A stretch of DNA of 64,000 nucleotides from assembly GCA_029706075.1 (NCBI GenBank), contig JAINUG010000052.1:3995498-4059497 (forward strand). Direction: 5' to 3'. Below, in pieces: positions 1 through 64,000 of the stretch (its first letter is position 1; each line of letters begins with the position of its first letter). This DNA is from Aldrovandia affinis (Eukaryota; Chordata; Actinopteri; Notacanthiformes; Halosauridae). Made by a program: the position numbers and the translations under genes. Under the pieces are notes generated by a model. It had not been told where the DNA came from. It worked only from the letters and a program-made list of their open reading frames with translations, and did not search any database.

Positions 1-1626
1 TGGCTCTCCTTCTACACTGCTTAAAAGTGCTTAAACTACATTTAGGTCCTGCACCAGACTTCAAAATGGTCTGTCCTTAAAAGTGCTTAAACACATTTAG
101 GTCCTGCCCCATCTACCTGGGCAATGTTTTTCAAAGCCTGCAGTATCCAAAGGGACCTTCACAGGAAAAAGCCCTTAAGAGGCTTACACTCAGGTGTACA
201 GACATGCACGATTTACAGCAAAGGCAGAATGGGTTGAGGGTGACTGGTTGAGGAATTTTTTTAAATGTTTATAGCCGGCCACACAAAATGTATAACTAAT
301 GGGTTGTGTACAATGTACGTCCGAGAAGTGAATGGATCACCGTTCAACACAGATATTGTGTTACACTTTCAGCAGTGAAACTCGTGGCTCATGCAATTAT
401 GCAGCTTTCTACTTGGATTAATCATGTTTGCTTGGCTCGTTTGTGAGTCACACTCACTGAGGGGAAACACCAGCTACATAATACGAGCCGAGCAATGTCG
501 CTTGAGTTTCTGCAAGGTCAAAGTGCCATCAGTGTCATGTCTGGTGCATATATTTCTATGTCGTCTCGATTAAATGAAATGTATGACCGGGAGAAGGGGA
601 AATACAAAAAACTGGTGTTCACAGAATCACGATCTTCGTGCAATTATGACAAATTAATGGAACAGGTGTGCAGGTTCACTGGGGTGGTCTTCTTCCCAAC
701 CTGTCTTTCAAGAGTCAGGTAGAGGAGCCCTTCAGAAGAACCAGTTCCACAGTGAGCTAATGCCCAGGCCAGTCAGGACCAGTAAAGGAAATGAGATATA
801 CAAACTCAGCTGGGAGCAGCCAGGTTAAATAACCTCTGAAATAATATTTTCAGAAAGAGGTTTTCAGGTGATTTATCTGGGAATTTATTTTCCTGACCGT
901 TGTTTTACAACCACGGCCATGAGTAACTCCCAGACCTCTGTTCCCTTCTCCCACTCTGTTACGGTAAACGTGACTCTGGTTTTTAAACAAAAACAGATCC
1001 CAGCCCAACGCCTGACGCAAAGAGAGAGACTTTCCAAAACAGGAAGTGTGGAGCAGGCGATGTCCGTCTGTAGACTGCGTGTCGTGCTCGCGTGTGTTTG
1101 TGTATGTGTGTGTGTGCTGACGCACGGTTTTTACCTGCCCTGTCTCACGGAAAGGGCCGTGGAAACTCCGCCAAACCCTGGAGAGTCTGCCTCACAAGAG
1201 CATGACTAGCGTCAGCACTGGCACAGCTCTGCCTGGTTTATAATCCTATCAGTGTTCCCGAGGGTAAAAATAGCCAAGCTGGAAGGGATTCATTTAGAAA
1301 TATCAGACTTTGCATCGTGTACTTTTAAAGCATGTCCATAATATTAGCGGTAGGCTTTTAAAATATATATATATATATTTAAAAATTAAAAAGATCAAGC
1401 CTGAACTTGTTATTGTGTAGTAACACAGCAGGGCCAATGATAATGTTTTTGAACCAAAGATAACGGTCACGAGACTGAGGTGTCGATATGCATAGTTTCC
1501 CTATAAATACTCCTGTACGATTTTATCCAGTGTGATATAAATTCTTGCCCCTGTGAAGTGCAGGATTAGTCAGTATTTTTGCAGAGGGCAAGATGTGAGG
1601 AATGATTTGGTTGTGTTCTGAAGGTA
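1..1626. other. non-coding sequence, no gene recognised
   Basis: I see no recognisable exon or complete repeat here. A short GTGT-rich run lies near 1090-1115 and an (AT)n run near 1365-1380. Open frames in this stretch are short and show no family motif. Confidence 0.5.
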
Positions 1627-2142
1627 TAGATAAGTGCCCAAATAAAAGAAACACTTGAGTAAATGAAGGGTTCTGGTGGCTCTGTTATGGTGTGGGGAGC
1701 ATATTCCTGGCCTGGTTTAGGTCCACTCAACCCCTTAGAGGGCAAGGTAAATGGCAATAAATACAAAGCCATTCTAAGCTAACTTCTTTATTCTATGGTG
1801 AGGCATTTTTATCCTGACTGGAGTGGTCTCTTCTACGATGACAATGCCCCCATCCGCAGGGCATGTGTGGTCACTGAATGGTTTGATGAGCATGAAAACG
1901 ATGTAAAGCATATGCCATGGCCGCCTCAGTCGCCAGACCTCAACTCAATTGAACACTTATGGGACATTCTGGAGCGGCGCCTGAGACAGCGTTTTCTACC
2001 ACCATCAACAAATCACCAAATGATGGAATATCTCATGGAATAATGGTATTATATCCTTCCAATTGAGTTCCAGACATGTGTAGAATCTGAAGGTATGCCA
2101 AGGGTGCATTGAACAAATAAACCAAAGCTGTTCTGGTGACTA
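1627..2142 (+). mobile_element. Tc1-like DNA transposon remnant (CAGGTAACTGCC family)
   Basis: The left end is a degenerate copy of the terminus seen intact at 11650 and 30836 (GTAACTGCCAAAATAAAGG type), followed by the family's CACTTGAGTAAATGAAGG. Internal sequence encodes the C-terminal part of a Tc1-family DDE transposase. The second catalytic D region reads as YDDNAP and the E region as [11 protein letters not shown]. The N-terminal helix-turn-helix half is missing and the right terminus is lost near 2142, so the element is immobile. Tc1/mariner transposases cut and paste DNA at TA dinucleotides; that is family knowledge. Confidence 0.8.
1795..2043 (+). pseudogene. Tc1-family transposase, C-terminal fragment
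   Basis: This open frame of 82 codons starts at an internal GTG. It contains [16 protein letters not shown] (second catalytic Asp) and the [17 protein letters not shown] block (catalytic Glu). A full Tc1 transposase is about 340 residues, so this is roughly the last quarter. The N-terminal DNA-binding domain and the first Asp are absent. It sits inside the Tc1 remnant and has no independent start context. Confidence 0.8.
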
Positions 2143-3437
2143 ATAAACAACGAAAAATGGTGACTGCCCGAAAATGCCAGGAAAATCAGGTCACATGGCT
2201 ATTCTTTGAGGATCTTCTATAGAAAGATTCTTCTTTAAAAAGACATAACAAAATGCTAAATCGTAAAAATAACGCAATGAAGAAAACCAGCAAGTGTCAC
2301 AGAAAGGTGCAACAACCTGGTGGTAAGTCAGGGGAACAACCATGCACTGTCACAAATATTTCAACTGTATTTCAACTGCTATGGATTTCAGTTGAAATAC
2401 AGTACATTCAAGTGTGTCTTTCTGTATGAGCACAAATGTATTTCGCATTTGGTGTAAAATAGATACACAATACACAACAGACAAAAATAAACACTTGCCT
2501 CACAACGTAAACATGGGGAAAGACAGTCTTCAAATCAAAATTAAGATTTTCATTCATATTCATTTCTTAGAGTTGGCTGAGGCCTCTGTGTAGTTCCAGA
2601 AGGTGACCTCCCATGGTTTAAAAAAAACACATCATATAACAACAGGCTGAGGCCTGATGGCAATGAATATGAATGTAAAAAGATAAGAGTCCTCTTTGTC
2701 AAGATACCACATTATGATATGTGCTTACTCGGCAGGTCATTTTTCAAAGCATCCAGTGAATAATCTCAGTAAAAACCCTCATTCTGAGGTTTCAAAAGTT
2801 GTTAAGAGGTTAGCGAATGACCTGGAGATGCTGTACGAATAAAACAAAGCCCATGTTAACATGTTTAAATGGAGAACAGAAATGTAGCTGTATCACCACT
2901 GTAGGATACAAAGCTTTTTGCGACATGAGACAGAATATATACAGGGCTAGGAGAGTTGCGCAGTGCACGAAGGGCATCGTTGGAAAAGGGAGGCCTGGTC
3001 CTATATACCGGTAGCGGCCTTGACACTCCCCAATGGAGACTCGCGGTACTGCACCCATTTAAAGGATCCCTAATTTACTCAAGCAGTTACCTGTAGATAC
3101 AGTATATTGTATATACTGAGCTATACTTGACAGTTGTCATTTGTAAATCTAATAAGGTAAGATGCAGACAAATAAATACTCTGAAGACATAACCATAACA
3201 GCTAAAGAGAAGTGTGCTTAACAGCAGTGACCAAGAAGCTCAATAATACTAAAACCATGTTGTATATTGTGTATGTATCATGTTGTGGGGAAAAATCAAC
3301 TACAACTACATGTCCTGAGAACAAGAAGTGTTATTTAAAATGTACAGTCCAGAAGTTCAGTAGAAGCCTCAAGTCAGTGGCACAGTATTAGCGATGTAGT
3401 GTTGATTAAGTCCGTTTTTACTCAATGAGTAAAAAAC
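2143..3437. other. non-coding sequence with one short inverted repeat
   Basis: No gene is recognised. A perfect 14-bp inverted repeat lies at 2364-2377 and 2390-2403 with a 12-base loop (ACTGTATTTCAACT and its complement). Its role is unknown. Confidence 0.45.
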
Positions 3438-3697
3438 GAGTCACCAGATCTCAACCCAATTGAACACTTATTGAGGATTCTGGAGTGGCGCCTGAGACAG
3501 CATTTTCCACCACCATCAAAAAACACCAAATTATGGAATTTCACATGGAAGAATGGTGTTGTATCCCTCCAATAGAGTTCTAGGCACTTGTCTATGCCAA
3601 GGTGTATTGAAGCTGTTCCAGTGGGTCATGGTGTTGGTACCACAATGCCCTATAAGACACTTTAAGTTACTGTTTCCTTTATTTTGGCAGTTACCTG
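3438..3697 (+). mobile_element. Tc1-like 3' end fragment
   Basis: This is the 3' portion of the same Tc1 family. It begins abruptly in the transposase E-motif region (CAGATCTCAACCCAATTGAA) and ends in a good right terminus, TTTATTTTGGCAGTTACCTG, followed by TA at 3698-3699. The 5' two thirds are missing. It shares the GAATGGTGTTGTATCCC block with the copies at 12920-13020 and 31180. Confidence 0.8.
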
Positions 3698-5910
3698 TAC
3701 CTTGTAGAGTGTATAACCGCAATAGATCTTAAACATTATTGATGTAACTGCTTCCACACCCTTCAAGAGTCATCACACCATCTGTTTGATGTTGATATTG
3801 AAGGCAGCGTGCTAGACCAGGGCGGATGCACTATCAGCTAAAAGAGCCAGGGGGGAAGTGAGCAATGAGACAGCCCTTCCAGTAAACATCTAGCTCAACT
3901 CCATGGGCACTTCATCAAAGAGTCCACACGAAATTGCAATAGTCATGAAAATCGCTAAGGAAGCAAAGTCCTGGATCTACCTGCTTGCCAAAAACCTGGT
4001 CGTGATTTAAGTCCATTCTGTTCCCATACCCTCGACAAATTAATCAAGGATGGACAATCAGGGGAAATCTCCTAAATCCCAGACAGAAGTCAGTTTTCAG
4101 TGAACCGGACCAGTCTGGCTGCATATCGCTCACATTAGTGTGCATGATGAATTGAATGATCTCTGGAATACATCTCCGTTAAAAACACCTACTCCAGAAC
4201 CTACACAAAATCCACACACTGTACAGCGTGAGATCATGAACTCAGGGATGAAGGGTAACTAGGGTGATTTTCTAAAACAAATATTGGTATTTCACTTTAT
4301 ATTCATCATTTGGCATGTGTGTCTTGTTGGAGAAATATGTCTTGTTGGACTTTTCTGGGTCTGCAAAATGGTTTTGGTCATGTGCCCCAGGGAAAGTGTT
4401 TCATTGGAGGGACCAGGCGAAGGTCAAAAGGGGACTTTCAAGGCTGATTTTTAAATGTTTGTTATGTCCGACCGGACACCTTTCCTGGGTTTTACTTACT
4501 CCTACTTCCTCTCTCCTTGGTCCTTTAAAGCCTCATGTCAGACCGTGACCAAGCCTGAACTGAACAGCGTTCACACACACAAAAAAAGCCGCACACAGGC
4601 GAAAAGTCTTGGGTGTAAATTTACAGGCGACCTGAAATCGTGCGTGAGGCCCCATAAAATTTACAAGCTCCATGTTTGGAACCCTCATGAGGGCATATGT
4701 CACCGAGCCATTATTCGTCCGCGAGGAGAGCGTGAGATCTCTGCCGCCACGCGCCCCTCCTCCCACCATTTAATAAATGTTTCGCCACATTTTTTAATGA
4801 CCATTAAGCGTGCTTCCAGATGTTGGCAGCCTTGGCTCATTCACACGGCTCTCTGTGTTCCTCCGCAGCAATCAGTGCCGTCGCGGAAAAGAGGACCCTC
4901 GACTAACATGGCAAGCACACCACGCTCAGGATTCCCAAAGAAAACAATTACAAACACTGCTCTCTGTTTATAGTGTAGGAGCATATGGGCCTGATCCTTT
5001 ATACTTTTCAGATTTTTTTTAACATGCCATTTCAAACAAGCTGTCAAATGTTTTTTCTGGGTTTTTTCCCCTCTCCAGTTAGTGGTGTAATCAGTGGTCT
5101 GTCATAGGGCATGCAATCCATCATCATTATGGATCCAAGTTCTGCATGACTTTGAACGTCTAACTTGACAATCTCTCCATTTGGGACAGAAAATAATAAC
5201 TGCAGCGGGAAAATGCAATATCACTGTCCCAATTATAGATTTTTCCTCACATATGTTTACATCCTTTATTTATCAAAGTATATGGGACTTTTGGTGTTTA
5301 AAGTTAAATGTTTTTTTCACTCAAAATATGAATCAAGAATCGAAAGTGGACAGTTCCTTGAGGGAGGGGGAAAAAACAATTATTTGTGCTTTTACCACAA
5401 AAAGCTATTACTGGTAGTTGCTGTGCAGTGGCTGAGTAGATCTATGACTAATGAGCAAGCAGTCAGCAAACGGCAGGCTAGAGTTAACCTGAGTCATAAA
5501 AACAGGACGGTGACTATTACAAGCTTGGCCGTAGCTGCGCTATCTAGATTTCACTTCATTAAAATCAGAAACCTCAACTCCCTCTCAGCTGGCCCAGGAA
5601 CTGGTGCAACTGTCCAACTGTTATGGAAAAAATAAACTCGGGTCATAATTTGCAGTTTTACTGTACCAGCCCTGAGCCAACCTCGAGCCAGCATAAGTGA
5701 GAAACTGGATTCTGCCAATCAAGGGGACCACCTGGAGACCAACATGGGAGAATGTTTTTTTGGAGCCCTGATCAATGTAACTCATATTTTCTGAATTGGT
5801 GTGGAGAGAGGCTTGCAGCAGAACCTGCCCATTAGCAGAAGCTTCCAGGTTGTAGCACTGCAGTTAATTGCTTACCAGCTATCATATTTGACATTTGTAC
5901 ACAGAATCTA
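3698..5910. other. non-coding sequence, no gene recognised
   Basis: A 172-codon open frame at 4455-4973 has no recognisable domain, signal peptide or splice context, so I do not call it a gene. No repeat family was recognised. Confidence 0.4.
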
Positions 5911-6368
5911 TGAGTAACTGCCAAAAAAAGAAAACAGCAACGTAACGTGTATTAATAGGGCATTGGACGCCAGAACAGTTTCAGTGCACCTTGGCATAGA
6001 TTCTACAAGTGTCTGGAACTCTATTGAGAGGGATGCCACAACATTCTTCCATGAGAAATTCCATAATTGGGTGTTTTATTGATGGTGGTGGAAAACGCTG
6101 TTTCAGCAACCTTTTCGGAATCTCCCATAAGTGTTAAATTGGGTTGAGATCTGGTGACTGAGACAGCCATGGCATATGGTTTGACATAATTTTCATGCTC
6201 ATCAAACCATTCAGTGACCTTTGACTGGGGGCATTGTCATCCTGGAAGACACCACTCCTATCAGGACAGAAATGTTTCACCATAGGGTGAAGGTGATCAC
6301 TCAGTGGACCCAAAGCATGCCAGCAAAATGTATCCAACAAGTGTTTCCTTTATTTTGGCAGTTACCTG
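5911..6368 (-). mobile_element. Tc1-like element, reverse, internally deleted
   Basis: Both termini are recognisable: GAGTAACTGCC at 5912-5922 and GGCAGTTACCTG ending at 6368. Both are flanked by TA. The transposase fragment lies on the minus strand near 6134-6340, with FQDDNAPS and SQSPDLNPI. At about 458 bp the element is far shorter than a full Tc1 (about 1.3-1.6 kb), so it is a deletion derivative that could only have moved with transposase supplied in trans. Confidence 0.8.
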
Positions 6369-6621
6369 TATTTGACTTATTGTTGCTTTACAACAACAAC
6401 AAAACAGCTCTGGTGATAAAACCTGTGTTGTCTGAGTGTGTTGGGTACCTCTCCAAATCTCCTGGGAATGGGCTGTTACGATTTATTTTTGGAAGTTTAC
6501 TGCAAAGTGTTTTCCCACATATTGTGTGTGGCTGTGCCTACGTGCTCCTTCTGTGGATGATACGCATATTCAGTGATATTTACAAAAAAAACTTTTATTG
6601 GCAGGCTTCTTCTAAGAAGTA

Positions 6622-7160
6622 CAGGTAACTGCCAAAAAGAAGGAAACCCTTGAGTAAATGTGAGTATATTGAAAGCAGGCGCTTCCACAGAGGTGGGGCT
6701 CCTGAGTTAATTATGTAATTAACATCCCATCATGCTTATGGCCATGTAAAAGAATGCTGGGCAGGCCCAGTTGCCCATTATTTTGGCTACCATGGCTAGA
6801 AGAAGAGACATCAGTGACTTTGAAAGAGGGGTAATTGTTGGGGCATGTTTGGCAGGATATTCAGTAATGAAGACTGCTCAACTTGCTGATGTTTCATGAG
6901 GGACTAAGGCCATGTTGGCATGTAAGTGTAAGGGAAAGATATCGGAGCAATTGTGGTTGAAAGCGCATAGCCTACTCCACAACCGTGATGTCCATGCAAG
7001 GCAAAACAGAAAAGAAACTCTTAATCAGTTGACTACCAATATTAATTTATGGCGTGAGTAGGTAGTGTAATCAAGAAAAGTCTGTCAATAACTTCACAGA
7101 AAGGGATACTGCTAGTAAGACACTTCATGTTGGTGTGTGCTTTATTTGGGCAGTTACCGA
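6622..7160 (+). mobile_element. Tc1-like element keeping the transposase N-terminus
   Basis: The left terminus is CAGGTAACTGCCAAAAAGAA, preceded by TA at 6620-6621. The right terminus is degenerate (GGGCAGTTACCGA) and followed by TA. Near 6790-6890 it encodes MARRRDISDFERGVIVGA and KTAQLADVS, the start of the Tc1 DNA-binding domain, with several stops afterwards. It complements the copies that keep only the catalytic C-terminus. The family's C-terminal DDE block has been deleted here. Confidence 0.8.
6790..7040 (+). pseudogene. Tc1-family transposase, N-terminal fragment
   Basis: The frame opens with MARRRDISDFERGVIVGA, matching the start of fish Tc1 transposases, and continues into the helix-turn-helix (KTAQLADVS). 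In-frame stops follow within about 35 codons, for example just after the HTH, and no catalytic Asp or Glu remains. It is a decayed coding sequence. Confidence 0.65.
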
Positions 7161-7472
7161 TATGTCAAGAAGGGCTGACATGGGTGAAGCCCGCTATTTA
7201 TTTAGAATCAGTTAAGTTATTTTATTTCCGCGATACTTTCGCTTTTGACAGGTCGACGTCAAAGCTGCACAGACCCTGTTATGACACCTTGAATAGCCAG
7301 TCGGACACTACACACCATCATAAAGTGGAGTTTAGCTTTCTTTATTTAGGCTAGCTATCTTTTACCTTTATTAACCCTGTTTCCAAACCCAATGGTTGTA
7401 ATTATTGAACTATATGAAAACTAATTCAATAAGAATCAAAAAAATAATTATACCTATTTTTTAATTTTGTTT

Positions 7473-7661
7473 AGGCATTTAGCAGACACTCTTGTCCAGA
7501 GCGACTTACAGTTTACATTTCTTTACATACAATCCATTTATACAGCTGGATATTTTACTGAAGCAATTCAGGTTAAGTACCTTGCTCAAGGGTACAACAG
7601 CAGTGCCCCACCTGGGAATTGAACCTGCAACCTCTGAGTTGCAAGCCCAGCTCCCTAACAT
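7473..7661 (-). repeat. V-SINE-like SINE, reverse orientation
   Basis: Read on the minus strand, the element has a tRNA-like promoter segment with a B box (GCAGGTTCAATTCCCAGG). It is followed by GGGGCACTGCTGTTGTACCC and TTGAGCAAGGTACTTAACC, a central block resembling the conserved domain of V-SINEs. It ends in an L2-type tail (GTCGCTCTGGACAAGAGTG). RNA polymerase III transcription and mobilisation by a partner LINE are family knowledge. The head is slightly truncated at its junction with the next element. Confidence 0.7.
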
Positions 7662-7720
7662 TTTTACATTTACATTTTAAGCATTTAGCAGACGCTCTTA
7701 TCCAGAGCGACTTACAAGAT
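7662..7720 (-). repeat. L2-type LINE/SINE 3' tail, reverse
   Basis: On the minus strand it reads GTCGCTCTGGATAAGAGCG followed by TCTGCTAAATGC and TAAATGTAAATG-type repeats. This is the canonical stem-loop with a GGATA loop and short 3' repeats. It abuts the head of the V-SINE-like element, suggesting a heavily 5'-truncated L2 or SINE insertion there. Confidence 0.75.
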
Positions 7721-7724
7721 GTAA

Positions 7725-8020
7725 CCAAATTCGATTCCAGCATACCAACATTCTGTAATGTATACAAATGTTTTAATTTTGAGTATTTTCCTGATCGATC
7801 TTCTGCTTTGCTGAAATAATCAAAGACCTTTTGCTACCGCGCCAAAATACGCTGCCAATTCAAGTGCATAGAAGCCGTGGAAACACTGTAGCCTACGCTC
7901 GTTCTCGAGTTTTGATGCTTAGCAACGCCCTCCCGGAAGAATAAAGAAAACATAGCCTACTGGCTATGATTATGATGCAAAAGCTTGCTGGTCACGTAGC
8001 GCTTTGTTTTCTGGTCAGGC
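7725..8020. other. non-coding sequence upstream of a CpG-rich patch
   Basis: No coding feature is recognised. CpG density rises from about 7830 onward. A GCTTAGCAACG string near 7919 resembles an RFX half-site, but this was not tested. Confidence 0.3.
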
Positions 8021-8029
8021 ACAGGAAAC

Positions 8030-8310
8030 TATGATGCTGTGTTTGCGAGTGCAGTTATTGACGTGGTATCGCGTGCCCCGCCGTTTCACGGACCCCGGTT
8101 TGAGCGGCGCGTCCCTACAGCGTGGGTCAGGGACCATCGTGAGAAGGCAGGTTCCAGCTGCTGAGAAGATGTGGGTGCCGCAGCAGTAACAGGAACCAGA
8201 GCGCGCCGTAATCGCTCCCACATTCCTGAGGCTTCGGCCGGGACACCATTGCAGGAAGCCCGAGGATGTCGGCGCCACTTTCATTTCGGGCAGACGCGTT
8301 CCGTCTCACA
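8030..8310. promoter_or_regulatory. CpG-rich patch, candidate CpG island
   Basis: I count about 27 CpG dinucleotides in roughly 290 bases. Examples are GAGCGGCGCGTCC near 8102 and AGAGCGCGCCGTAATCGC near 8199. The flanking DNA is AT-rich and CpG-poor. Such density usually marks an unmethylated promoter, first exon or enhancer in fish. Open frames through it on both strands lack recognisable domains, so no gene is assigned. Confidence 0.4.
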
Positions 8311-8782
8311 CAATCCGTTGCTCATTTTTTTTTCTGTCTCTATCCTACATGTATTGTCAGTCACTCTGTGCTATGTGTCCAATTGACCCACCAACCCACT
8401 TCTTTCCTGGACATTGGGTCCCGTTAATCACGTAACGATCTATTGATTTTCATTATGGATGGTGTAAGTGAACTACAAAGGCTGCAATGAGTAGGAGACG
8501 CATTCACCTGTTCCATGGCAGGCCATGCTATATGCTAAAGGCGTAGCCTATAGATTATTTGTCGAAACTCATGTGTGATCTAGCCTACAACCAGGAATAT
8601 ATTTACCTAAGAAACCATGTCAAATTAAATAGTTAAATATTTTAATGTTACAAGAACGCGACACAACATACGACTGTGATTTTTCAGTCATTACCCCATC
8701 ACAGGTATAAAACCCTGATACAGGCTACCCATATCACAGTCATATACCCTACCCGATCACAGGTATAAAACCCCTCTCACAC

Positions 8783-8783
8783 G

Positions 8784-8840
<57 letters not shown>
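8783..8840. repeat. (CT)n(CA)n microsatellite
   Basis: A CT dinucleotide run passes directly into a CA run. Just upstream, the 18-mer ATCACAGGTATAAAACCC is present twice, at 8698-8715 and 8756-8773. Confidence 0.95.
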
Positions 8841-8845
<5 letters not shown>

Positions 8846-9369
8846 AGCAATACAAAGACTAAACCCAGTGCTCCAAATTTCCTAACCAAGCACGTAAATG
8901 TGCAAATGGCACGTAAATGTGCAACATGGCCTTTTAACCTTCGCTCAAGCGCTAAATACACAGGAGACCTGACCTTTGACTCGTGTTGATTATTTTAGCA
9001 GTGTTTTACATACATGAATGCAGCGTACCCTTTTGGTACGTATAATATTTTCAAATGATGTCTGTAATAGCTTCATACATTTAGTGTTTTGCTTTTCAAG
9101 TTTGAATTGTTTTTGGCGGTCCGAAGGAGGGGGTGTGACTATTTGCACAATATTTTTTTTCTCCCATCCCGCTCTCTCCCTGTCCTCTGGGGCCTCTGCA
9201 TTTTGAGTTTAGAAACAGAACTACTGGATGGAAATGGGATTTACTATTTTATTGCAAATCTTAGATCAGTGAGAGATTGCAAGAGAAATGAAACGGGAAT
9301 CTAGGTGAAGACATAAATCTATAAAAATATAAGCGTTGCATTAAAACATTCTCCAGCTGCGATACTTAA
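8841..9369. other. non-coding sequence, no gene recognised
   Basis: Short open frames only. Nothing is recognised on either strand. Confidence 0.4.
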
Positions 9370-9850
9370 TTTTATTATCCCACTTGACGTCTTCGAGTCC
9401 GCGAGTAGGTTTACCGCTTAAATAGAGAATACTTGTCCGAAGCGTTAGAAGTCCTCGCGATTAGAGCCGTGACTGTGGGCGGCGGTGTTGCAAATCTGGA
9501 TGTGGTTTTCTCACGCCTCCCGTTCGCGTGTAATGGTGGTTTTGTAGCTGCCGTGATGAGGGGCTGATCCCGAGAATGCCGTGAGAGCGGCAATGACCAT
9601 AAACCAACTCCAGAGGGAAAAAGCACCGAGAATTAGGCTGCCCGACCGCCGCAGCGGGGTAGCTCTGATATTTCCAATAAAATTCACCTGCAGAATCAAA
9701 GGATTGACCACTTGAAACCTCCCAAACAAACAAGGAGACCAATTTAGCCGTCGTAAATCCAACGAGCGGCTATTGGCATTGCCAGTGAAGTGTTAAAGCA
9801 TTTTTAAATCTGTTTGCGTGAGCGCTACCTGCGGTTGGTGTGAGAAAAAC
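9370..9850. promoter_or_regulatory. second CpG-rich patch, candidate regulatory or first-exon region
   Basis: About 29 CpGs fall in roughly 400 bases, including CCGACCGCCGCAGCGG near 9641, and there is a TTGACGTC CRE-like site at 9383-9390. A minus-strand frame at 9511-9762 contains a hydrophobic stretch (LILGAFSLWSWFMVIAAL) that could pass for a signal or membrane segment. The protein resembles no family I know, so I leave it uncalled. The patch lies only about 1 kb from the first CpG-rich patch. Confidence 0.35.
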
Positions 9851-11649
9851 TGCAGACACGACTTCGTGTGCAGTTCGGCTATTTTCTGTAAGGGGTTTAT
9901 ATGTTAATTTTAGCAGGCTGTTTTAGTTTTTTCATTGGATTCTCTTGATATTTTTAATTTACAACACTTTTCAAGTCACGCAGTAGAAGCAGAACTGCAT
10001 CTGTTTAATGTGCAGCTCGCACGTAGATCTGCCCACAAACAAGCCACGTGCACTTACACTTAACACTGGAAAACATGCGCTAACTCTGACAGGGAAACAG
10101 GCGATGCTGTTTGTTTATTTCCCTGTAACAACATGAAGATATGCAGACATGCATGTTGCCAATATTGGGTCTAAGAAAGGAAATGACCTAGCCAGGTTAA
10201 CCCCAAACTATTGCCAGTATTGTTTACTTTCCTATGTTGGGTAGCCTACAAAATGACATTAGACGTTAGAAAAATGAATGAATGAATTAAAAAATTAATT
10301 AACAAATACACACACTTTCACATCCAGTGTTCGCAATTATTTCGAATGTCACGAATATGGGTGGAATGTACACATATGGAGGCAAATGCACCTAAACATA
10401 TTATGTTTTAGTTTGTTTAGTTTTTCTTTCAAAAGTAGTTATATTAAGAAACAATTTTAGAGAAAAAAGTACTTACTGTATATGACCCAAAAGAAGAGGA
10501 GGGAGGGGAGTAAATACATCAATATTTCAATAAATAAATAACAAAAATAAATCAAATAACAATTAATTTACAGACACAAGCACTTATTTTATGTATGACC
10601 ATTTACACATTTTGTATACAGGAAAATAAAAATAAATAAGGATTCTCACACATTCAAATGCACCTACAAGCACTCACATCTGCACCTGTCTTGTTTTTTT
10701 GTTTCCTATTTAGCATATCTAATTTTTACATATGTTAATATTCCTGGGAGAGAAGAAAAAACACACTCACACTCTCTAAGCATGCGCAAACACACTCAGA
10801 CTCACATGCACTCATGCACCCGAACTGAAATACTTCTGTTCCTAATGTATGTCCTTTAGTTAAATCAACCTCTCTTCTTAATTCATATGTGTTTCCTTTT
10901 TGTAAACTTGCATGGTGCTGAATACACCTGTACAACTGTTTGTCACACTTCAAGGTTCAAAGTAATTCAAGCTTCAAAGTAATTCATTAGAGATTTCAAA
11001 AGACTGCAGAAACATAATTGCTATTCTTATACATTCCTCTCTATATGCCTTTAAATATCTAAACCACATGCAGAGTGCATCATATAGCTAGGGTTATGCT
11101 TAGCCTGGGGCTTCATTAAAATGTTCAGCTTCTCCAAACTGTACTATTCCAAATCCCACAGCCCCAATGGCCTGCTATTTCACCATGTATAACTTGTAGC
11201 ACTTTGCCACTAAATTTAGTTTCATTCACAACTTGGAGCAGATCCCATCACAAATGAGTAAATCTAAATTCTGTCAAAAACAGAATCAAAATCAAAATGA
11301 TCTTTTCCCAAGCAGTTAACCTACTGACCAAGTTAACCTGCTGATGATCGATTCTATATTTTTGGACAGGTCTTTTTCTGAGTTCGACATTCTTCCCCAG
11401 CGGCCAATACTATTTTTGACTCCACTTTTTAAAAATGAAAAGATATATGCATCCTATCAAAAGTAAAATACATTGTCTATAAAATACTGCATGCATTTTG
11501 CAATCAACGCATTCTGGGTAATGGAGAAGGATAGGAGCTTTGAGGGACTCTGATGGGGGTCAATGATAAGATATGGCACAAAGCAATATTCCTTTACAGT
11601 GTGTCTGCAAGGTGTGATGTTGCAATGCACAATCACATGCATGCATGTA
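9851..11649. other. AT-rich non-coding sequence
   Basis: No gene or complete repeat is recognised. The stretch 10260-10700 is very AT-rich with repeated AATAAATAA strings. Confidence 0.4.
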
Positions 11650-12803
11650 CAGGTAACTGCCAAAATAAAGGAAACACAATTAAATTAAGGGTTCTGGTGG
11701 CTCTTTCCTGTCTCCTCCCATTCCTTTCCAAAACGTTAGAGCGGGCTGTCTATAACCAACTGTCTGCTCATCTCTTACAGAATGACCTGCTTGATCCCAA
11801 CCAATCTGGTTTCAGAGCAGGCCACTCCACAGAGACCGCTCTCCTTGCTGTCACTGAGGCTCTTCATGGGGCTAAGTCCCAATCCCTTAGCTCTGCCCTA
11901 CTCCTCCTCGACCTGTCGGTGGCATTCGACACTGTGGACCACCGGATCCTGCTCTCATCTCTCGTCGAGATGGGAATCTCTGGACCTGCGTTGACATGGT
12001 TCGAGTCCTACCTGGCTGACCAGTCCTACCAGGTGGCCTGGAGAGGATCCCTCTCCTCTCCCCACACCCTCTCTACCGGAGTCCCGCAGGGCTCGGTGCT
12101 AGGCCCCGTCCTATTTTCTCTGTACACCAAGTCACTTGGCTCTGTTATTTCTGCTCATGGTTTTTCCTATCACTGTTATGCTGATGACACACAACTGTTC
12201 CTCTCCTTCTCTCCATCTGAGACCCAGGTCCCGGCACGGATCTCTGCATGCCTGGCTGACATCTCCGCTTGGATGTCCACCCACCACCTGAAGCTGAACC
12301 TGGGGAAGACTGAGCTGCTCTTCCTCCCAGCGAAGGGCTCCCCGATGATTGATGCGTCAATCACCGTGGAAGGCTCCATAGTGTCTCCGTCCCAGTTGGC
12401 CAGGAGTCTTGGGGTAACCCTGGACAACCAGCTGTGCTTCTTGAGCCATATTGCAGCGATCACTCACCCGGACCTGCCGTTTCTCCCTCCAAAACATCCG
12501 GAGGATCTGACCGTTCCTCACCCAAGAGGCCACTCAACTCCTGGTCCAGGCCCTGGTGATCTCATGTCTGGACTACTGCAATTCCTTGCTGGCAGGTCAT
12601 TTTCCTGGCATGGTTTAGGTACACTCAACCCCTTAGAGGGTAAGGTAAATGGCAATAAAGACAAAGCCATTCTGAGTTATCACCTTCATCCTATGGTGAA
12701 GCATTTCTATCCTGATACGAGTGGCATCTTCCATGATGACAAAGCCCCATCCGCAGGGAATGAGTGGTCACTGAATGGTTTGATGAGCATGAAAACGATG
12801 TAA
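11553..12803 (+). pseudogene. chimeric open frame: L2 reverse transcriptase fused to Tc1 transposase
   Basis: One uninterrupted frame of 416 codons. Residues about 1-50 come from flank and Tc1 5' sequence. Residues about 52-304 are L2 reverse transcriptase: motif A LLLLDLSVAFDTVDH with Asp near 120 and 126, then GVPQGSVLGP, then CYADDTQLF with Tyr at about 209. An extra ACCC near 12464, relative to the copy at 15354, shifts the frame, so residues about 305-348 are off-frame L2. From about 349 the frame is Tc1 transposase: FSWHGLGTLNPLEGK, then SGIFHDDKAPS (second catalytic Asp). It stops before the catalytic Glu. The RT lacks its C-terminal thumb and the endonuclease, and the transposase lacks its DNA-binding domain, so activity is unlikely. 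The first ATG lies outside the element. Confidence 0.75.
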
Positions 12804-13086
12804 ACCATATGCCATGGCCATCTCAGTCGCCAGATCTTGACCCAATTATACACTTATGGGAGATTCTGGAACAGCGCCTGAGACAGCGTTTTCCATCACC
12901 ATAAAGAAAACACCAAATTATGGAATTTATCATGGAAGAATGGTGTTGCATCCCACCAATAGAGTTCCAGACACTTCCAGTAGAATCTATGCCAAGGCAT
13001 ATTGAAGTTGTCTGGCAGCTCATGGTGGGCCAACGCCCTATTAAAACACTTTATGCTGGTATTTCCTTTATTTTGGCAGCTACCTG
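11650..13086 (+). mobile_element. composite Tc1-like element carrying a captured L2 fragment
   Basis: The left end is CAGGTAACTGCCAAAATAAA, preceded by TA at 11648-11649. The right end is TTTATTTTGGCAGCTACCTG, followed by TA at 13087-13088. Tc1 sequence runs to about 11704 (GGTTCTGGTGGCTCT) and resumes at about 12598 (CATTTTCCTGGCATGG). Comparison with the copies at 1683 and 30895 shows that only about 16 bases of Tc1 are missing at the junction. The 890 bases between, 11707-12596, are an internal piece of L2 LINE truncated at both ends. An insertion lacking the LINE 3' tail does not look like target-primed reverse transcription; capture during gap repair is a more likely route. Confidence 0.85.
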
Positions 13087-13806
13087 TACATTCCTGGTGA
13101 ACAGCCTGATATAATTTGGTGTTGTACTGAACCATTTTCTCCCACCACTGAGCGCACCAGTTCTTGGGAACACTCTAAAAACTATATCATCATGAATATT
13201 AATTTAAGATTGAAGTGGGAGGCATTGTGCGGTTACTGGTATCGCATAGACACTGTGTTGGGGTCTTATTCAAGTAAAACATTGTTTGATACCACTCAGC
13301 CCAAAGCTGAAAAACCTGCAAAGTCAGTTGACAATCTGCCTTCTTTAGATAAAGTCATGGATGATGATTGATTGAGCAGTGATTTTGATTTGAGAAATAA
13401 TGTCACCAAACATAACTGACGCAACACCACAAGATCAAATATAAAAACTGAATGCCTTATTTATTCAATTTAGCCAAGCCACTTGGTGGCGCTGTAACAG
13501 CATACAGGTGAAGTCTTCCTGTTGGATTTATTGGATTTCTTTCTGTGCTCTTTTCCAGTTGGAAAGCTGTTAAGCTTATTTAGAGTTCGAGATCATTAAC
13601 AATTAAGTATGGGCATAATTGTTTATAAATTACAGTTTGGCATGATGCAATTTACACAATTTATTCCTGAGAGTCTTTGTTCTGCAGCTAGTTTGGAAAT
13701 GAGAAGTATATAACAGAACTCAACCAGATCAGATAGTATTCAAAATGACAAACATTAACAACCGACAGACAATAACCCCACCATGCTCTTGCCTCCTCAT
13801 GCACGC

Positions 13807-13849
<43 letters not shown>

Positions 13850-14079
13850 CTATAATGGATTTGTTAAATTGAACACAATTCAAGAGCCACAAGAGTTTAC
13901 ATAGGAAATCCAATATAAAGCTGTCTTCCCATAGGCTGAGGACAAGATGGAGGGTGGGTAACTGCAGCACAGGAAAGAGCCAGTGTTGGGTGGTTATTAT
14001 AAAAGCAATGGAGAGCGTTTTCCCCAAATGCATCAATGGGTGGGAAGGGATAGATTTATGGATTCAGAACGATTTGATC
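13087..14079. other. non-coding sequence with an (AT)n(GT)n microsatellite
   Basis: A microsatellite lies at 13808-13849. No gene is recognised. Confidence 0.5.
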
Positions 14080-15960
14080 ATAATCGTCATATTGGCACTG
14101 CTTGTGGCAACCTCTCCTCTGCTAAGTCTGCATTTTTCCTTTCTAAGATTCAATCTTCTATTTCCAACCCACATAAACTCTACTCTACGTTTTCCTCTCT
14201 CCTCACCCCTCCTCCTCCCCCACCCCCTCCTCTCTAACCGCCGATGACTTCTCATCCTTCTTTCACGAGAAGGTCAATGTCATTTACAACTCCTTCCCCC
14301 CAACCTCTCCCTCACCCATCTCGCTACCTAAACCTCCCACCCCTCTGTCCTCCTTCTCGCCCCTTCCTGACTCAGACATCCTTCAACTTGTTCTCTCCCA
14401 CCGTCCCACCACCTGCCCTCTTGATCCCATTCCTTCCCCCCTCTTCCAGTCCATTGCTATGGACATCCTCCCCTTTGTCTCCAATGTCATTAACTCCTCT
14501 CTTTCCTCTGGCTCTGTCCCCTCTTCCCTCAAATGCGCTCATGTTGTCCCCCTCCTCAAAAAACCCTCTCTGAATCCTGCTGTCATCAAACTACCGACCT
14601 GTCTCTCTCCTCCCATTCCTTTCCAAAACATTAGAGCGGGCTGTCTATAACCAACTGTCTGCTCATCTCTTACAGAACGACCTGCTTGATCCCAACCAAT
14701 CTGGGTTCAGAGCAGTCCACTCCACAGAGACTGCTCTCCTTGCGGTCACTGAGGCTCTTCACGGGGCTCATCCCCAATCCCTTAGCTCCGTCGTCCTCCT
14801 CCTCGATCTGTCGGCGGCATTCGACACCGTGGACCACCAGATCCTGCTCTCATCTCTCGTCGAGATGGGAATCTCTGGATCTGCGTTGACATGGTTTGAG
14901 TCCTACCTGGCTGACCGGTCCTACCAGGTGGCCTGGAGAGGATCCCTCTCCTCTCCCCACACCCTCTCTACCGGAGTCCCACAGGGCTCGGTGCTAGACC
15001 CCATCCTATTCTCTCTGTATACCAAGTCACTTGGCTCTGTTATTTCTGCTCATGGTTTTTCCTATCACTGTTATGCCGATGACACTCAACTCTTTCTCTC
15101 CTTCTCTCCATCTGATACCCAGGTCCCGGCACGGATCTCTGCATGCCTGGCTGACATCTCCGCATCGATGTCCACCCACCACCTGAAGCTGAACCTGGGG
15201 AAGACAGAGCTGCTCTTCCTCCCTGCGAAGGGCTCCCCGACGATTGATGTGTCAATCACCATGGAAGGCTCCATAGTGTCTCTGTCCCAGTCTTCCAGGA
15301 GCCTTGGAGTGACCCTGGACAACCAGCTGTGCTTCTCGAGCCATATTGCAGCGATCACTCGGACCTGCCGTTTCTCCCTCCACAACATCCGGAGGATCCG
15401 ACCGTTCCTCACCCAAGAGGCCACCTAACTCCTGGTCCAGGCCCTGGTGATCTCACATCTGGACTACTGCAATTCCTTCCTGGCAGGCCTTCCGCCCTGT
15501 GCCATCAAGCCACTGCAAGTAGTCCAGAATGCTGCCGCTCGTCTGGTGTTCAACCAGCCGAAGTTCACCCACATCACCCCTCTACTCTCCTCTCTGCACT
15601 GGCTCCCCATCGCAGCACGCATCAGATTCAAGTCACTGGTGCTTGCTTTTCAAGCGGCTAGAGGTACTGCTCCCCCATACCTCCAGTCTCTCATCACTCC
15701 CTACACACCTCCCAGACCCCTCCGCTCCGCCTCCTCTGGCAAACTGACTGCCCCATCCCTCCAGGCGCCTGGCAGCCACTCCTCGCGGTCTCGCCTCTTC
15801 TCTGTCCTGATCCCTCGCTGGTGGAACGACCTTCCACAATCGGTCAGGACCGCGGAATCACTTGCAATCTTCCGCAAGATGATCTTCCATGTATTAATGC
15901 ACATCTTGTAAGTCGCTCTGGATAAGAGCGTCTGCTAAATGCTTAAAATGTTAAATGTAA
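14080..15960 (+). mobile_element. L2-clade LINE, 5'-truncated, near-complete 3' end
   Basis: This is the most complete L2 copy in the window. It starts within ORF2 upstream of the reverse transcriptase (TACGNLSSAKSAFFLSK region) and runs through the RT and C-terminal region. It ends in the L2 3' stem-loop GTCGCTCTGGATAAGAGCG at 15912-15930, then TCTGCTAAATGC and short TTAAATG-type repeats. The endonuclease domain at the 5' end of ORF2 is absent, as expected from 5' truncation. The tail resembles that of eel UnaL2 (established family knowledge). It is followed by an (AT)n run at 15961-16000. Confidence 0.9.
14100..15911 (+). pseudogene. L2 reverse transcriptase ORF2, broken
   Basis: LINE ORF2 copies its own RNA into DNA at a nicked target site. 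Visible RT blocks are DLSAAFDTVDHQ (motif A Asp residues), STGVPQGSVLDP and CYADDTQLF (catalytic YADD near 15072), then the conserved C-terminal block SLHWLPIAARIRFK and RWWNDLPQSVR. Two lesions are visible: a two-base loss near 14589 (ATCAAACTACC) that shifts frame between the upstream linker and the RT, and a CAA-to-TAA nonsense change at 15426-15428, where the captured copy near 12530 keeps CAA. After that stop the same frame stays open for 154 codons to 15911. Upstream of 14589 the frames are short and proline/serine-rich. Confidence 0.85.
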
Positions 15961-18900
15961 ATATATATGATGAAGTGTATATATATATATATATATTTAT
16001 ACATATGGCTAGTTGTGGTGTATCCTTTGTGTGGATATTATTTATTTTGCCCAGATGGTTTTTATATCAGGCTACTACGATAACAAAACCCTATGGGTGA
16101 AAAAATATATAAATGCCAATCTGCCCACATTTTTTATTTGTTTTATTTTGTAAAATTTCTTGGTTAAGCTCTTACTCTCTGGTAATGTAATGCTAAAGAT
16201 GGGAGCTTAAAGCAGAACAAATAATCCACTCAGAAGACTGTCAAAATCCTGCCCAGAATGAACACTTCCTGTCAGGGAAATGTTGCTCTCCTGCCTAATA
16301 CAAGCTCCTTCCCACATCAAGATTCTCAGAGCCATCATCTCAGTCCTGGAAACTGTATAGACCATCATTCAGCCTGGCCCAGAATGCAACAGGCTTGTTT
16401 GACAACAGCAGTGACCTCAGTGAATATTTGATTCAATCTATTGTATTTTTACGTATCTCGTGTCAAGATACAAGTAAAGTATTGTAAATAGGACAGAACT
16501 CTTAAGAGATGAAGTTCCAGCCCCCCCTCCCACACACACAAATGGGTTTTTTTAAATTCACTGAAACAGTTCAGCTGGAGGAGTAATGCAAGCTGAAAAA
16601 GCCTGAAATATTAGTAAAAAAACTGGTCACCTGCTGATTTGAAATAGGTTTTGGAGCTGGAACTGCTTTCCTCCTTGTTTGGTCTCAACTATAAATTCAA
16701 ACTCAGTTTCTCCCCACAAAATTAAATAAAACTATGCATTTTTTGTCTCCTCCAGAGCGATGAAGCATTTAATCCACACATTTGGCTTTATTTCCAACAA
16801 GGTTTTTTTTCCTCCTACAAAGAGTTTATTATGCATTTGTGAATATAAAATTCCCTTTACCTTATGATTTTCAGAGAATAAAATAAATCCAATCTCAATA
16901 AAATTGGATGGACATTTCAAAAACAAAAAAGAAAATCCTTGTAAATGACCAAGAAATAAGAATAAACTACTCTCACCAGATTAATCAAATCGTGAAAATG
17001 TGCCAAGGACATCCGATCACCTTTTTTGTGGGGAAATTTTGTCAGGAAATGTTGTGGACTTCTAAGGGGGCATATGTCTAAAGACACAGGAGCTGCCCAA
17101 GGACCAAGGAGCAGCTGTGGTGGGAGCCAGCCTGCTACAGGTCACAGGAGATAACCACGCATCTCTCCAAGTTCACTTTCAGTCTCCCCGGTAATTTTAT
17201 TAGTTCTTAAATACAAAAAAAGTACATTCCTCCCTGCTTCACCCAGTTTTAACGCGAGTGATGGATCTAGGACCGGTAAAGTATTCACCTCTCGCTTTCA
17301 TTAATTGCACTTGCGAGAGCTGTAGTTTTGCTTGGACCAGACCTGGCATTTAAAAACGGTGTGGATTCAAGTAAAAAGACCTGGCCTTAAAACAAGAGCG
17401 TGAAAGAGGACCCCTTAACCTCATTTGACGGGACTAATACTTCTCAAAGCAACACAAACTCTGTTTGCTTTTTTGGAACAATCAGTGGCTGTTATTTAGA
17501 GTTGATGGATCGTGAACAGAAAGAGCAATTCGACCTGGTGGGGTGCAATTTGCTTTGTCCACATCATGGAGACAGGATTAAGAAAAAGCACAAAGTATTG
17601 TTGTACTATTATGGTACGGATATATAATCCAGTCTCCTGTGAGTGTTATGACGAGAGAGTAATCCGTTGTTAAAGACATTTTAATAATTTATTTAGATGT
17701 GCTGAAAGGTCCTGCTTTGCCGAGAATTTGGTTGGTGATGGAATTCGATATATACTTCAGTGTTTTACAGTTTATTTTCATTTTTTGGGGGGTGGATAGA
17801 GGGGGCACAAGCAAAAAATCGAAGAATGGGAAATCAAAATAATGCACATGAGAGACACGAAATTCATGGCAGCATAACTTTCATGATGAAAGATTAAACA
17901 CTCAGGTCGAATAGTACGAGCTGACGAATGAGACGGTGGCTTTTCCCACACCCATTTTAGAATAAACTGGAAGGCACGGCGGCCTATGACGAAGATGTTT
18001 TATTCGGCATGCACTCTGCAGCTCTGACCTCCCTACTCAACCATCAACTTTGCCATTGCAAGATTCTGTAACTACTTTTGTTGAAAAAACTACAACTATG
18101 CTGCATGTCACTTTGTTCTTGCATTAAAACATATAACAGTACCATGAGGAAAAAAATTCTGGAAAACCATCGAGGGAGGGAGGGAGGCTTGGCCCCGGGT
18201 TTCGAGGCTGCAGATGTGCACACACGACTGGAAGCGCGTCTGAGAGACTGAGCCAAGGGAGCCTCATAAACAGTGACCAGAGCATGCTTCGGCCTGCTTT
18301 TCTAAACAGCATGCCGGGACACCACACTGCTTCTAATTACCCCAACAGGAGAAACAGAATTCCTGTTCCCTCCTCATGGTCATGTGGTGGTGTGCATCTG
18401 TGCTCTGCTGACACCCCCCTGACCTGACCTCTGCCCCACCCCACACCCCACACCTTTCATTGATCTCCCAACTTTTTTTGGTGGGGGAGGAAACAACCAT
18501 ATGTCAGAGATTATAAGCCACCTAGTCTCTGAGATATCAGGAACCCGATATGGGAAATGTAAATAAAGTAGGAGAATATTTTGGTGGCGGGTGAGACACA
18601 AGCTGGGCTGGCAGAGAGCCTTTATTTCACAAGCATCCTGAACTTGATTTTGATTGTTCTGTACAATTCACAAACATGGCTATTTCAATAGATTCCTTTT
18701 TGGTAATATCGAACGATAGTTTACCCTTCGTTTGCTTCAGGCAAAATTGTATCAGTTATTACAAAATTTCCCCCCAAAAAACAAACCAATCAATGAGGGA
18801 AAATTGCTGTTACTTGAATGCAAACCACTTTGTTGCAGCCAAAATTATTTCAAGTTACCAAATAGCTCTAGTTATTTGAAAGGAAGTGCATAAAGGAACA

Positions 18901-20176
18901 GTATTGCTATCACATTAGACACAATGAATTAAGATATCGGCTGCTGATGGGTGAACCTTAGTGAAACTTCCCATCTTGTTTGTCCTGATAAAAACAGGTT
19001 CAGGGCCAGTCTGCTGTTAAAGTCTCTGCCTCTCACACACCGTAGAATAACAGAATAGAAACAGAATAACACACCGTCCCGCTGCCAGTAGCACCCCCTG
19101 CCTGTCATGAACCCACGGGACAGGTCGAAGTGGGGCTTGATTCCAGGCCCCCACGTCTGACCTCCAGTTCCCCTTTTCCATCATGTGGAAACAGGGTCTG
19201 CATTTGAAGGGTCTGGAGTCCCGCCCCCAGGGAGCGGCAGCACCTGCAGGACCCCCCTGGCCCCTAAATCACAGCAGCAGGGCCAATGTCACGGGGCGTC
19301 CACGGCGCATACAGGGTAACCCCCCTCCCCACTCCCAGAAATGGGCCCATTTTACCCTTCCGTGCTACCTTCCATGCCGGCTTTGCAAACCACACTGTGC
19401 AGCAAGTCTTTCTCAGGCATCAGGCATTACTGCTCTGTGATATACTGCCATTTTTGACATCATGGGTCGGAACACAGCCTCCTGTATCATATCGATAGTA
19501 ACAGAACAGCCCGGGAAGGCTATGGTTTCCTATCCATTTACGAGGTATGACTCGGCCTATGCCAAAAAAACGCAGTGAAGCTGTGTCTGAAATGAAATAT
19601 GATGGGGGGGCTGACTGAATCTCAAAAGAGGCGCTGCCAAAACAATAACGACATTAGGAAACTATATAGGAAACTATTGAGCATAGAATTGACTCGGAAG
19701 ACAGACCTGTACTTTTAAACCATTAGCTGTCAAGGAGCTGTGGTAAAATTCCTCGTAATCAAATTTTTAGCTCAATTAGACCACGAGAGCCGAGCGTAGA
19801 ACAGAAACCAGGCAACCTTTGGTTCCTGAAGGACTCCGGGAGCACGGCGGTAACATACATCATCGGTGAAGCTTTGCTTTCTTTCCCTCCAAAATGGGCG
19901 CTTTTCTACCCAAGCCCCTCTGCAGAGAGCTGATCTTTACTCCAGGGTCGGGGCTCACACGGCGATAAATTGCATGTGCACCACACAGCCAGCTGCAGAC
20001 ACAGTTTGTGTCCCTAAGTTGCTTGTTTATTTTCCCCACACGCTACTCTTGGCAAAAGCAAAGATTGCCACATCGTGTAAACCCAACAGCTCCCCCCTCT
20101 CACACACACCCCGCCTGTCCGTTCTCCCCAGTATACTTCACATTGGCCTTGGCCCCACACACTGAGGTTAAACAAC

Positions 20177-20180
<4 letters not shown>
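15961..20180. other. unique-looking non-coding sequence
   Basis: No repeat family or gene is recognised across about 4.2 kb. Short open frames have no domain. Purine-rich GGGAGGGAGGGAGG occurs near 18175. Confidence 0.4.
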
Positions 20181-20246
<66 letters not shown>

Positions 20247-20254
20247 AAGAGAGA

Positions 20255-20332
<78 letters not shown>
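20181..20332. repeat. (GA)n microsatellite, about 150 bp
   Basis: The run of GA dinucleotides has few interruptions. It creates long Arg/Glu and Ser/Leu open frames on the two strands that are not genes. Long homopurine tracts can form triplex DNA (general knowledge). Confidence 0.97.
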
Positions 20333-20335
<3 letters not shown>

Positions 20336-21778
20336 GGAAGGAATATCAAAAGACTGTGGACAATGCTTTTGTACCACAGCAGAAATGATCCCACAAGTCT
20401 TATCAATGTGCGTTGACTCAAGGTCGAACTCTTGAGCGCGTAAATACACCCACCTGTGTGCTCAGAAAAATTGCGTTTTGATTAGATTTCCTATCCACTG
20501 CTCCAAATTTATTTCATGTATTTTTCTGTTTATAAGCCAGGCAACATTTTTTGATGAAAAGGTTTTGGTGGGAAGTCGTGAACTGGGAATAGGGGCTAGT
20601 TATTTAACTGGTGAAATGATGAACACACACCAATTGCTTTTGAGGTTTTGCTAATGCTGATTATAAGGTAGGCAAGGTTTAATGCAGGTTGGGTGTAGTC
20701 CCACGTAGGGGGGCACTGAGTCCGATATTCCTGAGGCCCTCGTGCTCTCCTGTGGATTGCTGGGATTGCTGGGACCACCATAAAGGGGAGTTTTACAGCT
20801 GTAACTACAGGTGGGCCCTTGGAGTGCAATCAATAAAAGAAATATAAATGTTTGCATGTGAACGGAAAGCAGACGAACCATGGCCTCTTAGCTTGAGAAA
20901 ACTTGACCTCCTCTTCCATTCCCACGTCTGGTATATCTGACATCCTTTCTGGGCAATTAGCGTATGGGCCATGAATTACAGGAGGGGTTTGGTTAATTCT
21001 GAAGAGAAACTGAGCAAAGAGCAATGCAGGTCCCCTGTCACAGTAACTTCCGTGAAACGGTGTCGGAGATAATGAGGCGATGCATTCTCGCCTCTGTGAA
21101 GGGGTCCTTTTTTTGGGGGCCTGTCCCACTTGTAGGCTTTGACACACTTACCAAGTTCCATACTCCTGCTGTGTCCTCAGTACATCTTGCTCAAAGCGGC
21201 TTTCTTGTTCAGTTATCTTCCCATTGCCGGAGAGCGGGTTAGGAAGAAAAACGTGTTTGGGATTAATTAACTGCAACTGAATGGTTCTATTTCAGCACCT
21301 GGTCACTTCTTATTACTTGTTTAACTTTGGTTTCAGGTGAACGAGGCAGAAAAGACAGGACTAATTTGAAGGGGTACGGTAAATAGTCATATATTTCTAT
21401 AGTTTAAAAAAACAGATCTCCATTCATTTGTTACTTTAGATCACTGCTTGGTTATTTGTAAGTTTAAAATTAAATATCGATTTAAATAAAACTGAATTTA
21501 ATAATTGAATATGTGATCCATTTTGTGACATTTCTGTCAACTTAACCTTTTTCAAGACTCCTCCTTCTCCAGTCTGGGAGAAGTTTGAGTTTGAGCTGCC
21601 TTTTCATTTGACATTAAAATAGTGAGAAAATAAATGTGTGATAATTTGGACATAGAATATGAACATAAATATGCTATGCTGTCCATAAGCATCAACACTT
21701 GGTTTCCCCATCTTTAGAGACTTTGTGTGAGGCTCCCATGAATCTTTGCACATTTGTATTGTGTCTGAGTTGTTACTG
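20333..21778. other. non-coding sequence, no gene recognised
   Basis: Nothing is recognised. Open frames on the minus strand near 20830-21147 have no family motif. Confidence 0.4.
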
Positions 21779-21832
21779 TGTGGGTGTGGGTGTGGGTTGT
21801 TGTTTATTGTGTTGTGTGGGTGTGCGTGTGTG

Positions 21833-21896
<64 letters not shown>

Positions 21897-21897
21897 G
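21779..21897. repeat. (TG)n microsatellite
   Basis: Imperfect GGGTGTGGGTG passes into an uninterrupted TG run from about 21833 to 21895. The Cys/Val open frames across it are artefacts of the repeat. Confidence 0.95.
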
Positions 21898-24800
21898 TCT
21901 GTCATTCTAGCATGTTCCCCTGTGTGTGGCATTTTTTTCCTTGTGGTGTGCTTTGTCTGTGTGTCAGCTCTCCTTGCCTTTGCTGTTGTTCTTCTCAGAG
22001 CTGGTGAATTGATGCTTCATCTGATTGGTAGTCCAAATGAGGACGGGGAATCCTGATAACTGCTGTTCAAATTGATTCCAAATGGAGGATGTTGCTGTGT
22101 AAGTGAGTGCAAAAGTATGAACAAGTCTTGTTAAATTCCCTGGAAACTCTGTTCCAGCTATAACATTTTCATAATGTGTTATGTGTTATGTGTTTTGCCA
22201 CATTTGCCATAATGTATGCCATGGGTATCTATCATAATTTTAAGAGAGAAAAGTTTAAACAAACCTCTTCCCTTGCAGACAAATTTGTCAAAAATTGTTG
22301 TTGGTCTGCCTTTGATGGCAATGCACAATTTCTCCTCAAAAAGATCTTCTGAAAGATGACAGCAATACCAAATCTGAGCTTGCATCTCCTGACACCATCC
22401 CTAAATCTATAAGTTAACTGGCTTACCTCTCTCGGGAAACGTTTAAAACATGGTCGGCCTTCTGCCTGTAACATATTAAGCTTTTCAAAAAATGTGATTG
22501 GATGATGCCAAAACAAATCTGCGCAACGCTTGATGTTAATAATGGGCTATAATGTTCTCTTGGCTACTTGCTGGCCCGAGACAAGCCAGCTCATTTTGTA
22601 CTGTAATCCAAATCCCACCCATAAAGAACATTTTGATGGCCTCTTGTGAATTGGATGCTTCCTACTTGATCGGAACAGTGAAAGCCTTTTACTGATCTAA
22701 AAGAGACTGCTGCAAATCACTTGGCAACATCGTCAGATAATATTGAGTCTTTCATGACAAACAGACATGGGCCTTCAGAAAATATTATAGAAGACTTGAT
22801 GGATTGCCTCTGATCTGTAACATAGCGATCGAATATATATATTTTTAAAATCTTTTTAGTTTTAACCAGACATTCTATAATATGTATGGTTCCCTGGAAG
22901 GGTTAAACAATCTTCTATTTTACCCGCACATTGGAAAATTTACTACACACATTATTGCACTTTATTGGTCATTATAAAGTTTTTATTTTTGCAAAGAGGA
23001 AACGATCCCAGTTTTCATCTAGGGGGTTATCATTGGAGACGTACGCATTATTATACACAACATGCACAAAACCATTTGAACGCACTGCTGCCAAGCATAT
23101 TAATATAACCAGAAATGTGACCCCATAATCACTTAAAAACCATAGTCTCCAAAGTATGAAGAAAAGGAGCAGTTTGAGTATCCTACTACAGTATGTGCCA
23201 GTGACTGGAAAAAGACAGGGTTATAATATATCCGATGAAAAAATAAATAAATTGTAAAAAGTAGCACCAAGTTTTCCTGTAGGGCTAATCTTTTCTTAGC
23301 CACAGGAACCATTCTGAGAAAGACTCGATACTAAACTGTTTTATTCTGCATGAAAAGGAACCCAGATATATGAAAAGGAACGCAGATAGAAGACCTTTGA
23401 AAAGGAACTCAGGTAGAAGATCTAGGAAATGGAACACAGATAGAAGATCTTTGTTGATCCATCCAGGCCTGTTCTACTCATCAAGGCAAAATAAAAACAA
23501 CAATTACAGCAGGCTGAAGTGGTCAATCCAGAAAGGACACAAATACACTTCTTTCCTTTGAGACTGACCTTCTCAAGCAGCACTGGGAGTGGCTATTTTT
23601 ATCAGCACCACATAAGCCTTTCAGGAGAGAGGAGGAATTTGAATAGCTGTTGAGTGACAGTTAGGCCATTTGAAATGGGTGATTGGTGCCACAAGGCTCC
23701 TCCCTGGTGAATTTAACTTAGAAGTTAATGAAAAAAGAGCACGTTGGAGTACGTTTCTGGTTGTATACTATATATCAGAAACTGTTCTCCTTTCATGCCT
23801 CCTAGACTAATTGAAGTCAGATGCTTGAAACAGTAAAATATGTAAGCCTCACACATGTTCAAGGGCATCTACGGTGGCTTTCCAAACGCCTTCCCGGGTT
23901 CAATTTTGAAAGAAAAAAAGCAGACACAATCCAGAAAACTAAAAAAACATATTTTAATCTCCAGTTATATTATTTTAATGTCCAGTTGTACATGGTTTTT
24001 TTTCTAGCTAAAGTATTTTGTTTTGCAAAGAGCAAGTGTCCATCTTTTATGTTATGTCTTAATCATTTGGCGGCTCTGTAACTGCTCACAGACAGAAAAC
24101 GAGCGCACATTTGTTAGCCCTGACTAATAGAATAGATGAGAAAGCTCAATGTTCTTCCACAGTCGATAAACCAGCAGGGAACAATCCTTCTCGAATCCCA
24201 TTTGACTTCAAAGCCCCCCCCCTGAAAACGAACAGCTTCGGTGAGCCTCTTGCTTCCTTGTTCTTCTAAACTTCCTCCAGCGCCTGTTTTTTATTTATTT
24301 ATTTATTTTAATTTGGGGAAGCCAGACTTTTGACTGGCACCAGGCGAAGTGGGAGGCAGCCCGCCCACCCGGAGGTCCTGACCAAACAGCCTGCATCACG
24401 CCTCCCCCGCAGCGTTGCCATGAGCCTGCTTTCCACTGCATGTTTACACCATTATGGGATGGATTTCACGTTTTGTTTGTTTGGTTGTTCCTTTTTCTGT
24501 TTCCACCTTGGCTGTTCCAGTACCCTGCCCCCCTCCCCTAAAATGTGTTGCACTCCCACAGCGCTCCTCCAGGTAAAGCCATTACATTTTCCATTACAGT
24601 CGCAGTTCCCTCCCGCCGTTGACAAAATTCACCGCTTCGACGCAAACACCCACCATTCGTCAAAGGTCATTTTAACAAGCTAAACACAAGTTGAGGTGCT
24701 GACTGGTCATTTACAACCAACCACCTGCCTCCTCTCAGGAGCATGGGAAAGGTTGTATATTTCTTTCCTTTCCCTTTCCTTTTTTCTCGTTCCCTTTCCA

Positions 24801-25200
24801 AGCTCGCCTCAGTGCTTCTCCATTAACTCCGTGAGTAAAGAGTTACGGTGAAAGCCCAGTTTGGATTTTTTTGTGAGGAAATTTTTCATTTGCTTCCTCC
24901 TAGACCCTCCTGAATAGCAGTCACCCTGACGGGAACGTTTCATCGAGGTGCCTGGCCCAGAGACTCAAGTAATTTTTCCTCTCTCCCTCTGTCACCTGGA
25001 TTGAGATTTTTCCACAGTGTTGTTGTGCTTGGCTCCAGGAGATACAAAAGATGGATCGAAGACGTGACCAAGTAACAGCTCCTTTTTGCAAAAAATGTTA
25101 TAAAAATTGAAAACGACAAAAACATTATTAGTTGTCTGCAGAGAATGGATGCAGCATGATAAATCTTTCACGTGCATAGAGCCTCCTCCAATCCCTGATC
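21898..25200. other. non-coding sequence; part may be a conserved element
   Basis: About 22180-22760 is unique, AT-moderate and free of recognised repeats. Its texture resembles conserved non-coding elements near developmental genes, but that cannot be shown without alignment. A degenerate minisatellite is listed separately at 23350-23455. Confidence 0.3.
23350..23455. repeat. degenerate ~27-bp minisatellite
   Basis: Three and a half units share AAAAGGAAC.CAGATAGAAGA followed by TCTTTG-like ends. The plus-strand frame therefore repeats KRN.DRR-like peptides. This is a local tandem duplication, not a gene. Confidence 0.7.
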
Positions 25201-25219
25201 AGAATATGGCTGCTCAGGC

Positions 25220-25608
25220 GGCAGATAGCATAGCGGTCTAGCGCACCACATTTGGCTGGTCTGGTGTGGTGTGCGCTGCCTGTCAGGGACACAGTTCAAA
25301 ACCCATCTCTACCAGACTGACCCTTGTCGTCAACGCCGAACAGGGGCTGAATTTGGCCATCCGCCCCAGGGGGAGGGGGGAGGGTGAGCCGGCTCGGATT
25401 CACCGTGAAGCACACTCCAGAACGTGGGTGGGCGAATTCTGTCTCGAAGTAATCGGAGTTCAGTGCCCATCGAGAATTATCTTGCCTCATAGAGATAAGT
25501 GGCGGAGCCGTGTGGGGAGGGTTAAATCAAAATAAATAGAGGGTGTACTTGGCTACTAAATTGGGAGAAAAACGGGGGAAAATCTTAAACAAATATGGCA
25601 TATTTATA
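25220..25608 (+). repeat. tRNA-headed SINE, head type B
   Basis: It is flanked by a 19-bp near-perfect target-site duplication, AGAATATGGCTGCTCAGGC at 25201-25219 and a one-mismatch copy at 25609-25627. The head contains an A-box-like TAGCATAGCGGTCTAGCGC and a weak B box (CAGTTCAAAACCC) separated by an extended hairpin. The body has GGGGGAGGGGGGAGGG, and the 3' end is GGCTACTAAATTGGGAGAAA. It shares its body and tail with the copies at 32757 and 40390 (minus). Confidence 0.85.
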
Positions 25609-25627
25609 AGAATATGGCTTCTCAGGC

Positions 25628-26452
25628 CTTGGATTGAACACCCACAAAACATATTAGGCCTTACACGGATTTGTTTAAGGAATAAAGGAACCATGATAGT
25701 GGTTCATTAGCAGGTTTAAGAGTCGCTTCGGAGACCATTGCAAGAATATATTTCACATTTATGCAGCTTCTCTAAGTCTTTTCATAGATATTCTGCCCCT
25801 TCCATTTCAATGCATCCTCAAAAGCAGGATTTTCCTTGGCTAAAGGAAGGAGAAAAAACGAAAGCCCATAGGGATCATCTTTGCCTAGCTTTACGCATAA
25901 AAAAATAAATAAAATACAAGCTAATTGTACGGAGCAAATGTTGAAGTCAATTTGTGTTAAACCAGGGGTCAGTTGTCATATTTGAGTTGTGGTGAAATTG
26001 AGCATGCAACACAACGTTAAGCTCCTTGGAATTTGATTCGGAAGTTAAATGCAAACCTTTGGCACAAAAATAAATCTGCTGTGATTACATCCATTAAGAA
26101 ACAGTTTATAGATTGTTCCTTTTTTATGATTATAGTGTTTTTTTATGGTGAAGAAAATATGCTTGTGATGAATTGGTAATGAGGTTATGCTCCTGTTGCT
26201 GCAAGCGATGTGTGTATGCCATTTATTTCATATTGTGGTGCCTCGCGCATGGCGAAAAAGATATCAAAATACATTTGGGAGGCGCCTCCTGAATGATCTG
26301 CATGTCAGGCCTCATTTAAATGTCTTTAATGTACTGAAGTGCAATTTTCCAATTAAGAAGACAGAGCTACAGTGTTTATGTGCACAGTGCTAAAACCAGT
26401 TCAGTTATTAGTGATAACTTAGAAATTATTATTGCACTGATGTAGAACATTT
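25628..26452. other. non-coding AT-rich sequence
   Basis: No gene or repeat family is recognised. Confidence 0.4.
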
Positions 26453-26835
26453 AAGTGGCGCAACCAGTAAAACACTCGCCCAGAGTGCAGGTTGCCCACT
26501 GCGGCCAGGGTTCAATACCTAGCTGTGCCAGCCCGGCTCTGACTGGGAGTCCCGTTTGGGGGTGGCAATTAGCTGTGTGCCCCAAGGGGAGGGGGGAGAG
26601 GGGAGGGAAAGCCAGCAAGAGCTCGCTACAAGCACAGAAAGCTTCGCTGTGAGCAAAAGGAATAGGCAAGTTCCGTCTCGGAGGGAGCAGCTCATTGCCG
26701 GCCTCGGGGTAGTGGCTTGTAGATGCGGGTGGTGAGTTTGAGGGGGAGGGTGAATTGAAGAAATAGAGGGTATAATTGGCCACCAAATTGGGAAAAAAAA
26801 CTGCAAAAAAATCTGAAATGTTTTTGTTTTTTTTA
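26453..26835 (+). repeat. tRNA-headed SINE, head type A
   Basis: The head AAGTGGCGCAACCAGTAAAA leads to a B-box-like GGGTTCAATACC. The body contains GGCTCTGACTGGGAGTCCC and TCATTGCCGGCCTCGGGGT, and the tail is GGCCACCAAATTGGGAAAAA. Its head differs from the type B copies while the body and tail are shared. No clear target-site duplication was found. Confidence 0.75.
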
Positions 26836-27183
26836 AGAATAAAGACAGAGGCAGAGGCTGTGGTGATGCGTCTAATATCATGAGTACACTTGGTTTTGCA
26901 GATTATGTCCCAGTTTTGTGCAGGTGTTTAAGTAATTATGACAGGGTGCTTGCAGACCCACACGGGTCAGCCTTCTTGGGAGTTTTCCCTGTGATTTATA
27001 GTTGAGCCAGGCAATGTTTTCAGGCAACGTTTTCATAAAAAAACTGTGTTTTATTGTGCATCCAGAAATATAATACATAAGCAGATGGGGGGTGGGAAAG
27101 AAGAACATTTAAGACAAATAAAATGTGAAAGAGAGAAGGCACAACTTAAAGCAGGCAGTTTGTACCTGATTACATATTATGGT

Positions 27184-27402
27184 TCAAATGTCATGTATTT
27201 GTCCTTTCCCCAGTAGATATGGGATTTGATCATTTAAAAAAAGCAGTAGCGGGCCGTGCATTTCACACCTAGTTCGGTTTGCTAGTTTCGGGGTTGGCTG
27301 ACCTTTCCTCACGATGTCCAGCTTTTCTTGAAAAGTCTGTCTTGAAAATGGCTTTGTAAGTATATCTGCGACCAAATCAATTTCTTCTCCTCTGTCAGCC
27401 AT
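27184..27402 (-). pseudogene. Ty1/copia-like polyprotein C-terminal remnant
   Basis: The minus-strand frame includes DLVADILTKPFSRQTFQEKL. This matches the ADILTKPL...F..L block at the end of the RNase H domain in copia-type polyproteins (family knowledge). Nothing upstream in the frame is recognisable, so this is a short relic. An 18-bp sequence at its start recurs about 140 bp away. Moderate confidence rests on one motif only. Confidence 0.4.
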
Positions 27403-27550
27403 TGTGGGTTGAAAAAACAGCTATTAAATCTACACAAATATATTTTAGCTTGTGCAGATCGCTACAGATGCAGTTTGCTAGCTATGACTCACGATGTACG
27501 CTCTCTGACCATCCAATCAAATGACGTGAAAATGTCAGCCATTGTGGGTT

Positions 27551-29610
27551 ACTGTACGCCTGCTAGATGGCCCCGGTGTTGCCAACTCGAAATCTGATTG
27601 GTTAAAGCAACAGTTTCATTGCCATTTATTTTAAGCTACAGGTGCCCGCACTGTTCATTCTGAAGGCCTCAAGGCAGATTTCTTTGACCCTGGCAACACA
27701 TGATGGCTGAAATATGATTGGATAAAAGCTCTAACATAAACATACACTACTGGAAGCAGCGCAACCAAGAGAAAAGCTATGAAATGAAGAGAATAGACTA
27801 TTGGGAATAATTTAATACATATTCATGGAAAAATATATTAAAACGTAAGTCAGTGATTCTGATAGTGTTTAGGCCAGCAGAGAAGGCCTTCCTGGCCCTG
27901 ATGGCCCACCACTGAAAAAAAGACATAATGTATAAAACATTTTAGATTTGAGTAACAACCTCTGCAATAACTGTGCTATATAATGACTGTTTCAGATCTC
28001 CCTTATCGCCACAGTAGCCAATCAGCGTAGCTTCCATTCATTCTGTTCTACTCATGCAACAAGGGTCACAAACAAGATATAAAGGGAAAGAAACTCCTTG
28101 ATACAACATGTCCATTGTGAGAAACCAGCTGCAATGAGACTTCTGTAAGATTATTCCAGTCAAAATGTATCACCACTCAGTCAGCAGGTTTCATTCAGGT
28201 CCAGCAACCACATTTCTGCCATTATTTGGTGGCAGAAACTGACTGTGAGCAAACAGGCCAAGAAAGAAACACCCTTTTCAGTCCACACCTCTCTTTTAAT
28301 GTTGGTGAACTCAAGGAAGGTCCCTTCCCCTTTCCCAGACCCCCCCTCCCCCGACAATGTGAGGTCAGGATTGCGGGGGAATGTTTTACGCCACCAGAAC
28401 TGAGCCCACCTAGGTGTGCAGTGCCATGATGTCATCCTCCCTCTGGGGAAATCAACTTCACGTGGGCCCAGAAGGGGGGGGGGAATAGAAATCAAGCTTA
28501 TCCTCACTCTGGACGGCAGCTTTGGAAGACACCAGCGAACACGTCACCTTAGGAACCGGAGAGGCGGCCCGGAAACATAGCGCTCACCAGGGTAGCCGCA
28601 GAACTGGATTCACATTAATCTGCACGGCAGGGATGGAAACTGGGCCCTGTATTGGGGTCACACTTCAATGCGAGACAGATACTCCTTCTATCAACTGACA
28701 GGTATGGTGCGTGTCAGGCTTTTACAGACGTGGACGGTTCCTCTATTGGCTCAAATCTCCCTTTTTCACAGTCATTGATCCAGGTACGGTCTGTAACTCA
28801 TTGTGTCTAGGTAATACAAAGCACACCAAAGGTCTTTTTACGACATTCCCAGATGGACATCATCGCGATCAGAGCAGGCCCTCGGTCTCCAAACACCTCA
28901 AGGAGCTCTCCATGCATTCTCCCAGACCACCTGTGAATATGTTTGGCTGTTTCGAGATATAGCTGGAGTCTTTCTGCACATAAACGTTTGAGTTGTTGAT
29001 GCTAATTGCATTAGAGCTGGGGCCCGCTTTTCATTACAGACTGCCCTGCTATCTTTTAAATCTGTTTTGACAGATTAAAAGCTAGCTCTGTTTATTAATT
29101 TAAAAAGATTTAAAACTGGGTGAGTGTGAAGGTTTGAGCAATGAAGGGCTGTAGTGCTGGTAGATGACGTACTGCACGGGTCTTCAAGAGAAAAAAACAT
29201 GGAGAAAATGTTTGGTAGCTTGGTAACTGTCTCTCGGGTGTTTTATTTTCTTTCTCCTTAACTGCTGGATGAGGTCAACATTGCAATTGTTGATCAACCA
29301 GCTCATCCAATGTTTTTTTTTTCATTCACCCTTTTTTCTCCCACAAATTTGAATACCTAATCATAATTATACACAGTGGTTGAATTTAAAAAAATGTTAC
29401 GAATAAAAAAAATCAGCTTTTTTTGCTTTGAGTTCAAGCTTGGTGAACTTCGGCCTGCAAATTCTTGCGACTCACTGCTGCTACCCCAAACCCAGAAGTG
29501 GGTGGGATTTACTGACCCAACATGAAAATAACATCACATCCATGACCGCCCATTTTTTGCCACACAAAGTGAAGAATCTTTGCCTGAATAATCCTGGTGT
29601 GAAGGCCACA
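27551..29610. other. non-coding sequence, no gene recognised
   Basis: No recognised repeats or domains. Open frames near 28181-28507 and 28711-28962 have no motif. Confidence 0.4.
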
Positions 29611-29702
29611 TAAAGGTACAATTCAGTACCCTACTGCCACAATGACAACATTAATTTGTACTTTAACAGGTACAACATGGTACCTTTTTTTCTGAGAGTG
29701 TA
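29611..29702 (-). mobile_element. small non-autonomous DNA element fragment (GTACC-rich)
   Basis: The minus strand reads TACACTCTCAGAAAAAAAGG from its end and then aligns well to the left end of the element at 40154. Both contain CATGTTGT, a GGCAGT/AGCAGT block and TGAATTGTACCTTT. Only one end is preserved here. The GTACC-repeat composition is common among small fish DNA elements. Confidence 0.6.
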
Positions 29703-29895
29703 TACCCATCCCATCACTGTGATATCCTTTTCAGTTTTTAGGACGTTCCACACCAATGCACATCCTCTGAAATGTGCGCAACCAGCTGCAGCTTCCTTTT
29801 CAATCTGCCCAGATACCGTGCAGGAGAACTGCGCAGCTGGAGCAGGTGCTGACTAACCAGAGGAGTCCCAATTGAGCGAGGAGGATGCCCCGTAT

Positions 29896-30243
29896 CAGAG
29901 GTTCCCAAGATTTCCTGAGCCAACGACTGACTTAATGAGTGAATGCCTTTTCTGTGACCCATCCCATCTTAGAAAAGGAGCCTGGCATATGTTCAAATAT
30001 GGAATTCAAATGTCTTTTGACACAACGTCAAAACAACTGCATGTACAATGTAACTGCCTGTAAAAAAAAGTACATTGTTTAATCTGACTGGTGTGAATGT
30101 CAATGGAAAGTGTGTGATGTACAGTGTACATTATGCATTTTCATTGCAAAGTCATTTATTTTTCTCCACATGTGCCTCATGACCCATCTCAACCCCTCTC
30201 ACGATCCCCCAGTGGGTCCCAACCCTCAGTTTGGGAACCCCTG
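29896..30243. mobile_element. hAT-like non-autonomous element (MITE)
   Basis: The left end CAGAGGTTCCCAA and right end TTGGGAACCCCTG form imperfect terminal inverted repeats about 348 bp apart. The CAGGGGTTCCCAAACTG-type end is frequent in non-autonomous hAT elements of fish (recollection, not searched). The flanking 8-mers CCCCGTAT and TCCTACAT do not match, so the target-site duplication is unproven. There is no coding capacity. Confidence 0.4.
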
Positions 30244-30587
30244 TCCTACATGATGTATGGTGATACCCTGTTGACTGGAACCTCCCCTCCTTGGGTGACG
30301 CTATGGCCAAAGAGAAGTTGCCCCAGAGGGCTCGTGGCCAAAATTGGCACCGGCAAGCTCAGGATGCAATAGGGACCATGGGCCTATAGGGGGCATCACT
30401 TCACCATGAACTCCTTCAGGAGCCCCATTCAATTATGTGAATTGATGAAATTACTTTTTTAATAATGTAATAACTGAATGGATGCTCAAGAATCAACATA
30501 AAATTATGCAACATGAACATTCTGGCCTTGGAATACAGATATACAAATAGGAAGACCAAGAAGATTGAATGGCTGAAGACTGTGACT

Positions 30588-30745
30588 GTGGTTCTCTGTG
30601 GCTCAGTTGGTAGAGCACAGCGTTGGCAACGCTTAGGTTGTGGGTTCAATTCCACTGGGGCCACATATCCTGAAAATGTATGCATTCACTACTGTAAGTC
30701 ATTTTGGATAAAAGCGTCTGCTAAATGGCGTATATTACTACAATT
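30588..30745 (+). repeat. tRNA-derived SINE with an L2-type tail
   Basis: The head is close to a tRNA: A box TGGCTCAGTTGGTAGAGCA, B box GGTTCAATTCC, about 55 bp apart. A short linker is followed by an L2-type tail (GTCATTTTGGATAAAAGCG, TCTGCTAAATGG). The arrangement matches SINEs mobilised by L2 LINEs, such as UnaSINE1 of eel. It is not a functional tRNA because the 3' acceptor strand is replaced by the linker and tail. A truncated sibling lies at 47060-47152. Confidence 0.85.
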
Positions 30746-30835
30746 AACAATACTACAACCACAATTGATGACATTAATGTTAATTCTTGAAGGAGAAGAT
30801 TTCCATTAACCCCTTTAGAGGTGCATGCTACTGTA

Positions 30836-31268
30836 CAGGTAACTGCCAAAATAAAGGAAACACTTGAATAAATGAAGAGTTCTGGCAGCTCTGTTATGGT
30901 GTGGGGTACATTTTCCTGGCATGGTCCAGGTCCACTCCACAGAGGGAAAGGTGAAGCTCCTATGGTGAAGCATTTCTATCCTGATGAGAGTGGTCTCTTC
31001 CAGGATGACAATGCCCCATCCACAGGGCATGAATGTTCACTGGATGGTTTGATGAAAACGATGTAAACCATATGAGATCTCAACCCAATTGAACACTTAT
31101 GGGAGATTCTGGAGCAGCGTCTGAAACAGCATTTTTCACCACCATCAACAAAACACCAAATGATGGAATTTCTCATGGTGGAATGGTGTGCATCCCTCCA
31201 ATAGAGTTCCAGACACTTGTAGAATGTATGCCAAGGCTCATTGAAGCTGTATTGGCAGTTCACTGTGT
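30836..31268 (+). mobile_element. Tc1-like element, internally deleted
   Basis: The left terminus CAGGTAACTGCCAAAATAAA follows TA at 30834-30835. Internal sequence encodes GSSVMVWGTFSWHGPGP, then HFYPDESGLFQDDNAPS and, after frameshifts, the E-motif region near 31080. The right terminus is damaged (TTGGCAGTTCACTG). A deletion removes most sequence between the transposase end and the right terminus. Confidence 0.8.
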
Positions 31269-32756
31269 ATCCACATTCATTAAGCCTTCATTAAACTGTT
31301 AGTTTTAGAGGGGGAAGATGGTATTTAGCAATATCAAAAACCAGAAATCAGGTAAATTCCCTCTCAGCAAAGAACCTTGATGTCACAGCATTACTTTACG
31401 CCATGTTTCTCTGATTCCTTTAGTGAAATGCATAACGGCAGGAAGAATCCGTAAACAAACAGGAAATGAAAGATAACAGGAGGAAATAATGCTCATAATT
31501 CAATTCCTTTACAAACGCAGAAAAGCTACGGATGGAAAATGTCAGCTCAGCATCCCTCAAGAGCAACAAACCTGAAATGTTCCTTGTGACGCAGGAACCT
31601 CCTTACATGTGCATTTACACATTTGTGATCGCTTGTTGCAATGTAGTTACAGGCAGAACAAATAGGAGGAAGAAAACACCAATAAAAGTACAAGAGGGGA
31701 TCTTTATTTAGGTGGGGAATTGAGCTCTAAACTGAAAGCAGATGGGACCGTAGGCTGGAATATTTTCCACTTGAAGTATACCACTCTTGTTTGGACCTCT
31801 CTCAGCGGCTGGGCCCGGTCCAGCACTACGACTCAGCTCGGATTCTGGGAGAGGGGGTGGGATTGGTGCGTGCATCCCGGGCCAAGCTGATGCTAGGCAG
31901 GGAGTTTAATTTAAAAACAAAAAAGTTATCGAACATGCCCTGCGCAGAAACAAAGTATAAAACCGAACAGCATTGACAAAGATGTTTAAGAGTTATGCGC
32001 ATCTTCAAAGCAGCACCACGCACGGGACAGTGGAATTTTTCAGCATGATCCAGCCACATAAAAGTAATTGGAAAACAACCGTCTTGAGAAAAAACAAACC
32101 ATAATTTATGTAACACAGGCTATATATTGGAGAATTCTGGCAATTTCTAAGACAGCATTCCAGAAACGCTTCATGCACAATTCACATCACACTTGCTGGA
32201 CATGCCAGTAAAACGGGTTCACACAAGTACATCTTGACGCAGTGCTGACTGGCGTAAGAAGAGTAGGTCTCGGCTCAAAGTATTCCCAAAGTCTTGCATT
32301 TTATGCTAGTTATCTCGTGTTTGAGAGCATCTGCACATATCCTCTGTATGTGCAGATGCTATAAAAAAAGTGCTGACTGTAAAAGTGACATGAAAAGCAG
32401 TTCTTCACAAATGCAATGCGTATTACATGCTGAACCGTTGAAGCAGCAGTAAAGAAATTGGCAGGAATCAAAACTGCACATTTGATGGAATCACATCTTG
32501 ACCGTGAAAGTGCCGGCTGTGGCTGGCAGATTCTCAGAGTGACACATAATCAGCCGTAGCATCACCCAGGGAGGGAGGGGTTCTAGTCAGGTTGTTTCGC
32601 CCACCTCGTCATGCAACAGAGATTCTTCTGGTTGATCAGGCACCTGCAGCTACATATGAGGTGCAGTCCTCAAAGGCCACAGGTGTGCAAAGGCAATTGG
32701 GCATTGGGGATTGGAATAAAAAATTAAAAAAATTGGTTAAAAAATTGCACACTTGT
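31269..32756. other. non-coding sequence with a 14-bp perfect hairpin
   Basis: The hairpin is at 32326-32339 and 32347-32360 (AGCATCTGCACATA and its complement) with a seven-base loop. No gene is recognised. Confidence 0.4.
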
Positions 32757-33080
32757 GGGGCCCCGAATAGCATAACGGTCTAACGCACTCGCATTGACTG
32801 GTGCTTTGCGAGTGTGTACTATCTATTGCGGTCGTGGTTCGAAACCCGACTGCGTCAGTCCGACTCTGGCCGGGAGCCCCAATCAGGGCCTGCATTTGGC
32901 TGTCCACCCCAGGGGGTGGGGGGACGGAAAGTTGGCACGAGTTCGTCGAGGAGCAGTAGGTCATTCCTAAAGAGCAGGTGGGTGAAGTTCCGTCTCGGAG
33001 GAGACGGATCATTGCCGGCCTCGGGATATTAGCTTGACCCAGAGGATGGGCGGCGGGCTTGTGAGGGGAGGGCAAATCTT
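32757..33080 (+). repeat. tRNA-headed SINE, head type B, 3'-truncated
   Basis: The head has AATAGCATAACGGTCTAACG, an extended hairpin, and a good B box (GGTTCGAAACCC). The body has GGCCGGGAGCCCC, CCAGGGGGTGGGGGGACGG and TCATTGCCGGCCTCGGG. It lacks the AAATTGGGAGAAA tail seen in siblings. Confidence 0.8.
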
Positions 33081-36000
33081 TATAACAGGTTACAGAAAAA
33101 GCTGTCTTAATTTGTTTTTATCTAAACATCTAAACAACACTTTAGACACTCAACTCTGTTGAATACTGTCAGTGTATTTTACAAGCACCAGTAGATCTGC
33201 CTGTAGATCTATTTGAAAATGCAGATCGAATAACATACTGCAGATAATAACATGCATTGACCCCCCACACACACACACACACACATACAATATCAAAATT
33301 GATACAATATGATATTGATTTGACATACATTTTACCTGGTATAATTAACTCAGGTTGGTCTAATCGTCTGCTTTAATTAAACGTCAATTTTCCAGTAAAT
33401 ACAGAAACAAACACAGATAGCACCCCTTGCAAACCAAATAAATGTCGTGGATACGATTTGATTGGAAAGAAAACAAAAGCGACTTTGTCACACCTCTCGT
33501 TTAACGGCGATGTCTGAACATTTGCTGGGCCAGAAGAGAGACATCGCAGCTGTACCTGAATCAGGTGCTAGCAGGACGCAACAAAGGATGACATGCATAC
33601 AATTGAAATTATGCAAACGAGCATTTACAGGTGGTTCTAAACGAGGACACAATCAGCACACGATGGGGAACGGGATCAGGCCTGTCTTTGATTGATAGTC
33701 TGAGGCCCTCCAGACAAACAACAATTGCCTTTTCTCCCGGCAGTGACCCTTTGGCCTGACCCACCACATCTACACGCAAGCCAACAACACTTTATTTGGC
33801 TGAGCTCGGTCAGCAATATTAAACATTCTGCAATAAGACTCTGCAGGATTCATTTTTCACTCTTGCTAATGGAACCCCTTATTCTACTAACCTCATAACT
33901 TCTACGGCCTTATAGATCATCCCTAGATATGGTATTAAAAGCCATGCATTATTATGTGTTATGTATTTATTTGGCAAATGTGCGCATCCAGAGAAACATA
34001 CATCGGTGTCCTGACGGGACCCGAGCCCAATGTAACGGATGTCACTGGAGCAGGAAGAACAAGGAAATCAGTATAGAGTAACAGGCAATGCATCAGACAC
34101 CAAGTGAGAGAGTATCAGGATCAAGTTTTCAGTTTGAATATGCAATACATATTCATAATGTATTGGAAAAAATACAGGAAAAAAACATATTTATTGTTAT
34201 AGCAAAAACAAATCAGTGTTGCATAGTGTTGGTCACGTCATCCACATAATTTAATGACAAAAGGAATTCGCAGCTATGTTTGTTCTGCATATTTTTAACC
34301 TGTTTCCACCTACAACCCCAGCTGGTATGATATTTTTTTCTTTTTCTTTTCGACATTTTGGCAGTTTCAATTGTGTTGAATGGAAAGTATTTTTTAAAAA
34401 TAATCAAAGCAATGCTTTCATGAAGCTTTTAAAAATGATATGAAAATAAAAGATAGTAAAGTTACAATGTAGACTGTAAATCACAGAGCATAAATTATTT
34501 ATTTAGTGTAGTGTCCATTACAATTGTTTTCCTCTCAGAATGATGCAATGAAAAGTAATACAAGCATAATGCATGACTCCTTACGCAATAAGTCAAACAT
34601 GAAATGGTTGGAAAAGCAAAAAAAACGAAGAAAAAACAAACAAATCTTATCAAGCTTCCCAGATCAGGAAATTAAAATAACATATGTAATGGAAAAATTA
34701 GGACCCTTTCATTATTCATATTCAGCTTTAATTAGTGTCATGACATGCATTTTGAGATTATTGCTGACTGCAATTGTTTTAAGAATTGTAAGAAATCTGC
34801 TGCCAAAAAAAAATCATTTTTAAGATTAATCTTTTCTTTCGGCATAGATATCGTGTCTGGCAAGAGGACACGCTCATTTTCATGTGCCCGCGGATGAAAA
34901 GTAGTTTTAGAATGTAAAAAAATTATGACACAGAAATGTTATTGCAATCACTGGATTTCTTTTTCAAAATTCGTATTATTTTATTATTTTTATATTATTA
35001 TTTTCATAGTTATTCCTGAAGTCAAACTCACGTGGAAATGTTCTGCCTTTTTGTTTTGGGGCTTTTTTTTCGCCATCCATCCACATGCGCTCCATATGCC
35101 AACAGTGTTGTTTTTTCTCTTGAGCTCATTGTTATGGTAGTCTACAGGCATGAATGCTAAATTGTTTCCTTTATCAGATGGCGAATAAAAAGTCCTGTGG
35201 TTTTTCGGATCTATTCACGAGACCACTCTTTTAATGAGAAATAAACCACCAGCTTTTCTTCCATAAAGACGGTTCCCGTGCTGGGACAGGCCCTGTTGCT
35301 CGCTTTCCATGTTACTGTACCAAGCAAAGGGCACGCCTCTGCAGGAGACCGGAGGAATCCGCTCGGTTCTCAGATTGATAAACGCGCTGTATTTTGTTTG
35401 CAAAGATTTGCAACTGTCACATGAAGTATAAATTCTGTCTGACTTAGCCTTGGCTTCTGTCTAAATACCCCAGCAGGATTTCTTTAAAAAAATTATATAT
35501 ATATATATGGCGTTGCTCTTTAAATCGTTCAGTTTTTATCCGTTTTCTTTTCTTTTTTTTCGGTGGGGGGTGAGGTGGGGGTATGCAGTTTTGCCAGAAG
35601 AGAAAAAAATGAAAGAAAAAAAAACAATGGGAAAAGGTGTGTGCTTGTGCATGTGTATGTCTCTGTACACCAAATTGACCTGGCGAGCTGCCCATTTAGT
35701 AGCAAACTAGCCAGAATGGCATAGCGCCATTGGTTTTGTCCACACGTTTAAAGGCCCCTTTACCCAGATGGCAGTGAGTCCCTCTAACATTTTCCAAATT
35801 AATTTGTACACACTCTACTCTACTTAGCAGTGCTAACCAACAATGATGCACACCCCATCCAAGATAATGAGCACCTTTTATACTGGAGTACTCAAATTGA
35901 AGAGAGGAGTTTGATTTGATACCCTACTTTCTAAAAATTGTGTCTGCTTCCTTGAAGCATTCAATTTTGGCAGAGAGAAGAAATACCATAAAAAAAGGCA

Positions 36001-37456
36001 AATCTACCACACCAGATATTTTTGGTAGTAAAACAGGATTGAGGTCTCACTTCATCCATTACACTCTCCCAACTGATCTGGGGCCTTCTCACATCTCAAT
36101 ATGAAACTGAAATATCTCTAGGAATTTCACTTATCTAAACTATGTCCACCACAAGCCCTGTATGGTTTTCTAACCCACAATTCTCCCAGGGGGATTAGCT
36201 AGAAATAGCTTTTGGCATTGTCCACCTCACCCCCACCCCCCAGTTCTGGTATTGTTCCTCCAAAGAAAGAGACAGAAGAGTTTTAAAAACATTTGTACAT
36301 TTGAAGATAACCCACGCCTCATGTTTGGCAGAACATTGTTTGAGGTGCTTGGAAGAGTGAGCCAGGGAAAAGTGATCCAGGGAAGAATTGGCAACTATTG
36401 CGTGGGCCTAAAAACACATTAAGGGCTGCTGCACAAGATCGGACAACGCTAAGCTACACTGTGATGGAGAGCACATCTGGTGTTGCTGGAAGGGTGTGGG
36501 GTTGTGAGTGTCTTCACTTCACCTGCCACCTTATAGTGTTGATTGAAGCACAAATTATTGAGAAGTGAGGAAACAGGATGGGTTTGGAACCCTAAACAGT
36601 GACCTTTTCAGATGTCAACCTGCCCATACCCTAAAGCACTCTCTTTCAAAATTATATTGCAGGTGGGGGTGGAGCTTCCCCCCACAGGGGAAGCTGCTAT
36701 TCACAGCTTCCCCTGTGGGACATCAATCATTAAGCTGATTTTTTTGAGGATCTACAGCCAAAAATGCATTGCAATGGTTTTTTTACACCTGAATTCCCAT
36801 CGCTTTCACTGACTGCTGGCACACATTCCCCGTTCATTACGAAGTATTTAGGAATGGAATCCCCCTCCCAGGAAGTGTCCCATAATGCAGTGCTGTGTGT
36901 GTGGCCCCTGAATACAGAGGGGTATGGAACAGACATTAATCTCGAAGAGGTGAAAGGGAAGAGATGTTCACCATTCACTTTCCATAGGAGGAGCCATAAA
37001 TGTGTCACAAAATAATAGGGACTGACAGGGAGAGTTACTGTTATGCAGTCGCCGCGCTCCAAACCACATGGGCGCAACTCGGGTTGAAAGTGGACAGAGG
37101 ACAAAGTAGCTTGCATAAAAATCATGTTAAAAAAGTAGGTTAGCCTACTAGGAAAATATGGGGGTGGTGGGGGAAGATGAGAGCTGTGCAGTAAGAGATT
37201 AAGGGGGGAAAAACCCAGTCCACTGGCACAGCGAACAATATATGCGAAATATAAGTCATAGCTAAAAGTTACACATAAGAGCATGTTATAAGGCTGCTCA
37301 AAGCAACTTTTAGTGAAGAGTCTTTACAACTTTGAGAAGCGCCTCAAGTATATTTGAGGGTTTATCAAGAGCCATGTAAGAATAAATGTATTGGCTTCTT
37401 GGAACTTTTATCTTGGAAAAATTTGTAGAATACAATTACAGGGAAAGGTAGAAATA
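33081..37456. other. unique, mainly AT-rich non-coding sequence
   Basis: No transposon is recognised over about 4.4 kb. A short CA run lies at 33265-33287 and an (AT)n run near 35490. About 34300-35000 is AT-rich with TAATTA- and CATTATTCATATTC-like strings typical of homeodomain-bound enhancers; this is inference only. A 16-bp perfect hairpin lies at 36681-36719. Confidence 0.35.
36681..36719. repeat. perfect 16-bp hairpin
   Basis: CCCACAGGGGAAGCTG at 36681-36696 is exactly complementary to 36704-36719, leaving a seven-base loop CTATTCA. No terminal structure or transposon was recognised around it. Confidence 0.9.
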
Positions 37457-37965
37457 CAGTAGACTTTGTTTTTATTCACACGCTAGGTAAAGATGAACAA
37501 AATAGGTTTTATACAAGAGATTGAATAAAATAAACTATATAAGTAATGAGCTTTATTTTATGCTCACAAAATGCAGAAAATTACATTCTTTAATAACAAT
37601 GCATTGGCACGAACCACAATCGAACAGTTCACAAATTATAATTTTTTCCCAGAAAAATCAAGAATCAGAAATATTCACACCCCTGTTGTCAGTACTTTCT
37701 GGTTCCTTCCTTGGCCATTATAACAGCAAGCAATCACCTTCTGTAGTGTCGTACAAGGTTATGGAACTTCTTGGGGGGGGATCCTCAACCATTCCTCCAT
37801 GCAGAATTGTTCTAGTTCCTTCGGATTCTTGGGTTGACATTATCGACTGCTTTTTTGAGTTCAAACCACCTCAATTGAATTCAGGTCTGGAGACTAAGAT
37901 GGCCACGTCAGGACATTGACCTTGTGCTCTGTCAACATATCAAGCATTTAGTTGCTTTGGACGTA

Positions 37966-38518
37966 CACTACCGTTCAAAAGTTTGGGGTCACCTGCTGGA
38001 AACTATTTTTATCTCATAATTGACAATGCTTTACACCGTATACATTTCTGTAAATACTTTAAAATGACACAAAACACATGTAACAATGAACAAAATGAAC
38101 ATCAAAGAAATGTTCAAGAAAATTATATTGAAAATTGAATCTTGGATTCCTCAAAATAGTCACCCTTTGGCGTGAGAATAGCCTCACAAACAGTGGCCAT
38201 TCGGTTAATACGTTTTAGCAGGAAATCACCCGACATGTTTTCCCAGCTATCCTGCAGCAATTCCCAGAGAAACTTGTGGGTTGCTTTGCTTTGACTCTTC
38301 CTTTCCAGTTTGTCCCATACAAGTTCTATGGGATTGAGGTCTGGACACTGGGCAGGCCAGGTCTTTAGTTTGAGTTGTTGTTCACATTCCTCCTTCACCA
38401 GATAGTTCTTGCACAACTTCAAGGTGTGTTTCGGGTCGTTATCTTGCTGAAGAATGAAGGAGTGCCCGATTAGCCATAGTCCAGATGGAAGGTGACCCCA
38501 AACTTTTGAACGGTAGTG
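37966..38518 (-). mobile_element. Tc1-like element (inner), nested, second family
   Basis: Termini CACTACCGTTCAAAAGTTTG and the reverse complement at 38499-38518 are near-perfect inverted repeats continuing into GGGGTCACC. TA flanks are at 37964-37965 and 38519-38520. It carries a minus-strand C-terminal transposase piece and lacks the N-terminal half, so at 553 bp it is a non-autonomous deletion derivative. Confidence 0.92.
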
Positions 38519-38533
38519 TATGTTTGGGATCAT
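38123..38533 (-). pseudogene. Tc1 transposase C-terminal fragment (inner element)
   Basis: The frame begins a few codons outside the inner element, crosses its terminus, and contains ILQQDNDPKHT (second catalytic Asp) and WPAQCPDLNPIELVWDKLER (catalytic Glu). The remainder, ending TPKGDYFEESKIQFSI, looks like the natural C-terminus. The upstream DNA-binding and first-Asp regions have been deleted. Confidence 0.85.
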
Positions 38534-38998
38534 TGTCTTGTTGTAAGGTTAATCTGCGGCTAAGGTGTAGCTTCCTGGCAGAGGGAACAAGGCATGTGCA
38601 TGTCCAAAAAGCGCAATTTTTGTTTAATCTGACCACAAGACTGTTCCAATTGTAGTCCAGATGTCGTTTGACAAATTCAAGATGCCTTTTTCTGTGAATT
38701 GTCTTCAAAAGAGGCTTCTTTAGAGGCAACTCCATAAAGACCATTGTCATGTAGGCATCATCAAAAGGTAGCTTTAGACACCTTGTAATGCCAAGATGCC
38801 AGGTTGTTTTGGAGATCTGTACTGTGCCCCTTGGACTTCTTTTTGCCTTTCAAACCATCTTGACTTGCGTCCTCTACCTGGCAGGTTAGCCACTGTTCCA
38901 GTGGCCTTAAACTTCCTACTAATTGACATGACAGTGGAAACTGGTATCTTTATAACCTTTTGTTGGATGCTTTCAGGGAGTTCTTTGCCTTTCACCAT
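38520..38998 (-). pseudogene. Tc1 transposase N-terminal and middle parts (outer element)
   Basis: The minus strand from 38998 starts MVKGKELPESIQQKV and continues into IPVSTVMSISRKFKATG and NLPGRGRKS, the helix-turn-helix and GRPR-like linker of Tc1 transposases. A further frame (38439-38750) carries LEFVKRHLDYNW and TLQQDNDPKHT. The inner element interrupts the gene immediately after this second-Asp motif. The remaining SRPEFNSIE-like Glu region lies beyond it, near 37880-37900. Frameshifts separate the blocks. Confidence 0.75.
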
Positions 38999-39381
38999 GA
39001 TGATGGCTGACCACAGTGTTAAACATGTGTTCCCTCTTTTTTATACCCTAGGAAACAGGAAACCATTGTAGGCCACTGTATAGTTCCATAGCCTTCCAAT
39101 GAACTTCAAATAAGTTGTATATTTATGAAGATTTGTTTTTGTTGGATTCAATTTAAGAGAATAGTTAGGGGTGTGAATAATTGTGATCCAGATGCCTTCT
39201 GGAAAAAATATTATTAAAAAAACAAAATATGTTTTTCTGAACAATTGTATTAGTATTGTAGGTTTAGAATTGTATGCATTTTTTGAGCATGAAATATACC
39301 TCAGTACTTGTATCCTTTTTTTTACACAATCTCTTTTGTTCATCTTTATCAAGGGTGTGAATAAAAATTGAGTCTACTGTA

Positions 39382-40152
39382 GGCACAAAATTTGACAAAT
39401 AATCCCTCTAAAGTAAAAGTAAATGGCAGAACATACAAGAAAGAGAAAACAACACCTCTCCAAGGACGAAGTTCTACTTCTTTTGGATGAAGTAGCATAA
39501 CATAACCAAATGTAATTTTCAAAGGCTCGGAGCAGTCTCTCCAACACATAGAAAAAACAAAATGTCATGACATCGTATGACAACTGTTTGCAGTGAGCAG
39601 CTTAGGACTGGAATGGATGTCAGAAAAAAATGGTAAGAGATAATGTGCTACTTTATGCTACGAAGGGTTTTTGGGAAACCCACATAAAATAAGGATGGAT
39701 CTTATGACACACTTAGCGCTACAATTATTTTGGGAAACCCACCCCAGACCCATTGTCAGCTGTCCCATCAAGCACAGGATCACAATAAGCTGATAAATCA
39801 AGAAAGAAGAATGACTGGGTACGTACATTTCGTAGAAATGGAGATAGTGTTGGAAGCGGCACAACAGTGTTTTAGGGCTGTTTGCTATTGGCTCTCATTT
39901 GTCTTTGTAATGGATGATGTATGGTGTTGCTGTCTGTTGTGAGGTTCTCACACATCATTGTTAACATCTGTATAGCTTGTAAGTGCTTAACTGTAAGTAT
40001 TATTTGTGGAGGACAGAACTACATTTCCATTCATGTCTTTCAAAATGTGCTGATGTGTAATACATGTTAAACAGCTGCATGAAAAAGTGTTGGCTGGCTA
40101 ACCTGTGTTCCCCCCCTGACAAAAAAATATGATTTCAGTTCTTCCTGGCTCT
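39382..40152. other. non-coding sequence, no gene recognised
   Basis: Nothing is recognised on either strand. Confidence 0.4.
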
Positions 40153-40153
40153 A

Positions 40154-40914
40154 ACACTCTCAGAAAAAAATTGTGCCATGTTGTTCTATTAAAGTATAAA
40201 TGCTAGTCACTGTAGCAGTGCCTCTGCAGGGTATTGAATTGTACCTTTAGTCAGAAGAACATAATTGTACCTTTGTGAGAAAAGCAGTACAAGCCTCATT
40301 TTCATTCCAATATGGCTGCCAGCGTGAATAAGGATTCATTACCCTACCTTGGTAAATATCTGTACCTTTCCTCAATTTGTACCTTTTTTTCAATTTTTTA
40401 AAATACATTTATTTTGTAATTTTTTCAGTTTTTCTCCCAATTTTGTTGCCAATTATACCCATTCTATCCATTTATCTCAATTCACCCTCCCCCACGAGTC
40501 CGCCGCCCGTCCTCCGGGTCGAGACACTCTTTCCGGGCCGATAGATCCACCTCTGCCGAGATGGAACTCTACCATGGACACCTTTTCCTGCTCCTCGACG
40601 AACCCATGCCGGCTCACCCTCCCCCTCCCCCAGAGGCAGACAGCCAAATTCCGCCTCCGATCGGGGCTGAGGACCAGGGCCGGTCTGGTTTCAAACCGCA
40701 TCCCTGACAGGCAGCGCACACCACACTGGACCAGCCAAAGTGTGGTGTTTTAGACCGCTACGCTATCCGCCACCCCCAATTTGTACCTTTTTTAATTGGA
40801 AAACCGTATGAAGTATCTTATGTGTACCTTTGAAGGTACAATAAACTGCAACAAACACATTATGTACCCTGAGGAATAAAAGCGTATCCTAATTGCACTT
40901 TTCTTTTTGGGTGT
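40154..40914 (+). mobile_element. GTACC-rich non-autonomous DNA element interrupted by a SINE
   Basis: The left end ACACTCTCAGAAAAAAATTG aligns with the fragment at 29611-29702. The right end TTGCACTTTTCTTTTTGGGT is a degenerate inverse of it. Internal sequence is rich in GTACCTTT/AAGGTAC. The SINE at 40390-40776 splits it. There is no coding capacity, and the superfamily is not determined. Confidence 0.55.
40390..40776 (-). repeat. tRNA-headed SINE, head type B, reverse
   Basis: It is bounded by a perfect 17-bp target-site duplication, CAATTTGTACCTTTTTT at 40373-40389 and 40777-40793. On the minus strand the head GGCGGATAGCGTAGCGGTCT is followed by a 10-bp hairpin and a B-box-like GCGGTTTGAAACC. 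The body has CTCTGGGGGAGGGGGAGGG, and the tail AAAATTGGGAGAAAAACTG is followed by A-rich sequence. Confidence 0.92.
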
Positions 40915-40979
40915 CATGGTGCATGCAATGTGTGACATGTTGGAGGGGTGTAACATCCAGTGGCTCCCTTTGTGGGAAA

Positions 40980-41209
40980 GGTGAGTGTGAATGTCTGTGT
41001 GTCAGTGAGAGTGTAATTGTGAGAGTGTGTGAGAATGAGACTGTGGGTGTCAGTGACACAGTGTGAGTAAGAGTGAGTAAGTGTAAGAGTGAGTGAGTGA
41101 ATGAGAAAGTGAGTGTGTGAGAATGTGAGTGTGAGTGTGTAAGAGTGTGAGTGTGAGTATGAATTTGTGTGCGTGTGTCAGTGAGAGTGTGAGCATGAGT
41201 GTGTGTGAG
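40980..41209. repeat. GTGAG/GTGTGAG-rich minisatellite, left part
   Basis: Imperfect tandem GTGAGAGTGT/GAGTGTGAG units. The array continues after the hAT element at 44705, so the transposon inserted into it. His/Thr-rich open frames on the minus strand are artefacts. Confidence 0.9.
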
Positions 41210-44200
41210 CAGTGGTGTATAGTAACAAAGTAGAAATACTTTGTTACTGTACTTAAGTCGTTTTGGGTATCTGTACTTTACTTTACTATTTCTATTTCTG
41301 ACGACTTTCACTTTTACTTCTCTACATTTTCCAAAGAAAACTGATACTTTTACTCCGATACATTTCCCATAAGCATCTTCGTTACTCGTTACTACAACAA
41401 AATAAAATCGGAAGACATTTGGTAGCCAATGATTTTGAAACACAACTGCAAGAAGTTAGATCATTGGTTAATCACATTAATGTGCAAGTGCAAACAGGTG
41501 CCCTCAAAGCCGCAGTTAAAATTCGAATTTCATTCAAGTCCAGACATGTCGACAGACTAGTACGTGAATCATTGGGGAAGAAGACTTCATGATGGAGATT
41601 GATTTGGAAATGGCACTGGTTACTCCGGCAGCAACAAACGACTGTGTAGAAGATGAACACCCTTGGCCATATTTGCAAGAAATGTTTTCTTATCTTGGAG
41701 TAAAAGATTTGTCCTACCGAATGAAGTGCCGCTTATGCCTACTGAAAACGACGGAGATATTGGTATTCAAGAACTCCCTGTCCAACCTCAAGAAACACAT
41801 TGAGGTAAATTAAGATTAATCCCGTGAGCTAATGTTTAGTTACTTATCATCATTAGCATAGCCTGTTCAGAGCAGTTCCCACAGGAATATCGCCACCACC
41901 ACCGACTGCTGGTCGTCAGAAGGCGGAGCTTCATTGGTGTTACTGCCCATTGGATTGACCCTGACAGTCTCCAAAGATGCTCAGCAGCCCTAGCCTGTGA
42001 ACAGCTGAGAGGTTCACACACATTTGATGTGTTGGCAAGCGCCCTGAATGACATCCATTCCAAGTTCGAAATTTGGGGGAAGATTGTAAGAACAACAACA
42101 GACAATGGTTTTTGGTGAAGATGAGAACAATGCAGTCGGAAGTGATGGTGATGCATCTCAACCACAAAAGGATGGAGAGGATCAAGAGGATCAAGACGAG
42201 GCTGAAGAAGTGGAGTTTGTTGATGTGTCAGCTCTTCTGAATGAAGATGATGGTTTGGAGTTTGAGCTCCCAAAGCACCAGCGCTGTGCTTGTCACCTAC
42301 TCAACCTAATAGCTACGGTTGATGCCATGAAAGCAACATCCAGTGAGGCATACAAGAAAGTGTACCGTTCAACATTTGGCAAGTGTAATGCACTTTGGAA
42401 CAAATGTGGAAGATCCACACTTGCAGCCGAAACTGTTGAAGATGTGTGCTCCCTCCAGCTCTTGCGCCCGAATGCTACCAGGTGGAACTCCTTGTTCCTG
42501 GCAGTGGAAAGACTGCTGAGGATCATCAAAGACAAGGGAGAGGGGGCCATCAGAGTCATCTGCACAGACTAGAAGGTTCCAATGTAAGTAGGAATTATGG
42601 TTTTATTATTTCATAATTGATGAACTGTCTGTGCTTCCCCACCCTTTCTTGGGCACTAATAACTGTTTCACAGTTGTATCCCAACTTCCACTTTTCATTG
42701 GTCCATTTAGTTAAAGCTGCATGAGATAATTTTGGGAAATGTTTAACTTTGGCGCCACCTCTGGTTGTGATAAAAAAAACTGCACTGCATTGAAGTGATG
42801 GTGTACTATCCAGTACACCAACATTATAAAACAATAAATTCACAGGGTTTCATGCGGTCTCATGTCACGAAAAATATTTTTTGGGTCTTGCCAAGGCCAA
42901 TTCATAATAGCAAAAGCATAATAGCAAAAAAATGTGAATATTTAACTATAAAAAAGTTATCTCATGCAGCTTTAATTGCTCATCCAGCAATTTTTTTGTT
43001 GAATTCGATGAAATGGTTATATAGTGTTATAAAACGATGTTGTTTTTGTTTTCATCACAGGTTCAATCCAGCTGAACTCGCATTCCTCAGAGTATGGCGA
43101 TGCCATGAGCCCAGTCGCCCAGGCAACCAACATCTTGCAAGTAGAAGCAAATGTCCAGATGGGGTGGCTACTTCCAACAATCAACCTGCTGACCGCCAAA
43201 CTTGACAGAGTCAAGTTGCGACTGAAATACTGCAGACCTCTGGTGGATGCCCTACAGGTATATTGTATTATATCTCATTCCTTGCACAATGTTTGTTTAT
43301 TGTTTACTGTCATGCACCAATGTACCAAAACAAATTCCTAGTAGGTGGAAGCCTACATGGCCATAAAATCATTTGTGATTTCTGATACAGGTGGGAATAA
43401 AGAATCGGTTTGGGCACATGACAGGTGATCGCAGCTGCGATTCTTCTTCCAAAGTTCCGAACATCTTGGACAAAGGATGATGCCACAATCAGAATGGGCA
43501 AGACAACATGGGGATAATGAAAAAGAAGTGTATGGGTGTACATTTTGACACTTTGTAATATTGCCAAATTCACAAATCGATTATGGATGCATGAAATTAA
43601 ATGTATACACCTCAAATTAAAACAAACTATTTAGTACAAAACCTTAGTTTGGGGTCATGAGATGTTAGAAAGTTGTATTAATCCTATCTTTTATATTTTT
43701 ATCACCCCATCCTCACTATATTTCAGGGGTGGACTACATCAAGCAACACATGGAAGCACCCTCCCTGCAGATAGGTGATGCCACCAGTTCATCTGACGAA
43801 GAAGACCAGTTCTTCTCTGCCCTGCAGGCCCCTCAAGCACAAGACGGCTCCAAAGAACTGGACGGATACCTGGCCATTTCAGCAGATCATATGGACTCAC
43901 TGAAGTCCTTTCCAGCTGTGTGCAAGCTGTCTGTGAAGCTGAACACACCTCTACCTGCCTCAGCAGCCTGTGAAAGGCTATTTAGCATCGCAGGACTTGT
44001 CTTCAGCCCAAGAAGATTGAGACTGCATTCACGTAATTTTGAGAACCAACTTCTGTTGAAGATGAACAGCAAATTTTATAGTTTCAAGTAATGACTGGGT
44101 TATTACTTTCAGTGCTGCTTCAGTCATGTTTTGATTTTGTGTAATTTTGTGGATGATTATGTTATGATGTGGTAGTACTCAAGTACTGAGCACTTTATTT

Positions 44201-44704
44201 TAATTTTGTTTTATGACTGGGATATTCTGTCCCAGGGCTATGGATGTACAACATGCATAACGGGTTCTGCCCTGACTTTACAGGCTACATAAGACCACTG
44301 GACCGGATTGGTCAAGAGAAAGCAGGTTGTACACACACCAGGGAAAGAGGGAGGGATGGACGAATGAAGGAGTGGGAGGGAAGGAGTTCTTGTTGTGTAG
44401 ACCTTGTTATGTAGACCAGAGGCTACACGAATAAAGACTAAACAATGATAAAAAACGCTTTTTTATTAACAGCATTTTTACGTGGGATTTTTACTTGTAC
44501 TTTTACTTTCGATACTTACAGTAAGTACATTTATATTACATACTTTTACTTTTGATACTTAAGTACAGTAAACCCCAGATACTTTAAGACTTTTACTCAA
44601 GTAAATATTCCAATAGGTAACTTTCACTTTTACCAGAGTCATTTTCCAGTAAGGCATCTTTACTTTTACTTAAGTATGGCTTTTGGGTACTTTATACACC
44701 ACTG
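41210..44704 (+). mobile_element. hAT superfamily transposon, Tol2-like, about 3.5 kb
   Basis: Ends CAGTGGTGTATA and TATACACCACTG form terminal inverted repeats. Subterminal DNA is full of ACTTTTACTT and ACTTAAGTA strings, as in Tol2-like elements. The eight bases TGTGTGAG occur on both sides (41202-41209 and 44705-44712), the expected hAT duplication length, although the host array itself contains such strings. It carries a multi-exon transposase on the plus strand and an AATAAA near 44431. The length suggests a formerly autonomous copy, now decayed. Confidence 0.92.
41589..44091 (+). pseudogene. hAT transposase, multi-exon, inactivated
   Basis: Exons inferred from reading frame and splice signals: 41589-41804 (BED-finger-like WPYLQEMFSYL, then MKCRLCLLK and LKKHIE; donor GTAAAT); 41871-42583 (TTTDCW, IGVTAHWID, TTTDNG with a catalytic-type Asp, then HQRCACHLLNL and ATRWNSLFLAVERL; donor GTAAGT); 43061-43257 (MSPVAQATNILQVEANVQMG; donor GTATAT); from 43391 (GIKNRFGHMTGD), end unclear; and 43727-44091 (LPASAACERLFSIAG, FENQLLLKMN, the hAT dimerisation region). 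Lesions include frameshifts near 41920 and after TTTDNG, a TAG before 42573, and a frameshift in the exon from 43391. In life the protein would cut out the element by hairpin-forming DDE chemistry (family knowledge). Confidence 0.85.
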
Positions 44705-44932
44705 TGTGTGAGTAAGAGTGAGTGACTGAGAGTGTATGAATGAGTGAGAGAGTGTGAGTGTGTGAGAATGAGTGTGTGTGTGTGTGTCAGAGTGTGAGTG
44801 TGTGAGTGTAAGTGTGAGTGTGTGAGAATGTGAGTGTAAGTATGAGTGTGTGAATGTGAGTGTAAGTGTAAGTGTGAGAATGACTGTGAGTGTGAGAATA
44901 TGAGTGCAAGTGTGAGTGTGAGAGTGTGAGAA
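44705..44932. repeat. GTGAG/GTGTGAG-rich minisatellite, right part
   Basis: Same imperfect units as at 40980-41209. Together the two halves make about 450 bp of array. The bracket TCCCTTTGTGGGAA occurs at 40965-40978 and again at 44938-44951. Confidence 0.9.
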
Positions 44933-44951
44933 AAAAGTCCCTTTGTGGGAA

Positions 44952-45829
44952 GAAAATTTAATTCTGAAACGATCTTGGACATGGCAACTGAGTTTGGATT
45001 CTGTTCGGGTACTTTGTTCTGGAAAACAGTGATACTAAAAAAGTGCACTAATCCTCTGAATGGAGGTAATTTTAGGCCTTTTTTTTTGTAACCGTGACCA
45101 CCCAACTTCTGCTCAGTCTGGTGAAATAAATTCTCCCTTGTTTTCCTCACCCTTGTGTTTATATTCATTTGTTTTATTGATCACCACTTAAAGATGTGGC
45201 TTTGTTACAAATGGCTCTATGAAATGAAAAGCAGTATAGAGCAATCTTTGTTCTCCTGCTCTTATAGTGCTCTTACCCACTTTATCATAGAAGTGCATAC
45301 AAGTACTGTGTCATAGCAGACCCATATGCTTGGTCTTTCCACAGCAGAAGGAATTATTCTTAAAATCTATCTGGGGTTTTTTTTTCAATGAAGGCCTTTT
45401 TTAATGTGCACTTTGAGTGTCTGCCAGGCCATCATTTTTTTTAAGCCAGCAAGGTTTTCTCCCTTATTATTCCCACAAAGAAATTTCAAGAAATTCCAGC
45501 CACATCATAAAAAAAGACAGAAAGAAATAATGAAAATCATTTTTAAAAAAGGGGTTGAAAAAAGATCTTTCAACATCCTGCCCCCCCCAAGGAAATGTGC
45601 ATCGATGATGCCAAGGAGGCAGTGGGAGAACCACTCTTGCAGGGCTGAAATGGATGGACTCTTTCTCCTGCTCTTGACACAGCCCTTGTCCACACAAAGT
45701 GGGAGAGAGCTAGTGCTTCACTCTTGAGAAATTAAATGGCAAGACTTCTCAGGAAGCCATTCATCTTTCTCCCTCACACTCCATAACGCTTGATCTCCAA
45801 ATACCAACTCTTTAAAAGGTTGTAGTGTA
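44952..45829. other. non-coding sequence, no gene recognised
   Basis: Short open frames only. No repeat family was recognised. Confidence 0.4.
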
Positions 45830-46520
45830 GGGACATTTTATGAGACATGTACCGTACGACATTGTAGTGAAATGGATTTGATTAATTATCGCTTCCATAT
45901 TAAGAGGTCAATCGTACCACCTTGAACCTCCGCTTTTCTCTGAAGCGATTTGGGGAACATGATCAGGACAAACAATACAATTGACATTAAGTAAGTACAG
46001 ACAACATATGCCGTGGACATTGTGTTTGCCCCGTCCCTGTAACAGCCATATAGGAGTCGAAGGGCTTAACCTCTAGACCCACATCACAGACAACTAATTC
46101 CATGGCGAGCCTGGTACCCCGAGATTTCAAGACTTAAAGCATTCACTGCCTGACTACAGTACAGCTACTGGGGACATTCTAAGTCTAATCGAAGTTCAGT
46201 GGCACCAGAACTTCGCTGCCGGCATATGCAGCTACTCGACATTATAAGTTCTACAAGGTAGTGTTATCGGGACTCGGAGCACTCGCTGTCTGTATACAGA
46301 ACAGCTACTCGACATTCCAAGTCCCGCCACCCTAGATACGATGCAGGACTGACTTGACAGCGCAGAGGGACTGAGCCGTACAGTCCGTGCGGCCTCGCTC
46401 CCGGCGTGTTACAACCTTCCCTTTCTAGCGCTAAAAGGGGAAGAAGAAGACATAGGTTGAAACGATGATTTGCACACTTATTTCAACCTTAGCAAAATGT
46501 CACAAAACCGACATTACACA
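45830..46520. other. structured, GACATT-rich tract with tandem hairpins; possible non-coding RNA or retroelement leader
   Basis: The hexamer GACATT occurs eight times on the plus strand (starts 45832, 45858, 45983, 46016, 46173, 46238, 46311, 46510), far more than chance. Three consecutive hairpins at 46130-46186, 46207-46252 and 46269-46325 share CAGCTACT(C)GACATT but close with different stems. Two further hairpins lie at 46368-46386 (GGACTG/CAGTCC) and 46454-46489 (AGGTTGAAA/TTTCAACCT). No open frame crosses the tract. A minus-strand TATA box at 46636-46646 could drive transcription across it. Function and family are unknown. Confidence 0.5.
46130..46325. repeat. three tandem hairpin repeats with compensatory stems
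   Basis: Unit 1 closes with AGACTTA/TAAGTCT, unit 2 with AGAACTT/AAGTTCT, and unit 3 with GGGACTCGG/CCAAGTCCC (one mismatch). Each encloses a second stem of the CTG/CAG type: CTG-ACTA-CAG in unit 1, GCTGC/GCAGC in unit 2, and GCTGT/ACAGC with an inner CTG-TATA-CAG in unit 3. Each is followed by TACT(C)GACATT. Stem sequence changes while pairing is kept, suggesting the structure matters. Confidence 0.65.
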
Positions 46521-46735
46521 ATACATAACAGAAAACATACAAGACAAGGCAGTATAACAGATTCCTCAAACATAGAAAACTAGAACGCAGAGCGCTCGTT
46601 AAGCGAATGAACTCCCCGAGCTGGATTTGGATATTCCTTTTATATACCTCTGACCAACCTTAAACAGTACCCCAGCTGTTGGTTATTTTGACAAAAGACT
46701 GTTGTTTGCCTGACGGGCCAGATTGCGGGTTTACA
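46407..46735 (-). mobile_element. LTR-like segment with TATA box
   Basis: On the minus strand it starts TGTAAACCC and ends GGTTGTAACA, so it has TG...CA ends. It contains TATATAAAAGG at 46646-46636. The hairpin tract would be the adjoining leader. Against this reading: no primer-binding site starting TGG follows the end, no flanking duplication is seen, and I find no second copy in the window. Pol II promoter activity is inferred only from the TATA motif. Confidence 0.3.
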
Positions 46736-46739
46736 AGGC

Positions 46740-47059
46740 TAGCGGAATGGTGAGTGCCCCCACTCTGAGGGAACGATTGCGTCAGGTGTTATATGACTGT
46801 CCCAATCTTCCTGTTGGTAGTCATAAAGCTATTGTCGGTGGCCAGAAATCGTGTTATTCCAGCCAACCGTGGGGAAATTGGTTCCCAGGATGTTACCAGA
46901 TCCCTGGCTTATCGGAGTGGGGGATATGGCATGTCCCAGGAAAACACAAACAATTTCTAACTTCTGAACAGTTGCAAAACCCTTAATGGACATGACATGA
47001 CGCAGGGGAAAAGATACAGTAATTCTGCTCACTAGAACCTATTACATATGTACAGTGTA
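46740..47059. other. non-coding sequence, no gene recognised
   Basis: Nothing is recognised. Confidence 0.35.
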
Positions 47060-47152
47060 TAATAATATACGCCATTTAGCAGACGCTTTTATCCAAAGCG
47101 ACTTACAGTAGTGCCTGTATACATTTTCAGTATATGTGGCCCCAGTGTATCA
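47060..47152 (-). repeat. 5'-truncated SINE with L2-type tail, reverse
   Basis: On the minus strand it reads GGGGCCACATATACTGAAAA, then GTCGCTTTGGATAAAAGCG and TCTGCTAAATGGCGTATATT. This aligns to the 3' part of the SINE at 30588-30745 from its B-box end onward. The tRNA-like promoter is missing. Confidence 0.85.
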
Positions 47153-47743
47153 CACATACAGTCCCAAAACCTGTGATGGGGGGGTTTCACTCCCAGGTCA
47201 ACCATTTGTTGGATGCAGGGAATGGACAGGGCAGGCTGCAATCATGTTTATGGTGGCAATTTCCCCGTCCCCCCTTTTAACCAATGATGGGTTCACCAGA
47301 TAACAGAACTCAGTGCAGGGAGGGAGAGGGGCTGGCTATTAAAATCATAGAGCCAGCTCTTTCCAACCCTACAGTAGTAACAGGTTTTCACCAATACCGA
47401 GAACAGTAAGTAAGCTAAAGGTAAACTAATGGTATAGTCAATTTATACTTACTGTATGGAGACTTCATTGTTAGGTAATTGCTCACAGTTGGAGGAATAC
47501 TTTCGAGACAAGCCAAACAATCTGCAAAATTGTGACTAGAAATGTTTTTAGTTCCTCCTTGAAAATATACAGTGCCATCAATGTATTGAAATACACAGTA
47601 AATGCAACAGTAAAGATACTTCTCTATTCAATATGGATTGGATGTTATACAAAAATAACAATCATACAATAGACTGCAATTATTTAAGAAAAACAATAAT
47701 TGCAGATAATAATAGTTTTACTGATAATGCATCTTAATTATTT
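47153..47743. other. non-coding sequence, no gene recognised
   Basis: AT-rich towards the 3' side. Nothing is recognised. Confidence 0.35.
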
Positions 47744-48090
47744 ATTCTTAAAAAAAAAAAAAATTGTTTCACTACTTCTAATTCAACTGTCCCTTGCCTC
47801 GTACTACAAGCTCACCGCTGGAACCCTGGGATTGGCAGTGACAAAGGCGCTGAACCTCCTCCTCTGAGACGGAATTCGCCAAGCTTTCAACCATAACTCT
47901 GATACACACAGAGCCACTTTTGCATGTGGCAAGCTCCTGCCGGCTTCCCTCCCTTCCCACAGCCAATTGCCGGTCCAAATGGGGCAACCGGCCAGAGCCG
48001 GGCTTGGCACAGTCGGGGATCAAACCCTGGCCGCAGTGGGCAACTTTCACACCAGGCGACTGCCTTTACCATTACGCCACCCAGGGGTCC
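47744..48090 (-). repeat. tRNA-headed SINE, head type A, reverse
   Basis: On the minus strand the head GGGTGGCGTAATGGTAAAGG leads to GGGTTTGATCCCC (B box), then a body containing GGCTCTGGCCGG. The plus-strand left side has a T/A-rich tail. A short duplication, TAATTATTT, flanks it at 47735-47743 and 48091-48099. The 3' body is partly divergent from the siblings. Confidence 0.75.
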
Positions 48091-48099
48091 TAATTATTT

Positions 48100-50506
48100 G
48101 TACCTAATAGCATAACTAGAGAGGCTATGACTTAACAGGTTAGCCGACGGATTCTGCACATTTGTGCTAAATCACTTGGGGGACTTACTATTCAAAGCTC
48201 TCCATAGGGCAGCCATACCAGAACCTTAACCTGCCAAAACCTCACATCACCTCTTCCTAAATCCCACACTTTTAGACTGGCTTCCCAAGAACAGCTTCCA
48301 TTTGCTGGCAGAAAGGATTGTACAGCCCTGTAAGGTAACATAAGAGTCAGAAAAGTAAAAATAGACAACAAAAACAAGGACAGAAAATCGCTTAAAGTAA
48401 GCTTGTGGAGGTATGCCATATTTACCATTCCACACAACTTGCATCCTTTTTGTGAGGCATTGCAACATTGAATGTTCCAAGAAATATAAATCAGAAACAC
48501 ACATATCACAGACATTATTTCAGTTTCTCACTGCCCTGCTGTGATACTGTAATTGGTTACTATTCATTGGCCTTCTGCATTGCTTATTGTTATTGCTAGA
48601 AACAATGATCTGTTTTTTATTTGTATGGCTATTGTTCTGATTTAATACAGATCATGTGCCCAGTAGCTCATAAAGGAATAGTTTACTTCACTTTCAAGCC
48701 AGTAGGGATTCTAGTTTCTTTTTTTCCTTTTTTTATTTCGTTGTTTTTCTTTCATGCGTGACTTCACAGAAGCTCCCGATTTAGCTTAAATTCACCACTC
48801 TTATTGGTAATAGTCAGTTGGATTTGTTGAAAATGCTGTTCAACATCCTAGTTACCACAGGCCATGGCTAACATTGGCACCAAATACTTTTTTCCCAAGC
48901 ATGTCAATAACACAACATTTAATCATTCATCATCACATTTGGCAGGGAGGGGGGTGTTCATTCGAGCAAACTGCATGTCATGGCTTTTTGCCATGATCCG
49001 CTCTGCCCAATAAGGTCACAAACCATAATATGTACACAATGTTTCATAGTATTTCTCGATCAGGCTCATTTATTTCTCACAGTGTGAATCTTTTTTGCAA
49101 TACTGTAAGTCATAATCCATTATTCATTATTGATGTGAGGAGTGTTCGTATTGTCTACGTTGCCTCCTTCTAAATATCTTCCAGGTTTCTGAAAAATTCT
49201 TGAAGTGAATGACGTTAGGAGTCCTCAAAGCATCTGTTTTTCCCCTTTATTTTAGAAAGGGATCGGCCCCTACCACGAAGCACAAATTTCTGATTGAAAC
49301 ATGTTCCTTATTTGTGGTTGTCAGCAATCACTTTTGGCAAGCGACAATAAAGAAGCAACAGGCTACATTCTGAATTACTGAAGGTTTCATTAAGTTTGAA
49401 AAGAAATGTACACATATACTCAGCACGCAAGGCTCAGAAGCTCGAGACGTTTGCTGGCACCGCAGACTGATTCGCAGTGATACAAATATTTATGCCTCAT
49501 TTTTGTCTGTTTCCTTTATCCAGTATGTAATTACACAGCCGTGCCGTTTGAAATCGTCAAAGTACACGACAATCAATCCTGTCCGTTTACCAAGGCTTTA
49601 ATTGCCTATTTTTTTCTGAATCTTTGTTTATACAGTTTTTCCCCCTTAAAATGATATGCAGACTGTTTACAATACATCTCAAACAACAGTTGACAGTACA
49701 CTATTTAGGTTTCACATGTCAAACCCGCCAGTAAATTCAACAAGATGTAAAATAAGATTTGCAAGTAAAATGATAACAAGCTCTTCACTCTGGTGTTTTG
49801 CTGCCCTTTTCCCAGCCTAGGTGGCAGGTGCTTTTACTTTTACCAATTATATAACGTCATGAGATTTTATTCAAAGCATACCAATTAATTCCTATTTTGT
49901 CTGCTTGTGATAATTACAGTTGTTTTTTTCCCCACCCTTGCAAACCATATGCCATTCACTCTGGAAATTGGTGTACTATGCAAGGAGAACAATGAATCAG
50001 AGGTGGAGAAAAGGAAATGAGAGAGAGAGCGAAAAAGCAACAATGATTATATTGTATTTACTGTGGTGAAGGGCTGTATGTAAAAGTATGGGGGGGAAAG
50101 TGAGGTCGAGGTTTTCAACTGTCTCTGTTTTTCATAAACAAATTTTCTTCAGTTGTGGCGACTGAAACAGCCGTACCCTCAGGTCAGGGAGTCAAATGAA
50201 AATCGTGAAATTCTTTCTTGTTGCAGGCCAGACAGTTTCCAGGGATTCATCAAGACCCAATGGAAGATGTTCACTGTAGACTCCTTGTTGTCATAACTAC
50301 CCCAAATGAATATGAAACATAGTAAATTTCATTTTTTAAATTATTTCAAGATTTGCTGATCTTTAAAAACACAGTTTGCACAATTCTCAGCAACAGTGCA
50401 TTATAAAAATAAAAACAATCCATTATATATTTTGTGAAAGAAGAAAAAGTCTGTTGGTCACAATTCAATCCTGGTATGAGGTTGTCAGGCTATTCTATGT
50501 ACAGGT
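48100..50506. other. unique non-coding sequence; candidate conserved elements
   Basis: No repeat is recognised. Around 49080-49620, AT-rich sequence with TAATTACA and CAATCA strings has the feel of a conserved enhancer; this is inference only. Confidence 0.3.
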
Positions 50507-50646
50507 ACAGGTAACTGCAAAAAAGAAGCACTTTACAACACCCCCCCCCCACACACACACACATCCCATTCTCCCAGCCCGGCCCAGGGCCGTTGGAATG
50601 TCCCCCTGGGTTACCAAAGTGTTGCCTTTATTTTGGCAGTTACCGG
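50507..50646. mobile_element. Tc1-derived MITE, 140 bp
   Basis: The left end CAGGTAACTGCAAAAAAGAA and right end TTTATTTTGGCAGTTACCGG are the Tc1 family termini. TA is present on both sides (50505-50506, 50647-50648). The interior is C-rich and unrelated to transposase. It is non-autonomous. Confidence 0.85.
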
Positions 50647-50684
50647 TATGTTCTTAACTTAACAGCGACAGGGAGTCGTTTGCA

Positions 50685-50735
50685 TTATAAATCACTCTGG
50701 GTACGAGCGTCTGCTAAATTAACGTAATGTAATGA
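50685..50735 (+). repeat. L2-type 3' tail fragment
   Basis: ATCACTCTGGGTACGAGCG followed by TCTGCTAAATTAACGTAATG. The loop reads GGGTA instead of GGATA. It ends in TAATG repeats. It is a severely 5'-truncated L2 or SINE insertion. Confidence 0.75.
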
Positions 50736-50739
50736 GTCA

Positions 50740-52158
50740 GGACACAATTGTTTTTGTCCCACCAGGGGTAGGGTGAGGATACTTGGGCAGGGTTTCTCAG
50801 GACACAGCTACATTGATTCCAACAATGTGTCAGGTACCAACAGGTTACCAGTTGTCGGGAGCAAGAGATATGGCTCTCCTTTGCCTTGCTAGCTCCACTG
50901 TTTTATTGTGCGACCAGTAGCTGGAAAAACTGGTCTCATGGTCAAATGCACAGGAGGGTGGTACGCACTTCTGCTGCAGTATTCCTTGCATGGGTGACAC
51001 AGTGGAAACTCATGAGACACAACTGCCGAGTCCAAATTGGGAAGGAAAAGACAATAATTATTATCATAGTTATAGTAATGGATACATGACCCATTTTTGG
51101 AGAGCTGGAGAGATTTTGATTTTGAAGTTGTAAAGCGGAAAACTGCTTCTTTGAGCATTGGCTTTTTACTAAGCAATGGCTTTGGACAAAACATCTGTGC
51201 TTATTTCCCTTGTGCTGAATAAAATGAATAAGTAATTGAATAGAATTTTTGAGTGAGAACATGTTTTGTTTTTTTACTAACAAATTAAATAGAGATCACA
51301 TGCACAGGCTGATTATTGTCCATGTGTTAACTTCCTCAAAGTTAGAGTGTTAACATTTCAAAGCTATATTCATGTGGATAATAAAGCTTTTCACTTTATT
51401 TATTTCATTGGACAGGACTGTGTCAATAAGATATATTGTGATTTTTTCACCAGATTTCAATGGCCACTGTTTCTTTCACACAGGAGATAATTAAGTGTAA
51501 TGCAGTTGTCCAGCTGATCAGTACAGACATAAATATCAGCTAGAGCACCAGTTCACTGGCCTTATGGGTAGAGTCTGCTCCAAAGACATATATTTTAAGT
51601 GGACTGGCAACTGTATCTCCAGAAGGAGCTCCATGAAAATGTGGAATCTGGGGTCCAAAGCAGCAATCGTTGAGAAAACTGCAAGCTTGTAAGACAAAGT
51701 CAGAGTCTAATAACCATGTTGAAAAGACATATTATGGGAACAAGCCCATACTCCTTGAGTTTTCTCAATAGAAAAGCACTCACTGCCTCTCTGCTTGGCA
51801 ATCACTCTTGGAAGAGATGAATTGTGGGTAATTGTTTAGTGACAGGGAGTGTCCACCACAGGAGTAAACAAAAACTTGGACCTTGTGATCCACCCAGGCT
51901 TGGACATGACTTCTGCTGTCGGGAAGAGTGAGGGGGGCTTATTCTCCAAAAATATGAGCATTTTTTATGTCTCACATAACAGCCACAATGTTTTGATAGT
52001 GCCACCTGTTAATATTATTACCATCCTTACCACAGTTTAGAGATCACAGGTTCAAGACCGGCCTTATGTTATCAGCCAACTACAACACGGAGTCTGCAGT
52101 GGGACTCAAACTGGCTTCTTCTCCAGAAAATTAGCTGAAGCCGTGACAGAAGCACTTT
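50740..52158. other. non-coding sequence, no gene recognised
   Basis: Nothing is recognised. Confidence 0.4.
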
Positions 52159-52174
52159 AAAAGTAAGTATGAGT

Positions 52175-52567
52175 GGGCCTCCCGGGTGGTGTAAAGGTAA
52201 AGGCATTTAAGCGGAATACAGGTTGCGCATTGCGACTGGGGTTCGATTCCCCAGCTGCGCCAGTCCGGCTCTGGCCGGGAGTGCCACTAGGGGGCAGAAA
52301 TTGGCTGTACGCCCGGGGGGGAGGGAAGCCGATAAGAGCTTCCTGCGTATAAGAGTGGCTCTATGTGTACCAGAGTTACAGTTAATGGCTTGGCGTGTTC
52401 CAGCTCCGAGGAGGTGGTACATCGCCTTTGTCACTGCCCGTCTCACGACTACGGCAGCGAGCTCACAATACAAGGGGGGATAGTTGACATGAAAAGAGGG
52501 TGCAATTGGCTACTAAATTGGGAGACAATGGGGAAAAATCTGAAACAAAAATCTTTAAAAAAGAATA
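52175..52567 (+). repeat. tRNA-headed SINE, head type A, with target-site duplication
   Basis: Head GGGCCTCCCGGGTGGTGTAA, A-box-like GTGTAAAGGTAAAGGC, good B box GGTTCGATTCC. Body GGCTCTGGCCGGGAGTGCC; tail GGCTACTAAATTGGGAGACA. It is flanked by AAAAGTAAGTATGAGT (52159-52174) and a one-mismatch copy (52568-52583). Confidence 0.9.
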
Positions 52568-52583
52568 AAAAGTGAGTATGAGT

Positions 52584-53945
52584 AAGGAGCAGCAACTGCT
52601 TACGGCAGCAGTTTTACTGTTTAGTGGTCATGATCCATAATGTAGTACACTGCAGCGTCCAAACACACTGGGTTCTGAGCATGCTCTGTCACAGTGAGGC
52701 CCAGACAGCTGCCAGTCGTACAGACACGTTCCCAAAAAAAGTGAGGAGTGTGGAAATGTGCCTGCACTCCATCACAGATTTGTGGAGGACACTTTATTGC
52801 GCCTCAGTTGTAAATGCAAGGAAACAGGAATCTTGTGCTTAAGCCAGAGCATTCTCTTTCCCCCTCACGTCCTTCTCACCAAGCTGGCTCTCTCACTTTG
52901 TTACTATCTCAGGCCTGGCTGTGTATAAAAGAAGAAGAGGCCGATTAAATCTGTTACGATCGTTTGAATCCCACCTCCCCTTTCTCCATTTCAGTTCCCT
53001 TGCACTACCCTCTAAGCCCTCTTCTGGGGCCTGATAGAGAACAAACACAGCCATGTTTGCTCTGTTAACACTATTGCTCACTGCCATCAACAACAAATTG
53101 CAAAAAAGAGAGAGAAAAATGTAGTCAAAAAAACAAATTTGACCTTAAAAGGCAATACTCTTGAACTAATATTTAGAATGCAGTTTTGCAATTCCTTGGT
53201 CAGCTCAAATACCAAATTGCAAGCAGGCCGCTTTAATTTTGTCTCCTTTCTTTCTCTAACATCTTTAATATCTGCCACTGTGAGCAGATGTTTGTAAAGT
53301 TTGTCAATAACCCCTCCCTCTCTCAAAACTCAGTGACCAAGTCCTTGAACAAGAAAATGCCAGCCTATATGTTGTCTTTTTGAAATAATCATGACCTGCC
53401 CAGGTGTTTTCATTGTTTGGGCTTGCTCACACTCACCCTTGATCAGTGCTCTCTGTTCTGATCTGTAAGAGAAAAAGATGTGATTGTTTTCTGCACACTA
53501 ACAAAATGCTGTAACACTTCCCTCGCTTCACTAAAATCTGAGTTCAGTGATCCATGCCAGTTTGCATCCATCCCTTTCAAATAACACGTCTGATGTCTGT
53601 TTTTATATGCAAGATATAAAATGTGGCATGCCATGCAGACAAGAATATATGGCAGGACAGGAGTGGTGATCAGCCAAGGTTGAAAGCAATGAACGACAAG
53701 GGAGGACTTGTGTAGCTAGCTAGCTAGAATTTTATATCAATTCCCAATGTCTTGGCTAGTAATCTAAACGCAAAGTGCCCAGTTAGCAGCTAGAAAGATA
53801 CCGGAACTATCTTCTTGTGGTAGATGTGTACATCCTTGGCTTTCACCCTTAAGTCAATCACCACCCCTGTCCTGCCATACATTCTATTATATCCTACACA
53901 TGACATATTGTGGTTTAAATCTTACATAATTTACTACCAGGTATA
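52584..53945. other. non-coding sequence, no gene recognised
   Basis: Nothing is recognised apart from a short GTAGCTAGCTAGCTAG run near 53712. Confidence 0.4.
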
Positions 53946-54155
53946 CAGGTAACCACCAAAATGAAGGAAACACTTGAGTAAATGAGGGATACAAAGTATA
54001 GTGAAAGCAGATACTTCCTCACAGGTAAGGCGTGATCAGGCAGTTTCATCAAGAACAGTCTGTCAAGAACTTCACAGAGAAGAGATACTATGGTCGGGTT
54101 GCAGCCCGATTAAGACATTTTATGTCAGTGATTCCTGTATTTGAGCAATTTCCTG
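53946..54155. mobile_element. Tc1-derived MITE, 210 bp
   Basis: The left end CAGGTAACCACCAAAATGAA and a degenerate right end (GAGCAATTTCCTG) are flanked by TA. Internal AACTTCACAGAGAAGAGATA matches the family's mid region at 7090. The transposase is deleted. Confidence 0.75.
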
Positions 54156-54689
54156 TATATTTCTGAAGTTACATTCAGAGCAAATTGCTGCTATAAATAT
54201 CATATACTTGCATATACTCTACAACAAAGCATACAATGATTTGATATAATGCAGTAATACAGTGACTCAATTTGAATTGAGTTGCTTTGAAAAGTGTGTG
54301 TTTGGGGGTGGGGGGGGTTACAATCAGACTCAATCAAAAAAGGAGTAAGTAGGATAGCTTCCCACTTAGGATTACTCCCACCAATCTCCTACGTACTGTT
54401 ACTTAATGCATTTTATATGCTGTTATCATGGCCGCAGCCATAGGTATGGCCAGTATGGCGAAAGCTATACCACTTTTCATGTAGGTATGGCATGGTCATA
54501 CCACTTTTAGTTGACAGGTAATACAGTCTTCTCATAGGATAACTAGTATGAAATGGTATGAAACAAATAGTGGAGTGTGCATGTGTACGCAGACAAGAGA
54601 GAGAGAGTGGGGTGGTGGGCGTGACTTGAGGATAGACAGACAGCCTACAGGCAGAACCATTCAAAAACATTCTAGCGCCAATTCAAGGC

Positions 54690-55720
54690 AGGCTACTCCA
54701 CAGAGACTGCTCTGCTCACGGTCACTGAGGCTCCACAACTGGCTAAGTCCCAATCACTCAGCTCCGTCCTCCTCCTCCTAGACCTGTCAGCTGCATTCGA
54801 CATCGTGGACCACCAGATCCTGCTCTCATCTCTCACCGAGATGGAAATCTCTGGATCTGCACTGACATTGTTCAAGTCATACCTAGCTGACCGGTCCTAC
54901 CAGGTGGCCTGGAGAGGTTCCCTCTCCTCTCCCCACACCCTCTCCACCGGAGTCCCACAGGGCTCAGTGCTAGGCCCCCTCCTATTCTCCCTGTACACCA
55001 AATTACTTGGTTCTGTCATCTCTGCTCATGGTTTTTCTTATCACTGTTATGCCGACAACACTCAACTCTTTCTCTCCTTCTCTCCTTCTGAGACCCAGGT
55101 CCTGTCACGGATCTCTGCATGCCTGGCAGACATCTCTGCCTGGATGTCCAACCACCACCTGAAGCTAAGCCCGGGGAAGACGGAGCTACTCTTCCTCCAG
55201 CGAAGGGCTCCCAGATGATTGATGCTTCAATCACTGTGGAAAGATCCATAGTGTCTCCGTTCCAGTCTGCCAGGAGTCTTGGAGTGGATGACCAGCTGTG
55301 GTTCTTGAGCCACATCGCAGCAATCACCCTTACCTGCCAATTTCCCTCCATAACATCCAATTTCCCCTCCACCCAAGAACCGGAGGATCCAGGCCCTGGT
55401 GATCTCACCCAAGAACCTACACAACTCCTGCTGGCAGGCCCGGCCTGTGCCATCAAGCCACTGGACTGGTCCAGAATTCCTTGCTGGCTGGTTCAACCAA
55501 CCCAAGTTGCCATCAAGCCACTGCTCTCTGGTCCAGAATGCTGCAAATTCAAATCACTAGTACTGGCTTATGCGGCTAGAGGAACTAACCTCCAGACACT
55601 CATCACATGTACACCCCAGCCAGACCTCTCCTCTCTGAAAACTGACTGGCATCCTCCAGGCGCCTGGCAGCTGTTCATCAAATTCAAATCTTCTCTGTCC
55701 TGGACAGTGATCAAGGCGCC
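54690..55720 (+). mobile_element. L2 LINE fragment, 3' half scrambled
   Basis: It aligns to the L2 copy at 14700-15800. Colinear up to about 55300, it then becomes a mosaic of short L2 blocks separated by deletions and duplications: GCCATCAAGCCACTG appears at two places and GGTCCAGAAT appears twice. The L2 3' stem-loop is missing. Confidence 0.8.
54805..55218 (+). pseudogene. L2 reverse transcriptase fragment with altered catalytic site
   Basis: The frame reads DHQILLSSLTEMEISG, STGVPQGSVLGP, then CYADNTQLF, where the YADD catalytic box has become YADN, so polymerase activity is not expected. The frame ends at 55218 in the thumb region. A longer 267-codon frame at 55119-55922 is in a different phase and is not RT. 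Confidence 0.85.
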
Positions 55721-56075
55721 TCATCCTCGAATGAGGAACTGGCTACAAGCCCCAACTGCAACAACACTCAGTGATGCACACCACAATCAACTTTCCTCGT
55801 ACCTGGGCAATGAGAATGAGATAGAGAGAGTCTTGTCTCCCTGTCGCGGCTCACAGCCTGCTGTCTCACCTCCGCTCCCCAGCGACTCACCATCGGTGGC
55901 ATGGACCCCAGTTCGCCTGTAGCTGGGTCCCGACCACCGGCATCGCCTTCGCCTGCAACTGGCCAGCCATTGCACTTCGTGTATAGCATGCTAGGAGGCT
56001 AACAGTAGCCTATGAAACTATAACATGTCCCAGGGGCCCTTGCAGCCAGCTAGGCGTACGATTGCTAGCTAGTTA

Positions 56076-56331
56076 TGTTCATAATGGTGTAAATGTTCTA
56101 ATGTGAGGAACCACATGTGATTGGAATGAAAGCCCCTTTTCCCCTGTTGCGAATGGTGTTTGGATGTGTATAAGTGACGACCGACTGCCATTGTGTGTGT
56201 ATGCGTTGAGAATGGCCCCCGTGTGTTTCTGATGCAGTACGTGTACTTCCCCTTTATTCTAATAAAGAAGTAGTACTGAAATGGAAAAGCAAAGTCTCTC
56301 GACTCTTGATTCCGTGGCGTCCACCGCTACA
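56076..56331 (+). mobile_element. LTR-like segment, possible solo LTR
   Basis: Sequence starting near TGTTCATAATGG and ending CCACCGCTACA contains a TATA-like TATAAG at 56169 and a poly(A) signal AATAAA at 56261-56266, in LTR order. No primer-binding site follows, so a solo LTR is the likely form. Flanking bases do not give a clear duplication and the 5' limit is uncertain. Confidence 0.3.
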
Positions 56332-59252
56332 GTATTTTCTAACATTGACCTGGATGGATTAACATTGATTACTCAGGTTAAGATCAATGTGCACAGTGGT
56401 TATTTTTGAACAGAACCCTTAACTCTTTGGTTTGTGAGTTGAATGACCTATGCTTATTCCACTGTAATGCTAAATCGATCACCTGCGTTTATGAAAAAAG
56501 GAGCAGAAGAGCCCCTGCATTCTATGTCTATGCATTTGAGGGGTCCTCTCAACTTCAAATGGCCACGCTGCCGTATATACCATCCACACAAAGTTATTTC
56601 CACAGCTGTCACCCTACACCTGAAAACACAGACCTCGTCCACATGTGTTACCCTGGATTTGGAAAGTGTGCTGATTTATGCTCGTAAGAACGAAGCGACA
56701 GGTTGAGCCAAAACACTAAAACGGGGCTGGAACAGAGGCGGGGTGCATATGGTGTTTGCGAAGGTGATTTCGGCAAACAAATTGACGGGAATAGTACCCT
56801 ATTACTCCAAATATCGAGTCCTCATTTTTTTATTTTCTCCACGTGAGTTATTCAGTAAGGTTTAAGGAATGATCAGCTGCCGTTTAGTGGAATCGTCAGT
56901 GTTTAGTTGCCTTTCCGAGGCTGCGAAACGACCCCTCTTTCATTTTCTCTTGAGTTTTGCCATGTCGTAGAGGGAGCTGGAAGGCATCCGTGTTCACTCC
57001 ATCAATCTCGCTCTCTCCGCAGGCCAAGAGCCCTACCCAAAATATGAGCCAGGGTCCCATAGAGATACGAAACTAAAGAAAATAACCCCGGCTCTCACCA
57101 GCAAGGTTAGATCAACACAGTAACTGCACAAGATAAACAAAGAGACAATAAAACAATTTTCCCAACTCAAAACCAAAAGCCGTTAGAAGGTAAAATATAG
57201 CATGATTGACTATAATATTTCTTCCGAAGAGTATGTTTTGTTTTAGGAAAAGATGAGAAAAACTGTTATTATTTCTGCATTAGAAAAGATTAACTAAGAT
57301 GAGATATTGAATTTAAATGTCTTGTTGACTACCGGTTACACTTAGCTGTGCCGCAGGGCCCTGGAGGAGCTAACTGCTCTGAACTGTCATAACTATGTTA
57401 AACACAATCCTTAGCATATTGTTTGAATAAAAATAATCCTCGCATTAGGGGTTTGATGTGAAATTCCAGTTAGATTAAAACAGTTAAAAATGTCTTAAAC
57501 AAACACACCTGCACATTACATTTGACATTGGAACTGATGAGGCCATAGAAAATAATATCTACAGGCTTTTCCGTACATGTTTTGTTCTGTGATTTTATTA
57601 ACATTTATGTCCAATTATATTCCATCATTTATTTTAGGAAGAAATTATAAAGCAGGGCAAAACACAATTAGGCCTATGCATATTTGAACATTATTTCCCA
57701 ACATTACTTCCAATTACATCTATTTATTATGCAAAGGAAACACGTGGGAGTATGCTAATCTATGTCAAGAAAGGGGTTTTCCGACTTTGCTCTGGTCGTA
57801 TTGCCATCCTCACTGATCAAATAAACACAGTTTCATGACAGTCAACGAAACATTTTTTTTTGCCTAAATCATAAAGACAGTAAATAAATAAATATGGCAA
57901 CTGGCACGTGTGCCAGACCTTGATAACTAAACCGCTGCTTATAAACGACTTACTTGAGTTGAAACATTAATAGCTCTGGGATGTATTTGTTTTGACTTAT
58001 TAAATTCAGTTGAAGACAGTGTGGTTTGAAAGTTTTGACAAAAAAAGAGAACAAGATAAATAACAATACGAAAAGAAAAAAGAACTACCCGAGGTCACGG
58101 ACGTTGTTCGCACGTCAGGGGAAAAACTGTGTCATCGTAGTGCTGGTGGAATTCTGCAAAGCATTATCCCACCCGACTGTGTGGATCTCCTCTTTCGTTC
58201 CGGCTCACATACTTAGGAGTTCGTACCAACTCAAACATCTTCAGGCTGGTCTAGCTTGTGCTAGAACCTGCACGGCTACAAGAGCCAGTAGTTGTCACGT
58301 CAGTTCAAATAACTCCTCTATAATAACATAAAGGAATTACATCATTGTGAATATCATATTTTTGTTGTTCTCTTACAATAAAAGCCTACATTCTCAAAAG
58401 AAAACTTGCCACAAGCGTATACTTAGCTTTTCCCTTTTTCTCCGACGCTGTATCCGTCGCCTCGTGGCGCTGCTGGCCACAGTCAGCACTGGCACGCTCT
58501 GGATTCAATACCGAACCGTGAGGCTCATCCACACACTAGAACAATACTTTAAAAATGTATTATGTATCCTATGTCTTAGGAAATTATTATCACCATCCCT
58601 GTCAATGAAATCAGTTTTTCATTCCATTTTCATATTGTTGCCATTTTAAATAATTTTATGGCATTATGTTGATGGTCTGAAATTGGCCCCTACTTTTTTC
58701 AATACATATCCATGAACATTGAAGCCTTATGTTTTTCTCAATTGAGTTATTCACCTGGTGCTTACAAAAAATCTTTATAAAAAACTATATTACAATTAAA
58801 CTGGTCAACAAAAAAGAAAACACTTATTTCCCCAAAGGCTACAATGTGCTGCATGAGTTTTGAGTTAAATGTGAAGACATTTTTATGTCTTCTACCAGAA
58901 ATATATGATGCCACCTTAGTCTTTCCAATACTGCCTCACTATTAAGACCAGAAACCTTGGAAGTGACCTTCATTTGATTATAACTCATATACACAAACAG
59001 ATTCTGCAGCTTGTCACCTGTGAAATAATTTGTCTGGACTTTTAGGACACGGGCATCTCCGACACGTTTAAGAATACTGGGGATTGATACTAATGCCCAA
59101 ATAAATTCAAATCCATATCACCAGACAGCTGTTTCAAGTCAAACAATGGCTCTTGGATCAAGTATCTATGGAGGATTTTGTTTTTACATTCCTGGTATTC
59201 ATTATGTCTATTCAGCATTTACAACTTTTCTATTTTTATATTTATACCATTA
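56332..59252. other. unique non-coding sequence
   Basis: No gene or clear repeat is recognised. The stretch near 58800-59120 could hide an old LINE fragment, but the translation is too broken to call. Confidence 0.35.
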
Positions 59253-59576
59253 CATTACAGGCATTTAGCAGTATCTTATCCAGAGCAACTTACACGGTTT
59301 ACATTTCTTTACATACAGTGCTAAACAGGATTTTTATACGCAATGTGGATTCCCTCTGCGCACACCATCTGATCACGGTATAATTTATGTGAATCGGAAG
59401 GGGGTCCACTCTATTAATTAAAATCACATAATTTATACATCTGGATATTTACTGGAGCAAGTCAGGTTAAGTGCCTTTAGCTCAAGGGTGCAATGGCAGT
59501 GCCCCACCTGGGAATCGAACCTGCAACATTTGCGTTACAAGTCCAGTTCCCTAACCGTTGTGCTATATTGCTGCAT
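59253..59576 (-). repeat. V-SINE-like SINE, reverse, with internal insertion
   Basis: On the minus strand the B-box region GCAGGTTCGATTCCCAGG is followed by GGGGCACTGCCATTG, a TTGAGC-type central block and an L2-type tail (GTTGCTCTGGATAAGATAC). Compared with the copy at 7473-7661, about 110 extra bases lie at roughly 59319-59430 between TACATACA and TTATACATCTGG. Confidence 0.75.
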
Positions 59577-62500
59577 ATACCAAACTCTGTGAGCCATTGA
59601 CATGTTAAGCATGCCTGCCTTTAGTCAAAATCTATATCACATATTCAACTACAAGAAAATATCAGATGGCTTTTTTTTCTACATGTAGCCTGCATTCGAT
59701 TTTGGTCACTATTGCTTAGCAATGTCTAAAATAGCTTTACATATCGATAAAAAAACAACAACAACTACCACAACAGCGAAACAAACAAAAAAAGAAAATA
59801 GCTCTCAGAAATGAAATCCTTCTATTGTGGTCAGTATGATGCAGAGGTATAAAAACGTTTTTTTTTAAGTAAAAAAAAAAATCAAAATAAAACAAAGTGC
59901 AGACGCCTGAAACACAAGCAGCTGTCCTGCTAATGGGAAGCAGGTCGGGGAGGTTGCTAAGTGACAGGAGCCGAGATGCGGGCCCAGAATTTGGGCTAGG
60001 CTGTGCGGTGAGAACACACCTCCCCCCACCCACCCACCGCTGAGGCTCTGACGTTGGCAGGCCCGGGCCAAATGAGAACCAGACCCCGTTTACCCCTGCT
60101 GCCTTTTTTCTCCCATATCTTTTTTTTGTGTTGTTTTTGAAGAAGAAAAAAAAAAGAACAAGCTCCAAAAATAGTTTTAGGGAATCGCGTGCCAGTAGTT
60201 TTTGTAGACTTTTTTTCACTCTTTCTAGTCACGCAAGTAGCCTGGCAAGACCTTGAAGAGAAATGAGAAAGAAAAAAAACAGAACGCAAAGAGTGAGAAG
60301 AAAGAGAGAGAGGAAGGGAAAGAGAGAAAGAAAAAGAGAATTTCCAGAATCTCAGTCGAGAATTGGTTCGGGATTCAGGAGTTGTGGAAAGGATATCCCT
60401 GTCTCAAAGTGTGGGACAGAGAAGCAGCTGCCGTGCAAGCTTCAGGTACTGGGGGCTTATGGGTAATTCTCGCTGCGCAGGAGGGTGCTTGCTTGGGCTC
60501 GGGCCTCATTTGAAATGGATAGTCACTTCTCCTTAGCCAGCAACGGACTGATCCCCACCAAAACACCTGCAGACAGTTCAACTATCCTGGTTCAACGTAC
60601 ATAAACACAGAATACACACAGGTGCCTGTCATCCCGTGTGTTCAAAAAGCAGCCTGATGCGTGTGCTACTGGAGTTGGCTTTTAACGTTACCCGGATTGA
60701 AAGATTGAATTAGCCCACTACCTCCACGCTAACATCCTCTATGGGTCCCGTGCCACTGTGAGGAAAAACAGCTAAATTGGCAAAATGCCCACTCACTGTT
60801 AAATGAGAACGTTTGGCTATTTGCCTCAAAATGTGCCCGTGTCGTAAAAAGAAAAGAAAGGAAAAAAAGGAATCAGACTCTCGATGATTTAGGTTAGTGT
60901 AAAAATTGTAGGCCCACCCACCTTTGAAGACGAACCCCTTTAGGTATTACAAAGGCCACATAGCTATGCCACATCTGTAGAGGCCTTGCAAAAAACATCA
61001 TTTCCCCTATTCTTTAAAGCCATTAAAGTTTCAAGTCTTTACCATCCTATCCCAATTAAAGAGCGTAAAGGCTTTTCAGAGCAACTGTCCAAAAAGCTGG
61101 CTTTTTAAAAATGCATCTATTGTAACGACAGCACGATAGAAGTCGTTAAAGTTTTAAAAAGGGGTAAAGATCAAATAGGGGTAGAGATCAAATAGTTTCG
61201 CTGAAAATGCTGAACTGGAGTGCTTTTCCAGAATGACACCATCAGTGGATTATTAACCATCAGTTATTATCTGTGATTCAATCCTAATACCAGGATATAA
61301 TGTTTTTCCACAATGTGAGCGCTGCTTGGGTTGTAGCCACTGTGCGTCATACCAACCTGTATGAGGGTTTCATTTAACATTTAACAGGTCGCGGAGAATA
61401 CAGGAGGCTCAAAACATATCTTTGTTGTCGAACGTCCTAAATGTTCTGAAATTGCAAACACATTAACATAATACAGACCGATACAGGGTTCTTTTTTTTT
61501 TTTTACAAATATTTCAATGAAGTTTATTAAGGCATCTGTTGTCAAAACAATGGCACCAAAACAGAGACATTGGCACTTCTGTGCTCAAGTATAAAGTCCG
61601 GGGGAGGGGGGCGGAGTCTGTAAAATGCAGTTCCGCCTGGAAATGTACAGCTACATAACAAATCTGCAAGAACACATGCAACTTCAAGAATACAAAGGAA
61701 ATTCTTTTTATAGCACATGAAATATAAATAACAGGTTTCCTTCCCATTTATTAGCAATGTATTCCAAATCACTGAAAACATACTGTTTGAGACTTTGACC
61801 AGGAGAGAGACACTTTGTGGGTTCAGAGCTCTCAACCTAACTGATACCCAGGGATACAACAGAGATGAATATAATACTACATTTTAGAACCAAAAGGCAT
61901 TGTAAAAAAAAAAAAAAGCTATTGTGACTGTACTTCCCATAGACACAGGTGCCTGGACTGTCTTCTCTGCCAGCTCTTCTGTTGAAGTGAAACAATACGA
62001 TTCATTTATTTACTTATCTCCCGCACAACTTCAATTTAAACTCTGCCTCGTATCGCAGCGATATCCACACTGTGTGCACTGACCCCTAACCTCTGGAAAC
62101 GGGTGTATGTTACAGCCACAGGTTCGACCAGTTGTTACCTGTGAGCGTTTTTTTTCTTCGTCAGCCTGCATCCCTCTAGATTGACACTGTCCCGTGATGA
62201 GAGAATGAATGGGTCTGAGGTTCTGCCCACATGGGGTGTGTAATTACTGTGAGCGGAGCAGGTTGGGGTTATTCTGACATGGGAGTTCTGACAGAAACGG
62301 TCGCTGGGCGTCCGAAACGAGGGGGGGGGGGTGGTGGGCGACTGAGCCATGTTCACCTTCCCCATTGCCCTTTCTGTTCATGTTTATAGAATTTAAAAAA
62401 ATCTAATATGAATATTAAAACAGAGAACATGAGCTGATCAAACAGATGATAAATAAATTAATATTGCTAATAATATCTATGCGGGCTCGGAGATAGCATT

Positions 62501-63489
62501 GGAGATAACTCCTGAGGTCTGGCTCCCAAAGTGGTGCTCATTGGATGAGAGCGGACTGTTGTTGTTGGACGGTCTCAAGTGCCTTATAAGGTCATGTTCT
62601 TAAAGGAGCACGCCGTGCCTTTGCAAGTGGACCTCACGGTCACGAGAGCTCATTTTTTTGCTCCTGAATATAAAAGCACCTATCCTCTCCTCTGTACTAC
62701 CATGGTCAGCCCCCGCCCATGCAGCTGAGCCACACACAGACAAACCATCCCAGGCATGGACAGGCTTCTTGCCACCATAGCATATTCTCAACATCTTTAC
62801 AGCAATGCCACTGGTCTGATCTGTCTCGTGCGAGCCAAAAGATGCAGTCCATTGATAAATATGACATAAACACAACATCAGGATCCGGTAACTGATGGAA
62901 ACAGGCAATTAAATGGGCCCTTGATAAAATATTTGGTGCAACAAAACAAAACAAAAAAAGAGAAGCTATTTTCTCTCTTTTTTCCCTGTCTCCAGCATAT
63001 GGCATTCATTTGTACAAATAAAGCTTGTGAGGGTGTTCTGAGGTTTTAATAAGAGGTCGTGTATACAAAGGAGGTTTAAGTTGACTCTAAATCACTTTTT
63101 ATTTGATTTACCTAGGTGTTCATTTACTGTATGTGTAGCCTGGTGTTCTGCATATGTGCTCACTTTAAGAGGTCGGAGCTCGAGCAGAGGCTGAGGCAGC
63201 TAATCCACCAGTGCCCTAAAAATCAGTGGTTGACAGCGTTTAAGACAGTGCGGCAATCTGCACGCAAGACACCGAAAAGTCCCGATGCAAAACTGCAACT
63301 GAACTGTCCAATGGCGCGGCGGACGGAGGCCATAAATGTACACAATGCCCAGCCATACCTGAAGGTGCTAGGTTCTAGTGTCACCTGGACTGTAAAGGGT
63401 TTTGTTTTTTTAAACACATCAGGTATGGCTTGTGGCTTATTACTGCTTGGTTTGGGTAAGAACCAGTTCCTGCTATCCCTTGTGCTGTA
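59577..63489. other. unique non-coding sequence
   Basis: No repeat or gene is recognised in about 3.9 kb. Purine-rich GAAAGAGAGAGAGGAAGG occurs near 60300. Open frames lack domains. Confidence 0.35.
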
Positions 63490-63600
63490 ATCAGGGTTCC
63501 CACACATCATGGAAAAACCTTGAAAATCATTGAAAATTATTCTGATATGGAAAGTCATGGAAATTGATTAAAAAAGCTCTGTCATGGAAATAGTTTATTT
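63490..63600 (+). repeat. interspersed repeat fragment (CAGGGTTCCCACAC end)
   Basis: The sequence starts CAGGGTTCCCACACATCATG and continues with repeated GTCATGGAAA/TTGAAAATCATTG phrases. This resembles a common fish DNA element end, from memory only. No matching right end is seen before the window stops. Confidence 0.35.
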
Positions 63601-63675
63601 CTTTTCCGATAACATTACCGAAAAATGTCTGTTACCCTGCCACCATTGTTGCCACCTGCCACGGCTGTTCTCTCT

Positions 63676-63706
63676 CACACACACACACACGCACACACAC
63701 ACACAA
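63676..63706. repeat. (CA)n microsatellite
   Basis: CA dinucleotide run with one CG interruption. The rest, to 64000, shows no recognised feature. Confidence 0.9.
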
Positions 63707-64000
63707 TGAGATGTGCATTTGCACTGGCAACAAAACGTCAACAAAATCTCTGGCTGGGATTGTGTATCCTACTTGCTGAGATTATATGCCACATATTCAC
63801 CATGAGAGACTGACAAGTCACTTCCTGGAACACTTCCTCCAAGGGTCCTGGAAGGGCAGCGCAGGTAAGGAAGACAGATGATTGATTTCCCAAGGCCGTG
63901 CTCGAGTCGGATTAAAACTACATTTTCCTAAAACAGAATATATTGCTCTTTACATTTAAATTACGTGGCTTTTGCTACTGTGATTTAATATAAAAACTGT

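Follow-up and report, generated by a model that had tools for sequence, protein, structure and literature searches.

The 64-kb stretch of fish DNA analyzed here (hereafter, the window) hosts three neighboring units, each closed by complementary arms: A (46125-46190), B (46203-46255), and C (46265-46328). They correspond to the three tandem hairpins that a preliminary description of this DNA had placed at 46130..46325. On the minus strand, the units run 5' to 3' in the order C (46328-46265), B (46255-46203), and A (46190-46125). Elsewhere, the window contains five UnaL2 LINE tails, one tRNA-Ala, reverse-transcriptase-like ORFs, a Tc1-like transposase, and a hAT-like element, with the LINE and hAT labels being our reading of the sequence.

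Hairpin C (46265..46328, minus strand) has an 11-bp outer stem (46316-46326 / 46268-46278) with one G-U pair, a GCUGU/ACAGC inner stem, and a small palindromic tip (CUGUAUACAG). The outer stem of hairpin B (46203..46255, minus strand; 46246-46253 / 46206-46213) spans 8 bp, including one G-U pair, and this unit has a shorter 3' side and an ambiguous inner stem. Hairpin A (46125..46190, minus strand) combines an outer stem (46178-46188 / 46128-46138) that carries one U-U mismatch and G-U pairs with an inner stem of the form GCUG(U)/(G)CAGU. Folding z-scores on the minus and plus strands, respectively, were -4.15 and -3.82 for C, with 0 of 200 shuffles equally stable on the minus strand, -2.21 and -1.71 for B, and -1.24 and -0.43 for A. 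The folding energy of the block is thus only modestly unusual, being strong for C, moderate for B, and not unusual for A. Folding of 46120-46330 on both strands against shuffles, which had been proposed as a check, likewise yielded MFE z-scores of -2.19 (plus) and -2.37 (minus), only modestly better than the shuffled sequences. For comparison, 100-base windows across 44901-47175 averaged -0.33 (plus) and -0.41 (minus), and the best such value within the hairpin block was -3.17, with lower values found elsewhere (e.g., -3.93 at 45251-45350 on the plus strand).

On the alignment, units A, B, and C are diverged copies of one hairpin unit. A and C align over 55 bases with 76% identity (E 6e-5, using lenient scoring against the 64-kb window), and alignment against the window found no second copy of the hairpin block. 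Common to the units on the minus strand are AAUGUC, then GAGUA-GCUG, and then a CAG[CU]GA[AG] side; unit A deviates by a 2-base insertion and by CAGUA in place of GAGUA, and in unit B the 3' side of the internal loop is shorter by eight columns. The sequence CAGCTACTCGACATT stands unaltered in B and C, and the rest of the window has 0 matches to it at up to 3 mismatches, as compared with a mean of 1.35 expected from shuffles; this match count is ordinary by itself, and it is the exactness in B and C that is unusual. In the same region, unit A differs by the 2-base insertion and one change, so that the motif reported as shared by all three units is exact in two of them and looser than claimed.

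A screen for hairpin pairs (7-bp closing stem, loop of 25-52 bases, at most 2 G-U pairs, and related loops within 250 bases) covered 1,511 hairpins on the plus strand and 1,610 on the minus strand, and the pairs had to pass filters for complexity and shared 6-mers. The top loop similarity on both strands was that between A and C (score 22), and the B-C loops scored 17, a value exceeded by an unrelated minus-strand pair with 18, namely neighboring hairpins with related loops at 27380-27569 that were the runner-up to A-C on that strand. In addition, a covariance model (R1) built from these three units scored C at 91, A at 77.5, and B at 51.3 bits. Its high scores were limited to the three training units, all on the minus strand, and the next best was a plus-strand echo of C (14.9 bits). 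A possible, very diverged fourth unit is weakly indicated at 45961..46035 (minus strand), where R1 gave 8.8 bits (E 0.12, with filters off, over 2.2 kb) and the folding z-score of 45957-46040 was -0.49. A 9-bp perfect inverted repeat, AGGTTGAAA/TTTCAACCT, at 46454..46489 (no strand assigned) lies in the same presumed leader and shows no sign of descent from the unit.

The hexamer GACATT was found on the plus strand 8 times within 45800-46620 (at 45832, 45858, 45983, 46016, 46173, 46238, 46311, and 46510), as against 24 times in the other 63 kb of the window; five of these eight sites lie outside the three units, and the reverse complement occurs once in the same interval, at 46496. Such a concentration would suit a DNA-level binding array, in which the same-orientation GACATT sites and the palindromes serve as transposase or transcription-factor sites of a mobile element or promoter. 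However, the remaining three sites belong to the duplicated units, the flanking arms of such sites need not pair, the G-U bias described below would be left unexplained, and we found no long terminal inverted repeats around the hairpin block. We consider a DNA-binding array quite improbable.

Given the kinship of the units, their pairing can be compared column by column. The RNAalifold consensus on the minus strand comprises 19 pairs (-12.65 kcal/mol), 11 of them in the outer stem and 8 in the inner stem, versus 14 pairs (-9.82 kcal/mol) on the plus strand. In the MAFFT alignment, the 11 outer pairs divide into 4 that are invariant, 3 with a one-sided change, and 4 in which both sides changed with pairing kept; each of these last reflects a change in one unit, and one of them is also U-U in A. 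Among the outer-stem cells that hold letters, 96.4% are paired, with B gapped at 5 of the 11 positions in this alignment. Over all consensus cells, the paired proportion is 94%, and it drops to 27-47% when the partners are slid by 1-3 columns, a contrast that is inflated because the structure was derived from the same sequences. Letter shuffles (n = 500) reached the observed number of double changes 7 times, the covariation score 7 times, the percentage paired 4 times, and the number of pair types 189 times. The RNAalifold covariation term is unfavorable on both strands (+1.22 kcal/mol on the minus strand and +0.45 kcal/mol on the plus strand), and the plus-strand consensus likewise contains 4 pairs with both sides changed. 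Covariation among the three units is real but moderate.

The preliminary description had gone further, stating that nearly every stem position differs between units while complementarity is kept. The apparent difference at nearly every position proved to be an artefact of unaligned arms, since outer stems set in register by hand have ACU/AGU common to all three units and 4 of the 11 outer pairs do not vary. The preserved complementarity is borne out by the four pairs changed on both sides, and with three one-sided and four invariant pairs beside them, the covariation had been overstated. A second CTG/CAG-type stem, described for every unit, is predicted on the minus strand for A (probability 0.66) and C (1.0), whereas isolated B prefers a different inner stem on that strand (probability 0.99); on the plus strand, it is formed by B and not by A. 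When the linker is included in the folding of B, the 3' arm of B pairs preferentially further downstream, and the lowest-energy fold (-18.8 kcal/mol) contains the rival pairing CGAAGUUC/GAACUUCG (46190..46215, minus strand), a competitor for the 3' arm of hairpin B. These predicted folds suggest that unit B is either a copy that has degenerated or an element with two states.

Of the two strands, the predicted structures favor the minus strand as RNA. Its consensus cells comprise 41 Watson-Crick, 6 G-U, 1 A-C, 2 other, and 7 gapped positions, whereas the plus-strand consensus is shorter and weaker, with 1 G-U cell and 2 A-C or C-A cells; the G-U count is tilted toward the minus strand by the fact that the structure counted was derived there. 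The window contains, on either strand, a single match to the TATA-type core promoter TATATAAAAGG, located at 46636..46646 on the minus strand. About 500 bases downstream of it, an ATG at 46103 in a good Kozak context (CTCGCCATGG) opens a 38-codon ORF (45987..46103, minus strand). Taken together, the minus-strand G-U bias, the sole TATATAAAAGG, and the Kozak ATG point to a putative minus-strand transcript with a leader of ~500 bases. Since this presumed leader holds ten other ATGs upstream of 46103, the ATG at that position need not be used. The stop-to-stop ORF 45987-46133 has no Pfam match, and ten short ORFs around the hairpins gave three sub-cut-off Pfam matches and nothing more.

The hairpins and the promoter match lie in a CpG-dense block that extends from 45787 to about 47001, with an observed/expected ratio of up to 0.93 versus a window average of 0.44. 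To its left CpG is almost lacking (0 to 1 per 200 bases in 45101-45700), and seven 500-base bins elsewhere in the window have CpG ratios at or above that of the best bin in the hairpin surroundings. Its composition suggests a more recent insertion or else a promoter island. The latter would fit a host gene with a CpG-rich promoter and a structured 5' leader or lncRNA exon, whose hairpins act in cis (e.g., on translation of the ORF at 46103), and the TATA match, the CpG-dense block around the presumed start, and the Kozak ATG are all consistent with such an arrangement. However, no convincing cellular domain was detected in 147 minus-strand ORFs (at least 55 aa, below 46200), and the ten upstream ATGs also argue against it, so that a host-gene leader appears unlikely. 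Pfam at E 0.01 identified DDE_3, HTH_SB, SP24, and IBR_1 in one of those ORFs each, and the IBR_1 match probably comes from a cysteine-rich ORF (43356-43580) that we read as antisense inside the hAT-like element. A separate exon was also considered, but no gene model supported by splice-donor scores, computed with approximate weights, was convincing.

Another possibility is that the block has no function, that is, an imperfect palindrome was duplicated in tandem and drifted, perhaps with template-switch repair restoring DNA complementarity without any RNA. We simulated drift with no pairing constraint, the target being as many intact pairs as A (10 of 11) and B (8 of 8) retain; for B, the register was set by hand (UAGAACUU/AAGUUCUG) and differs from the MAFFT register. 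Starting from C, the target was reached for A and B with frequencies of 0.006 and 0.005 at a transition share of 0.5, 0.020 and 0.013 at 0.67, 0.052 and 0.031 at 0.8, 0.106 and 0.060 at 0.9, and 0.205 and 0.111 at 1.0. Outer-stem changes against C are transitions in 14 of 15 cases, and at such shares drift succeeds with 0.06-0.20, in keeping with a non-functional origin, as are the partly shared stem and the modest folding z-scores. When drift starts from A, however, the pairing of C is reached with only ~0.002 or less at every transition share tried. DNA repair would moreover leave Watson-Crick pairs, yet 6 G-U cells stand against 1 A-C on one strand, and the loop side AAUGUC...AGUAGCUG is better conserved than the arms.

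The choice of transition share therefore bears on how these frequencies are read. In the non-stem columns, 8 of 17 changes are transitions (three unit pairs summed). Between A and C, the ratio of transitions to transversions is 10:1 in stem columns and 2:5 outside the stems, and tolerance of G-U intermediates would be expected to give this excess within the stem. G-U-mediated pairing would itself raise the share inside the stem, so that neither figure is decisive for the drift comparison. The earlier statement that duplication and drift alone can hardly account for the pattern was thus too strong, given that the units are duplicates, the stem is partly shared, and drift reaches ~0.005 to 0.20 depending on the transition share. 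On balance, we regard drift of a non-functional palindrome as somewhat unlikely.

We also assessed whether the block belongs to a retroelement. A candidate solo LTR or other insertion spans 45826..47373 (minus strand), with TGTAGGG...CCCTACA ends (seven complementary bases) and a flanking GTAG duplication; seven TG...CA pairs of such quality, 700-3500 bases apart, occur in the 64-kb window, this one among them. The interval includes a foreign UnaL2-type LINE/SINE tail (47066-47119). The HML LTR end motif TGTNGGGRAARG and its partner CCCNRCA are tabulated in PMC3601003, and the ends at 45826 and 47373 match the first seven letters of that motif and its partner, with the letters beyond differing. 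The same paper describes AATAAA as well conserved across the retroviruses and Metaviridae it covers, and a TATA motif in HML LTRs as serving both as promoter and in polyadenylation (PMC3601003). At the present locus, a match to the TATA-type core promoter expected of an LTR is found at 46646-46636, and neither AATAAA nor ATTAAA occurs on the minus strand in 45800-47400. Among the polyadenylation variants tried, CATAAA lies at 45842, below the TATA box and inside 45826-47373. When sites starting with TG in 46001-46650 were compared with 17 tRNA ends, the best candidate primer-binding site matched at 11 of 18 bases, and no retroviral Pfam domain was detected in the 147 minus-strand ORFs. The solo-LTR reading of 45826-47373 is suggestive. 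The proposal of a retroelement leader in the preliminary description finds agreement in the TATA match, the CpG-dense block, and the LTR-like ends, and none in polyadenylation signal, primer site, or retroviral domains.

Searches for known families agreed with the earlier statement that no known family is recognizable. Rfam 15 at the gathering cut-off gave 6 matches in the window, none within 46120-46330, and a permissive Rfam search of 45900-46700 gave five matches (E 2.2 to 8.4), all under their own gathering scores. A microRNA precursor cluster was rejected, since large internal loops break the stems and the two miRNA families in the permissive search were at chance level (E 6.7 and 7.6). 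A tRNA-like reading of the plus strand, on which C ends in ...CCCGCCA, was likewise discarded, as ARAGORN placed its single tRNA elsewhere (30591-30664) and A and B have no CCA. Phage DNA searched at distant sensitivity yielded a 32-base match in five Dickeya phage records, which is chance level (E 0.8). The exact 15-mer AATGTCGAGTAGCTG occurred in 23 stretches of viral contigs, where the covariance model reached at best 12.4 bits (E 1.1), again chance; a longer motif pattern had 0 matches in viral contigs and 0 in genome contigs. The few literature terms tried, which make for weak evidence, brought up no report of such a tandem hairpin array among the titles and abstract openings listed. If confirmed, the array would vary a known type rather than found a new one.

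Retroviral packaging-signal leaders consist of several stem-loops within a structured 5' leader between promoter and ATG, with palindromic tips. They differ from the present locus in that no gag domain or primer site was detected here. The internal loop also bears what we take to be a likeness to the bulged-G (loop E / sarcin-ricin) motif, with AGUA opposite GAA beside the closing pair in A and B, and opposite GAG in C. This likeness is at the sequence level, the third purine varies, and the preferred fold of B is without the closing stem.

Retroviral RNAs are known places for structured elements such as RxRE, RcRE, and CTE, as set out in PMC7551171 and PMC6916052. The HTLV-1 RxRE (bound to Rex) and the HERV-K RcRE (bound to Rec) are RNA elements within an LTR, like the candidate setting here, and according to PMC6916052, LTRs of HERV-K contain the RcRE, and solo LTRs number more than 900. 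The block analyzed here differs from them in comprising three related tandem modules, with no detectable genes and no Rev/Rex/Rec-like protein seen, the sequence comparison having been made via Rfam. Repeated sites would suit cooperative binding. The MPMV CTE and the MLV gamma-CTE are stem-loops that recruit a cellular export receptor (PMC7551171), and it is as stem-loops that they resemble our units. As described there, the MPMV-type constitutive transport element is one long stem-loop with two internal loops, whereas the present units are separate hairpins, and the conserved AAGACA of the MLV gamma-CTE is missing from the conserved loop of the units (PMC7551171).

A conserved loop carried three times on variable paired stems resembles a protein-binding RNA array. 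The reading to which we tentatively incline, at well under even confidence, is a tandem-duplicated protein-binding hairpin in a retroelement-derived leader or LTR; duplication with drift and a host promoter or leader share most of the weight left over. More specifically, the minus strand from ~46615 to 46104 would be transcribed, now or formerly, from the TATA promoter at 46646, and the transcript would carry one hairpin module three times in tandem, as C, B, and A from 5' to 3'. In each module, a variable closing stem would lie below an internal loop that is asymmetric and conserved (5' side, AAUGUC-GAGUA; 3' side, GAR), itself above a GCUG/CAG stem. Tandem duplication is the most likely origin of the module, the array may well have been a multivalent protein-binding platform comparable with retroviral RNA export or packaging elements, and the promoter and leader most likely derive from a decayed LTR retroelement.

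Support for a protein-binding hairpin array comes from the common fold, the four compensated outer pairs, the minus-strand G-U bias, TATATAAAAGG, the Kozak ATG, the CpG block, and the LTR-like ends. Counted against it are the small set of only three related sequences, drift frequencies of 0.1-0.2 if nearly all changes are transitions, as in the stem, the modest z-scores, the competing B folds, the unfavorable covariation term, and the failure to find AATAAA/ATTAAA, a primer site, or a retroviral domain. The repeated RNA structure proposed earlier stays the best reading, with the common fold, the four compensated pairs, and the G-U strand bias behind it, and is partly supported overall. At this one locus, the hairpin structure is moderately supported, and a function in protein binding, export, or packaging is what we infer from it. 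It is doubtful, in our estimation, that the block represents a so far undescribed structured RNA repeat, in which a covarying closing stem and a conserved asymmetric loop, arranged in tandem in a fish retroelement leader/LTR or a co-opted host transcript, form a multivalent protein-binding site. If other copies keep the pairing, the block would provide a natural example of a structured RNA module repeated in tandem within a vertebrate retroelement, beyond the well-studied mammalian retroviruses, and would offer a direct route to the protein reading the module. If other copies lose the pairing, it would serve as a warning that tandem palindrome copies can mimic covariation.

Several further features of the window were recorded. 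An UnaL2 tail at 30681-30734 comes after the tRNA-Ala-like gene (anticodon GGC), and the whole segment, 30591-30734 (plus strand), resembles a SINE with a tRNA head and a LINE-type tail. The hAT-like element, labeled as such from our reading of its sequence, occupies 41210-44704, has interrupted reading frames, and is embedded in a simple repeat of the GTGAGTGT type. All five of the window's most CpG-rich 500-base bins fall within 7751-10000, and two UnaL2 tails, 7469-7522 and 7675-7728, are about 200 bases apart.
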